64,000 nucleotides of DNA from Methylomonas montana (GTDB lineage Bacteria; Pseudomonadota; Gammaproteobacteria; Methylococcales; Methylomonadaceae). The translations under genes and the position numbers were made by a program. Below, piece after piece: positions 1 through 64,000 of this stretch. Location: contig NZ_CP129884.1 in assembly GCF_030490285.1 (NCBI RefSeq), forward strand, positions 2,418,001-2,482,000. Direction: 5' to 3'. The notes beneath the pieces were generated by a model that worked only from the letters and a program-made list of their open reading frames with translations, did no database searches and was not told the DNA's origin. Within the stretch, counting starts at the first letter, position 1. Each line of letters begins with the position of its first letter.

Positions 1-144
1 GGCCTGCCGAGTTTTTAGGTTTCTCCGCACTTTTTTGTAATGATTCGACCAAACAACCGGCCAAAAATCGATCGCCGAACCGTCAAAAACCGACGGCGGA
101 CGCCGGCAATAAGCTTTAGCGATCGACAATCCAATTTAACGGCC

Positions 145-185
145 GGCAATCCGATCGAACCAGACGGATTGCCTTTTTGTTTTTC
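145..185 (+). terminator. Rho-independent terminator
   Basis: A perfect 9-bp stem, GGCAATCCG at 145-153 and CGGATTGCC at 165-173, has an 11-base loop and is followed at once by TTTTTGTTTTTC. It would end a transcript entering from the left edge, or act as an attenuator, since the next gene starts only 20 bases downstream. Confidence 0.85.
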
Positions 186-204
186 AAGCACCAAGGGGGC
201 TATC

Positions 205-414
205 ATGCGTTTTGACCCTACCGAGTTCATTGAAGTTTGCCAATGCGCCAACATCCACTTGCGCCGGGAAGGCCCGTTTTTATGCTGGGACGGTAGCCGC
301 CACTGGCGTGGCAATTCGGACCTGATTGCCGTCTTGCGCCAACACAAAGACGAATTGATGCCGCTATTGCCGGACACCAGCCCGCAAGCCGATTTATTCG
401 ACCCATACCAGTAA
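205..414 (+). CDS. Small protein resembling a TubC-type N-terminal docking domain
   Basis: This 69-residue protein is read from the ATG at 205, which has a strong AAGGGGG ribosome site at 193-199. An upstream in-frame ATG at 40 would read through the terminator hairpin and gives a basic, unstructured-looking extension, so it was not used. The pattern of an early helix, a short beta section containing LRREGPFLCWDG, then a helix with LIAVLRQHKDELMPLL resembles the small TubC N-terminal docking fold (helix, two strands, helix). That fold is known from polyketide and peptide synthases, but similar short proteins are also common on mobile DNA. No synthase is present here, so its job is unknown. 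The assignment rests on pattern recognition only. Confidence 0.55.
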   Translation: MRFDPTEFIEVCQCANIHLRREGPFLCWDGSRHWRGNSDLIAVLRQHKDELMPLLPDTSPQADLFDPYQ

Positions 415-438
415 GGGAGTTTGAGAAAGGTTACAGCT

Positions 439-1038
439 ATGAGATACGAATTTGATTTTTGTTTGCCCTTGCCGGATCCGTCGTTGAGGCTAACCTTTTG
501 GTGGGACGATAAAACAGGTGAGCTATGCGGAGAGAACGCAGAAATCGTAGCAGCCTGGGCGGATGAAGCTAAGGAGAATGGATTTATTTACTGCGGGCCA
601 TTGGCGGGCCATATTCCGGCTACCAATCCTTTGCATGTTAAGGCTGAGTTTTGTGCATTGATAGGGTATGAGCAGCTTCCCGATAGTCTAAAAAGCGCCT
701 ATCCAAGCAGAAATTACCCTGGATTCGAACGCTTTGACGATATGGTGATTCCAGATGCTATAAACCCAAAAATTGATGTTCAGTACTGGATCATCAAAGA
801 ACCATGCGGCGAGTATTTGCTTTACGCCGAGGATGGCGAACTGCTTGACGGCTTGAAATCGTGTTGCATGGCTTGCCATGGCGTGGTGTTGGGCGGCACG
901 AATGGCGGCTTATTTTGTCCGCCGCGCTCGGCTATCCCTAACCATCGTAAACGCCTGGCGCTGTCTAGCCCCAGTTTGCGGCTTTCCGGTCAAGTCTTGA
1001 CCGAATTCAACGGGATATTGTGGGATTTGTCGGGATAA
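439..1038 (+). CDS. Hypothetical protein, 199 aa
   Basis: Read from the ATG at 439, preceded by AGAAAGG at 424-430; a TTG at 421 in the same frame overlaps that ribosome site and is less likely. The protein is soluble, acidic in its first half, with several tryptophans and a cysteine cluster near residue 140 (CCMACHG). The last 45 residues turn basic and serine/leucine rich. I do not recognise a family. It lies 24 bases after the TubC-like gene and is probably co-transcribed with it. The change in character after about residue 150 could mean that the 3' end has been replaced by other DNA. Confidence 0.5.
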   Translation: MRYEFDFCLPLPDPSLRLTFWWDDKTGELCGENAEIVAAWADEAKENGFIYCGPLAGHIPATNPLHVKAEFCALIGYEQLPDSLKSAYPSRNYPGFERFDDMVIPDAINPKIDVQYWIIKEPCGEYLLYAEDGELLDGLKSCCMACHGVVLGGTNGGLFCPPRSAIPNHRKRLALSSPSLRLSGQVLTEFNGILWDLSG

Positions 1039-1046
1039 ATCGAATT

Positions 1047-1460
1047 TTAAGATGCAGCCGGCATTACGGCCGCTTGCCGGGAGGCCTTGAGGGTGTCGGT
1101 GATTCGAATCGACACTCCCGGAAAGCTTTGACACAGAAAACCGGCGACGCCATCCGCCAACGCTTTGGCCTGTTCGATAGATAGGCCGCACTTCGCCAGT
1201 TCAGGCGGAAAATACTCTTCCAGCACTTGCAATGCCAGTGGTTTGTTTTTGGCTTCGGCACACGGCCGGCCGGATTTATTGCAGCGTCCTGATGGATCGG
1301 CCCGCATCTGGCGGGTGATACCATAGATTTGTTGAAGACTCAGCCGATACTTTACTGTCAATTCGGCATGGTTTTTGCCGTTGAATTCCAGCCAAATCGC
1401 CTTGTTGCGTTCCTGCAAAACCAAAGTTTGTTTATCGGTAGACGGTAACCGCCGTGTCAT
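1047..1460 (-). CDS. Mor-like transcription regulator, 5' end probably replaced
   Basis: The minus-strand product contains RNKAIWLEFNGKNHAELTVK followed by YRLSLQQIYGI, the helix-turn-helix pattern of the Mor transcription activator family (Mu middle-operon regulator type). A helical C-terminal half (about residues 75-125) contains LSIEQAKALADGVAGFL. The most economical start is the ATG at 1460, giving 137 residues. Its first four codons are antisense to codons of the neighbouring hsdR fragment, so the native 5' end has probably been lost and the start is newly acquired. The open frame continues to 1637, but that part is simply antisense of hsdR. Mor-like regulators usually belong to prophages or islands; no Mu-type genes are nearby. 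Confidence 0.55.
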   Translation of the reverse strand: MTRRLPSTDKQTLVLQERNKAIWLEFNGKNHAELTVKYRLSLQQIYGITRQMRADPSGRCNKSGRPCAEAKNKPLALQVLEEYFPPELAKCGLSIEQAKALADGVAGFLCQSFPGVSIRITDTLKASRQAAVMPAAS

Positions 1461-2526
1461 CAGTCCATCGTTTAACAAGGTCATCTGCAAAGAATTGGTC
1501 AAAGAACTCGATCCCTTCGGCGACGAGAAAACCTTGATCTTCTGCGCTTCGGATCGCCATGCCGATATGGTCAAACGCATTCTCGACCGCCTGTATAAAA
1601 AAATGTACGGCGACGAATACAACGAGGCAGCGGTCAAGAAAATTACCGGCCAAAGCGATAAAGTTGGTCAGCTGATTCGCCAGTACAAAAACGAGCGTTA
1701 TCCGAATATCGCCATTACCGTGGACTTGCTGACCACCGGTATAGACGTGCCTAAAATTAGCCACTTGGTATTTTTCCGCCGAGTCCGTTCACGGATTTTG
1801 TACGAACAGATGCTGGGCCGTGCCACCCGTCGCTGTGATGACATCGGTAAAACTGTGTTCAAGATTTACGACCCCGTCGACATCTACGCCACGTTGCAAG
1901 AAGTCAGTTCGATGAAACCGTTAATCAAAGATCCTAACGTGACCATCGAACAATTAGTGCAGGAACTCACCGATCCCGCCAGTCACAATGCGCCAGGCAA
2001 TAAGCCCGATACCAGCCATGCCCATGACGTATTGGATGCCTTAAGCCAGCGGGTGATGCGTATCTTGCGTAAAGCCCAAACCAAAGCCGCCAACAAACCG
2101 GAATTACAAAAGAAACTGACTGAATTGGAATCACTGTGGGGTGTGGCACCCGATAAACTCCACCAACATCTGCATCAGCTCGGCCCAGAGCAAGCCTCGG
2201 AATTTATTAAGACCAATAAAAATCTGCTGAACCAACTCGATCAAGTCAAAAACCTGCTCGGCTCTGAATACTATCCGGTCATTTCCGAGCATGAAGATGA
2301 ACTGAAAGAACGCGAACAAAGCTACGGCAACCATGCCAAGCCCGCCGATTATCTGGAAAGCTTCAACGACTTTATCAAACACCAAATCAACCAGTCGGCA
2401 GCGTTGGCCGTCGTAGTCAATAAACCCAAAGACCTGTCCCGCGAGCAACTGCGGGAAATCCGCCTGCTACTCGATCAACACGGCTACACCCCAAAACTCC
2501 GCGATCAAAAATCTTTACAGCGTTAA
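1444..2526 (+). pseudogene. hsdR: Type I restriction enzyme R subunit, internal fragment
   Basis: About 360 residues match the second helicase half and the following C-terminal helical region of type I restriction R subunits of the EcoEI kind. Visible landmarks are NRRVISPSFNK at the left edge, KTLIFCASDRHADMV, motif V (TVDLLTTGIDVP) and motif VI (YEQMLGRATRR). A functional HsdR is near 1000 residues. The N-terminal nuclease and Walker A/B half is missing, and the C-terminus stops soon after LLDQHGYT where family members continue for roughly another hundred residues. No hsdM or hsdS lies in the window. This is a remnant, bounded left by the Mor-like gene and right by the HNH gene. Confidence 0.85.
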
Positions 2527-2537
2527 ATAACGAACTT

Positions 2538-3566
2538 TTGTACTTCTTGCGGGCGGCTGTTAGCGCTAATGATTTTAACAGAGACTTATTTAGCCAAAGT
2601 ATTGGTCATGCTTGCTGGAACAATATTGATACCAAGAACAAATTTAAAACTCTTTGGCAGCAGTTTGCTCTACTTTCTGTAATAGAACGTCAATCGGTGT
2701 TCGAGAGAATCAATAATGGGCAGATTATTCAACGATATTTTTGCGATTCTTCACACCCTTTTCCCGACATAAAGCCAGATGCACTGAATCAAAAATTGGC
2801 TGATCTCACTAAACACCTTTTTACCAGAACAAAAGATTTAGCTGAAGTTCGCGACGCTTGTGATGGAGAAACAATTCAGCAACATTTCAATAATTTTTGC
2901 GAAAAAAATGGATATTTATGTCCTGTCTGTGGAACTGAACTACTAGCACAATTGCGTTCAAATACTGACGATGAAGATCAATGGCGAGGGCCATATGACC
3001 ATTTATTGAGTAAAGATAAATACCCAACTTTCACGATTCATCCAGACAATTTGATTCCGATATGCCACACCTGTAATAGCAAGGCAAAAGGTGCAAAGCA
3101 GTTGCTATTCAAAAAAACACATGGTGGAGTTGAAAGGCGGAGATCAAGTTTTTATCCTCATACTGAACACTGTCGGGATCTTGTAAGGGTTGAATTGAAT
3201 GGCGACGCGCTATCTTTACAGCTAACAGTACTATGGGATGTGGCTGATTTAGAACTTTCAGAAAAAATGACGTCTTGGACTGAGGTCTATCAGGTAAAAC
3301 AAAGAGTCGAAGGAACACAGGCCGATTTTATTGTATGGATTGCAAGCGATTGCCAACCAGAAAGTTACGATGACTTTATTCAGCAGTTGCGCCGAAAGGC
3401 TATTCCGCCTAGTTATCAGGTAATACGTTCAGAATGTTTCAAATTCTGGCGATTTAAGCTCTATCATTGGATTGCACAACAAAGTGATGATTTTAAACAG
3501 CAACTTTGGGCAATGATTAATCAGCGCCGAAGTGATGAAGATTCCAGATTAGTTTACGGGATATAG
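2538..3566 (+). CDS. HNH endonuclease domain protein
   Basis: The 342-residue product holds an HNH-type zinc nuclease core in its middle: CPVCG near residue 134, YDHLLSKDKYPTFT, then NLIPICHTCNSKAKG. This gives two Cys pairs for zinc and the His/Asn residues of the ββα-metal fold. N- and C-terminal regions (about 120 and 150 residues) are of unknown fold. The only start that keeps the whole frame is a TTG at 2538 without a clear ribosome site, 11 bases after the hsdR fragment ends, so the true 5' end may have been lost in the same rearrangement. HNH proteins of this size are frequent in defence islands, which fits the restriction remnant to the left and ietAS to the right. Confidence 0.7.
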   Translation: MYFLRAAVSANDFNRDLFSQSIGHACWNNIDTKNKFKTLWQQFALLSVIERQSVFERINNGQIIQRYFCDSSHPFPDIKPDALNQKLADLTKHLFTRTKDLAEVRDACDGETIQQHFNNFCEKNGYLCPVCGTELLAQLRSNTDDEDQWRGPYDHLLSKDKYPTFTIHPDNLIPICHTCNSKAKGAKQLLFKKTHGGVERRRSSFYPHTEHCRDLVRVELNGDALSLQLTVLWDVADLELSEKMTSWTEVYQVKQRVEGTQADFIVWIASDCQPESYDDFIQQLRRKAIPPSYQVIRSECFKFWRFKLYHWIAQQSDDFKQQLWAMINQRRSDEDSRLVYGI

Positions 3567-3622
3567 TTCGGGATCAGTTGCTTCCCTATAGCAATCATTT
3601 TATCGAGTCCGAGCGACCGATA

Positions 3623-6100
3623 TTAAACTGCCACCTGTACAAAAATTTGGTTTTCAACCGGTGTATAAATGTCGGTTTCCACACTCGGCGTTTTAATACT
3701 CACAACCAAGGCATAGCGTGCCGACTTCCCCCAGCGTTCCAAATTCGCTCGCTCCTTCCACCAACCCAATACCGGATAAACGGCGATATAACCTCGCTCG
3801 GCAAGTTCCGCCGCTTGTCCTGTCCAGCTATCGGAATGCACGGATCCCAGGCTACGCAATTTCTCACCCAACAGCCATTGGCCACTGTCTGGCTTGGCTC
3901 CGTTGTAGGCGTTTTCTTCGTCACGGGCCTTTTGATTGATGCGCTGTTTGAATTCGGTCAGCGTTTCCAGGGGGCGGCGTACATCGAAGCGTAAGCCATG
4001 GGATGCAAAGCGGTATTTGTTGACCCAGCCTCTGGAACCAGGATTCGGCTCGATGAAGTAGGACAAAGTGACCTTCATCTCGACTTGGGTTTCCGGCGGC
4101 AAGTCGCGCAAGATTTCCGCAGGCCATGGCAGCGTGTGCAAGTTGACGTCACGGGTTTTAACTTCACTGCCTTCCTTGGTATACGGATGAATGATGTCTT
4201 GAGCAACAAGGGTTAGCTCGTTACGTGCGCTCCAAAACAAAGTTTCTTCATCCGGTACGCCATAGCCGCAATACCTTAGCAGTTGGCGGTATTTTTCCTG
4301 GGTAGTCAACGGTGCAAACACCGCCTGCATAGCGGGTGTCCATTGGGCGGAATGGACCAATAGAGCTCTAATCGTTTCCGGCCAATAGTCTGGGTATAAA
4401 GCTTGTACTTTCGCTGCCAAATTAGCGGCTAATGCTGCGGCTGCGCTGGTATCGCCGAACGACACCAACTGTTTGCCCAAAGTAAACTGGTGGCCTGTGG
4501 TTAGCAATTGCAGTGCATCATCGATGTAATCGGCTTCGACATGGGCTGGGTTGGTAGCCATGTTACCGGCTTCCATGACAATCTCTGGTTTGATTGGCCA
4601 AGTTTTCTGCCAGTCCATGGATGTACAACTGGCCGGAGCCAAACCGCCTGGTGGAGCCAATGGTGACCACCCAGGATTAGTGATCGTGTCCAGCCAGGCT
4701 TTATCGGTATATCCACCGACCGTAAGCGCATTCCAGGATTGACCAGGGTCATGTACCTCGTCGGTCAGGTTGTTGTCGGGATACAGGTGCCTATATTGTG
4801 GATCAGTGTTGCCCGCTGACAGGATGATCAAGCGTTGTTGTTCGTCCTCATAACCGGATGTGATTGCATCAATCGCGGCAGACCAGGACGAGGGGCGTCC
4901 ACGATCTCTGTCGTCAGTGGTAGAAACTGCCATGCAAAACACGCGCTGCCGGTTGGCTTCGATTTCTACCCTGGCGATACTTTCTCGAGTAATCGCGCCG
5001 TAGAGGGATTTATCTGCATGGAAGTCTGGGTTCGGCGTGATTTTTACCGATTCAAGCCGATGGGTGAGCCGTATAGGTAATGGATTCGTCAGTGCCTCGG
5101 TTAAGTCGCCATAGACTGATAAGCCTGCCATATTGGTGCCGTGCCCATGTCGATCATCTGTTCCCCATGAGGGGAGATAAGAATGCATGTCGGTCGTTTC
5201 CGCCACCGGCTGTAACAGCGGATGCGCTTGATTGACGCCAGTATCCAGAATACAAACCGATGGTGCAGCATCGGGTGGTGGCGTTAGGTGTTGTAAGGTA
5301 TGTTCGATCCAGGCACGTTGGTCTTGACGACCCATGCCGGTGAAAAAGTCGGCGGTATCCTTGGCTTTTCTGAGTTCGGCAATTGCACCCAGCAAGTGAA
5401 TGGATTGACTGATTTGCTCGCGAGCGCCAAATACCAGGACGATGATTCTATCGAGGAAATGAATGGACTCGGTGCCGACTCTCAGATCAAGCTGAGGGGC
5501 GTGGTCACGCAGAAAGGCTTCGTAGTCGATTTCGCCCGAGCGTCTTAGCCAGACTTCCCACCAAATCGACTCACCGGCATTGGGCATTAATTCCGGCTCA
5601 TCCGTCCAAAGAGCATCCATGGCAGCGAGTTTGATCGACGTTATACTCTCGACCAAGTCTTTATTTTTGGGTTGATTTTTGGGAGTATTTTCGAGCTGAT
5701 ATTGGGAGATCTTCTTTAGAAAGTGAGTTAGCTTGCCTTCTGGTACAAAAACGGTCGCAATGGTTTTGTTATCAACAAGCTTAACGTTACAAAGCTCGAT
5801 ACCGCTTGGCTGAAATTCCAAGCTGGCAAATTTGAGCTCAAAATCCGGTTCACTTTCAAAAGCCAGATAAATGCCGTTGCTAACATCCAGGCCGAAGGCT
5901 TTCTGCTGTTCGATAATGCCAGTTTCTTGAGTTTGGATTTGCTGAATTTGCTCAAGAAGCTGTTCGGCATGCGCTTGGCGATTTCTGGCTGGGGTATTTA
6001 TACCGGCACCGCCAGGTCTTGGGGGACGAGCATAACTTTCAGCAGTCGCTGAATTTTGAATCAGTAGGTGTGGAAGGCGTTCCTTGCTATTTTCGGCCAT
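3623..6100 (-). CDS. ietS: Subtilisin-like serine protease of an IetAS defence pair
   Basis: This 825-residue protein has an S8 peptidase domain from about residue 278. The catalytic triad is readable: Asp286 in SVCILDTGVNQ, His320 in DRHGHGT, Ser552 in SFGDTSAAA, with the oxyanion Asn431 in LSAGN. Residues 1-270 are a family-specific N-terminal region without a signal peptide, so the protein is expected in the cytoplasm; a β-rich region follows the protease. The start codon directly follows the stop of the AAA ATPase gene (TAAATG), showing tight translational coupling. An ATPase plus subtilase pair is the layout of IetAS, first described as a plasmid maintenance module and later as anti-phage defence. 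The role here is inferred from that layout. Confidence 0.85.
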   Translation of the reverse strand: MAENSKERLPHLLIQNSATAESYARPPRPGGAGINTPARNRQAHAEQLLEQIQQIQTQETGIIEQQKAFGLDVSNGIYLAFESEPDFELKFASLEFQPSGIELCNVKLVDNKTIATVFVPEGKLTHFLKKISQYQLENTPKNQPKNKDLVESITSIKLAAMDALWTDEPELMPNAGESIWWEVWLRRSGEIDYEAFLRDHAPQLDLRVGTESIHFLDRIIVLVFGAREQISQSIHLLGAIAELRKAKDTADFFTGMGRQDQRAWIEHTLQHLTPPPDAAPSVCILDTGVNQAHPLLQPVAETTDMHSYLPSWGTDDRHGHGTNMAGLSVYGDLTEALTNPLPIRLTHRLESVKITPNPDFHADKSLYGAITRESIARVEIEANRQRVFCMAVSTTDDRDRGRPSSWSAAIDAITSGYEDEQQRLIILSAGNTDPQYRHLYPDNNLTDEVHDPGQSWNALTVGGYTDKAWLDTITNPGWSPLAPPGGLAPASCTSMDWQKTWPIKPEIVMEAGNMATNPAHVEADYIDDALQLLTTGHQFTLGKQLVSFGDTSAAAALAANLAAKVQALYPDYWPETIRALLVHSAQWTPAMQAVFAPLTTQEKYRQLLRYCGYGVPDEETLFWSARNELTLVAQDIIHPYTKEGSEVKTRDVNLHTLPWPAEILRDLPPETQVEMKVTLSYFIEPNPGSRGWVNKYRFASHGLRFDVRRPLETLTEFKQRINQKARDEENAYNGAKPDSGQWLLGEKLRSLGSVHSDSWTGQAAELAERGYIAVYPVLGWWKERANLERWGKSARYALVVSIKTPSVETDIYTPVENQIFVQVAV

Positions 6101-7093
6101 TTAGAGCGTGATTTGTTGTTTTTGTCTAACCAGCCGCCGTTCTTTTATCGAATGAATCAAGTCTGTGTGGCTGACCACTTCTTTGTTATGAATAATGGCA
6201 TCCTTGATGGCATCCTCACAAGCTCGGGTAATGTCGCCGTAACTAAGAGTTTCAGCCGCTTCGGCCGCTTTCGACCAGTATATGCGAGAAGTTTTATAGC
6301 TAGCCAGCTTGGATTTGATGGCCTCAATGATTTCATCTTTGGCTGGCAACTCATACTCGATCAGATCGTCGAAACGCCGGAACAGGGCATGATCCAGCAA
6401 CTCTTGATGGTTTGTTGCCGCGATTAACAGGCTGTCCGAGCCATCCTGCTCGATCATTTGTAGAAAACTGTTTAACACACGGCGTATTTCACCAACATCG
6501 TTAGTATTACCGCGTTGCGAGCCAATGCTGTCGAATTCGTCAAACAAATAAACGCCGCGAGTTTGTTCGATTGCATCGAAGATCAAACGTAATTTGCCCG
6601 CTGTCTCGCCCATATATTTGGTCATCAGGCTTTCCAGTCTAACGATAAAAAGTGGCAGACCCAATTCACCGGCCAAAATTGATGCTGTCATGGTTTTGCC
6701 GGTACCTGGTGGCCCAACCAATAACAGTTTCTTGCGTGGCGACAAGCCATGTGCACGCAATTTTTGCACATGCTTATGCTCTTTGATTAATCGTTCCAGC
6801 TTACCTTGTATGTTGCCGGATAGAACCATATCTACCAGTCTTAGTTGGGGATAGCTGACATTCAGCAATTGGCTGAGTTCGCCTTTGGGCTTGGCTAATG
6901 GGATAGCTTTCGACTCAGTTACCCGAGGTTTACCCTTGGCACTATCGATCAAGTCGCGTATTTCTTTGGCAAGATTGCCGTGTCCCTTTTTTGCTTCTTG
7001 TGCGGCCATTTGCATAGCAATCGACAAAAACATAGCGTCGTCGCCGTCTACATGCGACTTGAGCAATGCTTTGATTTGATTAGCAACGGCCAT
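6101..7093 (-). CDS. ietA: AAA+ ATPase of an IetAS defence pair
   Basis: The 330-residue protein has a central AAA+ domain with Walker A GPPGTGKT (127-134), Walker B VYLFDEFD (181-188), a sensor-1 region LLIAATNHQELL and an arginine-finger region ALFRRFDD, in the style of FtsH/spastin-like ATPases. The first 60 residues are helical (KALLKSHVDGDD... AAQEAKKGHG) and probably bind the partner or a substrate. The ATG at 7093 has a modest AAGGATCGG sequence upstream. It is the first gene of the two-gene ietAS unit. By analogy with the known pair, the ATPase is thought to control the serine protease encoded next; which phage or plasmid signal it senses cannot be read from sequence. Confidence 0.85.
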   Translation of the reverse strand: MAVANQIKALLKSHVDGDDAMFLSIAMQMAAQEAKKGHGNLAKEIRDLIDSAKGKPRVTESKAIPLAKPKGELSQLLNVSYPQLRLVDMVLSGNIQGKLERLIKEHKHVQKLRAHGLSPRKKLLLVGPPGTGKTMTASILAGELGLPLFIVRLESLMTKYMGETAGKLRLIFDAIEQTRGVYLFDEFDSIGSQRGNTNDVGEIRRVLNSFLQMIEQDGSDSLLIAATNHQELLDHALFRRFDDLIEYELPAKDEIIEAIKSKLASYKTSRIYWSKAAEAAETLSYGDITRACEDAIKDAIIHNKEVVSHTDLIHSIKERRLVRQKQQITL

Positions 7094-7363
7094 GATGATA
7101 AGGATCGGAAATCGTTAACTTGAAATTTTACCTTCTAGTGTAATTCATAAGGCCTTGCAACGGAAAAACATTTAGCCGCTGCTCAAAAACTGGATCTTCA
7201 ACAAGACTTGCTGTGAATGGTAAATTCATCATCCAAGACAAGCATAGCCGGTAAGTAAGTTGATTGGCGCATTGAGTTAAAAGGCGGGGTCAATGCGCGA
7301 GGCTCTAAATATTATTTGTCCATCTGACTTAAACAAAGGCGTAAAAGTTCACAATGTAAAATA

Positions 7364-7407
7364 CCCTCAATACAGCGGATTGCCGGTTGGTATTGAGGGC
7401 TATTTTT
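7364..7407. terminator. Terminator hairpin between the exonuclease and ietA genes
   Basis: A perfect 10-bp stem, CCCTCAATAC at 7364-7373 and GTATTGAGGG at 7390-7399, has a 16-base loop. It is followed by CTATTTTTTG on the plus strand, and on the minus strand by TATTTTA after the stem. It lies just past the 3' end of the minus-strand exonuclease gene (stop at 7423). The rest of the 7094-7422 gap is AT-rich, holds the ietA upstream region, and shows no gene. Confidence 0.7.
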
Positions 7408-7422
7408 TGAATAGTCCGAATA

Positions 7423-8283
7423 TTACAGACCATTTTGTTCCATCAATCTGATTTTTAATTTTTCTCTCTCTGAATTAATAAAATTTTGTTTATCTTTTAT
7501 GTCATTGAGAACAAATAATGTCGCTTGACAGTCACCGAGTGCATTGTGTGATATCCAGTCTTCTCTTTTGCCACCCGCTTCATAAAATGAATCGGCCAAT
7601 GAAATGCTACCGTAACAATTGGTAGAGCCGTAGCAGCGAGCTGAAGCGTTCATCGCGCAAAACGAATTGATTGAACTAATATAATCTGTTTCAATTTTAA
7701 AGGCATGGAATGTTTGCTCTAGCAATCGAAGATCAAAGCTGGAGTTGAAAATAACAACTGTGTTGTTGATTAATATGTTTTTAATTTTATCTGCATCGAC
7801 AGCGATAGTTTTTTCGTTCTTTAGCATATCGAGACTAATACCATGGACTTGATAAGCTCGATCACTTATATTGACGGTAGGCTTATATCTGGCGTTATGC
7901 AGCACAACTCCGTTGTGATCGATAATTGCTAGTTCAATAATTTGACTCTTATCGTCAAGCCCAGTTGTTTCAGTGTCTAAGACAACATATCTCGCATCAA
8001 AAAGGTTTTGGACTGTTTTAGAAATACTTATAACATTGGAATATTCTTTATCATAACCAGCTAAGTGCCTGTTGACTTGAAGCATTTTAATTGCTCTGGT
8101 TTGCTTGTCTGATAATGCTTTTTTCGCTGGCAATTTTTCGCAATCAGACAATCTGTAAACTGGATATTTATCTTTTTTATAACGATTTCGCCACCAGGCG
8201 GCTGGATTGGCGTCGATCTTTGGCTTCATGCCAAAATCAGTTTTTAATCTATTAATAGTATATAATTTTTCGCTACCTTCCAT
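7423..8283 (-). CDS. DnaQ-like 3'-5' exonuclease with N-terminal extension
   Basis: Residues 97-260 form a DEDDh exonuclease: Asp103 and Glu105 in VVLDTETTG, Asp184 in SSFDLRLLEQ, His246 and Asp251 in SHNALGDCQA. This is the fold of the DNA polymerase III epsilon subunit, RNase T and Cas2-fused DnaQ proteins. Residues 1-95 are a basic extension (WWRNRYKKDKYPVYRLSDCE) not found in polymerase epsilon and possibly a nucleic acid or helix-turn-helix binding part. The gene sits on the island between ietAS and the integrase, 86 bases after the latter and in the same direction, so the two may be co-transcribed. A house-keeping dnaQ role is unlikely; mobile-element or defence nuclease is the better reading. 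Confidence 0.75.
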   Translation of the reverse strand: MEGSEKLYTINRLKTDFGMKPKIDANPAAWWRNRYKKDKYPVYRLSDCEKLPAKKALSDKQTRAIKMLQVNRHLAGYDKEYSNVISISKTVQNLFDARYVVLDTETTGLDDKSQIIELAIIDHNGVVLHNARYKPTVNISDRAYQVHGISLDMLKNEKTIAVDADKIKNILINNTVVIFNSSFDLRLLEQTFHAFKIETDYISSINSFCAMNASARCYGSTNCYGSISLADSFYEAGGKREDWISHNALGDCQATLFVLNDIKDKQNFINSEREKLKIRLMEQNGL

Positions 8284-8369
8284 AAGTCACCAAATAATTT
8301 AATTGAATAAATTAAATTCTAACAACGTAATAGAAAGATGTTAATAGACTTAGTGGTATTTGATGAAAT

Positions 8370-9464
8370 TTAATTCCATTTATCGAAGCCTGGAGAATTT
8401 GTATTGGCCTGATCAACACCTTTTTTGCCAACTTTTTGGCTTGCCTGTATGTTTGTAATGCAGAAACCATCTGCACCGCTTCGATACGAGCGTGAATAGT
8501 ATCCCTGTGAACGCAATGTCGCGTGCCCTAGCGCCATGGAAATAAGCTCTTTATCTAATCCGGCTCGATGTAATTGTCCCGAGAAGCGGTGGCGAAAACA
8601 ATATGCTGAAGCGGGTTCTTTGAGATTAGGCATTGCCTTTTTGCTTAAATAACTCACTTTGTCACACAACGCTCCAGTATTTGCAGTTATTGTCAATTCG
8701 CCATTATTCTTGCTTAGCTCAGCACATAAATACTCATATTCAATTGAATCAGATATCACGTCAAACTGGCGTAATTCCTGACCATACATACAGCCGCCGT
8801 GTCTCTTGGCGCCTTTAATTTTAACTTTGATAGAACGATCAGCATTCAGCGATAACACAGTCCCATCTACCTCTTCTGGACGGCAGCCAGAAATCATAAG
8901 GGTTGCAAGGGCAGTTCGGTGCTTGGTATGACTTTTCAATGCAGCCTGAAAGATTTTTTGCGCCCAGTCTTTCGGCAATGTTTTTAATCTTGATGATTTT
9001 GATTTTTTGGATTTGACTTCGTTCGATTCTGACTTAACTTTCCAGTCTGATTTGTATTGGCCATTTCTAGCTTTCGCTATATTTTCTTTGTTTTGGTCTA
9101 CACCAATTACATTCAGAAAATCAAGATATAGCTTTAAATTACCAACCTCTGTACTCCATCTTTGTTGGTCTGCTTTCCTTAAATTATCCATTCCTGGAAC
9201 GAGATCACTAATCGCATCCATTAAGTGGGATCGGATGGCAGCTTTATAAACATAATAAGTGGCTTTTGAGTTTGCTATATCTATTGGTAAAACCCTATCT
9301 TTGATCAACAATCTTTTAGCAACTTTATTGTAGTTTTGCCGTGTCTTATCACGGATATTTCGCGCCTGATTAAGCTTGTGAATTTTTCGGGCTTCTGCGA
9401 TAACTTTGTATTTTTCTTGTATATCTAAAGCGTGCATATCATCAGTAATCATTTTGAATTCCAT
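8370..9464 (-). CDS. Tyrosine recombinase (integrase)
   Basis: The C-terminal half carries the tyrosine recombinase catalytic residues: Arg195 in ISGCRPEEVD, a Lys in the KGAKRHG hairpin near 220, Arg291 in YCFRHRFSG, His314 in ALGHATLRSQ and the nucleophile Tyr322 or Tyr323 in QGYYSR. The usual first His of the HxLRH box is a Tyr. Residues 1-170 are basic and helical, as for an arm/core-binding domain. The ATG at 9464 is followed by other in-frame ATGs (9452, 9437), so the exact start is uncertain. It is the likely integrase of the island whose right attachment site may be the tRNA-Leu remnant at 20177, although integrases usually lie closer to an end. Confidence 0.85.
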   Translation of the reverse strand: MEFKMITDDMHALDIQEKYKVIAEARKIHKLNQARNIRDKTRQNYNKVAKRLLIKDRVLPIDIANSKATYYVYKAAIRSHLMDAISDLVPGMDNLRKADQQRWSTEVGNLKLYLDFLNVIGVDQNKENIAKARNGQYKSDWKVKSESNEVKSKKSKSSRLKTLPKDWAQKIFQAALKSHTKHRTALATLMISGCRPEEVDGTVLSLNADRSIKVKIKGAKRHGGCMYGQELRQFDVISDSIEYEYLCAELSKNNGELTITANTGALCDKVSYLSKKAMPNLKEPASAYCFRHRFSGQLHRAGLDKELISMALGHATLRSQGYYSRSYRSGADGFCITNIQASQKVGKKGVDQANTNSPGFDKWN

Positions 9465-9799
9465 TTCCTGTCCTTATATAAATGTTAGCACATTTTTATA
9501 AGGACAATAACTTGCATTAGATATTGGTCATCTTGTTAAGTTATACTTGAATGCTAATTTCATTACGCATGTTTATTGGTTCATTGTATTCACCATTTTG
9601 AATGTAATAGGCAGCTAACGCTAGGCGCCTATTACGTATATTATTCCGCGCGGCATAAGCGCTGAATAATATTTTTTAGGTGTAATCATGGATTAAGAAT
9701 CTGCAATGCATTGGCTAGTCAAGTGCTATTCAGGGTTTCACTGATTTGTTGATTTGTGATTGTTTGCTATACTGAATTAAAACAATATGGAGAAACAAA
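9465..9799. other. Divergent intergenic region between integrase and unknown gene
   Basis: This 335-base AT-rich stretch has no gene. It contains the upstream region of the integrase (leftward) and a candidate promoter for the rightward gene at 9800. I see no convincing direct repeats or a tRNA end that would mark an attachment site here. Confidence 0.6.
9746..9773 (+). promoter_or_regulatory. Candidate sigma-70 promoter
   Basis: TTGTTG at 9746-9751 and TATACT at 9768-9773 are separated by 16 bases and lie 26 bases before the ATG at 9800, which has the ribosome site GGAGAAA. The -10 box is good and the -35 box is weak. Confidence 0.4.
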
Positions 9800-10522
9800 A
9801 TGGAGCTTTATGTAAGAAATATAAAAATAACGCCAAGTGATTTTGAGGATGTATATTATATGCCGCTTGCTGAAATTGCCTTTAGCATAGATATTCATCG
9901 TTTCCAATACTTAGACTATATAAATCCTTTTTCGGGAAAAATATCAGCTGTGGAAATAAACAGCACTGCAAACAGACATGGGAGCACGAAATATTCAGTA
10001 CTTAAAAAGATTGGGGATAGCTTTAATGTTGATATGAAAGAGGCATTGTTTATGTATTTAGAAGTACTGCCGCATTTAAACCGCCATCTATATAAAGACC
10101 CGCAAGCAAAACTTGACTTTCCTAGATTTGAGCTTCTGCAACGAGCTATGTTTAACAATGACTTTTATGATCGATCTGATATGCATTTTAACTATATGAC
10201 CATTGCTAATGGTGTCGAAAAGCATATATTTGCAAAATCAGTGAAATCTGCAATGGACAAGCTTGATCATTACCTCAAAACAGGTGATGCTGACGAAGAG
10301 CATACTTACGTGTCTGCTCAACGTGAATGCGCGGAATATGGCGGCGTCACTCTAATGCGTAATATTAATGAACGGGAGCTATTTAAGCCCTGGCTTATCA
10401 GCCAAAAAAATGGCTTCAGGCTCCGGCAGTGTACTATTTTGAAACATTGCATGACGCAGTCTGCGCACTGCCGTTGCCTGGTACGTTCTATGACGATTAC
10501 AGTGAGTCAGACTAATAATTAA
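9800..10522 (+). CDS. Unknown protein with apparent -1 frameshift near its 3' end
   Basis: The frame from ATG 9800 (ribosome site GGAGAAA, 9 bases before) encodes a soluble, aromatic-rich protein I do not recognise. After an A7 run at 10404-10410 the zero frame turns into low-quality sequence rich in Cys, Arg and Thr (QCTILKHCMTQSAHC) ending at 10522. The -1 frame entered at 10411 instead reads WLQAPAVYYFETLHDAVC and stops at 10515, which looks like genuine protein. In the zero frame the run is read as CAA-AAA-AAT and contains the heptamer A-AAA-AAT, a classic -1 slip site. It could be programmed frameshifting, a one-base mutation, or a homopolymer sequencing error. The coordinates given are the unshifted frame. 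Confidence 0.6.
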   Translation: MELYVRNIKITPSDFEDVYYMPLAEIAFSIDIHRFQYLDYINPFSGKISAVEINSTANRHGSTKYSVLKKIGDSFNVDMKEALFMYLEVLPHLNRHLYKDPQAKLDFPRFELLQRAMFNNDFYDRSDMHFNYMTIANGVEKHIFAKSVKSAMDKLDHYLKTGDADEEHTYVSAQRECAEYGGVTLMRNINERELFKPWLISQKNGFRLRQCTILKHCMTQSAHCRCLVRSMTITVSQTNN

Positions 10523-10547
10523 CGAATGATGGTTTGATAATCGCTGA

Positions 10548-11132
10548 TCAATGGCTTGGCGCTTGAGCTTTACAGAGCTTATAAAGCTCAATTAAATACT
10601 CAACATCGACTCTTGCCCGATGACGTCCACGCGCTTTCTGTCGTGCAATATTTTTTAGATTGTCAAAATATTCTTGCCGCTTTGATATGTCTACATTGGT
10701 TAACAACGGTAATATGACGTCGTCTGAGTGGCGTACGAGAAAACGAGAAAAGCCATGTTTGGTACACACAGCATAAAGTTGATCAATCCAGTATTGATCG
10801 AAAGGACCGCCATCTGCATATACCACACTACCTGGCGGAAACGATCGACTGAGTTGTTTACACACAAAGCCAGGATGGATACCGTTTTCCTGACAATGAT
10901 CAAGGCTAATACCATGAATCGACTGAGCGCTAAAATCCCAATTCTTCCATTCCAGAATTGAATCAGGATTAATCAAATAGCATTCGATCAATCCTTGTGG
11001 CGTAGACCAGGCAATTTCAATCGGAAAACTATTTGTATGCCAACTACTTGCTTCGATATCTAAAAAACATGGCCAGAGTGAATCTTTATCACGATTCACA
11101 GACGAACTCTCGGACAAGTTTAAGCTCTGCAT
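10548..11132 (-). CDS. DEDDh-type exonuclease-like protein
   Basis: The 194-residue protein is a short DEDDh nuclease: Asp25 and Glu27 in FLDIEASSW, an SIHGIS strand near 71, an Asp in ADGGPFDQYW (107 or 112), and His171/Asp176 in HRARVDVEYL. It has about the length of RNase T/DnaQ minimal domains, so it is probably a bare catalytic domain. It is the last gene of a three-gene minus-strand unit; its start overlaps the preceding gene by 44 bases, which implies translational coupling. Its second-strand motif (IEIAWS) suggests the same general fold as the exonuclease at 7423, but the two are only distantly alike. RNA versus DNA preference cannot be told. Confidence 0.7.
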   Translation of the reverse strand: MQSLNLSESSSVNRDKDSLWPCFLDIEASSWHTNSFPIEIAWSTPQGLIECYLINPDSILEWKNWDFSAQSIHGISLDHCQENGIHPGFVCKQLSRSFPPGSVVYADGGPFDQYWIDQLYAVCTKHGFSRFLVRHSDDVILPLLTNVDISKRQEYFDNLKNIARQKARGRHRARVDVEYLIELYKLCKAQAPSH

Positions 11133-11562
11133 GCCACCTAGGGAGTAAATAATCGGTATAAATCCCCATATTTAAAACAGCATCCAGATATCTAAATTGT
11201 TCGTCTATTCTTCGATAATCATAAATCAACTGTAGTATCAAGACATATTTACAGTAGCTAGCTACTTCATTTGCCAAGCTATCGGATGTGCATTCAGCGA
11301 ATATTTTGTTGTTGACTAGTATGTTCTTGTACCAAATCACAGTTTTCTGATAGTGATCAACAGCCGCTATTAGCTCGAAATAACAATTTTTTAAAGTGTC
11401 ATTCACTTGATGATTTTTAAAATTAGCTTGATTGATATAGGTTTGAGTAAGGTTATGAATTTGCTGACTCAAATCATCCATTCGTTTTTGCTTAGCGTGC
11501 AATTGTTGGGCAATACGTTCAAGTTGAGCTGGCGGCACCTGGTTTTTATTTCTGTTCACCAT
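11089..11562 (-). CDS. Helical protein of unknown function, middle of three-gene operon
   Basis: The 157-residue protein is almost entirely helical, with a likely coiled coil at residues 15-45 (LERIAQQLHAKQKRMDDLSQ) and a basic N-terminus. No membrane segment or known motif is visible. It overlaps the AAA ATPase gene by 7 bases upstream and the exonuclease gene by 44 bases downstream, so the three products are very likely made together and may form a complex. A bridging or adaptor role between ATPase and nuclease is a guess from position and predicted shape. Confidence 0.65.
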   Translation of the reverse strand: MVNRNKNQVPPAQLERIAQQLHAKQKRMDDLSQQIHNLTQTYINQANFKNHQVNDTLKNCYFELIAAVDHYQKTVIWYKNILVNNKIFAECTSDSLANEVASYCKYVLILQLIYDYRRIDEQFRYLDAVLNMGIYTDYLLPRWHAELKLVREFVCES

Positions 11563-12758
11563 ACAAATCCTATCCTTCGTTGTTCATCATTTTGTTCGCT
11601 GAAAAGATTTGTGCAATCTCCAATGCTAATAGCATGGCGGTCAATCTTCGGTGGGCGAGCAGCGGCCGACGCTAAACTCCTGGCTAAAATCAATGTTGCT
11701 TCTCTTGGGGTTTTAGTTGATAAAAAATCAACAACGTCGTCACTCAGGTTCTCTTCAAACGATTCTTCAACATCTTCTCTGGTCAGCAGAGTGCGATACA
11801 CGTTGTGACTAATTTTGCGCATCTCTTCACATGATGGGGCTTGCATATCAATGATCCGAAGACGCGAGCGAATGGTTGGCGGGATAGCATTAACATCATT
11901 TGCAGTAGCCAAAAACATCACATATTGCCCAGCCAAGGGCAAATTTTGTGCATAAGCGTCTACAAACCGATACATTTGTGGTCGCTCTAATAGTGTATGT
12001 AAGCATCCGTAAGGGTCCATGTTGTGGTTAACCATGGCTTTATCAATTTCATCAAGATGCAAAATTGGATTGCCACAAGTACCGTATATTAATGTTTTTA
12101 ATACCAGCCCAGGGTGGCTGCTACTCCAGCCAGAGTCATGTCCAATCAGCCCCCAGGAGCTACTGGTAGAACTAAAGTCATAAAACTCATAATCGACTTC
12201 TAGGGCTTTACAGATAGCTTTGATCACTGCGGTCTTACCAATGCCTGGTGGTCCAGAAATGCATATCGGCGGCATATAAATAGCTTTGTCGGTTTTAGCG
12301 AGACGTCTTAAATGTAAAAAATCGTGGATATATCGCAATAATTCAATCGCGTTTGGATACAGCTCAAACAGCAATTCGATATTGTTTATTACCGAAAAAT
12401 TGGCTTCTTTGAGAGGTTTTTGTGATGGGATTGATTGTAATGAATCATAAAATTTACGCTCCTCGCGGCCGACAGTTGTTCGGTTGGACAATTCTTTTAA
12501 GCTGTCAGCATCGAAAATTTTGAGATATTGCAATCCGTCATTCGCTGCGTTGCAATTTACTTGATTGTGGGTTGTGCTTTGTAGATGTTCACCGAAAACG
12601 CGTTTCAAAAAGTCTTGGTATTCAGATGAGGAGCTATCGATGTCGTTAGATAGTTCGCGAATTTCAGATGTTTGCTGATCAGCTAGAGCGCGAATGAAAT
12701 TTTCCGCTTTTTTTCTTGATTTTTGATTGTTAGTAGAGGTGTTTTTATGATTGGTCAT
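11556..12758 (-). CDS. AAA+ ATPase with Lon-like ATPase motifs
   Basis: The 400-residue protein carries Walker A GPPGIGKT (169-176) and Walker B ILHLDEIDK (232-240). Between them is GHDSGWSSSHPGLVLKTL, which follows the pattern of the Lon ATPase domain. FLATANDVNAIPPTIRSRLR supplies sensor 1 and an arginine finger. No protease domain follows, and the N-terminal 150 residues (charged, serine-rich) are unlike Lon. It is the first gene of an overlapping operon with a helical protein and a DEDDh exonuclease, making an ATPase-nuclease module of the kind found in defence islands. I know of no named system with exactly this layout. The start at 12758 is the first ATG; its upstream region is AT-rich. 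Confidence 0.8.
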   Translation of the reverse strand: MTNHKNTSTNNQKSRKKAENFIRALADQQTSEIRELSNDIDSSSSEYQDFLKRVFGEHLQSTTHNQVNCNAANDGLQYLKIFDADSLKELSNRTTVGREERKFYDSLQSIPSQKPLKEANFSVINNIELLFELYPNAIELLRYIHDFLHLRRLAKTDKAIYMPPICISGPPGIGKTAVIKAICKALEVDYEFYDFSSTSSSWGLIGHDSGWSSSHPGLVLKTLIYGTCGNPILHLDEIDKAMVNHNMDPYGCLHTLLERPQMYRFVDAYAQNLPLAGQYVMFLATANDVNAIPPTIRSRLRIIDMQAPSCEEMRKISHNVYRTLLTREDVEESFEENLSDDVVDFLSTKTPREATLILARSLASAAARPPKIDRHAISIGDCTNLFSEQNDEQRRIGFVW

Positions 12759-13138
12759 AGTCCTGAATAGTTAGTTCAGAGAATATTATAAACATAATTC
12801 AATAGCAGGAGACAACTGCCTAAAAAAATAAGTTTGAATGGCAGCCAAGCATCACACCTAACCAGACTCATTGTTCGCAGGAACGCCTTGCAAAATCTGG
12901 CCTTAGAAGATGCTGTCAGATTAATCAGTTACACCAATTGATATAGCAAAAATCTTACTTGGGTGGCATATCATTTTTTTCGGTAAAAAAATTAATGCTT
13001 GGGTAAAAATAAAATTAATACTTTTTACAGCAAGCTCCTACAATAGTGAATGAGCCTTGATTGTTGTTTTAAATTTTTTATCAAAAACTTGAATGCAAGT
13101 CATAACTTACATACTAATTATTTTTTTAAGGGTTTTAT
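12759..13138. other. Intergenic region, no gene seen
   Basis: This is a 380-base AT-rich gap between the divergent ATPase operon and the ankyrin gene. It should hold both promoters. I see no open frame with coding character, no tRNA and no clear repeat. Confidence 0.5.
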
Positions 13139-13504
13139 ATGAAGGAAATTGATGCTTTGTTGCACGTGGCTGTTCGATCTGAGTCTTATGAGCAATTAGA
13201 AGATATTATTGCCAAAGGAGCCAATGTTAATTGTCTAGACGAAGACGATTGCTCTCCATTGTACTGGGCATTGTGTATTGGATGCGCTAACAGCGCAGCG
13301 ATTTTGTTGCATTACGGTGCTGATCCAAAATTAGGCGGCAATAATCTTGAGCCATTAGAAATCGCAAGGCTGCAAGATGATGATGAATTAATTAGCTTGA
13401 TGAAATGCTATCTGGCACCGATCGAAAAAAGGATTCTGATGGAAGATGGTTGCATGGATGAAATGAGTGAAGAGCCTGATAAGGCTTTTTGTGTGGCACT
13501 GTAA
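13139..13504 (+). CDS. Small ankyrin-repeat protein
   Basis: The 121-residue protein contains two recognisable ankyrin repeats: one around residues 7-38 (LHVAVRSESYEQLEDIIAKG, then ANVNCLDEDDCSPLYWAL) and one around 39-72 (ANSAAILLHYGADPKLGG). A third is degenerate. The tail is acidic (MEDGCMDEMSEEPDK). No signal peptide or membrane span is present. The ATG at 13139 has AAGGG at 13127-13131. Ankyrin repeats mediate protein contacts, so this is likely a small binding or immunity-type protein. It stands alone with its own terminator just downstream. Confidence 0.8.
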   Translation: MKEIDALLHVAVRSESYEQLEDIIAKGANVNCLDEDDCSPLYWALCIGCANSAAILLHYGADPKLGGNNLEPLEIARLQDDDELISLMKCYLAPIEKRILMEDGCMDEMSEEPDKAFCVAL

Positions 13505-13524
13505 ACCGTTGTTTGAATTTTATT

Positions 13525-13566
13525 CGCAACTTTTATTGTACTTACAAAAGTTGCGAGTGTTTTTTA
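13525..13566 (+). terminator. Rho-independent terminator after the ankyrin gene
   Basis: CGCAACTTTT at 13525-13534 pairs perfectly with AAAAGTTGCG at 13546-13555 across an 11-base loop, followed by AGTGTTTTTT. It begins 20 bases after the ankyrin stop codon. Confidence 0.85.
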
Positions 13567-13812
13567 CGAAAAATCTGATCCTGTGCGTGGTCGTTAATTT
13601 TTGATCTGTAGAATTTATCTAAAAATCGATTGGATTTATCTGAAGTGAAACGAATGCGGGTTCAGAAACATAAACCCTATGGGTGATTATTTCCATGCTA
13701 ATAGTCATACTTCCTATCCATTGAGTAGTCCCAAAACTCTTTAAATTGGTAACTTTTAATGACGCGGAAAAAATCCAAATCCATATGCATTAGGTATGCG
13801 TACTCTCTGGCG

Positions 13813-13835
13813 GTAACACAAGTAACAAAAGTATC
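13813..13835. repeat. Pentamer array 1 (GTAAC, 9-bp period)
   Basis: GTAAC starts at 13813 and 13822, with the variant GTATC at 13831. Each is separated by four bases, so the three copies lie on the same helical face with a 9-base period. Confidence 0.7.
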
Positions 13836-13940
13836 AATGAATTATTGGTTTACTAATGTTATCTACTAAAATTTCGCAAGAATTCGATTTTTTTAAAAGC
13901 ATCAGTCACTGATTTTTTCTAAAGCGCGTTATTTAGTCTT

Positions 13941-13963
13941 GTTACTTCAGTTACTGCTGTTAC
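13941..13963. repeat. Pentamer array 2 (GTTAC, inverted, 9-bp period)
   Basis: Perfect GTTAC copies start at 13941, 13950 and 13959. This is the reverse complement of the first array with the same 9-base period, so the two arrays face each other about 105 bases apart. Confidence 0.75.
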
Positions 13964-14011
13964 GCTTATGTCTAGCAAGGCTTATAGAGCGAGAAATGTC
14001 TTAATGGAATT

Positions 14012-14034
14012 GTTGCATTTGTTACTTTTCTTGC
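14012..14034. repeat. Pentamer array 3 (degenerate GTTAC, 9-bp period)
   Basis: GTTGC at 14012, GTTAC at 14021 and CTTGC at 14030 keep the 9-base step of the other arrays, with one-base and two-base changes in the outer copies. Confidence 0.55.
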
Positions 14035-14294
14035 TTACATAAGGACTGGCGAAGCCTACCATTTAGCCATGCTAGTAACTGCTAAATACGTGGCGGAATT
14101 CATGGTTAATGGCTGAAAAACATAAGCATTGTTAGAGCAATTTAAAATTGCTGGCCTGAGATCTTAACCGAAGCCGATTAATAGATCCTTCTACTCTATC
14201 CCAAACAGAAAGTTGGAAACAGCTGAATTTTGATAAAATTCGGATGGCCAAAAGTTTACAATGGCCATCCAATCAAATAATTGATTTTTTCAAT

Positions 14295-14315
14295 ACACTA
14301 CTCAATGAGTAGTGT
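14295..14315 (-). terminator. Hairpin after the H-NS-like gene
   Basis: ACACTACTC at 14295-14303 pairs with GAGTAGTGT at 14307-14315 across a 3-base loop. It starts 6 bases past the stop of the minus-strand H-NS-like gene. The following minus-strand bases are A-rich rather than T-rich, so it is a weak intrinsic terminator or an RNA-protecting hairpin. Confidence 0.45.
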
Positions 14316-14320
14316 TAACG

Positions 14321-14662
14321 TTACACTTCGAAGTCTTCGAGTTTTTTGCCTTTAGCAAGTTGTTCCTTAAGCCATAGGGGTCTGGCGCCTTTCCCCCCCC
14401 ATGCGTTGCCATTTTCATCACGATACTTGATCTGAGTGCTTTTGCCTTCAGCCAAGTGTGGCATATTTTTTTTCTTTTCGGATGCTTTGGACTCAAAGAA
14501 TCCGAGGTCTTTTGCCTCTATCTTGTATAGGGCAATTTTTGCCTTTATATCTTCGATTACCGATTCTATTTCTTTTAGTCTTGCCTGTTCTGCTTGATTT
14601 TGTAGCTGTTTGATTTTTTCTTGAAGCTCAACGTAGCTTGCAGTGTCCTCTTGAAATGTCAT
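14321..14662 (-). CDS. H-NS family nucleoid protein
   Basis: The 113-residue protein has the H-NS plan: an N-terminal coiled-coil oligomerisation region (YVELQEKIKQLQNQAEQARL, about residues 10-50), a linker, and a C-terminal DNA-binding domain with YRDENGNAWGGKGARPLWL and KGKKLEDFEV. H-NS proteins bind AT-rich DNA and silence foreign genes; island-borne copies may support or interfere with the host copy. It has a strong ribosome site, AAAGGAG, 9 bases before the ATG at 14662. It sits between the origin-like arrays and the divergent AlpA-primase genes, so it may repress that AT-rich promoter region. Confidence 0.9.
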   Translation of the reverse strand: MTFQEDTASYVELQEKIKQLQNQAEQARLKEIESVIEDIKAKIALYKIEAKDLGFFESKASEKKKNMPHLAEGKSTQIKYRDENGNAWGGKGARPLWLKEQLAKGKKLEDFEV

Positions 14663-14877
14663 GAGTGTATTCTCCTTTATTTAATATTTTAGAGGAAGTA
14701 GTCTTAATTTAATAATTTCAAAACTTTTTTAAAAAATTTTCAAAAAAGTTGAAAAAATGTATTTTTTGGTATTAACGTTTTGTATTTCGCCTTATATCAT
14801 AGAAATACAAGGTTGTGTTGTGGAATTTCTTGGAATGCCATAGCTGACTTTTTTTTAAAACTACAAGGTGAATTGCA

Positions 14878-15066
14878 ATGAAAGCTATTGATAAAAAAAT
14901 TTTTGTTAGGCCCGCTGAAATACAAGAAATTTATGGCATTAGCAGAAGTACTGCGTATCGATTGATGGCTGAAGATAAATTTCCACAGCTCATCAAACTA
15001 ACCGAGCGTTGCCGCGCTTGGTATAAAGAAGAGCTTGATAAACATTTCAACATGGCAGCGCAATAA
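14878..15066 (+). CDS. AlpA-like excisionase/regulator
   Basis: The 62-residue protein has a MerR-type winged helix-turn-helix: FVRPAEIQEIYGISRSTAYR then LMAEDKFPQLIKLTER and a WYKEELDKHF end. This matches the AlpA family of small phage and island regulators, which control integrase or primase genes or act as excisionase. The start at 14878 follows AAGGTG at 14865. It lies 11 bases before the primase gene and is the first gene of that operon, a common order on P4-like and tRNA-borne islands. Confidence 0.85.
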   Translation: MKAIDKKIFVRPAEIQEIYGISRSTAYRLMAEDKFPQLIKLTERCRAWYKEELDKHFNMAAQ

Positions 15067-15077
15067 TAGGACGAATT

Positions 15078-16582
15078 ATGAGTTTAATCAACGATGCCAT
15101 TAGTGAAATGCTCGACGCCGGATTGATCGTAAAAGATGGTGTACTCAACTTAGATTGTGGCATACATCGCTTACCAACAACGCAAAAACCGAATAAAACA
15201 GATGGTTGGTACATCGGTTCTGAAAAACAAATCGGTGGCAAGGATTATGTCTGTGTTACATATAGCAACTATATAACAGGTGAAAAGGTAACGTACAAAA
15301 GCTGGAAGAATGATACCAACATTCCAACTGCACATAAAGATCAGCTTTTGAAACAAATCAATGCCCAAAAAGTAGCTGCCGAAGCCGTAGCAGAGAAAAC
15401 GGCCAAAGAGGCTGCTGAAAAATCGTTTCAAAAATGGGAGACACTTTCAGTTGAAAGAGAACGGCAGCATGCTTATTTCACTAACAAGAATGTCAATAAT
15501 TACGGATTGCGTTTTGGTGAAAATTGGAAAGGTAATTTTACTGCCGTGCCTATTTTTGATATTGATGGTCACTATAAAGGCATGCAGAGAATTTATGAGG
15601 ATGTGATCCCAGGGACAGATCGGAATAAGGAGTTCGATTTTGGAATGAGTAAAAAATGCGGTCACTTTATCATCGGAGCACCCCCTGATAGATCCGCGAA
15701 TGAGCCGCTGTTATTTGCAGAGGGTTATGCAACGGCTGCAAGCATTTTTGAAGCAACTGGCTACACCACAATTGTTTGCTTTGATGCCGGCAACTTGTAC
15801 CCTGTTGTTGAGGCATATAGAGAACTTTTTCCAAGCCATAATTTTATAATTTGCGCTGATAATGATGAGCATTTAGAGACTAATGTTGGATTTAACAAGG
15901 CAAAAATCGCCGCCAAAAAATTTAATTGCAATGTTGCTTTGCCTACGTTTCTCGAAGAACACAAAATCCAAATCCCTTCCGACTTTAATGATTATCATAA
16001 TCTTTATGGTTTGGTGGCTGTTAAGAAAGCCATTGATCTGGTGATACGAGAACACGTTCAAGAACCTCTACCCCAAGAAAAAAATAAATCAAAAATTCCC
16101 GAACTAAAGGACAGGCCTTGTTTTTTTGTCTCTGAGGAATTTTTTTGCATCGATGATAAAAATAAAAAGCCAGGACTGTATTATTTCGATACCAAAATGG
16201 TTGGGAAAGAAAAAACTGCAATAGAGCTTGTCGAAACTTGGATCTGTAGTCCATTTTATGTCGATGCAATTTCATCAGATAATAAAGGCAATAGCTTCGG
16301 TCGACTTATTCGCTTTATCAATGCAAAAAAGCAATGGTGCTCGTTGATTCTGCCAATGAGTTTTCTCGCGTCGCAAAGTTGCGAAAAGCTGTTCGATCAA
16401 TTACTCGATAAAGGATTGCTGATTGATCCAAGGCATAAAAATTTATTGCTACAGTATGTTCATACTCATACACCTCAAATGCATGTTGAAACAATTATGA
16501 AAACAGGCTGGCATGAGGGGGCGTTTGTGCTGACAGACAAAACATTTGGCAACAGCGAACTCTATTATCAAGCTGAGGGGTT
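15078..16582 (+). pseudogene. TOPRIM-DUF927 primase-helicase, N-terminal piece
   Basis: This 501-codon piece encodes a primase-like N-terminal region and a TOPRIM domain: FAEGYATA with catalytic Glu215 at 213-220, CFDAGN near 235 and CADNDEH at 259-265. After it begins the DUF927 region (FFVSEEFF, GWHEGAFVL, ELYYQAEG). AGGA at 15068 precedes the ATG. Family members continue directly into a DUF927 helicase-like ATPase core. Here the frame meets inverted DNA at 16583 and stops four codons later at 16592. The missing core is present just downstream on the other strand (16583-17332), and the end of the gene is back on the plus strand from 17333. Confidence 0.85.
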
Positions 16583-17332
16583 GCCACCCTAGCAACTTGG
16601 CTACTTAGCGAGTTAATTGAAAAGTGTTGTTCGATCTGGATCTGTTCTTGTAAGAAATCATGTTTGCAAGCAACTAATTTAGAGAGAAATTCTTGACCTG
16701 CGACACCATAATTTTTTTTGCTGGCTGCAACTAATGCATCAGAAAATTCTCTTCCATTTCGGAAGCCGTGTAGATCATTAAAGACACCATATCTGCCAGC
16801 AACCGGAATACCAACTAACCGCAACTCCTGACCAGCATTAATAGATAAATTGTGGGTCGAGAGATAGTCTTCGAGGCTTTCTTCGCCCGTTGACAGGACC
16901 ATTGTTCGCCAACGTTGAACTTCTTTTGCTTTGCCAGAGATCAAAGCACGCTGCTTGCCTTGACCATTGAACAATGAATAGGTGATGCAGCTGATTTCTT
17001 TAGGGTCAGCTTCTGAAATTTCGTCGAGTGGCAATAATGTATCGTTGTAAATCATCGCTGCACCTTCCATGCCATTGGCCGTTGCTTTCCATGAGCGTGT
17101 GAAATTATCGCCACCCCAGACGCTTCTAGCCACCGACAAAAGCGTGGTTTTGCCACTGCTTGAATCACCGTAGAGATGAATGCCGCCACCGGCGGCATTA
17201 ACTTTTTCCAGTAACGGTCCAGCAAATGCAGCACTAACAAACAGCATCATTGATGCATTGTTAGTGCAAAAACGTGCCATTGCTTTCTGCCAATCGTTCA
17301 ATGTGCCGGACATTTGATAGATAACAGGCATT
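16583..17332 (-). pseudogene. DUF927 ATPase core of the primase-helicase, inverted piece
   Basis: Read on the minus strand, this 250-codon piece is the DUF927 core: SGTLNDWQKAMARF, FAGPLLEKVNAAGGG, a Walker A loop YGDSSSGKTTLL, VWGGDNFTRSWKATANGMEG, Walker B LLPLDEISEADP, the NGQGKQRALISG stretch, GQELRLVGIPV, and finally SSQVARVA. Reversing the segment joins QAEG to LMPVIYQMSG on the left and VARVA to KRFAVIAHAGELA on the right, both in frame, exactly restoring the family order. No stop codon or frameshift is seen in it. The breakpoints are defined to within two bases (TT on one side, AA on the other), without long flanking inverted repeats. Confidence 0.85.
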
Positions 17333-17777
17333 AAAACGATTCGCAGTTATCGCGCATGCAGGTGAATTAGCTACAAAATTTGACATAACCGGTTGGACAA
17401 CTGGTGATGCCACTTCTGCCGCAATTGCTTGTTTTGAGCTTTGGCGGGAAGGTTTTCATCATGAAAGCTTCGAAAGTGACAGAGCCTTACTATCCGTATC
17501 TGATTTTGTCGACAAATGGCGAGAAAGTCGATTTATGGCGCCTGGGGATTATTGTGCAAACCGCGCTGGTTATATACGTCAAAAAGACGGTGTCACTCAC
17601 TACCAGTTCAACCGCCCAGGGTTGCAGGAAGCATTGAATGGGTTGAATTTCAAGCGTAGCCTTCAAGCATTAAAGAACGCCGGATGGCTTTTAACAGAGC
17701 AAGGTTCTTTGACGACTCAAGTCAAAATTAAAGGCAAAAATACGCGCCTGTTCGTTATCCAATTTCCAGAAAACTAA
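17333..17777 (+). pseudogene. DUF927 primase-helicase, C-terminal piece
   Basis: From codon AAA at 17334 the plus-strand frame reads KRFAVIAHAGELATKF, then GWTTGDATSAAIACFELWRE, then a winged-helix-like end (LQALKNAGWLLTEQG, TRLFVIQFPEN). This is the usual C-terminal part of DUF927 island helicases. It lacks its own start. With the inverted piece turned back, the full protein would be about 900 residues, a normal size. The unknown gene disrupted by the IS element begins only 12 bases after the stop. Confidence 0.8.
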
Positions 17778-17789
17778 AGAATTGCCGCC

Positions 17790-17840
17790 ATGCAAACAAA
17801 TGAAGCAATGAAAAAACGTGTTTACTGCAAACTTAATTAG
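17790..17840 (+). pseudogene. Unknown small gene, 5' fragment cut by IS5-type element
   Basis: ATG at 17790 begins MQTNEAMKKRVYCKLN and runs into a TAG made by the IS boundary. Removing the IS and one copy of TAATTA joins codon 16 in frame to YHTFLQAVGL at 19622 onward, giving a 129-residue protein. It follows the primase gene by 12 bases and was probably in the same operon. The family is not recognised. Confidence 0.75.
17834..17839. repeat. Target site duplication, left copy (TAATTA)
   Basis: TAATTA directly precedes the left end of the IS element and is repeated at 19622-19627. Because the hexamer is palindromic, it could also be read as part of the inverted repeats. Confidence 0.7.
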
Positions 17841-19621
17841 AGTCTGCTCAGAAAATATAACCCATTGATTAAGCGTAGTTATTGAGGAATTTTGGTATAA
17901 TTGCTGCACGAAAAACATGCCATTAGCCTCAAAAACCGTGCAGCCATGATTCGAACCACGAGCTCAAAACAACTGACGATAGCTGAATTCGACTGGCCGT
18001 TCGAGACAGCCCTGGATAAACACAATCGCTGGGTAAAACTGAGTGAGTGCATCCCGTGGGACGAACTGGCGGAATGCTATTACCAAGGGATGAGGGCGGA
18101 CCGGGGCCGGCCGTTGAAAGACGCGCGGCGCGTAATCGGCGCGGTGATCATCAAGCACAAACTGTGTTTGTCAGACGTGGAAACCGTCCAGCAAATCCAG
18201 GAAAACCCGTACCTGCAATACTTCGTCGGCTTGCCCGGCTACCAAGCGGCGGCGCCGTTTGCGCCGTCGTTATTGGTCGAAGTGCGCAAGCGCATGGGCG
18301 AAGCCGTGTTCGAAGGCTTTCACCGCGCCATCATCGAGGCGCACGAGGGGCAAAAGCCGACCCCGACCAAACTGGAAACGCCGCCGGCCGCGGCAACGCC
18401 CGCTGCGTCTGAGCCGAAGGCCGCGGCTAGCGTGACCGCGCCTGAAGCTGAGGTTCAGCCCGAGGCGGCCGAAGCGGCCTTGGATTTTGCCGATAAAGAC
18501 GGTGTCCCATCGGCACCGGAGCCGGAAGCACCGGCCGCCCCGCGCGGCCAATTGATTCTGGATGCCACCGTGGTCGAACAAGCCATCCGCTTTCCCACCG
18601 ATTTGAGCCTGTTGAACGAAGCGCGGGAATTAACGGAACGGATCATCGACACCCTGTGCAAGCGCCTGAAGGTCACGGACAAACCCAGGACTTATCGCCA
18701 CAAAGCCCGCAGTGCGTATCTGGCCGTCGCCAAACAAAAGCGCCCCGGCCGGAAAGTGCTACGCCGAGGCATCAAGCAACAGTGGCAATATCTGCGCCGC
18801 AACCTGAGCCACATCGAACAACTCTTGGCGCCCATCCCTCAGGGTTCGCCGCTGCCGTTGCCGGGTTGGCTGCTGCATCGCTACTGGGTGATTCAGCATC
18901 TGTACCAGCAACAATGGGACATGTATCGAAACCAGACCCGCCGCTGCGACCGCCGCATCGTCAGTATCAGTCAACCCTATGTGCGGCCGATGGTGCGCGG
19001 CAAGTTGGACAAGCCGGTCGAATTCGGCGCCAAACTCAGCGTCAGCCTGAGCGGCGAAGGCCTAGCTCATGTCGATCACCTGCGATGGGATGCCTTTCAC
19101 GAAGGACTGGATCTGGTCTCGCAAGTCGAAGCGTACTTGGCGCGCTACGGCCACTATCCGGAACGGGTGCTCGCCGATCCGATCTACGGCACGCGCGCCA
19201 ACCGCGACTACCTGAAGCAACACGGTATCCGCTTTGCCGGCAAACCGCTCGGCCGCCCCAAACGCGAAACCGAGGCCAACCGGGAGCAACTCAAACACGA
19301 CAAAGAACAGCGCCGGCAGGAATACCTGCAGCGCATCCCCATCGAAGGCAAATTCGGCCAAGGTAAAAACGGCTATCGTCTCACCGACATCCGCGCCAAG
19401 CGCGCCAACACCTCGTTCGCCTGGATCAACACCATCTTCTTGGTGATGAACCTGCTGGTCCTGCAAGGGATCTTTTTTGCCCTCGGTCAATGCCGCCTGG
19501 TCGGGTTACTGCAAATGATCGTGCGCGCCTGGAAACAAAAGATTTGGAATCTGCGCACCCATTCTAACTTGGCCGATCCGATTTGCTCGTCATTGCCACA
19601 GCTGATTTACTGAGCAGACTC
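17840..19621 (+). mobile_element. IS5-superfamily insertion sequence, 1782 bp
   Basis: The ends are GAGTCTGCTCAG at 17840-17851 and its reverse complement CTGAGCAGACTC at 19610-19621; similarity continues inward for about six more bases with mismatches. A single transposase gene fills the element. The element is clearly more GC-rich than the surrounding island, indicating later arrival. It interrupts a small gene just after the primase. Confidence 0.9.
17946..19613 (+). CDS. IS5-family type transposase
   Basis: The 555-residue product has an InsH-like N-terminal domain (FDWPFETALDKHNRWVKLSE, AVIIKHKLCLSDVETVQQIQ, NPYLQYFVGLPGY). An alanine/proline/glutamate-rich linker follows (about residues 135-205), and then a DDE nuclease domain starting at LILDATVVEQAIRFPTD, with a later Asp in VLADPIYGTRANR and Glu in IPIEGKFGQGKNGYRL. 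The ATG at 17946 was preferred to an upstream TTG because the recognisable domain begins there. The stop at 19613 lies inside the right inverted repeat. It appears intact and may be active. The long Ala/Pro linker is unusual for this family but has no frameshift. Confidence 0.85.
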   Translation: MIRTTSSKQLTIAEFDWPFETALDKHNRWVKLSECIPWDELAECYYQGMRADRGRPLKDARRVIGAVIIKHKLCLSDVETVQQIQENPYLQYFVGLPGYQAAAPFAPSLLVEVRKRMGEAVFEGFHRAIIEAHEGQKPTPTKLETPPAAATPAASEPKAAASVTAPEAEVQPEAAEAALDFADKDGVPSAPEPEAPAAPRGQLILDATVVEQAIRFPTDLSLLNEARELTERIIDTLCKRLKVTDKPRTYRHKARSAYLAVAKQKRPGRKVLRRGIKQQWQYLRRNLSHIEQLLAPIPQGSPLPLPGWLLHRYWVIQHLYQQQWDMYRNQTRRCDRRIVSISQPYVRPMVRGKLDKPVEFGAKLSVSLSGEGLAHVDHLRWDAFHEGLDLVSQVEAYLARYGHYPERVLADPIYGTRANRDYLKQHGIRFAGKPLGRPKRETEANREQLKHDKEQRRQEYLQRIPIEGKFGQGKNGYRLTDIRAKRANTSFAWINTIFLVMNLLVLQGIFFALGQCRLVGLLQMIVRAWKQKIWNLRTHSNLADPICSSLPQLIY

Positions 19622-19627
19622 TAATTA
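19622..19627. repeat. Target site duplication, right copy (TAATTA)
   Basis: This matches 17834-17839 on the other side of the element. The joined sequence reads through in frame, which supports a true 6-base duplication. Confidence 0.7.
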
Positions 19628-19967
19628 CCATACCTTTTTACAGGCGGTAGGACTAATCAGAGTTGGTCAAGCAAACAAGTTTGGAACTATCAAGCCTAGC
19701 AAAACCAAAGCCCACAGTACTATTACAGACACAATATATACAATCTTCGAACCAGTTTATATAGGGCAATTAATGGATTGGTTTATAAAGCTGGATTATG
19801 ATTTTTATCTAATACACATGAGGTACCTGGATTGCATGGTGTTAACCGATAGGGCTTTGTTCAACTTCTCAGAGCGCTATTTTGATGCAAAAAAGGAAAA
19901 AGCGAAGCTTCTTATCGAGTTATCCCAAGAAGACTTTTCTGATCAACAATCAGCATTATGCCTTTAG
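19622..19967 (+). pseudogene. Unknown small gene, 3' fragment beyond the IS element
   Basis: The frame in register with the fragment at 17790 reads YHTFLQAVGLIRVGQANKFG, later FEPVYIGQLMDWFIKLDYDF and LIELSQEDFSDQQSALCL before stopping at 19967. Translation could restart at ATG 19773, but the product would lack a third of the protein. Many aromatic residues and a helical C-terminal half are seen; no family is recognised. Confidence 0.75.
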
Positions 19968-20176
19968 TTTAACGTTGAAACTTCAATGCCGAGAGTGAAT
20001 TTTGATGAAATTCTCTCTGGTGAAAAATTTTCAAATTTCAAGCTCTGTGCGAAGAATATTTTGTGCTATGATTTGTGCTGCATTTTGTATTGCAGCCTCT
20101 AACTTTCCTTTAACTAACCTTAAAGAATTTTAAGAGAAATCAATAGCTTAGAAAAATTAGTGCAATATGTGGAGCG

Positions 20177-20198
20177 TCAAGTCCTCTCCTCGGCACCA
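20177..20198 (+). other. Probable attachment site: tRNA-Leu 3' end remnant
   Basis: The bases from TCAAGTCC to the CCA at 20196-20198 reproduce the T-loop end, T-stem 3' strand, acceptor strand CCTCGGC, discriminator A and encoded CCA of a tRNA-Leu gene. The sequence to the left does not continue as a tRNA (GGAGCG instead of a complementary T-stem). Integrases of the tyrosine type commonly use tRNA 3' ends and leave such a partial copy at the far edge of the island. On this reading the island lies to the left and the intact tRNA gene is outside the window. Confidence 0.6.
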
Positions 20199-20439
20199 TT
20201 CAACTCAGTGTTTTCAAGGGTTGGATGGTCACATATACCAAATTTGTACCAATCGCTTAAAAAATCCCCTTCAAAAAGTCCAACACGATCAGGCCCAAAA
20301 GTTGGCCATTCTGAGTCGTTAAAATCATAAAACCGCCATCGCCGCTCTGAATGTTTTGAGCGCGGCCAATACTTGCGATGTGATGGTAACTTTTACTGGA
20401 GCAATGCCTTGGTGCAAGGGGATTTGTCCAGCCATAAGA

Positions 20440-20459
20440 AGCCGGCGATTAAACCGGCT
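20440..20459 (-). terminator. Hairpin downstream of msrPQ
   Basis: AGCCGG at 20440-20445 and CCGGCT at 20454-20459 form a 6-bp stem. On the minus strand it is followed by TCTTAT, a weak U-tract, about 120 bases after the msrQ stop. It is a possible terminator of the msrPQ operon. Confidence 0.3.
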
Positions 20460-20578
20460 GTACTTGGTTATGTTTGGCAGCCTCCAGCTAACTCGCACTC
20501 CTCTTCGGCCTTAGTTGCGCATCGACATGACCTTGATCAGCAGCCTTCAGAAAATCCGTGGCTCAATGTTAAGCATTG

Positions 20579-21190
20579 TTAATGTGCATTGACCAGCCAA
20601 TGCCCGGCGCGGACGCTCAGCAACAACGCCAGCAACACCGCGAAGGCAATGGGATTGGTCAGGTCTTTTTTGACTAGCCACCAATAATGCACGACTCCGC
20701 CTATCGCGCACGGGTATACCAGTTTATGCAGCAACCGCCAGCGTTTGCCGCCCAAGCGACGCATCATTGCATCGCTGGAGGTGATCGCCAGCGGGATCAT
20801 CAACAAAAATGCCGGAAAACCCACCGTGATATAAGGCCGTTTCAGGATGTCCTTGGCGATACTGTCCCAATCGAAAAATTGATCCAGCACCAGATAGGCC
20901 AAAAAGTGCAGACAGCCGTAGAAGAAAGCGAACAAGCCCAGCATCCGCCGCAAGCGTATCCACCACGACCAATCGGTCAGCCGTCTAAGCGGTGTAGCGC
21001 TGAGCGTGATCAGCAAAAACGTCAAGGTCCAGTAGCCCGTCACATGAGTAATCTTTTCGATGGGGTTGGCACCCAGGCTATCCGCATAGGCCCCATAAGC
21101 GAGCTTAAATACCGGTATCAAGCCCAGCACGAACAAGGCCGCTTTGACGCCAGCGAGCGTTTTATTAGGCAGATTTTTCAAAGTCGCCAT
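20579..21190 (-). CDS. msrQ: Heme-binding membrane subunit of the methionine sulfoxide reductase MsrPQ
   Basis: The 203-residue polytopic protein has about six membrane helices, starting after residue 10 (GVKAALFVLGLIPVFKLAYG). It shows the MsrQ/ferric-reductase-like pattern TGYWTLTFLLITLSATPLRR, LRRMLGLFAFFYGCLHFLAY with a heme His, and RRLLHK-like KRWRLLHKLVYPCAIGGVVH with further His residues. MsrQ passes electrons from the inner membrane or quinones to periplasmic MsrP, which repairs oxidised methionines in envelope proteins. The gene starts one base after the msrP stop, as expected for this pair. Confidence 0.93.
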   Translation of the reverse strand: MATLKNLPNKTLAGVKAALFVLGLIPVFKLAYGAYADSLGANPIEKITHVTGYWTLTFLLITLSATPLRRLTDWSWWIRLRRMLGLFAFFYGCLHFLAYLVLDQFFDWDSIAKDILKRPYITVGFPAFLLMIPLAITSSDAMMRRLGGKRWRLLHKLVYPCAIGGVVHYWWLVKKDLTNPIAFAVLLALLLSVRAGHWLVNAH

Positions 21191-21191
21191 T

Positions 21192-22124
21192 TTAAAAATT
21201 AGCCTGTAGATCCATGCCTGCGTACAGTTGCCCGACCTGATCGGCGTAGCCGTTGAACATCAAGGTCTTGCGCTTTAAAAACTCACCGATACGGCGTTCC
21301 TTGGCCTGACTCCAGCGCGGGTGGTCCACATCCGGATTGACGTTGGCATAAAAGCCATATTCGGCGGGCCCCGCCTTCATCCAGCTGGAAACCGGCTGTT
21401 TTTCCACAAAGCGAATGCCGACGATGGATTTAGCGCTTTTAAAGCCATACTTCCAGGGCACCACGATGCGGATCGGTGCACCGTTTTGATTGGGCAGTAC
21501 TTCGCCGTACAAACCCACCGTCAACAAGGTTAAGGGATGCATGGCTTCGTCTATTCGCAGCCCTTCCCGGTACGGCCATTCCAGCACAGCCGATTTTTGA
21601 CCGGGCATTTGCGCGGGATCATGCAAGCTGACTAATTCCACGAATTTGGCGTTGCCGGTCGGCTCTACGCGTTTGATCAATTCGGCCAGCGAAAAGCCGA
21701 CCCACGGCACCACCATCGACCAGGCCTCCACGCAACGTAGCCGATAAATTCGCTCTTCCAACGGCGCCAGTTTCAACAATTCGTCGATGTCGAATACCTT
21801 GGGCTTGTTCACCGCTCCGTCCACCGTTACAGTCCAGGGCCGGGTTTTCAGGCGACCGGCCTTGGCGGCGGGATCGTCCTTGCCGGTACCGAATTCGTAA
21901 AAGTTATTGTATTGGGTCACATCCTTGAACGGCGTCAATGCTTCCGCGACGTTATAGGCCGACCTTTTTATGTCCGGCAGTTTGTCGCCCGCCCACACCG
22001 CCGCCGGCAATAAGGCCGCCAAGCCGGCGCCGCCGGCCATTTGCATAAACTTGCGCCGGGCATCAAACAATTCCTTGGGCGTAATTTCCGAGGATTTAAT
22101 TGGCGGTACTTTATAAGGTTTCAT
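21192..22124 (-). CDS. msrP: Periplasmic methionine sulfoxide reductase, molybdopterin subunit
   Basis: The 310-residue protein is MsrP (YedY). An N-terminal twin-arginine signal, [19 protein letters not shown] (residues 22-40), sends the folded molybdoenzyme through Tat. The conserved molybdenum ligand is Cys131 in [15 protein letters not shown]. Other family marks are WTVTVDG near 97, [15 protein letters not shown] and the C-terminal [11 protein letters not shown]. It reduces methionine sulfoxide in periplasmic proteins using electrons from MsrQ. Its ATG overlaps the stop of a 39-codon gene by ATGA, so it is coupled to the upstream frames. Confidence 0.95.
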
Positions 22125-22240
22125 TTATCGTCTCCTTGATTCGGTTTTTTAAGCAGGATGTCCGTTTGTTTTTCAAGTTCAATTAATTTCCGATAACAGC
22201 GAATATTGAATTCGTCATCCAGCACGACGCCATTGCTCAT
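22121..22240 (-). CDS. 39-aa peptide coupled to doxX remnant and msrP
   Basis: The product ([20 protein letters not shown] then [19 protein letters not shown]) starts at an ATG that overlaps the stop of the DoxX frame (ATGA) and ends in a TGA that overlaps the msrP ATG (ATGA again). Two such overlaps in a row argue that it is truly translated. It is charged, soluble and probably helical. No family is recognised. It might be a small partner of MsrP or only a translational relay. Confidence 0.55.
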
Positions 22241-22566
22241 CGCTTGCGCCGCGCCGCCGGTTCTGGAAAAAAGCGCGGTTTCAACCAGGCGTCCGCCGAC
22301 CACTTGCCGGGGCCATGCAACAAGATGACCAGCAACATGATGCCCCAAACCTGGTGCTGTTCGATACCGGCAGCACCCAAGCTTGGGTAAGAACTGACCG
22401 CCACCAGGTTAAATAAGAACAAGATCGCCGCCACGCCGCAGCCGAACAAACCCAAGGCAAGCAATAGCGGACAGCTCAGTTCCACGGCGGTGCCTAGCCA
22501 TGCCGCCATTTCCGAAGGCTGGATCGTCGAAGGCCCGCGCGGCGCGGCGCAATTGCTCAATCTCAA
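22237..22566 (-). CDS. DoxX family membrane protein, N-terminally truncated
   Basis: From about codon 20 the product matches the C-terminal two-thirds of DoxX-like proteins: EMAAWLGTAVELSCPLLLAL, a second helix CGVAAILFLFNLVAVSS and a third, VWGIMLLVILLHGPGKWSAD, before the end. The first membrane helix of a normal DoxX (about 140-150 residues) is missing. The first 19 codons are antisense to a fragment of a sigma-54 activator gene and are not DoxX. Translation might start at ATG 22566 or, more likely, at 22509 (MAAWLG). DoxX proteins are small quinone-linked or redox membrane proteins and often neighbour oxidoreductases. Function of this shortened form is doubtful. Confidence 0.7.
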   Translation of the reverse strand: MRLSNCAAPRGPSTIQPSEMAAWLGTAVELSCPLLLALGLFGCGVAAILFLFNLVAVSSYPSLGAAGIEQHQVWGIMLLVILLHGPGKWSADAWLKPRFFPEPAARRKR

Positions 22567-22624
22567 GCCCAGTACCTTGCGTTACCGGATGCAGAAACTG
22601 GGGATAGGCAAACCCGCTCGCTAA
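22508..22624 (+). pseudogene. C-terminal fragment of a sigma-54-dependent activator
   Basis: A plus-strand frame ending at the TAA 22622-22624 reads ISEGWIVEGPRGAAQLLNLK then PSTLRYRMQKLGIGKPAR. This is the Fis-type helix-turn-helix that closes NtrC/FhlA-like activators (pattern GxxGAAxxLxLxxSTLxxRxxKLGI). About 38 codons remain; the AAA+ part is absent, replaced on the left by the doxX remnant on the other strand. Confidence 0.7.
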
Positions 22625-22648
22625 CTACTGAGTAAGCGCAAACGGCCG

Positions 22649-24016
22649 CTAAAGCCGCTGGTAAATACCGCGATACAATTGCCGCATCCGCTGGATATGA
22701 GGGGTGGAGACCGGCTCTGCACCGTAACGGGCTTGCTCGAACAGAACGGTCATTTCCGCCGCGATTTGCCGAACGTCTCGATGCCGGCGGCCAATTTGCG
22801 ACAGGTATTCGCGGGTATTGACGGTATCGGCGCGCGGCATGTCGTGTAGCGCAAACAGCCGCGCCATGGCCCGATAATACTGGCGAGCAGCGGGTTCGCC
22901 GCCGGCATGACGGCCGATCGCGCCCAAGCACAGATAATCCCACCGGCTCAGCAACCAAATGACCCAAGGAATTTCCCGCAATAAGGCCGCGAAAGCCAGC
23001 AAAATCGCCAACAGGATCAAAGCCAATAAACCCAGCAGGGCTGCCAGCCAATGCTCTCGCAGCCACTGCTTCAACCATTCCCACCAATCGATTACCCGCA
23101 TCGCCACCGGCGTCAAGGTTTGTTGCATAGATTCACTGAGGTCGGCGATGTCGTTGATCGCCGCTGCTTGCCAAGCCGGCATATTGACCCGCTTGCCGGC
23201 GGCGCGCATTTCGACCGGACTCGGCCAACGGCTGCCGGGCAGCAATTGCTCGCCCCCGCTTCCGCCCGACCCAGCTTGTTGCTCGCCACCGGTTTTTTCG
23301 GTCGGCCGGCCGGCATCGGTTTGGCCGCCGCTGCCGGCTTGTTCGATATCGCCGCCGGGAAGGCCCAAGCTGACCTGGCCGAAACGCCATTCCAGATAAG
23401 GCCAGTTAATTTGCGGCGTCAACAGATAAAGACTGCTGCCCGCCAGTACCAGCACCACGGTGGCCGCCAATATCGCCGCCCCCTGCCCTTGACTACTGGG
23501 CCGGCCGAGACTCAATCGGCGCAAGTCGTCGCCACGCCGCTGAATTTGTTCGGCGACCAGGCAAAACACCACCGCCACGATAAACGGCGCCAAATAAAAC
23601 AACATGGTCCAATCCGCCCGGTAGTGCGCCGTGGCAAACAGTACGGCGGCCAGCGATATCAACAAACTGAGATTAAGCTCGCGCCGGCCGACCGTGACGC
23701 AATTGTAGGAAGCCTGTAACATCGCCAGCAGATACAGTCCGGCGCGCGGCATGCCCCACATCGGTATAAATACGAACACGAACAACAACAAGCCGAAAAA
23801 CAACACCCCCTTCTGCCACGCCTTGCCCGCCGCCGTGGCCCGGCGGCTTTGCCGCCAGCCGACGATTAAGGTGCCGCCGAACGCGACCGCCCAAAACAGC
23901 ATCTCCCGCGCAAAGCTGCCGTATTCGATATCCAGAAAGGCATTGCAGGCAATCGCCAGCCATTGCGCAGCCAATAAACCCAGATAAAGCGAAAAATGCA
24001 AAGGCGATGCGCTCAT
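22649..24016 (-). CDS. TgpA-like membrane protein without transglutaminase domain
   Basis: The 455-residue protein has an N-terminal membrane block with about six helices (to residue ~165, like the TgpA N-terminal DUF3488). Another helix follows near 185-200 (GAAILAATVVLVLAGSSLYL), then a Gly/Gln-rich periplasmic linker (240-275), a further helix near 330-350, and a C-terminal DUF4129-like cytoplasmic end with EYLSQIGRRHRDV and FEQARYGAEPVSTPH. The transglutaminase core usually between these blocks is missing, so it may be a scaffold rather than an enzyme. It overlaps the DUF58 gene by 4 bases (ATGA) and ends the MoxR-DUF58-TgpA operon. Confidence 0.8.
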   Translation of the reverse strand: MSASPLHFSLYLGLLAAQWLAIACNAFLDIEYGSFAREMLFWAVAFGGTLIVGWRQSRRATAAGKAWQKGVLFFGLLLFVFVFIPMWGMPRAGLYLLAMLQASYNCVTVGRRELNLSLLISLAAVLFATAHYRADWTMLFYLAPFIVAVVFCLVAEQIQRRGDDLRRLSLGRPSSQGQGAAILAATVVLVLAGSSLYLLTPQINWPYLEWRFGQVSLGLPGGDIEQAGSGGQTDAGRPTEKTGGEQQAGSGGSGGEQLLPGSRWPSPVEMRAAGKRVNMPAWQAAAINDIADLSESMQQTLTPVAMRVIDWWEWLKQWLREHWLAALLGLLALILLAILLAFAALLREIPWVIWLLSRWDYLCLGAIGRHAGGEPAARQYYRAMARLFALHDMPRADTVNTREYLSQIGRRHRDVRQIAAEMTVLFEQARYGAEPVSTPHIQRMRQLYRGIYQRL

Positions 24017-25269
24017 CGGTTAAACAATTCCGTCAATTCGTCGCCCCGTCTTACCGTCACGCAATGCGCGCCTAATTCCAACAAACCGGCGTTCAAGGTC
24101 CGGTCGCCGTTGTCGTTACGCGCCCAACTGGCAGCGTTGAAAAAACTGTCGCGCTCGAACAATACCGCGAACAAATACACGCCCTTGGCGCGCAGCAGCG
24201 CCAGGGCCTGCAAGGTTTCGGCATGACGGTGCGGCGGTTCGGCCAATAATAGCAACACCGTTTCCCCGCGCACGCAGTTCATGGCGATTTCGGTCAACAA
24301 TCGCGCGTACGGCGTGTTGCCGTCGGCATCCGCGACCGCCAGCGCATCCAGGATGGCTTGATAATGAAAATCGCCCTTGCCTGGCAAAATCCGCAACGGT
24401 TGCGCGGCGTCGGCCAACACCCGGTTGTGCATGTTCTGACTACAGGCATAACCCGCCACCGAGGCGGCAATGCGTATCGCGTATTCCAGGGTACTGTGCT
24501 TGCCGCGGCCGATATTGGCGTCTTTGGCCAAATCCAGGGCGATACAGATGCAAGCCGACGCCAAAGGCTCAAATTCCTTGACCATCAACTCATTCAAGCG
24601 CGCCGTGGTCGGCCAATGGATATGACGAGGGTTGTCGCCGCGCCGGTATTCGCGCAAACCGGAGAACTCCGCCGCACCGGCGCCTTCCGGCAAGCAATAG
24701 CCGCCCCGGTGAATCTGACTGGGCGCGCCGAACAACGGCAGCGACAGGATAGGAAATACTTTCGGGTAAATGGTCAGGGTTTGCCGGGAATGGTCTGCGC
24801 GGCTGCGCGCCTCCGCCAAGCCCAGCGGGAAACTGGACGCCAAACCCATAGGGCCCAGCTTATAAAAGCCGCGCTTTTCGCACAGCAATGGCACATCGAA
24901 ACTGCGGGCGCCCCGGCCCGGCAGATAAGCGATACTGCCCAGTAATTTATCGCCATCGTTAGCGCCCCGTTCGGCGGCATCGACGAAAGGCAGCCGGTCG
25001 ACCAATTCCACCATGAAGCGCGGCAGCCAGCCGCGATTTTGCACATCGACCCGAAACACGATTGTTTCGCCTTCCAGCGCCCGTTGCGGACCGACCCGGC
25101 GCACTGACAAGCGCTGAATCAACCAACGCGGCCAGAGCATGCCGGTCAACAATGCGGCGCTGAGCAGCGCCGCTATCAGCCACGGCAAGCTCTGTTCGCG
25201 GCTGATCGCCGCCGAGTATGCGGCCAGCGTAAAACCGCACAAAATTAAAAATTTAAGTCGTAGCGCCAT
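24013..25269 (-). CDS. DUF58 domain protein
   Basis: The 418-residue protein has two N-terminal membrane helices (residues 5-45), a β-rich segment, then the DUF58 signature SGLREYRRGDNPRHIHWPTT near residue 205-224 followed by a vWA-like fold (ICIALDLAKDAN). DUF58 proteins are regularly encoded with MoxR ATPases and TgpA-like proteins; the MoxR is thought to remodel a complex at the membrane. The order here (MoxR, 13-base gap, DUF58, 4-base overlap, TgpA-like) is the standard one. Confidence 0.88.
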   Translation of the reverse strand: MALRLKFLILCGFTLAAYSAAISREQSLPWLIAALLSAALLTGMLWPRWLIQRLSVRRVGPQRALEGETIVFRVDVQNRGWLPRFMVELVDRLPFVDAAERGANDGDKLLGSIAYLPGRGARSFDVPLLCEKRGFYKLGPMGLASSFPLGLAEARSRADHSRQTLTIYPKVFPILSLPLFGAPSQIHRGGYCLPEGAGAAEFSGLREYRRGDNPRHIHWPTTARLNELMVKEFEPLASACICIALDLAKDANIGRGKHSTLEYAIRIAASVAGYACSQNMHNRVLADAAQPLRILPGKGDFHYQAILDALAVADADGNTPYARLLTEIAMNCVRGETVLLLLAEPPHRHAETLQALALLRAKGVYLFAVLFERDSFFNAASWARNDNGDRTLNAGLLELGAHCVTVRRGDELTELFNR

Positions 25270-25282
25270 GCCGATCTAACGC

Positions 25283-26209
25283 TCAAACCACCGGAGGCGG
25301 CAAGCGATCGAGAATTTCCGCAAGGATGTCCGCGGCATTGCGTCCCAACACCGCCGCTTGCGGCTTGACGATCAAACGATGTTCCAGAATCGCCGGGGCG
25401 ATGCTTTTCACCAGGTCGGGCGACACGAACTCCCGACCGCGCAAATAGGCCAAACCTTGCGCACCGCGCGCCAGCGCCAGTGTGCCGCGCGGACTGATAC
25501 CCAGCCGCAAATCGCTATGTTGGCGGCTGGCGGCACTGATACCGGCCATATATTTAGCCACGTCCATATTGATATGCACGGCTTTGACCTGAGCCCGCGC
25601 CGCCAGAATATCGGCTTCCGAAGCGACCGCTTGCAGGCTGTCGATAGGATGAGCTTGCGCTTGGGCCGCCAGTATCCGCATTTCCTGTTCGAGGCTGGGA
25701 TAGTCCATGCGCAAGCGCATGAAGAATCGGTCCAACTGGGCTTCCGGCAAGGCGTGGGTGCCGGCCATGTCGATCGGGTTTTGGGTAGCCAACACCATGA
25801 ACAGTTTGGGTAGTTCATGCGTATGGCCGTCCACGCTGACATGAAACTCTTCCATGCACTCCAGCAATGCCGACTGGGCGCGGGGCGTGGCCCGGTTGAT
25901 TTCGTCGGCCAGCAATAGATGGGTAAATACCGGACCGGGCCGAAATTCGAAATCGGCGGTTTTTTGATTGTAGACGGCTACGCCGGTGATGTCCGACGGT
26001 AATAAGTCCGAGGTGCATTGCAGGCGCTTCATGTCCACCGCCACCGAACGGGCCAGCGCCCTGACCAACATGGTTTTGCCGGTGCCCGGCACATCCTCCA
26101 GTAGCACGTGGCCACGGCAGAGCATGGCGACCACGGCCAGTTCGATAATTGGCCGTTTGCCAATGATGACTTTTTCGACGTTTTCGATGAGAGGAAGCAT
26201 GCTATCCAT
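25283..26209 (-). CDS. MoxR-family AAA+ ATPase
   Basis: Read from the ATG at 26209 (product begins MDSMLPLIENVEKVIIGKRP), 308 residues, the usual MoxR size; a longer frame from 26323 lacks a ribosome site and its extra sequence is not family-like. GAAGGTC lies upstream of the chosen start. Motifs: Walker A EDVPGTGKTMLVRALA, Walker B LLADEINRA, sensor 1 VLATQNPIDMAGT and the MoxR patterns GISPRG and AILEHRLIVK. MoxR ATPases act as chaperones for membrane or metal-centre complexes. The partner genes downstream encode DUF58 and TgpA-like membrane proteins. Confidence 0.93.
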   Translation of the reverse strand: MDSMLPLIENVEKVIIGKRPIIELAVVAMLCRGHVLLEDVPGTGKTMLVRALARSVAVDMKRLQCTSDLLPSDITGVAVYNQKTADFEFRPGPVFTHLLLADEINRATPRAQSALLECMEEFHVSVDGHTHELPKLFMVLATQNPIDMAGTHALPEAQLDRFFMRLRMDYPSLEQEMRILAAQAQAHPIDSLQAVASEADILAARAQVKAVHINMDVAKYMAGISAASRQHSDLRLGISPRGTLALARGAQGLAYLRGREFVSPDLVKSIAPAILEHRLIVKPQAAVLGRNAADILAEILDRLPPPVV

Positions 26210-26291
26210 GATTTGAAACTGACCTTCTGGCGAAATGAGTAAGTGAAGACGGTTGCAGAAGCTTAGCAGAGCTTGAGCGCTTGTCAGACGC

Positions 26292-27143
26292 TCAACGCGA
26301 TGGTTTGAAACGTCTGGCGGCAAACTCGGTATCCGAAAATATCGCTAACACCGCAAACAATACAATCGCCATCAGCGTGCCGCCGGCCTCGCCGATAGTT
26401 AAACCAAAAAACGTCAGCCAGGAGACAAACACATAATAGATAGCCGGCATGATGGCTTGATAGCCGAGCGATAAACCTAGTATTCCGAGCAACAACCAGA
26501 TAACAAAATTCAATCCCACATTTATCCGCGCCAGGTAATAAACCGGTTTAACAATATCGTCCTTGCGTTTGCGCAATCCGAAAAACACCAAGCCATACAC
26601 AACGATCAATGCCGTGCCGTAGACGGACAACTCCGGGTGCGTGGATATAGACGTGGCATTGTTAAATACGTAAAGCACCGTCCCGTTAATCGAACTATCC
26701 GCCAGTAAGTGGCCGGCTAATGTCCGAGGGTTCGTCGAGTTGTTAGCGCCGGACATAAAGTCCGGAAAATAAAAAACCGCTTGTTGCGGCACGCTTAGCG
26801 ACGAATCGGGCAAGACAAGATGGCTGTATTCGCCGGTCGGTTTGCCGTTAACCGACATGACGCCCGCCTCGAAGCGGATTTCGTCGCCCGGCATGCCGAC
26901 TATTCTGCTGATCTGTAGCTTACCCGTCGCATCGTTAAAGCGGACCAAGCGACCGGCCGCCAAATCGACTTTGCTGGACATCACCATGAAAGCATCCTTG
27001 GACAATTCTTTGTATAAGGGATTGGCCGATGCCATTCGGCTGACCGGATGATACAAAATGGTATAAATGATCGGAAAACCGAAAATGATCGCCGCTAGCA
27101 CACTGCACAGCGTAGGCCAGAATGAAGAGGTTTTAGCGCTCAT
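26292..27143 (-). CDS. S26 signal-peptidase-like membrane protein, catalytic residues not evident
   Basis: The product, read from ATG 27143, has 283 residues: one N-terminal helix, a periplasmic β-domain (about 40-185), and four C-terminal helices. The β-domain contains AAGRLVRFND and ISRIVGMPGDEIRFEAGVMS with VNGKP, the second half of the signal peptidase I fold. The Lys that normally precedes the RVIG motif is Ser here, and no SMxPTL nucleophile motif is visible, so protease activity is doubtful. It precedes the moxR gene by 82 bases in the same direction and may belong to that operon. An upstream in-frame start at 27185 is possible but has no better ribosome site. Confidence 0.55.
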   Translation of the reverse strand: MSAKTSSFWPTLCSVLAAIIFGFPIIYTILYHPVSRMASANPLYKELSKDAFMVMSSKVDLAAGRLVRFNDATGKLQISRIVGMPGDEIRFEAGVMSVNGKPTGEYSHLVLPDSSLSVPQQAVFYFPDFMSGANNSTNPRTLAGHLLADSSINGTVLYVFNNATSISTHPELSVYGTALIVVYGLVFFGLRKRKDDIVKPVYYLARINVGLNFVIWLLLGILGLSLGYQAIMPAIYYVFVSWLTFFGLTIGEAGGTLMAIVLFAVLAIFSDTEFAARRFKPSR

Positions 27144-27401
27144 AGTGTCAGCCCATTTAAAAGCTATCGTGATTTGGAGGTACAAGATTAGCAGAGTCTG
27201 AAAACGCGTTAGCGCAACTTGTGCTAAAACGGCTGCTGCTGGCCGCGTTGTTTAAACACCGTCACAATTGGATACCGGCGATTGGGCCAAGCGGGTCAAA
27301 CTGGCCACCCTGGTTGAATGTTAAAAACACCGTTATACTTTGTCTAAATTTTCTATGTTCGGGCGGATTATAAGGCTGCGCTCGCTTTGCCGGATCTTTC
27401 C

Positions 27402-28625
27402 ATGAAGCATTTTCGACGCTATCTAATAGTTCTATCTGCCTTATACGTTTCCGAGGCTTATGCGTTACCCCAAGCCGTTTACGATTCGGTCAGCCTTAGC
27501 GCCTTTGGCACACTGGGCGGCGCCTGGTTCAGCAACGAACACGCGAACTACCAGCAGGGCAGCCAACCGGTCGGGCCGGGGCTCACGCATGATATCGATC
27601 TGGGTATGGACTCGCGGCTGGGCGCACAACTCAATGTTGCCGTTACGCCCAGCACCTTGATTACCGCGCAAACTGTCGTGGAACGCCTGGCGGACAATCA
27701 ATTCATGCCGCGCCTGACCCAGGCCAATCTCCGCCAGGAAATCACCGATGACCTTGCCGTCAGGATAGGACGCATTCAAAGTCCGCTGTTCCTGGCTTCC
27801 GACTACCGGCTGGCTAATTTTTCCAATCCCTGGGCGCGAACACCCGGCGTGCTGTACAACATTTACCCGATCACTCATCTGGACAGCGGGGAATTCACCT
27901 ACCGTCTCGACTCGGATATAGGCCGATTCAGCCTGAATGCCGGTTATGGCTGGGTGTCGTATCCGTTCCCGGCGAACTTTGGCACGGCGGGAACACCAGC
28001 GTTGGAGCTGAATGATGTCATTTACGCCAATTTGAAGCTGGACAACGGCCCCTGGCGCTTTAAGCTGTCATGGTTGCATACCCGTGCCAGCTTACATTTT
28101 CCCGATCTCGATGAAGATCTTGGCGTTATTCGGCTTTTCGATCCGGTGGCCGCTGATGCACTCGGTTTGGATCGTCGAGGCATCGGCCTGTATACAGTCG
28201 GTTTTAGTTATGACGGCAAAGATTGGCTGGTGATGAGCGAATGGGGCATGGCGCGCTCCGATCAGGCTATCATCTTAAATGACTCTCACGGCGGCTATCT
28301 GACGGTTGGTTATCATCTGGACCGCTGGACGCCGCAAATCACCGTGGGCTATCAGGCCACCACCGACCGCAGAATTCATGCCACGCATCCTTTAATCGAT
28401 CAGGTAGTGGCCCACACGCACCAAGGGCAGCGTACCGATTACCGTACGCTGGCGCTGGGACTCAACTACGCCGCCACCGATTCGGTGATGATCCGCGGCC
28501 AGGTGGATCTGATCGAACCGATGGGCAATAGTCTTGGGCCTTATTTAAAAACCGACTCGCATTACCAGTTCAACGATCCAGGCATTGATACCCTGATTTC
28601 GTTGTCGGTGGATTTCGTTTACTGA
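27402..28625 (+). CDS. Outer-membrane porin-like β-barrel protein
   Basis: Read from ATG 27402 (MKHFRRYLIVLSALYVSEAYA), giving a signal peptide with cleavage near residue 21 and a 407-residue precursor. The mature part has many alternating β-strands with aromatic girdles (GFSYDGKDWLVMSEWGMARS, GGYLTVGYHLDRWTPQITVG) and ends in VDFVY, the C-terminal aromatic signature of barrel proteins. SLSAFGTLGGAWFSNEHANY is a typical first strand. It opens a four-gene operon with a phosphate-binding-like protein, a GGDEF/EAL protein and a histidine kinase, so it may be the pore of a sensing or uptake unit. The solute is unknown. Confidence 0.8.
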   Translation: MKHFRRYLIVLSALYVSEAYALPQAVYDSVSLSAFGTLGGAWFSNEHANYQQGSQPVGPGLTHDIDLGMDSRLGAQLNVAVTPSTLITAQTVVERLADNQFMPRLTQANLRQEITDDLAVRIGRIQSPLFLASDYRLANFSNPWARTPGVLYNIYPITHLDSGEFTYRLDSDIGRFSLNAGYGWVSYPFPANFGTAGTPALELNDVIYANLKLDNGPWRFKLSWLHTRASLHFPDLDEDLGVIRLFDPVAADALGLDRRGIGLYTVGFSYDGKDWLVMSEWGMARSDQAIILNDSHGGYLTVGYHLDRWTPQITVGYQATTDRRIHATHPLIDQVVAHTHQGQRTDYRTLALGLNYAATDSVMIRGQVDLIEPMGNSLGPYLKTDSHYQFNDPGIDTLISLSVDFVY

Positions 28626-28636
28626 TGGGTATCGAT

Positions 28637-29107
28637 ATGAATTCCGAATCCATTCTAATCGGTAGACGTTTTTTTCAACAAGCTTGGTTGATCCTGGGCT
28701 TGATACTGGCATTGTCGCCGGTCGCGGCCGAACCTGCGATCGTCGTGGTCGTACGGCAGGACAGCCCATTGTTGCAATTGTCGCGTAACGAAGTCGCCGC
28801 CTTGTTTTTGGGCAAAATCCGTCACAGCAATGATATTCCGCTCATGCCTTTCGATAGTAAGGATAACGACCTGCGTGACCGCTTTTATCAGGAAGTCGCG
28901 GAGATGAGCGGCATGCGTGTCAAGGCTTATTGGTCGCGGATTGTGTTCTCCGGACAGGGCCGACCGCCTCAGGAAATCTCGACTTCCGAAGCCCACGCTA
29001 AATTGACTAACGAAGCCGATGCGCTAATTTATCTGCCGGAAGACCAGGTCACGCCAAATATGAAGATCGTTTTCAGCACGCCGAAAGGGATGCTACCCAA
29101 ACATTGA
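28637..29107 (+). CDS. Periplasmic phosphate-binding-like (PstS-like) protein
   Basis: From ATG 28637 (MNSESILIGRRFFQQAWLIL) the protein has an uncleaved or cleavable signal helix ending near VAAEP and about 125 mature residues. IVVVVRQDSPLLQLSRNEVA, LFLGKIRHSNDIPLMPFDSK and FYQEVAEMSGMRVKAYWSR follow the short PstS-like domain used as a periplasmic partner of signalling proteins. It is half the size of a transport PstS, so it is a sensor ligand protein rather than an ABC transporter component. The gene follows the porin by 11 bases and precedes the receiver-GGDEF-EAL gene. Confidence 0.75.
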   Translation: MNSESILIGRRFFQQAWLILGLILALSPVAAEPAIVVVVRQDSPLLQLSRNEVAALFLGKIRHSNDIPLMPFDSKDNDLRDRFYQEVAEMSGMRVKAYWSRIVFSGQGRPPQEISTSEAHAKLTNEADALIYLPEDQVTPNMKIVFSTPKGMLPKH

Positions 29108-29118
29108 CGGAGTCAATT

Positions 29119-31368
29119 ATGAATACCCAGGACGAGCTGTTTTCATTTGCCGATGATGACGCCATATCCTCGACAAGCTCACAAAACCATTCCAACTGGC
29201 GGATTCTGATCGCCGACGACGACGACGATGTACACGATTCCACGGTATTCGCATTACGCAGCCTGAATATTCTTAATCGTCCGCTGGAGTTTCTGCATGC
29301 CTATTCGGCGGCTGAATCCGTAGAACTTTTACGCCAGAATACCAATGTAGCGGTGATCTTGCTGGATGTGGTGATGGAAACCGAGGATGCCGGTTTAAGG
29401 ATCGTAAAAACGATCCGCCAGGAACTGGGTCTGGCCGAAGTGCGCATCATTTTACGAACCGGACAACCCGGTTACGCCCCGGAAATGGAAGCCATCGGCC
29501 AATACGAAATCAATGACTACAAAACCAAAAACGAACTGACCCGCATCAAGCTATACACGTCGCTAACCACGGCCATACGCTCCTACGACCAGTTGCAGCG
29601 GCTCAATGCCAGTCGGGCCGGTTTGCGGCAAATTCTCGATGCCAGTCATGCCTTTATTACAGCCGAAGGCCTGTGCGATTTTGCGGCGGGCGTCATCATG
29701 CAGATAGCCGGTTTTATAGGCATTCAGCCGGAAGGTTTAGTGTGTGCCCGCGCTTTAGGACAAAAGGACGATCCCGGTCCTTACGAGATTATCGGCGCCG
29801 CAGGGCGTTATGCGCATCTGATTAATCAACCGCTGGCCTTGCTGGAAGACGCCGGCATTCAAGATCTGATCAAGCGTTGCCTGCATGAGCGCGATACCCT
29901 CATAGACGATCATGCGATTGTACTGTTCTGTCCAGGACGCAGCGGCAACGATTTTGCCGCCTTTATCGATTCCTATCATCCCTTAGGCAATAAAGACCGC
30001 AATCTGATCGATCTGTTTTGCGCCAACATCGGATTATGCGGCGACAACATCTCGCTGATCAGCCGCTTGCGCGACGCGGCAACCGTCGATTCCTTGGTCA
30101 AACTACCTAACCGTCTGGCGTTTATCGACATCATCGACCAGCAACTGGAAGATGACGCGAACAACGATCATGTCGTGGCCCTGCTGAATATCGATGGCTT
30201 TGCGGAATTCAACGATGTGCTCGATTCCCGCTATGGCGACCTATTACTTCGGGAAATTTCCAATAACCTGCGGCAACAACTGCCCGCCTCGGTATTGGTG
30301 GCACGGGTTGGCGGCGCTGGCTTCGGTCTGCTCGGCGCGGATGAATATGTCAATCCGCAAGTGCTTCACAATCTGTTCCGAACGCCATTAGTCATCGACG
30401 GTATCGAATCCTTGGTATCGTTTTCCATGGGTATGGTGCGAACCAGAGATTTTCCATCTAACGGCTCCGAGTTATTCCAATGCGCCAGCGTGGCTCAGAA
30501 GCGCGCCAAGGCGGAAGGGCAAATCGGCAAATCGGCTTATTACACCTTGGAAACCCGCAATGAAATTCGCGACAGTTCGCGGCTATTGCATGATTTGCGA
30601 TTAGCAATGCAAGGCGACCAGTCGCCATTTTTTCTGGTTTATCAACCGCAAATCGATCTAGCAAGCGATAGGGTGGTCGGCCTGGAAGCACTGATACGCT
30701 GGAAAAATCAAGACGGCACTATCGTCCCTCCTGACCGTTTCATTCCCATCGCCGAACAATCCGGCCTGATCGTACCGTTAGGTAATTGGATATTACGAAC
30801 GGCGCTGGCCGATCTGCAACGCATGAGGACGGCGGGTTTCAAGAGCATTTGCATGGCGGTGAACGTTTCGGCGGTGCAATTCCGCCATCCGGATTTTCTG
30901 TCCAGCATCGACGACAGCCTGTTCGACAGCGGCATCGCCGGCGAGCACCTGGAATTGGAAATTACCGAATCGGTGGGCATCCTCAGCATGGAGATCATGC
31001 AAAATATTCTGTCGGAACTTAAAACGCGGCGGATATCCATTGCCATCGACGATTTCGGTACCGGTTTTTCCTCGCTGTCCTACCTGGATCGCTTCCAAGC
31101 TGACCGCCTGAAAATCGATCGATCCTTTATCACCTTGATCGGCACCGATCAGCCGGGCGTGCGCATCACGGAAATGGTGGTGCCGTTGGGACAGCAACTA
31201 GGCATGAAAGTGCTGGCGGAAGGCGTGGAAAACGTTGAACAGCTCGAACGCTTGCGGCAGCTGGGTTGCGATGAAATTCAAGGCTATTACACCGGCCGGC
31301 CCATGGTATTGGAAGCGCTATTGCAGTGGTTGATCGAGCGGCCTGGATTCCGCGGCGTCGATGCATGA
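29119..31368 (+). CDS. Receiver-DUF3369-GGDEF-EAL signalling protein, cyclase site degenerate
   Basis: The 749-residue protein starts at ATG 29119 with GGAG before it. Order: receiver domain (about 30-150; acidic pocket ADDDDDV, phosphoacceptor in VILLDVVM), DUF3369-like sensor region (150-310), GGDEF domain (320-470) and EAL domain (490-745). The GGDEF motif is VGGAGFG, without the catalytic acids, so no c-di-GMP synthesis is expected. EAL keeps GLEALIRW, NVSAVQFRHPDF, EITES and IDDFGTGFSS, so it should hydrolyse c-di-GMP. Its stop overlaps the kinase start by ATGA; phosphorylation by that kinase likely tunes phosphodiesterase output. Confidence 0.9.
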   Translation: MNTQDELFSFADDDAISSTSSQNHSNWRILIADDDDDVHDSTVFALRSLNILNRPLEFLHAYSAAESVELLRQNTNVAVILLDVVMETEDAGLRIVKTIRQELGLAEVRIILRTGQPGYAPEMEAIGQYEINDYKTKNELTRIKLYTSLTTAIRSYDQLQRLNASRAGLRQILDASHAFITAEGLCDFAAGVIMQIAGFIGIQPEGLVCARALGQKDDPGPYEIIGAAGRYAHLINQPLALLEDAGIQDLIKRCLHERDTLIDDHAIVLFCPGRSGNDFAAFIDSYHPLGNKDRNLIDLFCANIGLCGDNISLISRLRDAATVDSLVKLPNRLAFIDIIDQQLEDDANNDHVVALLNIDGFAEFNDVLDSRYGDLLLREISNNLRQQLPASVLVARVGGAGFGLLGADEYVNPQVLHNLFRTPLVIDGIESLVSFSMGMVRTRDFPSNGSELFQCASVAQKRAKAEGQIGKSAYYTLETRNEIRDSSRLLHDLRLAMQGDQSPFFLVYQPQIDLASDRVVGLEALIRWKNQDGTIVPPDRFIPIAEQSGLIVPLGNWILRTALADLQRMRTAGFKSICMAVNVSAVQFRHPDFLSSIDDSLFDSGIAGEHLELEITESVGILSMEIMQNILSELKTRRISIAIDDFGTGFSSLSYLDRFQADRLKIDRSFITLIGTDQPGVRITEMVVPLGQQLGMKVLAEGVENVEQLERLRQLGCDEIQGYYTGRPMVLEALLQWLIERPGFRGVDA

Positions 31369-32987
31369 AACGCAGTGCAGTGATTAACCCGGAAGCTATT
31401 CGCCCGGCAAAAAGCTGGCGAGTGTCGCTGCATACCCGTATTCTGTTGGCCAGCATCCTGGTATTTGGCCTGATGACCGGGGCCGTGGTGTTTAATAGCG
31501 GCCGGGTCATCAAAAGCGCAATGCTGGAAAATATCCGGGTATCGGAACAGCAGACCTCGGAAATACTCAATTTAGCGGCAGCACCTTACGCAGTCTCAGG
31601 GGATTACACCACGCTAAAGGCCTTTCTGGATGAATTGCTGCGGCAGGAAAGCGTGCAATCCGGATTGATTTATCTGGCCGTCGGACGCGAGGACGGTTCT
31701 ATCCTGATGCAGTCCGGCGGCGTCGATGGACCACTTCCCTCCCCCGATCAACCGGACATGTATCCGGTGGCGATCGAGCGAGGTGTCGTGCATATCCGCC
31801 GTCCTTTGCTACTGGGAAACAATTCGGTCGGTTTTCTGCAATACGGCCTGTCCTTCAAGCTGATGTTGGAAGCCAACGAACGTTTGAATCGGCAGGCGGC
31901 CTTGCTGGCCATCGCCGGCTTGGCGATTGTCTCCGGTGTTTTGCTATTGATCATGCTGAAAATCGTCCAGCGCATCAATGTGCTGGCCAAGGCCAGCCTG
32001 GCGATTGCCCACGGCGATTATTCGCACCGCGCGCCGGACCAGGCACACGATGAAATCGGCCTGCTGGCGACCAATTTCAACCAGATGGCCGATGCCATCC
32101 AGCAGCGCGTACACGAGATCACCCTGCTAAATCAAGAACTGGAATCGCGCGTGGCGGCCCGCACTCAGGATCTTGTAACACTGAATTCCACCCTGAAACA
32201 AACGATCGACGACCTGAAATGGACGCAAGAAAACCTGATCCGTTCGGAAAAACTGGCCGGACTGGGGGCGTTGGTGGCGGGTGTGGCGCATGAGCTAAAC
32301 ACCCCAATCGGCAATGCATTGACCGTCGCGACGACGTTGCAGGATCATACCCGGACCATTACTCAGGAATTCCAGACCGGCTTGCGCCGCGCCAGCCTGG
32401 ATGACTTTCTGGCGGAAACGAGAACGGCCGGAGAACTGATCGCCCGCAACTTACATCGAGCGGCGGATTTAATTACCAGCTTTAAACACGTCGCGGTCGA
32501 TCAGACCAGCGAGAATCGCCGCGATTTCGAATTGCGCACCACTTTGGAGGAAATCGTCGCCACGCTGTTGCCCACGCTGAAAAAAACGCCCTATCGGCTG
32601 ATTCTGGATATCCCGTCAGGCATTGTGTTGAACAGCTACCCCGGCGCTTTGGGGCAAATTGTCACCAATCTAGTGAACAACGCGTTGCTGCATGCCTTTG
32701 AAAGTCGAGATTGCGGTCTGATGACCCTATCCGCGGCGCTGCTGGACAATCGGCACGTGCAACTGACCTTCAGCGATGATGGGATAGGCATGCCGCCGGA
32801 AACACTAAAACGCATTTTCGATCCTTTTTTCACCACCCGGCTGGGACAAGGCGGTAGCGGTCTGGGTATGAGCATTGTCCATAATCTGATTTACAGCTTA
32901 TTGGACGGCGTCATCGAAGTTGAATCGTCTCAGGATCAAGGCACGCGCTTTACGATTCAGCTGCCTTTAAATATTCCCAGCGCCTGA
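31365..32987 (+). CDS. Membrane sensor histidine kinase
   Basis: Read from ATG 31365, which overlaps the previous stop (ATGA); 540 residues. A first helix (about 25-48, ILLASILVFGLMTGAVVF) and a second (about 178-200, LLAIAGLAIVSGVLLLIML) flank a periplasmic sensor domain of 130 residues. Then come HAMP (210-260), a coiled coil, an H-box LAGLGALVAGVAHELNTPIG with the phosphorylated His, and an ATPase domain with N-box NLVNNALLHAF, G1 DDGIGMP and G2 GGSGLGMSI. The periplasmic domain may read the PstS-like protein two genes upstream. The probable target is the receiver of the adjacent GGDEF-EAL protein. Confidence 0.92.
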   Translation: MKRSAVINPEAIRPAKSWRVSLHTRILLASILVFGLMTGAVVFNSGRVIKSAMLENIRVSEQQTSEILNLAAAPYAVSGDYTTLKAFLDELLRQESVQSGLIYLAVGREDGSILMQSGGVDGPLPSPDQPDMYPVAIERGVVHIRRPLLLGNNSVGFLQYGLSFKLMLEANERLNRQAALLAIAGLAIVSGVLLLIMLKIVQRINVLAKASLAIAHGDYSHRAPDQAHDEIGLLATNFNQMADAIQQRVHEITLLNQELESRVAARTQDLVTLNSTLKQTIDDLKWTQENLIRSEKLAGLGALVAGVAHELNTPIGNALTVATTLQDHTRTITQEFQTGLRRASLDDFLAETRTAGELIARNLHRAADLITSFKHVAVDQTSENRRDFELRTTLEEIVATLLPTLKKTPYRLILDIPSGIVLNSYPGALGQIVTNLVNNALLHAFESRDCGLMTLSAALLDNRHVQLTFSDDGIGMPPETLKRIFDPFFTTRLGQGGSGLGMSIVHNLIYSLLDGVIEVESSQDQGTRFTIQLPLNIPSA

Positions 32988-33046
32988 ACGATAATATCTC
33001 AACTTGATGACAACATATTGCAACCAAACTAATTATTGAAATTGAT

Positions 33047-33505
33047 ATGAACTACTGGCTAATGAAATCCGAACCCGAAACATTCGGCATCGACGATCTG
33101 TTTAACCGACCCAATCAAACCGAACATTGGGATGGCGTGCGCAATTATCAGGCCCGCAACATGATGCGGGACGATATGAAAATCGGCGATCAGGTGTTTT
33201 TCTATCATTCCAACTGCGACGAGCCCGGCATCGTCGGCATCATGCAAGTGGCGCGCGAATCTTATCCGGACTTTACCGCTTTCGATCCCGACGACAAGCA
33301 TTTCGACCCGAAAAGCAATCCGGAAAAGCCCACCTGGTATATGGTCGATGTGCAATTCGTCAGAAAACTATCGCGTAACATCAGCCTCCGGGAATTAAAA
33401 CTGAAAACCGAACTGACCGATTTAGCCTTGCTGCGTCGCGGCAACCGCTTGTCCATCATGCCTGTCAACGCTGAACAATGGGCGTTTATTTTGGCTTTGG
33501 AATAG
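33047..33505 (+). CDS. EVE domain protein
   Basis: The 152-residue protein is an EVE domain over its whole length: MNYWLMKSEPETFGIDDL, WDGVRNYQARNMMRD, VFFYHSNCDEPGIVGIMQVA and the closing LLRRGNRLSIMPV. The fold is related to PUA and YTH domains and binds modified bases in RNA or DNA. Stand-alone EVE proteins of this size are common core genes in proteobacteria, and EVE domains also appear in modified-DNA restriction systems. Nothing around it suggests restriction, so a housekeeping RNA-related role is more likely. Confidence 0.92.
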   Translation: MNYWLMKSEPETFGIDDLFNRPNQTEHWDGVRNYQARNMMRDDMKIGDQVFFYHSNCDEPGIVGIMQVARESYPDFTAFDPDDKHFDPKSNPEKPTWYMVDVQFVRKLSRNISLRELKLKTELTDLALLRRGNRLSIMPVNAEQWAFILALE

Positions 33506-33618
33506 ACAGCCAAGCCCCGAAAAACAGGCATATCGCGGCTTTCCCGCAGAACATAGACGCATAGCCTATCCAAGCCGCGATTCATTTCATTCCATTTAGC
33601 CCGCCAGTCGAGGTGCCG

Positions 33619-34041
33619 ATGTCCAACTTCCAACTCCATCCCCAGCTAATCGAAGATTGTTTCAAGGTTGGCCAATTTGCACTATCGGAAATATTGATGA
33701 TGAACGACAGTCAGTATCCGTGGTTCATCCTGGTACCCAGGCGCAACCATATCAAAGAAATCTATCAGCTTAATCCGGCGGATCGTCAAACCCTGCAAGC
33801 CGAGTCGTGCCTGTTGGCGGAAGCGCTTGCCGAAATTTATCGGCCAGACAAACTCAATATTGCGGCTATCGGCAACCTGGTACCGCAACTGCATCTGCAT
33901 CATGTGGCACGTTACCAAACCGATAAAGCTTGGCCGGCACCCATATGGGGGAAATTTGCCAGTGTGCCATATGTCCCAACTGAAGCCGAGCAACGGATTA
34001 ACCAACTGCGCGAAGCGCTGGACCAGCATTTAGTGAATTAG
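33619..34041 (+). CDS. HIT-like domain protein
   Basis: Read from ATG 33619, giving 140 residues; the upstream GTG 33613 adds only two. NDSQYPWFILVPRR and QLHLHHVARYQTDKAWPAP identify a histidine-triad-like fold with the active histidines in HLHH. HIT proteins are nucleotide hydrolases or transferases; this short proteobacterial type has no known specific substrate. The gene stands alone between the EVE gene and an unknown gene. Confidence 0.88.
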   Translation: MSNFQLHPQLIEDCFKVGQFALSEILMMNDSQYPWFILVPRRNHIKEIYQLNPADRQTLQAESCLLAEALAEIYRPDKLNIAAIGNLVPQLHLHHVARYQTDKAWPAPIWGKFASVPYVPTEAEQRINQLREALDQHLVN

Positions 34042-34280
34042 CGCCACGACACACTCATCAATGTCTTGCGACTGGTAATGGGGAATCGAGTTACGTTGAT
34101 TAATCCAGACAAAATTAATCAATTTGTAGCTTCTGCTACATCGAAACCGACTGTTATGCTCTCGATCCGAGGCGAATACCCGCGAAAAAACGGCTATCCG
34201 TGTCGCTAATTTAGGGTTGGCCTCATTATTGAATGGCAGATTGGGTTTAATCCTATCTGCCAATCGATAAAGTACTAACC

Positions 34281-35213
34281 ATGAATTATATTTTCCCGCT
34301 GCCGCAGCCCGTTCGCCCCAAGCAATCCGGCAACGAGACAGCCATTTTTCCAGGTCACCGTTACCCGCTGCGCCCCGAAGCGATAGCAAACGGCACACCG
34401 GAATTAGCGCACGCGTTTCAAAACGGCCTGGTGGGCGCCTATCGCATTAGCCAGGATAAGGCCGAAGTCGAAGCGCTGGATTTAAACGCGCAGCCGTCTC
34501 AAGGCTTTGTTTGGGATACCGCCTTGCTCACCCCGCCGCTGCGTCGTTTGCTAGTGCCCGATCAAGAGCGGCCGTGTTCGGCGCCGAACAATCGTTTGAC
34601 ATTGATCGACGCCCGTCTCGATGTACCATCGGTTGAGATGGAGCATAACACGCCCACGTTGACGGTTACGCCGCGCTTCGAACTGGAATGGGATACTGAG
34701 GCTTACGCCAGTCAATTGGGTGTGGTGCGGTTGGTGGAATCGTTACGGGTCGTACACTTCGAGGACGGCGAATCTACGGTATTACTCGATACTGAAGCCG
34801 CTGGCGTTGGTCCGGTGTTGTATCTAAGCCAGGCAGTCGACCAGCAAGCGGTGATCCCCATATGCGCGTTTCAAGCGCAAGCCCAACAACAATGCATTGA
34901 ATACGGCAGTGCGGTGACGCAGCTCATTCCGGCCGAATTAGCCGGCAAAGCCGTCTCGTCGGTCAGCGTGCTGGAAAAATATACGGTTTATTTCATGCAA
35001 AATGCCGCGCCGGACCAGCCTGACCGCTATATCTGGGTGCCGGTACATTTGCCGGTGGTTTGGGGCTGGAGCATCCGGGTGCAACAGCGCTACGACGGCG
35101 TATGGGATATTTTTCGCAAGAAATTGATCATGCCGATGCCTTCGACCGAAGCACCAGCCTTGCCGCTCTGGCAAAGCAATTCGCTGCGCTGCCTGAGCTT
35201 GGCGGTCATGTGA
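34281..35213 (+). CDS. Hypothetical protein, 310 aa, paired with FAD amine oxidase
   Basis: The frame begins MNYIFPLPQPVRPKQSGNET and encodes a soluble, β-rich protein with segments such as TPRFELEWDTEAYASQLGVV and YIWVPVHLPVVWGWSIRVQQ. There is no signal peptide or membrane helix. I do not recognise a family. Its stop lies 5 bases before the ATG of the amine oxidase gene, so the two are co-transcribed and may act in one pathway, perhaps with the oxidase as catalytic partner. That link rests on position only. Confidence 0.65.
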   Translation: MNYIFPLPQPVRPKQSGNETAIFPGHRYPLRPEAIANGTPELAHAFQNGLVGAYRISQDKAEVEALDLNAQPSQGFVWDTALLTPPLRRLLVPDQERPCSAPNNRLTLIDARLDVPSVEMEHNTPTLTVTPRFELEWDTEAYASQLGVVRLVESLRVVHFEDGESTVLLDTEAAGVGPVLYLSQAVDQQAVIPICAFQAQAQQQCIEYGSAVTQLIPAELAGKAVSSVSVLEKYTVYFMQNAAPDQPDRYIWVPVHLPVVWGWSIRVQQRYDGVWDIFRKKLIMPMPSTEAPALPLWQSNSLRCLSLAVM

Positions 35214-35218
35214 AGCCG

Positions 35219-36304
35219 ATGCTGGACGTAGCGATAGTCGGCGCTGGACTTTCCGGACTGGCCTTGGCCGAACGCTTGTTTGCCAGCAAGCCGAATTTGG
35301 CGATATTCGAAGCCCGCGACCGCTGTGGCGGCCGGATTTTATCGCAAGCAATTCCCTCCGCCCCTAATTTAAACGTCGATCTTGGGCCGACCTGGCTATG
35401 GCCCGACCAACAACCGCTTATCCGAGCCTTGGCGGAAAAACTGGGCTTACAACTGTTCAAGCAGTGGGATAGCGGTCACAGCCTTTATCAAATCAACGCA
35501 GGCAGCGAGCCGGCGCAATATACCGATAGCGAAACCCATCGTTCGGCGCGGCGAATCGAAGGCGGCTGCCAGCAATTGGTGACCGGCTTGCTGCAAGCGC
35601 TGCCAGATACCGTGCTGCATCTGCAACATCGTTTGCTGCGAGTCGCCAACCGCGGCACTCATGTCGAACTGGAGTTTTCCACCGCCGCCGGCCGCGAGTA
35701 TTATCAAGCACGCCAGCTGGTACTGGCTGCCCCGCCGCGTTTACTGGCCGAAAACATAGCTTTCGAGCCGGCCTTGGCGCCGAAATTGATGCGGATGATG
35801 CAGGATACGCCGACTTGGATGGCCGGCCATGCCAAAGCGCTGTTGGTTTATCAACAGGCATTCTGGCGGCAGCAAGGCTATTCCGGCAATGCCTTGCTGC
35901 ATTATCCGGGCGCGGTATTGGCAGAGGTTTACGATGCCAGCCCAGCGGCGGGCGAGTCGGCCGCCTTGTTCGGCTTCTTTGGCTTGCCGGCGGCGATTCG
36001 GGACTATTACCGAGACACGCTGGAAGATTTGGTAGTGCAACAAATGACCCGTTTATTTGGCGAGGCCGCCGCTAATCCCCAGCAAGTGCTGATTCAAGAT
36101 TGGAGCCAGGAAGCGTTTACCGCGACCGCGGACGATAGAATCGCGCCGCCCGCCCATCCCAGCTACGGCCATCTCTGGCTGCAATTGGATCATTGGCAGG
36201 ACAAACTGTATTTTTGCGGTACCGAAACGGCCGCCAGCGACGGCGGCTATCTGGAAGGGGCCTTGGTGGCCGCCGACCGGGTATTCAACGCCTTAACCCT
36301 GTAA
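35219..36304 (+). CDS. FAD-dependent amine oxidase family protein
   Basis: Read from ATG 35219, 361 residues starting MLDVAIVGAGLSGLALAERL, whose GxGxxG at the N-terminus binds the FAD adenosine. IFEARDRCGGRI supplies the acidic residue for the ribose and the following GGR motif; LGPTWLWPDQQ and the C-terminal FCGTETAASDGGYLEGALVA complete the flavin amine oxidase family pattern. The frame is open upstream to 35060 but that part overlaps the previous gene and is not family-like. The amine substrate is unknown. The length is at the short end for this family. Confidence 0.85.
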   Translation: MLDVAIVGAGLSGLALAERLFASKPNLAIFEARDRCGGRILSQAIPSAPNLNVDLGPTWLWPDQQPLIRALAEKLGLQLFKQWDSGHSLYQINAGSEPAQYTDSETHRSARRIEGGCQQLVTGLLQALPDTVLHLQHRLLRVANRGTHVELEFSTAAGREYYQARQLVLAAPPRLLAENIAFEPALAPKLMRMMQDTPTWMAGHAKALLVYQQAFWRQQGYSGNALLHYPGAVLAEVYDASPAAGESAALFGFFGLPAAIRDYYRDTLEDLVVQQMTRLFGEAAANPQQVLIQDWSQEAFTATADDRIAPPAHPSYGHLWLQLDHWQDKLYFCGTETAASDGGYLEGALVAADRVFNALTL

Positions 36305-36320
36305 TCGAAGGAGATTCCCC

Positions 36321-36782
36321 GTGACCCGCGAACAACAAAATATCGACAGCCTCGGACAATTTCATCGTTATATCGCCGAGCAAAAACCGCTATTGAAAAA
36401 ACACTACGAGCGGCTTCTGGCCGGGGACTTATCCCGCCAACAATGGGACGGCTGTTTTCAACGCAACGTGGTGGCAGTGTTGGAACAGGCATATCAAGAA
36501 GCGCTGGCACGGCTGTCCGCACTACCGTTCGATAGCGCCGCCACGTCGGTCGAGCGCGGATTATCCGAATTGACCAAGCAAGCGTTAGCGGCTTTCGACG
36601 GTTACGTCGACGAGTTTTTATTGTTTGTCGTCGATAAACATCGCACGTCTTGTGCGCTATCCAATTTTCCAGACGAACATAAGCCCGATAACACTTACGT
36701 CAACGAAGTTAGACGCGAGATAGCGGCACGCTGGCAAGACTTTGCATTAGACGTTAACGCTTATTTTTTGGAAAGGCGCTAA
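36321..36782 (+). CDS. Hypothetical helical protein, 153 aa
   Basis: The GTG start at 36321 follows AAGGAG at 36308-36313. The product is helical throughout (NIDSLGQFHRYIAEQKPLLK, VLEQAYQEALARLSAL, VNEVRREIAARWQDFALDVN) with no membrane segment. I do not recognise a family. It sits 16 bases after the amine oxidase gene and 24 before a glutathione S-transferase gene, probably in one operon. Confidence 0.65.
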   Translation: MTREQQNIDSLGQFHRYIAEQKPLLKKHYERLLAGDLSRQQWDGCFQRNVVAVLEQAYQEALARLSALPFDSAATSVERGLSELTKQALAAFDGYVDEFLLFVVDKHRTSCALSNFPDEHKPDNTYVNEVRREIAARWQDFALDVNAYFLERR

Positions 36783-36806
36783 TCCGATATTTACCCTAAA
36801 GGACAG

Positions 36807-37430
36807 ATGATGAAATTTTATATGACGCCCGGCTCCTGCACGACCGGTATCCATATCCTGCTGGAAGAGCTGGACCTGGTTTTCGAAGTTCAGCTGGTCA
36901 ATTTGCTGGCCGGCGATCAAAACGCTCCCGCCTATCTGGCAGTCAATCCCAAAGCCACCATACCGACACTGGTACGTAACGACGGCAGCGCATTGACCGA
37001 GTTCCAAGCGATCGCCTATTGGCTGGCGCGCAGCTATCCCAAGGCTAAATTATTACCCGGCGACCCGGACGGCGATGCCCGTGCCATCGAAATGATGGAT
37101 TATGCGGTCGGCACGCTGCATGGCCAGGGTTTTGCCCGGATTTTCACCACCGATAAATTCACACCCAACCCAGCCGATCATGAAGCGGTCAAAGCGCATG
37201 GTCGGGACATCGTCACCCAAGGTTTTGCTGTCCTTGACCAACTATTACCGACAGAAGGCTATGCGCTTGGCTTGTTCAGCATCGCTGACGCGGCTTTGTT
37301 CTATGTCGAGTTTTGGGCGGACAAGATCGGTATCCCGCTACCGGATAATTGCTTAAAACACTACCGTTTGATGCTGTCTCGCCCGGTCGTTAGACGCGTG
37401 TTGATGGAAGAAGGTTATCGCGTGGAGTAA
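36807..37430 (+). CDS. Glutathione S-transferase family protein
   Basis: The 207-residue product has the thioredoxin-like N-terminal domain MKFYMTPGSCTTGIHILLEE with Ser/Cys near residue 9-11, the cis-Pro strand VNPKATIPTLV, and LTEFQAIAYWLAR, which binds the glutathione γ-glutamyl end. The all-helical C-terminal domain contains FSIADAALFYVEFWAD, with the family's N-capping box Asp. It belongs to the bacterial GST group that begins with an MxYxxPGxC pattern. AAAGGACAG precedes the ATG; the second ATG (36810) is equally possible. Function: detoxification or conjugation, substrate unknown. Confidence 0.9.
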   Translation: MMKFYMTPGSCTTGIHILLEELDLVFEVQLVNLLAGDQNAPAYLAVNPKATIPTLVRNDGSALTEFQAIAYWLARSYPKAKLLPGDPDGDARAIEMMDYAVGTLHGQGFARIFTTDKFTPNPADHEAVKAHGRDIVTQGFAVLDQLLPTEGYALGLFSIADAALFYVEFWADKIGIPLPDNCLKHYRLMLSRPVVRRVLMEEGYRVE

Positions 37431-37500
37431 GGACCATCATTGATAACAAATCCACGAAGACTTGCCTATCGATAACTTAGCGGAGGTAGCCTAGACAAGC

Positions 37501-37522
37501 CCCCCCCGGCGTTGCCGAGGGG
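37501..37522. terminator. GC-rich hairpin between GST and peptide genes
   Basis: CCCC and CGGC on the left pair with GCCG and GGGG on the right around the loop GTT, with one mismatch. It lies between the convergent GST (+) and small peptide (-) genes and could stop both, although neither strand shows a good T-run after it. Confidence 0.4.
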
Positions 37523-37542
37523 AGATTTAACACCTCGTTACT

Positions 37543-37755
37543 TTACCGATACGGCACTCTTGGCATATCCCGCTCTACCTTGGGATGGCTTTTCGACAAG
37601 GGAATATATTCCGACACATTAGCGATAGCCCCGCCATGCACCTGCCCAATTTCCTCGGCCGAGAGTTCCACTCCGATGGTGCCGGACATTAGTGCCGCAC
37701 CTGTATTTCCTACCACGGTAACGCCAGTTATTGCAATATAGTGTTGCTGATTCAT
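37543..37755 (-). CDS. Small peptide with double-glycine leader motif
   Basis: Read from the ATG at 37755, which has GGAGAG 6 bases before, giving 70 residues. The middle contains ELSAEEIGQVHGG, the pattern of a double-glycine leader cut by C39 peptidase/ABC exporters. Before it is a hydrophobic Gly/Ala-rich region (ITGVTVVGNTGAALMSGTIG) and after it a 28-residue polar tail (AIANVSEYIPLSKSHPKVER). In classical precursors the leader is at the very N-terminus; here it is about 42 residues long, and no exporter or modification enzyme is adjacent. It could be a bacteriocin or RiPP precursor whose machinery is elsewhere. Confidence in the gene is fair, in the function low. Confidence 0.55.
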   Translation of the reverse strand: MNQQHYIAITGVTVVGNTGAALMSGTIGVELSAEEIGQVHGGAIANVSEYIPLSKSHPKVERDMPRVPYR

Positions 37756-37767
37756 TTTTCTCTCCAA

Positions 37768-38106
37768 ATCTGATTAACCCCTATTAGAAGTATCATGCTC
37801 TCTGCCCATTCCAAACAAATGCTGATACAGAGAGCATTGATCGACTAAACCATCGTGCGGGATTCAATATAGCCAGATGATCACGCCGATCCTATCGACT
37901 TATTCACAATTGAACTATGAATTAGTTGATTTACCTGACCCGGAAAACTTGAAGGGCGTGTTTACGAAATTCATTTGCGCTGCCAGCCTTCGTCGACGCC
38001 AGTAGAGCAAGCGGCCGCCAAAATATTTATGCCGAGTTAAGGATTAACAAGACAAGCGCCGGATTTTCAAGGAGAATAGTCGACTCTTTTCCGTTCGCTA
38101 CACCGC
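37768..38106. other. Intergenic region, no gene seen
   Basis: A 339-base gap lies between the divergent peptide gene and the spermidine-synthase-like gene. It should contain both promoters. AAGGAGAATA at 38078-38087 lies about 20 bases before the annotated start at 38107, which hints that translation of that gene may start slightly upstream. Nothing else stands out. Confidence 0.45.
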
Positions 38107-38906
38107 ATGTACAAATATGAAGGCCTGGTGGTGCACCAAAGCCACGATGACGAAGGCATCATAGAAATCGTTGATAAGGAAGGCGTCAGAGCCTTGCATT
38201 TTGGTTCCCATGCTCGGCAAAGCAGCATGCTGCTGGCCGAACCCGACCGCCTGCACTCCTTGTATGCAAGAGCAATGATGGCTGGTCTGCTGTTCCATGA
38301 CACGCCCCGTGAAGTGTTGATGATAGGCTTGGGCGGCGGCACTATCGCCAAGTTTTTGCTGCATCAGTTTGCCGATTGCCGGCTGAAAGTGGTCGAGTTT
38401 CGCAGCAGCGTCTTAAAAGTTGCCCGCAGCCATTTCGGCCTGCCCTTCGATCAGCGCCTGAAAATCAAGATTGGTTGCGGCGCCCAACACGTCCACCAGG
38501 CTAGCCAAACTCAAAGCGAGCAACACGATTTAATCGTCATCGACGCTTACGATCATGCCGGCATGGCCCCGGAAGTCAGCAGCGAAACTTTTTTCGACAA
38601 TTGCCGAACCTTGTTGACTAAGGACGGTCTGCTGGTGATCAATTTGTGGGGCACCGACAAGGATCTGTTCCAACAAGTGGTCTGGAATATGGGCCGGGTG
38701 TTTGATCGGCGCATGCTGTTTCTACCGGTGCGTGGACGCGGCAACATCATCGGCTTCGCGTTTGGCGAAACAAGACCCAAGCCAACTTTAAAGCAGTTGA
38801 TAGACCATGCCAAACGCCTGGAACTGCAATATCAACTGGAATTTCCCACCTATTTGCTGGACCTTAAGCGCCACAACGCCAACGTATTCAACCGGATAAT
38901 CAAATC

Positions 38907-38910
<4 letters not shown>
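38107..38910 (+). CDS. Spermidine/spermine synthase-like protein
   Basis: The 267-residue protein has the class I methyltransferase-like fold of polyamine synthases: [19 protein letters not shown] (nucleotide-binding loop), [13 protein letters not shown] with the acidic ribose ligand, and [20 protein letters not shown] carrying the catalytic Asp motif. The N-terminal β-domain of full SpeE is short. Many such proteins are spermidine-synthase-like without proven activity. The stop overlaps the GTG start of the YgiQ gene (GTGA), so they are coupled. Confidence 0.8.
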
Positions 38911-41108
<2,198 letters not shown>

Positions 41109-41130
41109 GGATAAGCCTTATGAATTAAGG

Positions 41131-42417
41131 CTAAATAGCGACTATTTGCTTGTCATGACCATGCGTATTTAAGATATTTTGGTATAAAGCAATATACTTA
41201 GTTACGACAACATTGCTATCAAACTCACGAAGAATCTTGGCTCGGGCATTTAATGCTAATTCGGAATAATTAGTTGCGTTCAACACCCATTCGATTCCTT
41301 GGGCTAAATCTTTACTTTCAAAAGGTCTAGCCAAATAACCGTTAATTTGGTGTTCTATCATGTCGCCATTTCCGCCAATATCAAACGCAACAACAGGTGT
41401 GCCGCATGCCAGGCTTTCCATGATGGTATTGGATAAATTTTCCTGAAGGCTCGGTACAACCACTACATCGGCAGCGTTATAAAGTACCCGTAGACTTAAA
41501 TCATCTGACAAATATCCAACGTAATGAGTATTAAATCCGAACTTAGGCGCATCTTTCGGCAGACCACTGCCAAAAACGACAACTTCAATATTTCTGTTTT
41601 CTAAAAGGTGTAATGCACTACATAGTTCCTTATAGCCTTTATTAATATCGCTGACCGCTTTCACGGCTCCAAAAACAACCAACTTCTTATTTAATGGCAA
41701 ATTCAATAATTCTCTAGCAGACGTTTTATCAATCGGTGAAAACGTCGTACTATCAATCAAATTAGGTAAATGAACAATCCGTTTGCTAGCAAGCAATTTA
41801 CTTTCTGTTGCACAACTTGCAATCCAACGACTTAGTCCAACTAATGTTAAGTTCGAAATCTTTGAATAAGTCTTATCTTTTTTAAAAAATAGTATACGAC
41901 TTAAATCCATTCCGAAATCAGAACCTAATCGAGGACAACGCCCGCACTTTTCCTTATAACGATCGCAATCCCACATAACATGGCAACCACCTGTAAACGC
42001 CCAGTTATCATGCAAACTCCAAACAATTGGAACTTTGATATTGGCAATATCTTCAATGCGTATCATCCCACCACAAACCCAGTGTAAATGGACAATATCA
42101 GGCTTCAAGGCATTAATTCTTTCAGATACGCCGGTAAAGGGGAACCAAGCAGCTGAAAACAAAGTTCCGCTACGTTTTTTATAGAGCTTAACCGGCAATA
42201 GATCAAAAGTAGGTAAAAGTTTAGAAAACGCGTATTTAATTTTAGATTCATCACTTAGAACAGTGTAGTCGTCAGTCACTTTTGTTAGTACTAACATTTG
42301 ACTATTTATTCCAGATCCTATTAATGCATTATGCAAACGACGCGCTGCCTTTGCTGCACCGCCAATATTATCAGAAGCATTAACTATCAAAACTTTCAAG
42401 CCGTCACCACACGACAT
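41131..42417 (-). CDS. Glycosyltransferase family 4
   Basis: The 428-residue protein has a GT-B fold: N-terminal VLIVNASDNIGGAAKAARRL, HLHWVCGGM, and the C-terminal nucleotide-sugar site ESLACGTPVVAFDIGG with the Glu-x7-Glu-like element and NGYLARPFESKDLAQGI. A cysteine motif CDRYKEKCGRCPRLG near residue 150 is typical of WcaC/WcaK-type transferases that add sugars to exopolysaccharide repeats. It overlaps the deacetylase gene by 22 bases and is the last gene of the AT-rich cluster, converging on ygiQ. Confidence 0.9.
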   Translation of the reverse strand: MSCGDGLKVLIVNASDNIGGAAKAARRLHNALIGSGINSQMLVLTKVTDDYTVLSDESKIKYAFSKLLPTFDLLPVKLYKKRSGTLFSAAWFPFTGVSERINALKPDIVHLHWVCGGMIRIEDIANIKVPIVWSLHDNWAFTGGCHVMWDCDRYKEKCGRCPRLGSDFGMDLSRILFFKKDKTYSKISNLTLVGLSRWIASCATESKLLASKRIVHLPNLIDSTTFSPIDKTSARELLNLPLNKKLVVFGAVKAVSDINKGYKELCSALHLLENRNIEVVVFGSGLPKDAPKFGFNTHYVGYLSDDLSLRVLYNAADVVVVPSLQENLSNTIMESLACGTPVVAFDIGGNGDMIEHQINGYLARPFESKDLAQGIEWVLNATNYSELALNARAKILREFDSNVVVTKYIALYQNILNTHGHDKQIVAI

Positions 42418-43352
42418 TTTAAAAACTGTTTCATTGAGCGAAAATTAAAATTCGACCATAAAAATTGATTTGTTAGCATCACCCTTGGAAGTGATAATAA
42501 ATGATCAGAATGTTCGGAGAATATATTTCCAAATCTTGTAGTTACTGCGGTTCTAAATCCTAACTCTTTAACTATCCTGAACTCTCGTTCTCCAGCTTCA
42601 ATTCGCCCTCCAAAAGGATAACAAAAATGCTCAACTTGTGTGCCGATATGGGACTCAATAATTACTTTACTATCAATTATTTCTTTAGTTAAATTCTTAT
42701 TTGAAAGCCCAGATAGCGCATGATGATTTACAGTGTGCGCGCCTATGGTGGCTAAGGGGCTTTCACTAATTTCTTTAAGTTGCTTCCATGAAATTACTAA
42801 ATCAAAGAACTGCCCGCTCCAGTCAAATGGACCCGATTTAAACAATTTATTAAGTGAATGGAGAAAGCATTCATTAGGCAAATCAATGATTATTTTTCTA
42901 AGAGTCATAAATGCGTCAATTTTTTGTTTTTTCGTCTCACACTTGAAATTTAGTCCGTTAGTCAAAGATATCGAATCAGATTGAGCAATCATGTCTTCCA
43001 ATACATGCCACCATAAAATTACAGACTTGTCAGGAAAAGATGTGGTTACGTAAATAACAAACGGAATATTAAATTTTTTGAAAATAGGATACGCGTAGGT
43101 AAAGTTATCAGCGTATCCGTCATCTAGGGTCATAACAATCAACTTTGATGCTTTTGTATCCATAGAAAGGATATTGTGCAAATCATCGAGACTGACGAAG
43201 GCATACCCTCTATGTAGAGCGCCAACAATGAATGTTTCCAAGAATTCTGGGGAAACTTTCAGATTCTCATTAGGCGGCAATTTATTAGGCTCAAGTGGAA
43301 AAACACGATGAAGCATAATAATAGTTGCTATACCCTTATATAGACTTAACAT
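42396..43352 (-). CDS. Polysaccharide deacetylase family protein
   Basis: The 318-residue protein is a NodB-type carbohydrate esterase 4: MTLDDGYADN (motif 1, Asp pair) near residue 75 and GAHTVNHHALSG (motif 2, His for zinc) near 205, then CYPFGG near 250. There is no signal peptide, so it may act on a lipid-linked or nucleotide-linked sugar in the cytoplasm. It overlaps its neighbours at both ends, within the glycan operon. Confidence 0.88.
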   Translation of the reverse strand: MLSLYKGIATIIMLHRVFPLEPNKLPPNENLKVSPEFLETFIVGALHRGYAFVSLDDLHNILSMDTKASKLIVMTLDDGYADNFTYAYPIFKKFNIPFVIYVTTSFPDKSVILWWHVLEDMIAQSDSISLTNGLNFKCETKKQKIDAFMTLRKIIIDLPNECFLHSLNKLFKSGPFDWSGQFFDLVISWKQLKEISESPLATIGAHTVNHHALSGLSNKNLTKEIIDSKVIIESHIGTQVEHFCYPFGGRIEAGEREFRIVKELGFRTAVTTRFGNIFSEHSDHLLSLPRVMLTNQFLWSNFNFRSMKQFLKCRVVTA

Positions 43353-44155
43353 TAAAGCCGATATCCATAAATATTAAGCTGCAAATCCATGGACATTGGA
43401 GCGAAGTTTTGTAGAAACGGCTTATTTATTTTTGACACAGTTTCTAAGAAGTATCGAAATCCCTGCTGCTCTAAAATTCTTAACATATTGGAAAGAGTTT
43501 GAGGCTTATTTTCTAATGAATGATACTCAATAAAAATATTTTGAACTCGATCAAGCTGGCTTGCACAATCTGCCAAAACCTCAACTTCTGCTCCTTCTAT
43601 ATCTATTTTAAGCAAATCGATTCTTTCTTCCAGAAGAAGATATTCTTTAAGCCTAACACTTTCTACATTTAAAACCCCTTCTTTTAAAATAGTACCGCCA
43701 TCCGCCCCATCAGATAAAAAACACACCCCATTATTATTAATCCATACTGCCTTATTAACGAGACAAACATCTTCTAGGTGATTACTTTCTACATTTTTCT
43801 GCAAAAAACTAAATATTTTTTTATCCGGCTCAAATGCGACTATCTTAGAATTTTTATATTGTTTTTTAAAAAACAATATACTCATACCTATGTTTGCTCC
43901 ACAGTCATAAATAACAGGCGAAGATGTTATGGCCGGAAAGCTATAGGATTCATCAACAAAAATATCCTTATATTGCCAAACGAAACTTGGGCCATCGACT
44001 ATGTCAACATTGAAGCCATTAAAATTTATATTATAAAATGGGTAGTACCGGTGGCTCTTTTCATAAAGATAAGATAATTTATAAAATGTATATAAATTAG
44101 GCTGTGTAAAACATCTATATAACGGTCGAAATGAGTCATTAATTAAGCGGAGCAT
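43352..44155 (-). CDS. FkbM-family methyltransferase
   Basis: The 267-residue protein has the FkbM signature: VIYDCGANIGMSILFFKKQY (SAM-binding loop), IVAFEPDKKIFSFLQKNV and DLLKIDIEGAEVEVLAD. FkbM-type enzymes O-methylate sugars or polyketides. In this cluster a sugar of the surface glycan is the likely substrate. It overlaps the next methyltransferase gene by 13 bases and shares a one-base junction with the deacetylase. Confidence 0.88.
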   Translation of the reverse strand: MLRLINDSFRPLYRCFTQPNLYTFYKLSYLYEKSHRYYPFYNINFNGFNVDIVDGPSFVWQYKDIFVDESYSFPAITSSPVIYDCGANIGMSILFFKKQYKNSKIVAFEPDKKIFSFLQKNVESNHLEDVCLVNKAVWINNNGVCFLSDGADGGTILKEGVLNVESVRLKEYLLLEERIDLLKIDIEGAEVEVLADCASQLDRVQNIFIEYHSLENKPQTLSNMLRILEQQGFRYFLETVSKINKPFLQNFAPMSMDLQLNIYGYRL

Positions 44156-44820
44156 TTTTTTGCCATCACAGTAATTAGAATTTGATAGTCTTGATCCTTA
44201 AACAACAATTCTTCTAGTGTTAATTCATCAGCGGCTAAGCCATGAAGAAACGAAATTGCGGCAAGAACGTTCCCATAAAAATCAACCTGTACATTTCCAA
44301 CGCCAAATACTTCTTCAAATAATTTTCGTATAGAAAGATCTGTGAATCGCCAATAATCCCCCCACCTATCCATATCGTAACGAGAAATTTGACAAATTCC
44401 TGCAACCGTAACAAGGGCAATACCATTTTCCTTGAGAACATAATGAATACCCTTAATTGCGCCTTTAACATCATATATAAAATTAAGTGTTTGAGTGCAA
44501 ATAAAACAGTCTATTTTGCCGTATGGAAGAGTTTCTACATTGACTAAATCGCCTACGATAGTAGCTTTTGGATTATCGTTTGCATAGTGGAGCACTTCAA
44601 AAATACTCCCGATGACGCCAAATTTTTTACTGTAGACATCATCAGAAACTTCCATAATTGTCCCATTTATAACGCCTTTATTTGAATCTAAAAATTTCTC
44701 GATAAAAAAACGATCAATAGGAAGCCCTCTATCTAGGCCAAATACTTTTGAAATAGGCTTTGTAATACGAAGGTTGAACCAATTTGGTTTATTGATTATC
44801 CTGAGCAACATTTTTTTCAC
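44143..44820 (-). CDS. Class I SAM-dependent methyltransferase
   Basis: The 225-residue protein has a weak SAM loop (TIMEVSDDVYSKKFG), the acidic motif TIVGDLVNVETLPYGKIDCF and the post-motif GAIKGIHYVLKENGIALVTV, typical of the Methyltransf_11 group. WGDYWRFTDLSIRKLFEEVF is characteristic of methyltransferases encoded in glycan clusters. It overlaps the glycosyltransferase gene upstream by 4 bases. Confidence 0.8.
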   Translation of the reverse strand: MKKMLLRIINKPNWFNLRITKPISKVFGLDRGLPIDRFFIEKFLDSNKGVINGTIMEVSDDVYSKKFGVIGSIFEVLHYANDNPKATIVGDLVNVETLPYGKIDCFICTQTLNFIYDVKGAIKGIHYVLKENGIALVTVAGICQISRYDMDRWGDYWRFTDLSIRKLFEEVFGVGNVQVDFYGNVLAAISFLHGLAADELTLEELLFKDQDYQILITVMAKKCSA

Positions 44821-45731
44821 CTAAGAATATTCCTTGCTTTATTATAGATCCTCTTAAATAAAGTTTTTTTTAATCCATTAAAAAAACACTCAAAAGACTT
44901 CCTTGCTTTTATATTTTCGCAAATGTTTGTTGTGAAAATCACGTCATAATAATCAACAACCTCTACATCAAATACACTTGATTTTGTACAATTAACCCCA
45001 AACCCATCATGCCCAATATTGCGCACAAAAGAATCTTTTGGATGAAGAGATAAGGCGCTATTTAAAAAGGATGACGCGTACCAGAAAACAGCCCAAGTAT
45101 CAATACGACCTTTCTTATTTAACCTTATTTGATCAAAATATCTATAAGCCCCACTTAGATTGTAGTCATAGATCATTTTTTTATTGAATAAGCACAAATA
45201 CAAATCCGAGTCCTTAACAAAATATTTCCATGCCCTATCCCAAGTCCCCCAACCCCAACACGTTGTTGGCTTCAAAAAAAAAGTACTATCGATATTTTTT
45301 GTATTAATAGGATAAACATAACCTGAAATATGAAATACCTTCTTTTCATTTTGATAAAAATTTAAAGCCTCGTTCATGAATTTCAAAAAAAAACGACTAG
45401 TCACTAAATCATCTTCCAAAACGATAATTTTTCCATATTGATTGACAATAGTAGTTACGCCATCAATAATAGACTTAGATAACCCCCAGTTTTTTTCTCT
45501 TTCAATGATCGTGATTTTTTTAAATCCTTGAATAGATTTAATGTACGACCTGACATCCATAACGGTTTGCCTAGAGTCATCATTTTTTGGTGCATCACTG
45601 TATATAATTAACTCGCTTTCAAATGCCAGTTCATTTTTTTGTAAAGCCTCAATAGTTTGCCTAGTGTGCCATGGACGATTATATACAAACAAAACCACAG
45701 GAGACAAATTCACTCTATGCTTCCTCAACAA
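44817..45731 (-). CDS. Glycosyltransferase, GT-A type
   Basis: The 304-residue protein begins with a GT-A nucleotide-binding strand, PVVLFVYNRPWHTRQTIEAL, and has IIVLEDDLVTSRFFLKFMNE, whose EDD is the metal-binding motif, plus TTCWGWGTWDRAWKYF. This matches the GNT-I/DUF-type sugar transferases often named 'glycosyltransferase' in O-antigen clusters. It is one of four or more transferases here; the sugar added cannot be read. Confidence 0.82.
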   Translation of the reverse strand: MLRKHRVNLSPVVLFVYNRPWHTRQTIEALQKNELAFESELIIYSDAPKNDDSRQTVMDVRSYIKSIQGFKKITIIEREKNWGLSKSIIDGVTTIVNQYGKIIVLEDDLVTSRFFLKFMNEALNFYQNEKKVFHISGYVYPINTKNIDSTFFLKPTTCWGWGTWDRAWKYFVKDSDLYLCLFNKKMIYDYNLSGAYRYFDQIRLNKKGRIDTWAVFWYASSFLNSALSLHPKDSFVRNIGHDGFGVNCTKSSVFDVEVVDYYDVIFTTNICENIKARKSFECFFNGLKKTLFKRIYNKARNILR

Positions 45732-45795
45732 AAAAACTTATCAACAAGTGCAAATTATATTAACACTCTTTTAAAAGAAAAAATATAATTTAGAT

Positions 45796-46632
45796 TTATT
45801 CAATAAGCCCATACAAGTCAAAATAATCGAAAACATTCTTTAATTGTTTGTCATTTTGTTTTTCTATAACATTTTTATGCCACAGCCCGCAGTCTTGCGT
45901 GCCTTCAATGGTTAAGAATTCGATACACGAATCTTTTGCCATAACAGTTTTAGTATTATTAATCAACGCCATCGCCTTAAACCAGACATCGTCAGCAGAC
46001 GGCGCCAACTTAATAAATAAATCTCTTTGAAAAACACTAGAGTTTAAAGAGCCACAAGGATAAAAAATACCACCCACACCAGTTGGAAATAGATTATAAG
46101 ATGGAACGCCGCCCGATGCAGCCTTCCAATTCAAATATGGAGTTAAAAGACTTTTATTTTTCTTTTTCATTAGCGCACATCTGTATGCCACCACGCAATG
46201 AGGAAACTCATTGTGCTTGGCATACAATCCATCTATAAACCAGCTAGGATATATAGCATCATCATCACAAGTAATAATATTATAATCAGGAAACTCTTCT
46301 ATTGAATATATAAGCTTTTTATACGATTTCAAATTACCATTCATAAATCTTATTTCCAGCCCTCTCCGCACTAATTTTTTTATGGACAATGGCACACTGA
46401 ACTCACTAATTTCATCTCCAGATAGCCATAGAATGATTTTACAGGGCTTAATGGTTTGGTTTAGCAAAGATTCTATTGCTAAATGAACAACGTTTAATCT
46501 TTTTGGATATGTCGTTAAACTTACGATAATTTTTTTGTCATTACATTCAACACCTGATGATTTTTTTAACAAAGAATACAAAATATATTTTAGTAAAATA
46601 AACCTATATTTTATCTTAATCTTAAAAAACAC
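45796..46632 (-). CDS. Glycosyltransferase-like protein with DDD motif
   Basis: The 278-residue protein starts with a basic, hydrophobic stretch (KYRFILLKYILYSLLKK), then KKIIVSLTTYPKRLNVVHLA, ESLLNQTIKPCKIILWLSGD and NIITCDDDAIYPSWFIDGLY. This is the GT-A pattern with a metal-binding DDD, found in cluster-encoded glycosyltransferases of unknown specificity. It abuts the flippase gene (1-base gap). Confidence 0.78.
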   Translation of the reverse strand: MFFKIKIKYRFILLKYILYSLLKKSSGVECNDKKIIVSLTTYPKRLNVVHLAIESLLNQTIKPCKIILWLSGDEISEFSVPLSIKKLVRRGLEIRFMNGNLKSYKKLIYSIEEFPDYNIITCDDDAIYPSWFIDGLYAKHNEFPHCVVAYRCALMKKKNKSLLTPYLNWKAASGGVPSYNLFPTGVGGIFYPCGSLNSSVFQRDLFIKLAPSADDVWFKAMALINNTKTVMAKDSCIEFLTIEGTQDCGLWHKNVIEKQNDKQLKNVFDYFDLYGLIE

Positions 46633-46633
46633 A

Positions 46634-47959
46634 TCAAATCCTGATTGAAAATATATTAAACGCTTTGCACTGCTGAAAAAAACACACCCTTGTTTTTCTA
46701 AAAAGACACAAGCTAAAAAAATTCACATAAAAATATGAAACAAAAGTAGCATAAGCCGCTCCATAAACACCCGCATTTTCTATAAGAAAATAATTTAACA
46801 AAATACTTACAATAGCCCCTGAAGAAGTTCTGAATAATGCATTTTTAACCAGATTTTCAGTAATAACCCACTTAGACGAAGCAACCCCTAGATTTACAAA
46901 AACCCCCACCCATATCAAAATCATAAATATAGGTCCAGCGTCTTTATAGGCTTCACCGTATAAAAAGGCAATTAACCAATCACTCAAAAATGTCATAGGA
47001 ATGGCAATGCCAATAGCTAGCCATACCATAAAAGTGTATAGTCTCTGCAAGTACTGATTATACAGTTCCTCATTAGACTTTTTAGCATTAAGTATCGCTG
47101 GAAAAATAGAACTCGTAATCATGACAGGTATAAAATACCATGCTTCGCTTAGGCGAACAGCGGCTGAATAAATACCAACCTCGTACTCACCGAGCATGTC
47201 TTTAATCATTATTTGGTTGATTCGCATATAGATCATCACCACAATTGACGACAAGGTAAGCGGCCAGGAATCTTTAATAAGCTTTTTTACTATGGTTATA
47301 TCAAAACACTTAAAGAAGCTTGGTTTCTCATGAAAAGAATAAGCAATAAAGTAACACGTAGCTAGAGTGAGTGAGTCAAATAATGTTACTAGTACAAACA
47401 AAAATAACTCCGCATTGGTCATCACCAAATAGACTTTGATTAATGAAGACAGTGTAAGCTGTATAACTTTACAAATTGACACAACTTTCGCAAGAACTTG
47501 TGATTGAAAATAATATTCAACCACTTCAAAGCTTTGGAAAACTAAGCCAGCCGTAATTATAAAAATAAAAAAATTAGTGGTGGCATCATTTGATGTAAAA
47601 GGGACGATGATGATGATTATCGCGATAACAATAAATGCCCCAATTAATTCTAACCAAAATGCGGTTCCCAAGTAAATATCTCGTTGATCACGCTGATTGA
47701 CCAATTCACGCACCATAATACCATCAAGCCCTAGTCTAGCCATGCCGCTAAAGATAGAGGTAAACGCCAATATGTAACTAAATAAACCGAATTGTTCTGG
47801 CCCCAAATAACGCGCCACCCAGATACCGACCAAAAGCCCAGCGATGATGCGCAGCACTTGCTCAATCATCATCCATAACGTATTTTTAAAATAACGTTTA
47901 AATCCTTGATGCTGTGCCAAGTGACTTAACCTATTCTTTAGCTTTGACAATATGCTCAC
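46634..47959 (-). CDS. Wzx-type oligosaccharide flippase
   Basis: The 441-residue protein has about 12 membrane helices and the MATE/Wzx family start FKNTLWMMIEQVLRIIAGLL then GIWVARYLGPEQFGLFSYIL. It would flip lipid-linked repeat units across the inner membrane before polymerisation. No Wzy polymerase is obvious in the window. The IS1595 element lies 57 bases upstream of its start and may have separated it from its original promoter. Confidence 0.9.
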   Translation of the reverse strand: MSILSKLKNRLSHLAQHQGFKRYFKNTLWMMIEQVLRIIAGLLVGIWVARYLGPEQFGLFSYILAFTSIFSGMARLGLDGIMVRELVNQRDQRDIYLGTAFWLELIGAFIVIAIIIIIVPFTSNDATTNFFIFIITAGLVFQSFEVVEYYFQSQVLAKVVSICKVIQLTLSSLIKVYLVMTNAELFLFVLVTLFDSLTLATCYFIAYSFHEKPSFFKCFDITIVKKLIKDSWPLTLSSIVVMIYMRINQIMIKDMLGEYEVGIYSAAVRLSEAWYFIPVMITSSIFPAILNAKKSNEELYNQYLQRLYTFMVWLAIGIAIPMTFLSDWLIAFLYGEAYKDAGPIFMILIWVGVFVNLGVASSKWVITENLVKNALFRTSSGAIVSILLNYFLIENAGVYGAAYATFVSYFYVNFFSLCLFRKTRVCFFQQCKAFNIFSIRI

Positions 47960-48007
47960 GATATTTTGTTATTGGAAATTGACTTACATTATCAAAATTG
48001 CTACTTA

Positions 48008-48015
48008 ATGCTTTT
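48008..48015. repeat. Target site duplication of IS1595 element, left copy
   Basis: ATGCTTTT at 48008-48015 is repeated exactly at 49049-49056; 8 bases is the usual duplication for this IS family. Confidence 0.85.
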
Positions 48016-49048
48016 CCTGATTACCCATAAGCCTCAGCTAATTTGAGCAAACGGCCCGGCATGGGTGGAGAATTAGCCGCAGCGATGAGAAACCGCGGCA
48101 TTATGGTTTGCAGATCGAATCTGCGATTAAAACGATAACAAAACTCGGCCAGATAGCGGGGTAAATGTTTGGACTGAATGGCATGGTAAGTGCCATTGAT
48201 GGCGCGCTTCACGTTACCGATCATGGTATTGACCCAGGCGAATTCTTCTTTCGTCACGCTGTCAGGACCACCGCCGGTGACAATGGAGTAATGGTGACAA
48301 CCGTGATCGAGCACGGCGGAAAAGCAAGCTAAGCCGTCCGAGTACACCAGACTACCCGGCTGAAGATGATGGCCGGCCCAGCGCTTGATTTCGCTGTTGC
48401 GGAAGCCTTTGACGACATTCAAGTTCATCGCGATAGGATGGTGTTCCTTGTTCAGCGCCACCGCCGCGACAAAAGGCGTCTTGTTTTCCGAACCTCGCCC
48501 GCGTTTGCCACCCCGATGCTCGCCGCCCCAGTAAACGTCATCGAGTTGAATAATGCCGGTCAGCGGTTTGCGATCATCGCGCTCTTTCATTGCCTGCATG
48601 ATCTTGTGCTTGAGGCTCCAGGCGGTGTTGTAGGAAACGCCGATTTGCCGCTTCAAGGCTAAAGCCGACAAACTGGTTTTGGCTTGAGTCAGCAGATGAA
48701 TCGCCAGAAACCACACGGTGAGCGGCAACTTGGTTTGTTCGAACAGCGTACCGCTGATCAACGAGGTTTGGTGATGGCACGTCGTGCACTGATACAAATT
48801 GCGAGTCTTGATCACGCTATAGCGGCGGCGACCGCAGCCTGGGCATTGAAACCCGGATGGCCATCGCGCCTGAAATAGCCCTGCGGCACACTGGCTTTCA
48901 GTACCGTAGCGATTCATGAAATCCGTCAGGCTAAAGCCTTTTTGAAATTGGATCGGATTCTTTTTCATGCCACGATCTCCTGTCAGTTCATAGCTTTCAT
49001 TGGACTAGCAGGATGCTCGTAAGTTGCTGAGGGTCGTGGGTAATCAGG
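48016..49048 (-). mobile_element. IS1595-family (ISXO2-like) insertion sequence, 1033 bp
   Basis: The ends are CCTGATTACCCA at 48016-48027 and TGGGTAATCAGG at 49037-49048, perfect 12-base inverted repeats with partial similarity continuing inward (CTCAGC on both sides). The transposase stop codon lies in the left repeat. It is inserted between a glycosyltransferase gene and the flippase gene of the glycan cluster, in the same orientation. Confidence 0.93.
48021..48968 (-). CDS. IS1595-family transposase
   Basis: The 315-residue protein has an N-terminal zinc ribbon, CPGCGRRRY with CTTCHHQT (residues about 43-68), then an ISXO2-type DDE domain: IIQLDDVYWGGEHRGGKRGR with the first acidic residues, SLVYSDGLACFS, and EEFAWVNTMIGNVKRAI in the third block. 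All parts are present and in frame, so the element looks complete. Confidence 0.92.
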   Translation of the reverse strand: MKKNPIQFQKGFSLTDFMNRYGTESQCAAGLFQARWPSGFQCPGCGRRRYSVIKTRNLYQCTTCHHQTSLISGTLFEQTKLPLTVWFLAIHLLTQAKTSLSALALKRQIGVSYNTAWSLKHKIMQAMKERDDRKPLTGIIQLDDVYWGGEHRGGKRGRGSENKTPFVAAVALNKEHHPIAMNLNVVKGFRNSEIKRWAGHHLQPGSLVYSDGLACFSAVLDHGCHHYSIVTGGGPDSVTKEEFAWVNTMIGNVKRAINGTYHAIQSKHLPRYLAEFCYRFNRRFDLQTIMPRFLIAAANSPPMPGRLLKLAEAYG

Positions 49049-49056
49049 ATGCTTTT
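49049..49056. repeat. Target site duplication of IS1595 element, right copy
   Basis: This is an exact repeat of ATGCTTTT at 48008-48015. It starts 5 bases before the 3' end of the glycosyltransferase gene, which is therefore left intact. Confidence 0.85.
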
Positions 49057-49060
49057 TTAG

Positions 49061-49945
49061 TTACCATGAACGTAATAAAAATATCCAGCGCCTACCCCAG
49101 TAAACCAATAGATATCGTACGGTATACAAAGCGACACCTAACAGATATAGATGGGGAATGGGATAATGCGCTTTAAATAAGGTTGTTACATCGCGTAAGT
49201 TGCGATGTGAGCGGATGTTTCTCAATGACTGCAAGAATTCAGCGAAATTGAGTGTACCTGGATTATCCGCGAGCGTTGTGCGCATGTTATCAATTTCGAC
49301 CAAGGCCCTAGACGCTACATAAAGTAGGATGCCCTGTTTACGGGCACGTAAATAGAAATCGTGATCGGCGCCATAATGAGGTAATCGCTTTTCATCGAAC
49401 AATCCGATTTGATTAAATACTCCGGCCGGTATGACAACACCCCGGCCACCCACGATAAGCTTAACGGGAAGTAATTCACGCATAGCCATGTCGGGTGTCA
49501 TTTCCTTGGGACCGGATAGGCTAGGAAAACCAAGCAGAAAACAGCTGTGCGGACTAATGGAGATGAGGCGCTCAGTTCGACAATCGCGCTGCACTGGCGC
49601 AATAATGGCGTCAGGGCATTTATCTATTAAATCGGCCAGGATAGCGATTGCATCAGACGTCACATAGCAATCATTATTCAGTAGCATGATCGCATCCGCA
49701 CCGCGCTCAAGCGAGAAGCGAATGCCCAAATTGTTTGCGCCAGCCCACCAAAGTTCAGAAGAACCCGCCAAGCGGGTGACTTCTGGGTATTCTTCTGTCA
49801 ATCCAATCCGTGTTTCATCCGTCGTACCATGATCCACGACTAGAACAGTAAACTGGTTGTATTGACTGGCACGTAAGGCTTCCAGGCATTGGCGGGTTTG
49901 GGCGTAGCCGTTGAAATCGGTGATGACAATGTAAAGCTTGTTCAT
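49061..49945 (-). CDS. Glycosyltransferase family 2 (rhamnosyltransferase-like)
   Basis: The 294-residue protein has a GT-A fold: LYIVITDFNGYAQTRQCLEA, TVLVVDHGTTDETRIGL, LWWAGANNLGIRFSLERGAD and MLLNNDCYV, with the metal-binding NND in place of DxD, as in rhamnosyltransferases. PHYGADHDFYLRARKQG follows. It overlaps the next transferase gene by 4 bases (ATGA) and is the last gene before the IS1595 element. Confidence 0.88.
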   Translation of the reverse strand: MNKLYIVITDFNGYAQTRQCLEALRASQYNQFTVLVVDHGTTDETRIGLTEEYPEVTRLAGSSELWWAGANNLGIRFSLERGADAIMLLNNDCYVTSDAIAILADLIDKCPDAIIAPVQRDCRTERLISISPHSCFLLGFPSLSGPKEMTPDMAMRELLPVKLIVGGRGVVIPAGVFNQIGLFDEKRLPHYGADHDFYLRARKQGILLYVASRALVEIDNMRTTLADNPGTLNFAEFLQSLRNIRSHRNLRDVTTLFKAHYPIPHLYLLGVALYTVRYLLVYWGRRWIFLLRSW

Positions 49946-51018
49946 CGTACAAGCTTAGTCAATTCTTTGTGAAGTTTTCGTCCGATTGATTGCCAATCCA
50001 AATCGTTAGGATACGGCGCGATTTCTGGGTGTTTGAGTTGCGACTCGATTGCACGTGCCATGTCCTCAACGGTTGGATCGCACAAGGACGAGGGCGCATC
50101 TTTAAATATTTGTGCGTGGTTGGAAACATTGGTGGCGACAACCGGCTTGCCGCAAGCGAGGTATTCGGCGATTTTGCATGCACCTGACATGCAGTTAAAA
50201 GTATCGTCAGCATAGGGTAGACACACCACATCACAGGCCTGTATCAAGGTGGGTATCGATGATTGCGGCAATTCACCAAAATAGTCGATCCAAGATTCGT
50301 TGATACAGATATCGGTTAGCCTTCCCGCCAATACAAGACGCAATGTCGGTGTCTTTTCTCTAATCTTTCTACAGGCTTCGATCAGAAGCGGCCCTCTCGT
50401 TGGAATGATTGAGCCAAAATAACCGACCAAAGGTATATCTGCCGGCAATTTTAAGGTTTGCCTAGCCTGCACGCTATCACCTGTCGTAAATGCAGTTCGA
50501 TCGACGCCATTCTCAATTAACAAAGCATTTTCATTGAGTCCGGCTAAGACAGCTTGTAATAGCGGTTTACTCGCGCACATCACTAAATCCGCGTTCTTAA
50601 CCGTATGATTAAAGAGTGAAGTTAATCCCGGAAAGCGGTTAATCCGAAACACCGGGTAATAATCATATACATCAAATACAAAGCGTATGCCGAGCCTGCG
50701 CGCAATATTTAAACCGACATAACCGATGTAGATATCACCACTGGCAATTAAAATGTCGGGGTTTGCCTTGTATATATTGCGGTATGCATGCCAGAGGAAT
50801 CCGGGTATTTTGGTGGACGTTGCGGGTATGGTTCGAAATAAGACGCCATTGTCCTGAATCGAAGTGCTTATCCGATTTCGGTAATCAAAGGCGTCTACGA
50901 GTACCTTGTTTCCCTGTTGCGCTAACTGCATGGGCAAATGATAAAGCCGCCCGAATCTATCGTTGATAAGGTCTTTATTGGTGTAGTAGCGCTTACAGAG
51001 GAGATAGATATTCATCAA
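49942..51018 (-). CDS. Glycosyltransferase family 4
   Basis: The 358-residue GT-B protein has IRFVFDVYDYYPVFRINRF in the N-terminal domain and, in the C-terminal domain, PLVGYFGSIIPTRGPLLIEA, DVVCLPYADDTFNCMSGACK and IAEYLACGKPVVATNVSNHA, the UDP- or GDP-sugar site. It lacks membrane spans and would work at the inner face of the membrane. The start is ATG 51018 or 51015. The sequence composition here is closer to the core genome than that of the genes beyond the IS. Confidence 0.9.
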   Translation of the reverse strand: MMNIYLLCKRYYTNKDLINDRFGRLYHLPMQLAQQGNKVLVDAFDYRNRISTSIQDNGVLFRTIPATSTKIPGFLWHAYRNIYKANPDILIASGDIYIGYVGLNIARRLGIRFVFDVYDYYPVFRINRFPGLTSLFNHTVKNADLVMCASKPLLQAVLAGLNENALLIENGVDRTAFTTGDSVQARQTLKLPADIPLVGYFGSIIPTRGPLLIEACRKIREKTPTLRLVLAGRLTDICINESWIDYFGELPQSSIPTLIQACDVVCLPYADDTFNCMSGACKIAEYLACGKPVVATNVSNHAQIFKDAPSSLCDPTVEDMARAIESQLKHPEIAPYPNDLDWQSIGRKLHKELTKLVR

Positions 51019-51145
51019 CCCAAACTGCTCAATTATGCGGGCGGTCTATTGAATTATTCTGATGAAATTTAGACGCCCGAATAAGCAAGACGAGCGTCGT
51101 CATTCATCCAAATGCATTCCATAGAGCAACAGAAGAAAACTTCCA

Positions 51146-52252
51146 TTAATGGTCCGCCGCAAAAGCAATATGTTGGCAGATCATAGCACTGGGACTTTCA
51201 TTAACAATGTCCCCATTGATAACTTTCGAAGCCGGGGATGCTTCAAGATCGGCTAGAAATTTTTGCAAATTACTGAATGACAGCCCACCCAAATACACAT
51301 TCGCACCTAGGCCTTCCTGTCGCTCAGTACTTTTTCTCATAAGTAAGGTAGGTATGTTAAGCAACGATAGTTCTTCTTGATTGCTGCCGCCATCCGTAAT
51401 GACAAATCTAGCCGAGGACAACAGTCGCACAAATTCAATGTATCCACACCTGCTTCTCAGCTCGATATTGTTATTTTTTTCCAGGTCAGCCATCAGGCCT
51501 GTGGCGATCAACTGTTTCCGAGTAGCGGGGTGCAAAACAAAAATCAGTGGGTAGCGTGTTGCAACCAGAGTCACCTGTTCAATGATTTGTCTAAGCGTAT
51601 TAATCGGGAAAATATTTTCGAATCGATGTATCGACACTACACCATATACGCTCTCAGTAACAGGGGGCTCAACCATTTCACCTAATGCTAAGGCAAGAGA
51701 ATCGGCAATCGTATTACTGCCAGTATTAATTTTAACGAGATGTTTATGATTTTTAAGATTTGCTGTTGCCCATTCTCCAGGGCAAAAAGCAATGTCAGAA
51801 AAGTAAGCCGTGATGCGACGGACAATTTCTTCGGGGAACGGATTTAGCAAGTTAAATGATCTTAAACCGGCTTCGATATGACCGACCTTGATCTTTAAGC
51901 GTTTACCCAACAGGGCTCCCAATAAAGTCGATAATGTGTCACCATGAACCAGCAAAACGTCATTAGGGTTTGGTCGCCCGGTTGGCAATAACCCTACCGG
52001 ATTTAAAATAATTGCACTACCCAATTGGAGTACCCACTTCAATGCATGCAGGATGGTCTTGACTTCCTGTGGGTGTTGACAGAGCGAATGCCAGCGAGTC
52101 TGAATCTGGAAATCACGAATAAGATCATCCATGCTTTCCTGGTGCTGACCAGTATAGAGTAGGGTAATTGACCAATTACGTGTTTCAATCTGACGAATGA
52201 CCGGCGCCATCTTCACTAGCTGGGCGCGAGTGCCAATAACCACGTATATCAT
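51146..52252 (-). CDS. UDP-N-acetylglucosamine 2-epimerase (non-hydrolysing)
   Basis: The 368-residue protein follows the WecB/MnaA family: VVIGTRAQLVKMAPVIRQIE (variant of GTRPE), LYTGQHQESMDDL, VLLVHGDTLSTLLGALLGKR, KVGHIEAGLRSFNLLNPFPE and VVSIHRFENIF with the catalytic HRxEN His. LLMRKSTERQEGL resembles the family's late RxxTERPE motif. It would make UDP-ManNAc for the surface glycan. GTRPE is GTRAQ here, a small departure. The start at 52252 follows the oadB gene end in the same direction by 19 bases. Confidence 0.85.
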   Translation of the reverse strand: MIYVVIGTRAQLVKMAPVIRQIETRNWSITLLYTGQHQESMDDLIRDFQIQTRWHSLCQHPQEVKTILHALKWVLQLGSAIILNPVGLLPTGRPNPNDVLLVHGDTLSTLLGALLGKRLKIKVGHIEAGLRSFNLLNPFPEEIVRRITAYFSDIAFCPGEWATANLKNHKHLVKINTGSNTIADSLALALGEMVEPPVTESVYGVVSIHRFENIFPINTLRQIIEQVTLVATRYPLIFVLHPATRKQLIATGLMADLEKNNNIELRSRCGYIEFVRLLSSARFVITDGGSNQEELSLLNIPTLLMRKSTERQEGLGANVYLGGLSFSNLQKFLADLEASPASKVINGDIVNESPSAMICQHIAFAADH

Positions 52253-52271
52253 AAGCTATATCAGATGCGAC

Positions 52272-53399
52272 CTAGCGCACCAAACTCAACAAGACCCCTG
52301 CAGCCACCGCCGAGCCAATCACGCCGGCGACATTCGGCCCCATCGCGTGCATCAATAGGAAGTTATGCGGGTTACTTTCCAGACCGATTTTATTAGCCAC
52401 TCGCGCGGCCATCGGCACGGCGGAGACACCGGCCGCGCCGATCAAGGGGTTGATCGGCGTGCTGCTGAAACGATTCATGACTTTAGCCATCAGTACGCCA
52501 CTCGCGGTGCCAATGGAAAACGCCACCGCGCCGAGACCTAAAATGCCCAGGGTTTCCATCGTCAAAAACGCTTCGGCGCTCAGTTTGGAGCCAACCGATA
52601 ATCCTAAGAAGATCGTGACGATATTGATTAATTCGTTCTGCGCGGTTTTGCTCAATCTATCCACCACGCCGCTGGCGTTCATCAGATTACCCAGACAAAA
52701 CATGCCGACCAGCGGCGCCGCCGACGGCAGCAGCATGGCGGTCAATACCAGCAACATCAGTGGGAACACGATTTTTTCGGCCTTGCTGACCACTCTGAGT
52801 TGTTGCATTTCTATCCGACGCTCTTGTTCGCTGGTCAATGCGCGCATGATGGGCGGCTGGATCAGCGGCACTAATGCCATGTAGGAATACGCCGCCACCG
52901 CGATCGCCCCCAATAATTCAGGCGCCAATTTGGACGCTACGTAAATCGCGGTGGGCCCGTCGGCACCGCCGATGATGGCAATCGCCGCCGCTTGTTTAAG
53001 CGTGAAATCCATGCCTGGAATCACATTCAAGGCCAGCGCACCGAACAGTGTCGCAAAAATACCGAATTGCGCCGCGGCACCCAGGAACAAGGTTTTGGGA
53101 TTGGCTAGCATAGGCCCAAAATCGGTCATTGCGCCGACGCCCATAAAAATCAAGAGCGGAAACACGCCTGCCTTGATGCCACCGTACATGTAGTAAAGGA
53201 TGCCGCCCTCTTCTATCATGCCTGCCACCGGAATGTTGCTTAATACCGCACCAAATCCGATTGGCAATAACAACAGGGGTTCGAAGCCTTTTTTGATCGC
53301 CAGATACAATAGCAAAAAGCCAACCGCCATCATGACGACTTGCGGCCCGGTAACGTTATAGATACCTGTGCTTTCCCACAACAGTCTAAGATTTTCCAT
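52272..53399 (-). CDS. oadB: Oxaloacetate decarboxylase, sodium-pumping β subunit
   Basis: The 375-residue integral membrane protein has about nine helices and the β-subunit marks [36 protein letters not shown] and [20 protein letters not shown] (the conserved Asp region essential for Na+ transport), plus [16 protein letters not shown] near the end. It couples decarboxylation of carboxybiotin to Na+ export. It is the third gene of oadGAB and lies 139 bases downstream of oadA. The relatives in glutaconyl- and methylmalonyl-CoA decarboxylase are excluded by the neighbouring OadA. Confidence 0.94.
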
Positions 53400-53538
53400 G
53401 GAGTGCTTTAATTAAATCGTTTGTTTGAACGGAACGGCTGATGACGAACTACCCGCCTTATCCTAAAGACCAGGCGGCTTAGTCGTGTATTAAATTCCGG
53501 TCCAAAGTATGTCTGACCGGGATGCCGAAAGGCAGGCG

Positions 53539-55350
53539 TTACAGGGTCACCAATACGTCGCCTACCGCCACGGAATCGCCTTGACGGACATTTACCGCAC
53601 TGACGATGCCAGCTACTTTAGCGCGAATTTCGGTTTCCATTTTCATCGCTTCCATAATCATCACCACATCGCCCTCGGAAAGATGAGAGCCGACATTGAC
53701 ATTCACTTTCAGCACCACACCGGCCAGCGGCGATTCGACTACACCGCTACCACTGACGATAGGCGCGGTAGCCGCCAGCATCGGGCCGCTATCCGGAGCG
53801 GCTGTCACAACCGCCGCTTGCACGATAATATCCGCTCCGCCCGGCGCGACCGCTACATGATAGTTCTTACCGTCGACATTAACGGTATAGGTTTCGGCTG
53901 CGCCACTAGCTGACGGCGCGGCGATGGCGGGCGCTGCCGCCACGGCCGGCGCCAAACTTGGCGCCGGTTCAAACGCAGCTGGGTTACCGCGATTTTGAAG
54001 AAACTTCCAACCGACCTGAGCAAATAGCCCGTTAATCAGGGCGTCTTCTTCTACATTCTCAGCCAACTTAACACCTTCGGCTGCCGCTTTGGTTTTTACT
54101 TCCGCAACCAATTTGTCCATTTCTGCTTCCAGCAAGTCCGCTGGACGACAGGTAATCGGCTTGGCACCGTTCAGCACTCTAGCCTGTAATTCTTTATCGA
54201 CGGGCGCCGGCGTAGCACCGTATTCGCCTTTCAGCACGCCGGCCGTTTCCTTACTGATGGTTTTATAGCGTTCGCCGGCCAGTACGTTCAATACCGCCTG
54301 GGTGCCGACAATTTGTGAAGTCGGCGTCACCAACGGGATGTAGCCCAGGTCTTTACGCACCAAGGGAATTTCGTGCAACACTTCGTCGAAGCGATCCGCC
54401 GCGCCCTGCTCTCTTAATTGACTTTCCATATTCGTCAACATGCCGCCCGGCACTTGCGAGACCAAAATCCGGCCATCAACGCCTTTCAAGCTGCCTTCGA
54501 ATTGTGCGTATTTCTTGCGCACCTCACGGAAATAAGCGGCGATTTTTTCCAGCTTGATCAAATTCAGGCCGGTATCGCGTTTTTGGCCCTGAAAACTGGC
54601 AACGATGGTTTCGGTAGGATTGTGGCCATAAGTCATGCTTAAAGAGGAAATCGCGGTATCGACATTATCGACACCGGCTTCCACGGCCTTGATATAAGTT
54701 CCGACGCTCAAGCCGGTCGTGGCGTGGCATTGCATATGAATCGGAATCGCCACGGCTTTTTTCAGCTTGCTGATCAGTTCGTAAGCATCGTAAGGGGTCA
54801 GCAAACCGGCCATATCCTTAATACAAATGGAATGCGCGCCCATGTCCTCGATTTGCTTACCCTGCTCGATCCATTTTTTGATGGTATGCACCGGGCTGGT
54901 GGTGTAGGAGATGGTGCCTTGGGCATGGGCATCGGTATTCAGTACCGCTTTAATCGCGCGTTCGATGTTGCGCATATCGTTCATCGCATCGAAGATACGG
55001 AATACATCGATGCCATTCACCACGCAACGTTCGACGAATTTATCGACGACATCGTCGGCATAATGCCGGTAACCCAAAATATTTTGACCGCGGAACAACA
55101 TTTGCTGCGGTGTGTTAGGCATGGCTTTTTTCAACAAACGCAATCTTTCCCAAGGATCCTCACCCAAATAGCGGATGCAGGCATCAAAGGTTGCGCCACC
55201 CCAGGATTCAATCGACCAGTAACCGATTTGATCAAGCTGCTCGCAAATCGGCAGCATGTCTTCTATGCGCAGCCGGGTTGCCAGAATTGACTGATGGGCA
55301 TCGCGTAATACCACCTCAGTAATTCCTAGGGGCTTGTTTACCTTTTCCAC
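53539..55350 (-). CDS. oadA: Oxaloacetate decarboxylase α subunit
   Basis: The 603-residue protein has an N-terminal HMG-CoA-lyase-like carboxyltransferase domain ([20 protein letters not shown]; metal-binding [29 protein letters not shown]). A PYC_OADA-type central domain follows ([20 protein letters not shown]), then an Ala/Pro-rich hinge (about 470-500) and a C-terminal biotinyl domain with [12 protein letters not shown], whose Lys carries biotin. It transfers the carboxyl of oxaloacetate to biotin, giving pyruvate. Gene order G-A-B on one strand matches the known operon. Confidence 0.95.
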
Positions 55351-55404
55351 TCTTTTCTCCTAATGACTTTTTTGGGTCGAGTACTGCTTACCTTATGGGT
55401 ATGA

Positions 55405-55644
55405 TTATCCGTTATTGTATTTTTTGCGATATTGATGAACCGCTGCGGTAATCGCGGCAATCACGGCCTTATCGTTGCTGACCGCTACCGACTGCTCTGG
55501 AAACTTGGAAGGCATTTCCGGAAAATAGCGGCGTACCGCTCTGGACATCAGATTGATCGCCACAATCAGCATTGCCAGAAACGCATAGACCATGCCCATT
55601 CCGATCAGCATCAGCTCGATACCAGAAGACAGCATTTCGTTCAT
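55405..55644 (-). CDS. oadG: Oxaloacetate decarboxylase γ subunit
   Basis: The 79-residue protein has one membrane helix (IELMLIGMGMVYAFLAMLIV, then AINLMSRAVRRYF) and a short soluble tail (AVIAAITAAVHQYRKKYNN) that in OadG holds α and β together and helps bind zinc. It is the first gene of the oad operon, 54 bases before oadA. Confidence 0.9.
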   Translation of the reverse strand: MNEMLSSGIELMLIGMGMVYAFLAMLIVAINLMSRAVRRYFPEMPSKFPEQSVAVSNDKAVIAAITAAVHQYRKKYNNG

Positions 55645-55854
55645 GTGTTTCGCCCAAATGATAAAAAATTCACCGCATTATCGCCAAAACCGCCCGATTA
55701 AACAATCCTGAGCGGAGCGAAGGGTTTAGTGACGGAAGTTGGCAAAGCTCAAAAACGCGGCGCGTACACCATCACTGGCGTCGAAATATTAGTCAGAATC
55801 GTGAGCTGAAATTTATGAATTGGAAGAGTAATCAGATGACGTGCGACGATTGTC

Positions 55855-56325
55855 TTAACGAGCGCCTTGCAGATAGCTCAACACATCGGCAACGTGGGTT
55901 TTGACCTGAACCTTGCGCCATTCCTTGATCAATACGCCGTTTTCGTCGATGACGAAGGTGCTGCGCTCGATGCCCTGCACTTGCTTGCCGTACATGTTCT
56001 TCATTTTGATGACATCGAACAGTTTACAGAGCGTTTCATCCTGATCGGACAATAAATCGAACGGAAACGCCTGCTTGCATTTAAAGCCTTCGTGCATTTT
56101 TACGCTATCGCGGGATACGCCGAGAATGACCGTATTCAGTTGATCGAACTGTTCGATATGGTCCCTAAAGGCCTGCCCTTCCGTCGTACAACCTGGAGTA
56201 TTATCCTTGGGATAAAAATACAAAACGACTTTCTTGCCGCGATAGTCGCTAAGCTCGACGGTTTTGTCGCCGGTAGCTGGAATTTGAAAATCGGGAATCG
56301 GGCTACCAATGGCGGGTGCTGTCAT
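55855..56325 (-). CDS. bcp: Thioredoxin-dependent peroxiredoxin of the Bcp/PrxQ group
   Basis: The 156-residue protein has the peroxiredoxin motif YFYPKDNTPGCTTEGQAFRD with peroxidatic Cys46. The resolving Cys five residues later in E. coli Bcp is replaced (CTTEGQ), while other cysteines (FKCKQAF, ETLCKLF) could serve instead or the enzyme may act as a 1-Cys form. GIERSTFVIDENGVLIKEWR is the usual C-terminal part. It removes hydroperoxides. It follows gcvR by 4 bases, the same order as in E. coli. Confidence 0.92.
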   Translation of the reverse strand: MTAPAIGSPIPDFQIPATGDKTVELSDYRGKKVVLYFYPKDNTPGCTTEGQAFRDHIEQFDQLNTVILGVSRDSVKMHEGFKCKQAFPFDLLSDQDETLCKLFDVIKMKNMYGKQVQGIERSTFVIDENGVLIKEWRKVQVKTHVADVLSYLQGAR

Positions 56326-56329
56326 GGGA

Positions 56330-56854
56330 TTACCTTTTGATGGGTTCGAGAATGGCGTCGATATTCAGGCTATCGCAGAAATCCAGAAACTCTTCGCGTA
56401 GCGATAAAATTCGCACCTCCGGCGGCACCAATAACACAAACTTGGTGGAAAACACCGGCGTGTTAAAAAAGGCAGCTTGATGACGACTGGCCGTGATTTC
56501 TTCGATGCAAATTCCTCTATCCAATAAAAACGACGTTACCGCGAACAACACATCGCTTTTATCCATCGAGATCGTTTCTAAAGTATATGGCACACCTTCC
56601 AAAACAGTCGTAGCTTGACCAGGCCGTAAGAAACTCATTTGGATTTCAAAACGAACCTTTATCGCCTCCAACATGCCTTCAAGCTTGGCAATATGATTCC
56701 AGTTGCCGGCAATCAGAAAATAAGCCGCCGTTATTTGGGTCATGTTAGAGGTCCGCAACTCCAACACGCTGCATTGGCAGGCACTCAGCGCCGACAAAAT
56801 CTCCGCGATAAAACCGTTGGACTTGTTGCCCAACACTGTAATTGCAAGTTCCAT
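56330..56854 (-). CDS. gcvR: Glycine cleavage system transcriptional repressor GcvR-like
   Basis: The 174-residue protein holds two ACT domains: one at residues 1-75 (MELAITVLGNKSNGFIAEIL) and one at 90-170 (YTLETISMDKSDVLFAVTSF). There is no DNA-binding domain, as in GcvR, which binds GcvA and glycine rather than DNA. It is placed directly upstream of bcp, as in enterobacteria. The gcv operon itself is not in the window. Confidence 0.85.
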   Translation of the reverse strand: MELAITVLGNKSNGFIAEILSALSACQCSVLELRTSNMTQITAAYFLIAGNWNHIAKLEGMLEAIKVRFEIQMSFLRPGQATTVLEGVPYTLETISMDKSDVLFAVTSFLLDRGICIEEITASRHQAAFFNTPVFSTKFVLLVPPEVRILSLREEFLDFCDSLNIDAILEPIKR

Positions 56855-56922
56855 AGAATTAAGCCCTTAAATATCCCTCGCTCAGTGTAACACCAACGCC
56901 GCGAAAAACAGAGTCGCGACCG

Positions 56923-57360
56923 CTATTGGGATACTATGTCTGTGATGACCGCATGTTCGTCAAAATGCACCGTCAACTTTTTACCGGCGCGTGCCGCAGC
57001 CAACCGGGCGGCATCGACTTTAAAGGTCACTGCCAGTTGCTGGTCGGTGACCGGCTCGGTGCGTTTGGGCGGCACGCTGGAATGCAGCCAGGATAAATAC
57101 AACGTCCAACATAGCCAAATCCCGGCAATAATCGCGACAATCTCGCCGTACATCTGCAATAGTTCCAACAGAGTCTTGTACCCGCCGAACCAGCGAATCT
57201 CGTCAGATAGGCTTTTCAAACCCATCAACCAGGCCCCCAAGGTAAACAAGGGCCATAGAAAATACAACCATAACAACCAGCTAAACAAGGACATAAAGGC
57301 CGAACCGCACTTTTGCTGGAAACTTTGCAAATGCGGCTGATTGATGATGATGTCTTTCAT
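56923..57360 (-). CDS. pgaD: PgaD-like subunit of poly-N-acetylglucosamine synthase
   Basis: Read from ATG 57360 (MKDIIINQPHLQSFQQKCGS), which overlaps the pgaC stop by 4 bases; 145 residues. Two membrane helices (FSWLLWLYFLWPLFTLGAWL and VAIIAGIWLCWTLYLSWL) and a soluble C-terminal part (VTFKVDAARLAAARAGKKLT) match PgaD. PgaD and PgaC bind c-di-GMP together and make poly-β-1,6-GlcNAc. The gene is last in the pgaBCD order. Confidence 0.85.
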   Translation of the reverse strand: MKDIIINQPHLQSFQQKCGSAFMSLFSWLLWLYFLWPLFTLGAWLMGLKSLSDEIRWFGGYKTLLELLQMYGEIVAIIAGIWLCWTLYLSWLHSSVPPKRTEPVTDQQLAVTFKVDAARLAAARAGKKLTVHFDEHAVITDIVSQ

Positions 57361-58703
57361 TTTTGCCTCAAGCCCCGGTCCAAAGTCACCCAAACCGCGC
57401 GTTGACCGCTCTTTTTGCGCAAAGCCTTGATGCAACCGTTAATGGTAGTGCCGACATTGATCAACCAATAAACGATCGGATACCAGATCATCCAGTAGTA
57501 ATGCTGTGCAGAGCCGCCGCTTTTGCGTTCGTAACTGGAATCTATCGCCAAACTGACCGCGAACTGAATCAGACAAGTCACGCATAGCAACATACTGGTC
57601 CAATGCGGCGACAAATCCTCCAAGGCTTCCTGCGGTTCACTGCTAAACCACTCCAAGGGCACCAGCGCCAACATTGCCACCACCAGAAATGCCCAGGTCA
57701 AACTGATGCAGCACTCCAGGTACAGTGGCCACATACCGCGCGAACGCCAACGCCACAACGGCCGAAAATAACGCAGCAGCACCTCGACACCACCCTGCGC
57801 CCAACGGCTGCGCTGTTTCCATAGGCCGTTCAAGGTTTCCGGCATCAACACCCAGCACAAGGCGTTCGGTTCGAAACGAATCGCCCAGCCGGCCAGTTGC
57901 AATTTCCAGCTGATATCGATGTCCTCCGTCACCATATCCGGACTCCAGTAACCAACATCGTGCAAGGCGGTTTTCCTAAATCCTGCAATCACACCGGAAA
58001 TGGTAAACACATGGCCGTAAGAGCGCTGGGCGCGCTTGATCATACCGACGATGGCCGAAAACTCGCCGACCTGAATCTTGCCCAACAACGTGGAACGGTT
58101 GCGTATCCGCGGATTGCCGGTCACCGCGCCAACATGCGGGTCTTCCAGAAAATGCCGGACGATCCAGGCCGTGGCATTCGGCGCCAACAAGGCGTCGCCG
58201 TCGATGCCGATCAGAATTTCGCTATTTGCCAGCAAGGCCGCCGTACGCAAACCTACCGCCTTGCCCTGATTGCTGGCCAGATTGACCACCCGAATTTGCG
58301 GATGTTGATCAGCCAATTCGTGCAAAATCTCCAGCGTGTTGTCCTTGCTGCCGTCGTTAATCGCAATGATTTCGACATTGGGATATTGCTGATGCAACAG
58401 GTATTCGATGGTTTCCCGGACGTTCTCGCCCTCGTTATAACAAGGGATCAAAATCGACACCGAAGGATATTCCGGCAGCACCGGTAAATCGGACAGCACA
58501 TTGCCGCGATTGCGCTCCCAGCGCAGGTAATAAATCAGGCCGCCCAGCATCCAGACATAGGCCATCAGCAACGGGTAATAAAACACGAATCTCGACAGCC
58601 ATTCGTTAACCTGCCACCAAGGCACTTCCTCCCAATGTTCGCGGGTAATCAGCCACCAATCGATGAATTGCTGGACCCAGACTTGGTCTATCAAGTTCTC
58701 CAT
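57357..58703 (-). CDS. pgaC: Poly-β-1,6-N-acetylglucosamine synthase, glycosyltransferase
   Basis: The 448-residue protein has N-terminal membrane helices (YPLLMAYVWMLGGLIYYLRW), then a processive GT2 domain: SVSILIPCYNEGENV, IIAINDGSKDNTLEIL, LIGIDGDALLAP (DxD), MVTEDIDISWKL and QRSRWAQGG, the QxxRW that holds the growing chain. Three C-terminal helices complete it. It polymerises UDP-GlcNAc into biofilm PNAG. It lies 7 bases after pgaB. Confidence 0.95.
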   Translation of the reverse strand: MENLIDQVWVQQFIDWWLITREHWEEVPWWQVNEWLSRFVFYYPLLMAYVWMLGGLIYYLRWERNRGNVLSDLPVLPEYPSVSILIPCYNEGENVRETIEYLLHQQYPNVEIIAINDGSKDNTLEILHELADQHPQIRVVNLASNQGKAVGLRTAALLANSEILIGIDGDALLAPNATAWIVRHFLEDPHVGAVTGNPRIRNRSTLLGKIQVGEFSAIVGMIKRAQRSYGHVFTISGVIAGFRKTALHDVGYWSPDMVTEDIDISWKLQLAGWAIRFEPNALCWVLMPETLNGLWKQRSRWAQGGVEVLLRYFRPLWRWRSRGMWPLYLECCISLTWAFLVVAMLALVPLEWFSSEPQEALEDLSPHWTSMLLCVTCLIQFAVSLAIDSSYERKSGGSAQHYYWMIWYPIVYWLINVGTTINGCIKALRKKSGQRAVWVTLDRGLRQK

Positions 58704-58710
58704 TTATCGC

Positions 58711-60630
58711 TTAATCCTTTTTAGCCACCGGAAAGAATTTCTTCAGCTCCGCCAACTTGGGCTGATCGTTAAAAACGTTATCGGGATAGTAACCGATGTG
58801 TTTGGCGCCGTATTTTTTCAATAACTCGAATTGTTCGGTAAAGATCGGCATCGGAATATCCTGCTTGGTTTTCCAATTAACCGCCTGCAACTCGAACACC
58901 ATCTTGTCCAGGCCGTTAGGATATTGCGCGGTTTTTTCCACTAGCTCCTTCAGCCATTGTCTGGGATTTTCCGCGTCTTCCATGAACGGCATCGCCTCCA
59001 CCGCCACATAATCGTAATGCTTCAGAAACGCCGGAAAAGACTGCGCATACCATTCTTCGCTATACGGCTTCAACAGCGGCAAAGCATAAAAATTGCGGGC
59101 GGTCTTCAGATAAGGCCGATAGTATCTGACCTTATCGGTCAGATAATCGGTGAACTGACCGATCAGCTCGGTCTTGTGTTGCGCCCAACGCAAACGCAGT
59201 TCGCTGGAAGCGTGGATTTTGTCGAACTCGGCCGGCAAGCCCCACACCGTGCGGGTAAACTCCATCGCCAGCGGGGAAACGTCCTCGAAATCCGACAATA
59301 TGCCGTCGTCGTGAAACAGGATGCCGTTGAAACTGCAATGTTTGGCCAAGTCTTCGTAAATCTCGCCGATATATTGGCGCGCTTCCGGGTTAAACGGCGA
59401 CAGCCGAGTGTACACATGCCGGGATAACTGCGGTTCGCCGTCGCGCCATTCCTTGACATACCATTTCAGCGGCACATCGGCCTTGTAAGCCATGATCGGC
59501 ATCCAGGCATACACTTTCACGCCGGCCCTTGTGCGCAGATGCAAGGCCACATGGTTGAATAGATCGCGCCGCACCGGTAAATGCCGATTGGGGAAATATA
59601 ATTGATCGGCGTTGCCGTCACCGTCCGGGTCGGAATAGGCTTGCAGATAGACCGTATTGGCGCCGCTGGCTTTGATGCGCTCGACCACCGCCGCCAGATT
59701 CTTCTCGGTCTGCTCTTCGTCGTCGTCGAAAATGTAATCCATATCGACATGCGCCACCCTGAGCTGCTCGCCGGCGCGTTGATTTTTCACAATACCGGCA
59801 AATTGCTCGGTATTGGGGTCGTCGGCGATCATCATCCGCTTCATCACAAAAGCGTCGGCCAAGGTGTTGGTGCCGTCATTCAGCCCCATCGTCAAGCGCA
59901 TGCCAGCCAGCTTGGCGGCCTCCAGCGCGATAGAATTGTATTCGCCGTAAGGCCAGACTATTACCCGCGGCCGCTTGCCGAGGATTTGCAACAGCCGTTC
60001 CGAACTCTTATCGACTTCCTGAAAGATGCGCTTACGATAATCTTCGTCTTTTTCGTATTCGTCATACTCCGAGCTATACAAGCGCGCGGTCACCGCACTT
60101 TGCTCATTGCCTTGCGGATTGGCGACGATGCCATGATGCAAATCGTGAGTATGCGAAGCCACTTCGACCAGACCGCTCTCCATCACCTCGCGAATCTGTG
60201 CCGGCGTCATCAGCGGCTTGACGCCCGGCACATTCTGCTGCTCCAGCCAGGTGCCAACCACCGCCAATGTGGCCGGATATTTGTACTTTTTCAGCAAGGG
60301 CATGGCGCGGGTATAAAAACTCAAATAGCCATCGTCGAAGGTCAGCATCACCGCCTTGTTAGGCAGTTGCTTATCCCCTTTCAGGCAATCCAGTAAATCC
60401 TGCACGCTGATGACGTGATAATTGTTTTTCTTCAACCAGGCGAAATGATCGTTGAGATGATCCTTGTTCACCCCAATCCGGTCGAACGGCGGCACTCTTT
60501 CTTCTTCTTCGAGAATATCGTGATAATTCAATACCAGAAAGCTGGCATTAGTCGAGTCGGCAGCCAGCAACGGCCTAATAAACAAACAGGCAATGACAAA
60601 AACTACACGGGCAACAAAGCGTATATTCAT
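58711..60630 (-). CDS. pgaB: Poly-β-1,6-GlcNAc N-deacetylase
   Basis: The 639-residue protein has a signal peptide (MNIRFVARVVFVIACLFIRP, cleavage near LLAAD), a carbohydrate esterase 4 domain (LNYHDILEEEERVP; VMLTFDDGYLSF with the catalytic Asp; SHTHDLHH for zinc) to about residue 270, then the GHL13/PgaB C-terminal hydrolase domain (NTVYLQAYSDPDGDGNADQL; FNGILFHDDGILSDFEDVSP). It partially deacetylates PNAG in the periplasm for export. It is the first gene of the operon here; the porin gene pgaA normally before it is not adjacent. Confidence 0.94.
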   Translation of the reverse strand: MNIRFVARVVFVIACLFIRPLLAADSTNASFLVLNYHDILEEEERVPPFDRIGVNKDHLNDHFAWLKKNNYHVISVQDLLDCLKGDKQLPNKAVMLTFDDGYLSFYTRAMPLLKKYKYPATLAVVGTWLEQQNVPGVKPLMTPAQIREVMESGLVEVASHTHDLHHGIVANPQGNEQSAVTARLYSSEYDEYEKDEDYRKRIFQEVDKSSERLLQILGKRPRVIVWPYGEYNSIALEAAKLAGMRLTMGLNDGTNTLADAFVMKRMMIADDPNTEQFAGIVKNQRAGEQLRVAHVDMDYIFDDDEEQTEKNLAAVVERIKASGANTVYLQAYSDPDGDGNADQLYFPNRHLPVRRDLFNHVALHLRTRAGVKVYAWMPIMAYKADVPLKWYVKEWRDGEPQLSRHVYTRLSPFNPEARQYIGEIYEDLAKHCSFNGILFHDDGILSDFEDVSPLAMEFTRTVWGLPAEFDKIHASSELRLRWAQHKTELIGQFTDYLTDKVRYYRPYLKTARNFYALPLLKPYSEEWYAQSFPAFLKHYDYVAVEAMPFMEDAENPRQWLKELVEKTAQYPNGLDKMVFELQAVNWKTKQDIPMPIFTEQFELLKKYGAKHIGYYPDNVFNDQPKLAELKKFFPVAKKD

Positions 60631-60972
60631 TAATTAAAGCGGGAAAAGATACTGGAAACAGCTGGTTTTCGGTGTTGAAAAAGACCAGAACAGGACGGCG
60701 CATTTTACCTGAATCGCTGTTTTTAGGCCGCTTAATTTGTTCGCGCGGCTATGGTCGCAGCTTTATCGAAAAGTTCACTATCCCCTACGCAAGGTTGCAA
60801 GTCTTATCCAGAAATAACAATCTCTCCGGCTCGCCCAGATTAAACACATCTCATAAACTTGGAATTCCTAATAAAAAACTGGTTATTATTAAGGAAAAAA
60901 GCGCTTGCCGCCGCAGCTGACAGGACTGCTTGAAGGCCCGACGGATTAGCGAATCATCACCTCGGAGTATCC
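60631..60972. other. Divergent promoter region between pgaB and the SulP gene
   Basis: This 342-base gap should hold the promoters of pgaBCD (left) and sulP (right). An 82-codon frame at 60672 has no protein-like character. No clear operator or riboswitch was seen. Confidence 0.45.
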
Positions 60973-62592
60973 ATGCACAAATCTTTACCCTCTTCTTCGA
61001 TAATCCGCTCGGCTGGTCAAGGCCATTGGCGGCAAGACATCACCGCCGGCTTTTTAGTGTTTCTGATCGCCTTGCCGCTGTGCCTGGGCATTGCCCTGGC
61101 CTCCGGCTTTCCGCCGATGGCCGGCATCATTTCCGCCATCGTCGGCGGCTTGCTGGTATCCCGGATCGGCGGCGCGCAACTGACCATCACCGGACCGGCA
61201 GCCGGCTTGATAGTGGTGATCCTGACATCGGTACAGGCGCTAGGTGACGGCGATGCGATGGCCGGTTATCGCTACACTTTAGCCGCGATTGTGATTGCCG
61301 GCGCCTTGCAAACCGTGCTGGGCTATTTCAAGGCGGGCCGTTTGGCGGCGTTTTTCCCGGCTTCAGTCGTGCACGGCATGCTAGCGGCCATCGGCATTAT
61401 CATCATCAGCAAACAGCTGCCGGTGATGGCCGGCGTGCAAAGTCAGGGCGCCAGCATCCTGTCCGGCATCCTGGCCTTGCCGCATAGCCTGATTTACTTC
61501 ATGCCGCAAATTGGCCTGATCGCGTTGGCCGGCATCGTCGTGCTAGTCGGCTGGCCGCATGTGCAACAGCCGCTGCTGCGCAAGATTCCAGCGCCCATCA
61601 TCGTCATCGCCTCCGGCATCTTGCTCGGCCAGGTCTTTCGACTCGACCAACTGCAACCCGGCGAAGCTTTCATTGTCCCCAAGGACATCCTGTTCGCACC
61701 CCATTTTCTGGTGACGTTTCCGGACGGTCTGCTGGACAGTTTCTATCTGCCGGATTTCGGCAAGCTCGCCGAGTTTGGTTTTTGGGAAAGCGTGGTGTCG
61801 ATCTGCTTGGTGGGCAGCCTGGAGAGCCTGCTCAGCGCCGCAGCTGTCGACAAACTCGACCCGGAGAAACGTTATTCCGACTTAAACAAAGAACTGCGCG
61901 CGGTCGGTATCGGTAATGTGGTCTCCGGCATGATCGGCGGCCTGCCGATGATCGCCGAAATCGTCCGTAGCTCGGCTAACATCGACGCCGGCGGCCGCAG
62001 CAGTTGGGCCAACTTCTTTCATGGCGGCTTCGTGCTGTTATTTGTGGTGTTGTTTCCAGGCTTGATCTCGACGATCCCGCTGGCATCGTTGGCTGCGCTG
62101 CTGGTCTATACCGGCTATCGCTTGGCGTCGCCGCAAGCCTTTGCCAAAAGCATGGATATGGGCAAGGAGCAACTGGCCTTGTTCGTGATTACCATTTTGG
62201 CGATTCTGGCCAGCAACCTGTTGATCGGCGTGCTGCTTGGTATCGCCGCTAAACTATTGCTGCATATCGGCCGCGGGGTACCGTTGAGCAACATGCTGTC
62301 GATGTCCTACAAACTGCAAGCCAACGGCCCGGACAGTTGGATTATTAAAGTCAGCGGCGCGGCCTTGTTCTCCAACTTTCTGGCGTTGAAAAGCCAGATT
62401 GCCACCCTCGCCGACGGCCAAACCGTGATATTCGATGTAACCGCCGCCGACCTGATCGACCACACCGTAATGGAATTTATCGCCCATTACCAAGAAGACT
62501 ACATCGCCCGTGGCGGCCGTTGCGAAATTCACGGCCTGGCCGATTTGGAATCTTTGGGAGACCATGCCCTGGCTGCAAGAAAGCGTCGATAA
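60973..62592 (+). CDS. SulP family anion transporter
   Basis: The 539-residue protein has about 12-14 membrane helices with the SulP signatures DITAGFLVFLIALPLCLGIA and ISAIVGGLLVSRIGGAQLTI, the GPAAGLIVVI loop, VGSLESLLSAAAVDKLDPEK and AEIVRSSANIDAGGRSSWAN. A C-terminal STAS domain is short (VIFDVTAADLIDHTVMEFI, residues about 470-530). Members transport sulfate, bicarbonate or other anions; the group with this motif is often annotated as bicarbonate- or sulfate-type and cannot be resolved here. CTCGGAG lies just before the ATG. Confidence 0.88.
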   Translation: MHKSLPSSSIIRSAGQGHWRQDITAGFLVFLIALPLCLGIALASGFPPMAGIISAIVGGLLVSRIGGAQLTITGPAAGLIVVILTSVQALGDGDAMAGYRYTLAAIVIAGALQTVLGYFKAGRLAAFFPASVVHGMLAAIGIIIISKQLPVMAGVQSQGASILSGILALPHSLIYFMPQIGLIALAGIVVLVGWPHVQQPLLRKIPAPIIVIASGILLGQVFRLDQLQPGEAFIVPKDILFAPHFLVTFPDGLLDSFYLPDFGKLAEFGFWESVVSICLVGSLESLLSAAAVDKLDPEKRYSDLNKELRAVGIGNVVSGMIGGLPMIAEIVRSSANIDAGGRSSWANFFHGGFVLLFVVLFPGLISTIPLASLAALLVYTGYRLASPQAFAKSMDMGKEQLALFVITILAILASNLLIGVLLGIAAKLLLHIGRGVPLSNMLSMSYKLQANGPDSWIIKVSGAALFSNFLALKSQIATLADGQTVIFDVTAADLIDHTVMEFIAHYQEDYIARGGRCEIHGLADLESLGDHALAARKRR

Positions 62593-63033
62593 ACTTCCGT
62601 CCCTCCTTAACCAAAAAAGGGGGCTAGCAATACTCGACACGGCTGTAGAGACTCAACATCCTGAGGCATTCACCAATCAGTTGATAGGCTCCACGCTGAA
62701 TTCGGCCTCTGTTGCCTATCTTGACACAAGGTCAAAGGTTTCCGCTGGAATCGAAAACAGATTTAGCGGATTTATCGCAAACGAGAGTTAAAGCCTTGCG
62801 TAGAGCTGCCCCAAGAAACTGAGCACATACGACACATCAGCAGATCACGAATGTAGCTCAAGATTACTGTTTGTAAGCAAAAATTGACAGTCTCTATCGA
62901 GTGCGATAACTTCGACGATTAACATAAGGGAACCTCAAAAAATGCCCTCTCCCAGAGGGAGAAGGAGGTTATTTTGATTTTTAGAAATTCTCATAATAGA
63001 TATATTTCATAAACGCTTACCTAAATTATCGGT
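62593..63033. other. Intergenic region with one hairpin, no gene seen
   Basis: This is a 441-base gap between the SulP gene and the receiver gene. A frame ending at 62791 (overlapping the end of sulP) has no ribosome site and no protein-like pattern. The stem-loop at 62931-62982 is listed separately. Confidence 0.45.
62931..62982 (+). terminator. Nested hairpin with T-rich tail
   Basis: Outer stem AACCTC (62931-62936) with GAGGTT (62965-62970) encloses an inner stem CCCTCT (62945-62950) with AGAGGG (62954-62959), and is followed by ATTTTGATTTTT. It may end the sulP transcript or belong to a repeated intergenic family (the inner part resembles the CCCTCTCCC-type repeats seen between genes in many gammaproteobacteria). 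Confidence 0.5.
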
Positions 63034-63423
63034 TTGGATGTGAAAACAAGACAAAGGATTTTGCTTGTCGAAGATGACAAAAACTGTGCAGATTTATTGC
63101 ATTACGTTTTGGTAAGAGCCGGCTTCCAGGTAGACATCGCAGCAGACGGTCTTCAGGGACAAAGACTCATCAATAACTCCGCAAATCCGCCAGCACTGGT
63201 CTTAACAGGGTTGATTTTGCCTTACATAGATGGCTATCAACTGCTGCAGCAAGTTCGCAAAACTGAAAATTGGTCACAAGTGCCAATCATTGTTTTAAGC
63301 TCTAAAACTCAAGAACAAGATATTGTCAGGGCTTTTCAGCTCGGCGCGTCGGACTACGTCACCAAACCTTTTCAATTGGGAGAATTATTAGCTCGTATCG
63401 ATTGCCGTATAAACGAGAGCTAA
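63034..63423 (+). CDS. Stand-alone receiver domain lacking the phosphoacceptor Asp
   Basis: The 129-residue protein is a single receiver domain: ILLVEDDKNCADLLHYVLVR with the acidic pair, IIVLSSKTQEQDIVRAFQLG with the conserved Ser/Thr, and SDYVTKPF with the Lys. The central strand reads PALVLTGLILPYIDG, where the family has an Asp at the Gly after Thr (usual pattern LxLxDLxLP). Phosphorylation at that site is therefore not possible. Start is TTG 63034 or GTG 63040; neither has a strong ribosome site. It is followed 10 bases later by the TPR protein gene and is probably co-transcribed with it. Confidence 0.8.
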   Translation: MDVKTRQRILLVEDDKNCADLLHYVLVRAGFQVDIAADGLQGQRLINNSANPPALVLTGLILPYIDGYQLLQQVRKTENWSQVPIIVLSSKTQEQDIVRAFQLGASDYVTKPFQLGELLARIDCRINES

Positions 63424-63433
63424 TATTTCGTAT

Positions 63434-64000
63434 ATGTCTCACATTTACCGTTGGTTTATCATCTGTTCGATGATTTCCGGGCCATTATCAGCCGCCAATA
63501 CCCAGCCCCTGATCGATGAGGCGGTCCATAGCGGTCGTTTTTCAGATGCAGAGCGACTTCTGCGCGACGACTTAATTCAAAATCCCAATAATGCAGAAGC
63601 GGCTTTTCGATTAGCCAAAGTGCTGTCCTGGCAAAAAAAATATGACGACGCGGAAATCGCTTACCGCGCACTATTGGCGAACGAACCGGAAAATACCGAC
63701 TATCAATTAGGGCTCGCCCAAGTCTATGTATGGCGAAATCAGCCCGCATTAGCCCTGCCGTTGCTCGAAAAAGCCAGAGCCTCAGCTGCGGCTGATTCGG
63801 ATATTTGGCGGTTACATATTCAAGCGCTAGCGGCAAAAGGCGATGTAGTATCGCTTCGGCAAGCGCTTGTTTTGAGACAACAGGCAGCGGAACGTTTCCC
63901 AAACTTGAATTGGCCCGCTATAGAAGAGCCTCCGGAAAATGCCGCGACAAAGCCGGTTGCAGGCGTCGTGACAGCATTGGAACGAAAATTCAATGACCCC
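63434..64000 (+). CDS. Secreted TPR protein, 3' end outside the window
   Basis: From ATG 63434 an open frame runs to the window end (189 codons). It begins with a signal peptide (MSHIYRWFIICSMISGPLSA, cleavage before ANTQP), then tetratricopeptide-like repeats: SGRFSDAERLLRDDLIQNPN, YDDAEIAYRALLANEPENTD, and ALALPLLEKARASAAADSDI. The end in the window reads TALERKFNDP. A signal peptide, TPRs and then a β-barrel is the plan of YaiO-type and PgaA-type outer-membrane exporters; the barrel part would lie beyond 64000. Being near pgaBCD, a role in PNAG export is a possibility. Confidence 0.75.
   Translation, partial: MSHIYRWFIICSMISGPLSAANTQPLIDEAVHSGRFSDAERLLRDDLIQNPNNAEAAFRLAKVLSWQKKYDDAEIAYRALLANEPENTDYQLGLAQVYVWRNQPALALPLLEKARASAAADSDIWRLHIQALAAKGDVVSLRQALVLRQQAAERFPNLNWPAIEEPPENAATKPVAGVVTALERKFNDP

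Follow-up and report, generated by a model that had tools for sequence, protein, structure and literature searches.

Cch and the SaPI Rep proteins are the DUF927 replication-initiator helicases of SCCmec and SaPIbov1, and Cch is described, in the available part of one article, as a DUF927-containing protein that is MCM-like, or close to the MCM helicases (PMC7581432). In the Gram-negative PICI satellites, according to excerpts of PMC10111431, induction and transfer require the int, alpA and pri genes, and the origin is located downstream of pri. The locus described here, located in a window of 64,000 nucleotides (the whole stretch of the Methylomonas montana genome that was analysed), resembles both systems. 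As occurs with Cch and SaPI Rep, the protein combines a DUF927 ATPase with a Cch-type helix-turn-helix, and its sequence relatives in the PDB include 8tch_A, a pathogenicity island protein (E 3e-19), and 5dgk_A, an active helicase (E 2e-12). Unlike Cch and SaPI Rep, it carries a TOPRIM domain at its N-terminus, and, its core being inverted, it is presumably inactive. As in the Gram-negative PICIs, alpA is directly followed by the primase-helicase gene and a tyrosine integrase gene is nearby; int, alpA and pri are all three present (Table 1), and we infer that they belong to one island. The differences are that the integrase gene lies on the opposite strand at a distance of about 5 kb, and that the place directly after pri is taken by an insertion sequence (IS).

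Intragenic invertons have reportedly been described by Chanin et al. 2024, and our locus shares with them a DNA inversion inside a coding gene. It differs from them in having no flanking inverted repeats: in the accessible text of PMC11892184, invertons have inverted repeats of 10-40 nt on either side, to which the invertase binds. A second comparison is with the primate microinversions, which measure 17-33 nt, have flanking repeats of 3-75 nt and are ascribed to template switching or microhomology-mediated BIR; those of human and chimpanzee are all flanked, in the portion of the report at hand, by inverted repeats of at least 3 nt, around far shorter segments than ours (PMC8755829). The present inversion is clean and conservative, as are those repeat-flanked events, but it spans 750 bp with 2 bp at its ends, and occurred in a bacterium.

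Table 1. Features of the split primase-helicase gene and of its island, in window coordinates.
Feature	Position	Strand	Remarks
Tyrosine integrase, probable island integrase	8370..9464	-	PHROG integrase E 4e-7; Pfam 24.1 bits, under the 27.1 cut-off
AlpA-type regulator/excisionase	14878..15066	+	directly upstream of the primase-helicase gene, same strand
Whole primase-helicase gene	15078..17777	+	TOPRIM, DUF927 ATPase and Cch-type HTH; 899 aa with the middle turned back
N-terminal piece	15078..16592	+	504 aa as found; TOPRIM ~15714-16001; first half of DUF927 ~16164-16556
Left breakpoint dinucleotide TT	16581..16582	not assigned	
Inverted segment, 750 bp, P-loop ATPase core	16583..17332	-	second half of DUF927 ~16915-17319
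Right breakpoint dinucleotide AA	17333..17334	not assigned	
C-terminal piece, HTH_56 (Cch helix-turn-helix)	17337..17777	+	HTH ~17478-17771
IS with DDE transposase	17834..19627	+	23-nt terminal inverted repeats, 96% complementary; 56 bp beyond the gene

The Pfam profiles divide the gene over three frames. The plus-strand frame 15078-16592 matches Toprim_3 and DUF927 profile positions 4-132, the minus-strand frame 16495-17331 matches DUF927 profile positions 148-283, and the plus-strand frame 17337-17777 matches HTH_56 at 26.8 bits (cut-off 26.2). The two DUF927 pieces, on opposite strands, score 64.2 and 177 bits against a curated cut-off of 22.6; there is no continuous coding frame, the core being on the other strand. 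This core contains the motifs GDSSSGKTT and LLPLDEIS, which we take to be Walker A and B, and the N-terminal piece ends at a TAG located inside the inverted segment. Turning the segment back gave one open frame of 899 codons with zero stops. By itself, such a frame would be weak support for an inversion, since 237 of 1,400 combinations of breakpoints (40 x 35) also preserve one. The joints were examined in a 22-row alignment. The right joint, QVARVA/KRFAVIAHAGELA, aligned without a gap with motifs such as QAARAASRFALYAMAGELA in those homologues that extend over it. The left joint, YYQAEG/LMPVIYQMSGTLNDWQ, was one residue shorter than the commonest homologue form; it sits in a variable region that separates the first DUF927 part from the P-loop core, and coincides with the gap in the DUF927 match (profile positions 133-147). 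This homology across both joints is strong evidence for the inversion, and it confirms the observation of the first-pass annotation that the middle of a primase-helicase gene has been inverted. Because no close relative permits a direct comparison with the ancestral DNA, the position of the left joint may be wrong by one codon, and the true breakpoint may slide over the 2 bp (TT/AA).

The event was judged to be recent because none of the three pieces contains a stop and 40 of the 42 residues in columns conserved at 95% or more are kept (N-terminal piece 6/6, core 27/27, C-terminal piece 7/9). At 85% conservation or more, the pieces kept 13/18, 48/51 and 15/20, respectively. Two results count against this reading: at 95% the C-terminal piece, with its 7/9, stands below a homologue median of 1.0, and at 85% the N- and C-terminal pieces fall under the medians of 0.94 and 0.95. 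These counts come from 37 homologous rows; loci L017, L020 and L021 (split or distant), L026-L028, L022 (duplicate of L002) and the loci of the gene itself (L001, L004-L006) were left out, and L043, the same gene as L017, entered by its longest frame. A stop arises from 4.2% of single substitutions, and the 2.7 kb carry no disabling change, which limits the divergence accumulated neutrally after the inversion to about 2.6% when only substitutions are considered, and to 0.6-1.0% with 0.2-0.1 indels per substitution assumed (95% bounds). Under these three indel assumptions, and assuming neutrality, the bound is about 0.6-2.6% overall, so the inversion is recent, which supports one of the options given on first reading, or selection is still acting on the gene.

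The ends of the segment share TT/AA only. Within 60 bp of both ends, zero 7-mers were shared in the inverted orientation and one in the direct orientation, and an inverted repeat of at least 12 nt pairing the ends was not found. The first-pass annotation, which had described ends with only TT/AA in common and no long inverted repeats, was right in this respect.

Taken together, we consider it likely that a recent, one-off and conservative inversion of 750 bp inactivated the initiator of an integrated, satellite-like island. It would be a single event in which no dedicated recombinase took part, caused by template switching during replication or by break repair assisted by a microhomology of no more than 2 bp. 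A working helicase would no longer be produced from the split gene, since its presumed Walker A/B core is encoded on the opposite strand; the N-terminal piece, a TOPRIM domain plus half of DUF927 without the P-loop core, is unlikely to be one. Lacking a functional helicase, the island would be unable to start its own replication and would become fixed in place, and the IS would have landed just after the gene alongside this fixation. An island that is losing its autonomy is the most likely situation. The inversion itself, in an ordinary gene family, is real and recent, and a one-off loss of function is its most likely account.

Two candidate routes were rejected. Classical bacterial end joining is not supported, because Ku (PF02735) was not found in the genome, in a search whose control was positive in Bacillus subtilis. 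An inversion mediated by the neighbouring IS is not supported either: this element touches neither breakpoint, and 500 bp separate it from the right end.

Several observations count against one-off repair. Both joints are in frame, and the right joint loses nothing. Such joints are tidier than those of most break repair, and a conservative recombinase would give them. The ends also enclose the ATPase module rather neatly, and the right end may have some dyad symmetry, with 9/20 matches where about 5 are expected, against 4/20 at the left end. Finally, TT/AA is shorter than the repeats at the human and chimpanzee microinversions in the available part of PMC8755829.

If the inversion was a one-off event, the locus would be a clean and recent case of a mobile element losing its replication gene by a repeat-free conservative inversion, in a host in which Ku was not found. 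Such events would be easily overlooked, as gene callers would probably list short separate genes.

The first alternative is that the inversion is an assembly or chimaera artefact and that the living genome carries the uninterrupted gene. The undecayed state of the gene would fit this idea. However, the 4.63-Mb genome is assembled as a single contig, and the primase-helicase sequence occurs in it once. Assemblers, as a rule, flip segments that lie between inverted repeats, and since no such repeats were seen at these ends, an assembly error, which the first-pass annotation had left as an option, is unlikely.

A second alternative, also taken from the first-pass annotation, is that the inversion is a reversible on/off switch with a serine-invertase core: a recombinase would flip the ATPase core in a programmed manner and so toggle the replication of the island. 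No stop has accumulated and the frame is kept at both joints, as would be expected of such a switch, and the right end has 9/20 dyad matches. The genome also encodes possible recombinases. PF00239 had two matches in the genome: a serine recombinase located about 106 kb away, in a frame of 531 aa, and a frame of 83 aa at a greater distance. The domain was not found within the window, but a tyrosine integrase, probably that of the island, is encoded about 7 kb away. The ends themselves do not favour a switch. With the flanks aligned on the TT/AA core, 11 of the 52 positions matched, below the mean of 14.9 for 20,000 random TT/AA pairs. A symmetry of at least two bases is reached by 17% of the breakpoint pairs that we enumerated in the gene at spacings of 740-760 bp. 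TT/AA as a serine-invertase core is not above chance against either set and was rejected. In sixteen shuffle-controlled comparisons, the ends did not convincingly resemble the IS ends, the flanks of the integrase gene or the locus of the long serine recombinase; in the best of them, which paired the uninverted left end with that recombinase locus, 5 of 60 shuffles did as well. Neither flanking inverted repeats nor convincing recombination sites of the inverton type were present, against the 10-40 nt repeats with which invertons are described in the accessible text of PMC11892184.

Other genomes also give no support for a switch. DUF927 matches were present in 31 of the 369 other genomes of the class sample and in 50 of the 396 of the phylum sample, 72 distinct genomes in all, and none of these 72 had close DUF927 pieces on opposite strands. 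Note that this test detects only inversions that cut DUF927 itself and leave both halves detectable, and that several genomes had only partial matches. One orientation is present in the one genome. With a symmetry at chance level, ends that are unlike each other, no convincing match to the recombinase loci and no second case in this survey, the switch has only a small chance of being right, and it is kept as a bold alternative, a long shot.

Its most specific form starts from the behaviour of the large serine recombinases, which can join unlike sites that have only a 2-bp core in common, TT included. In this form, a large serine recombinase would flip the segment in vivo through unlike sites with a TT core, toggling the initiator helicase between assembled and disassembled states; we give this version no more than a slim outside chance. 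If it were true, TT-core flipping would be a replication switch without inverted repeats, and inverton finders based on inverted repeats would miss it. More generally, a reversible inversion would represent a new kind of replication switch, invisible to repeat-based searches for invertons.

The last alternative is that a recombinase or transposase acted off target on a single occasion, at pseudo-sites of the serine recombinase or through the neighbouring IS, in place of a polymerase or repair error. Its main argument is the tidy, conservative and in-frame joints, and the IS was recently active in the genome, with 9 copies of 99-100% identity, this copy included, but with the IS away from both breakpoints and ends that have no convincing similarity to IS ends or to the surroundings of the recombinases it is very improbable.

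We also searched for relatives of the inverted gene. A match to the core was present in 15 of 60 related genomes, the best with 60% identity over part of the core and the others with 49% or less. Peptide-pattern scans of genome_contigs and viral_contigs with the core revealed no closer relatives, and the same scans with the N-terminal piece yielded a single distant locus, of 25% identity, in the former and nothing in the latter. The tblastn hits among 68 plasmid and 19 phage records were all below 60% identity, and the literature search found no report of an inverted DUF927 gene. Ordinary decay does occur in this family, because one-strand splits and internal stops were seen in relatives: DUF927 was split on one strand in 4 of the 72 genomes (G097, G234, G575 and G767), three matches contained an internal stop (G124, G234 and G527), and the gene of G027 was also split on one strand. 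At loci L020 (G027) and L017/L043 (G039), the homologous gene is split between frames of one strand. Separately, the interval G000:C1:2322913-2336083 (L002, L003 and L026) carries two uninterrupted DUF927 genes on opposite strands, over a span of about 13 kb, with the serine recombinase of the 531-aa frame located between them; it is perhaps another island, about 100 kb away.

Finally, we analysed the surroundings of the gene. No convincing direct repeats of at least 22 nt that could mark the island ends were found in 6500-30000, and nothing left of about 20605 was common to the regions fetched from 5 relatives. In the 629 bp beside the IS, no 7-9-mer was present three or more times, as origin iterons would be; only short two-copy direct repeats were seen there. 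An H-NS-like protein (PF00816) is encoded next to the AlpA gene, at window positions 14321-14662 on the minus strand. Further to the left, a subtilase and AAA ATPase pair (3623-7093, minus strand) matches the IetA/IetS defence system (PADLOC; IetA E 2e-81, IetS E 5e-46). On the plus strand, the protein of 1375-2526 aligns with positions 696-1050 of 1170 in a PADLOC profile for a type I restriction enzyme (E 1e-73), a match to the C-terminal portion in which the first part of the enzyme is apparently missing, and the adjacent 2538-3566 encodes a protein of 342 aa that has no Pfam match at E 0.001 and has partial matches to the candidate defence families PDC-M62B, PDC-M01B and PtuB (best E 1e-13).
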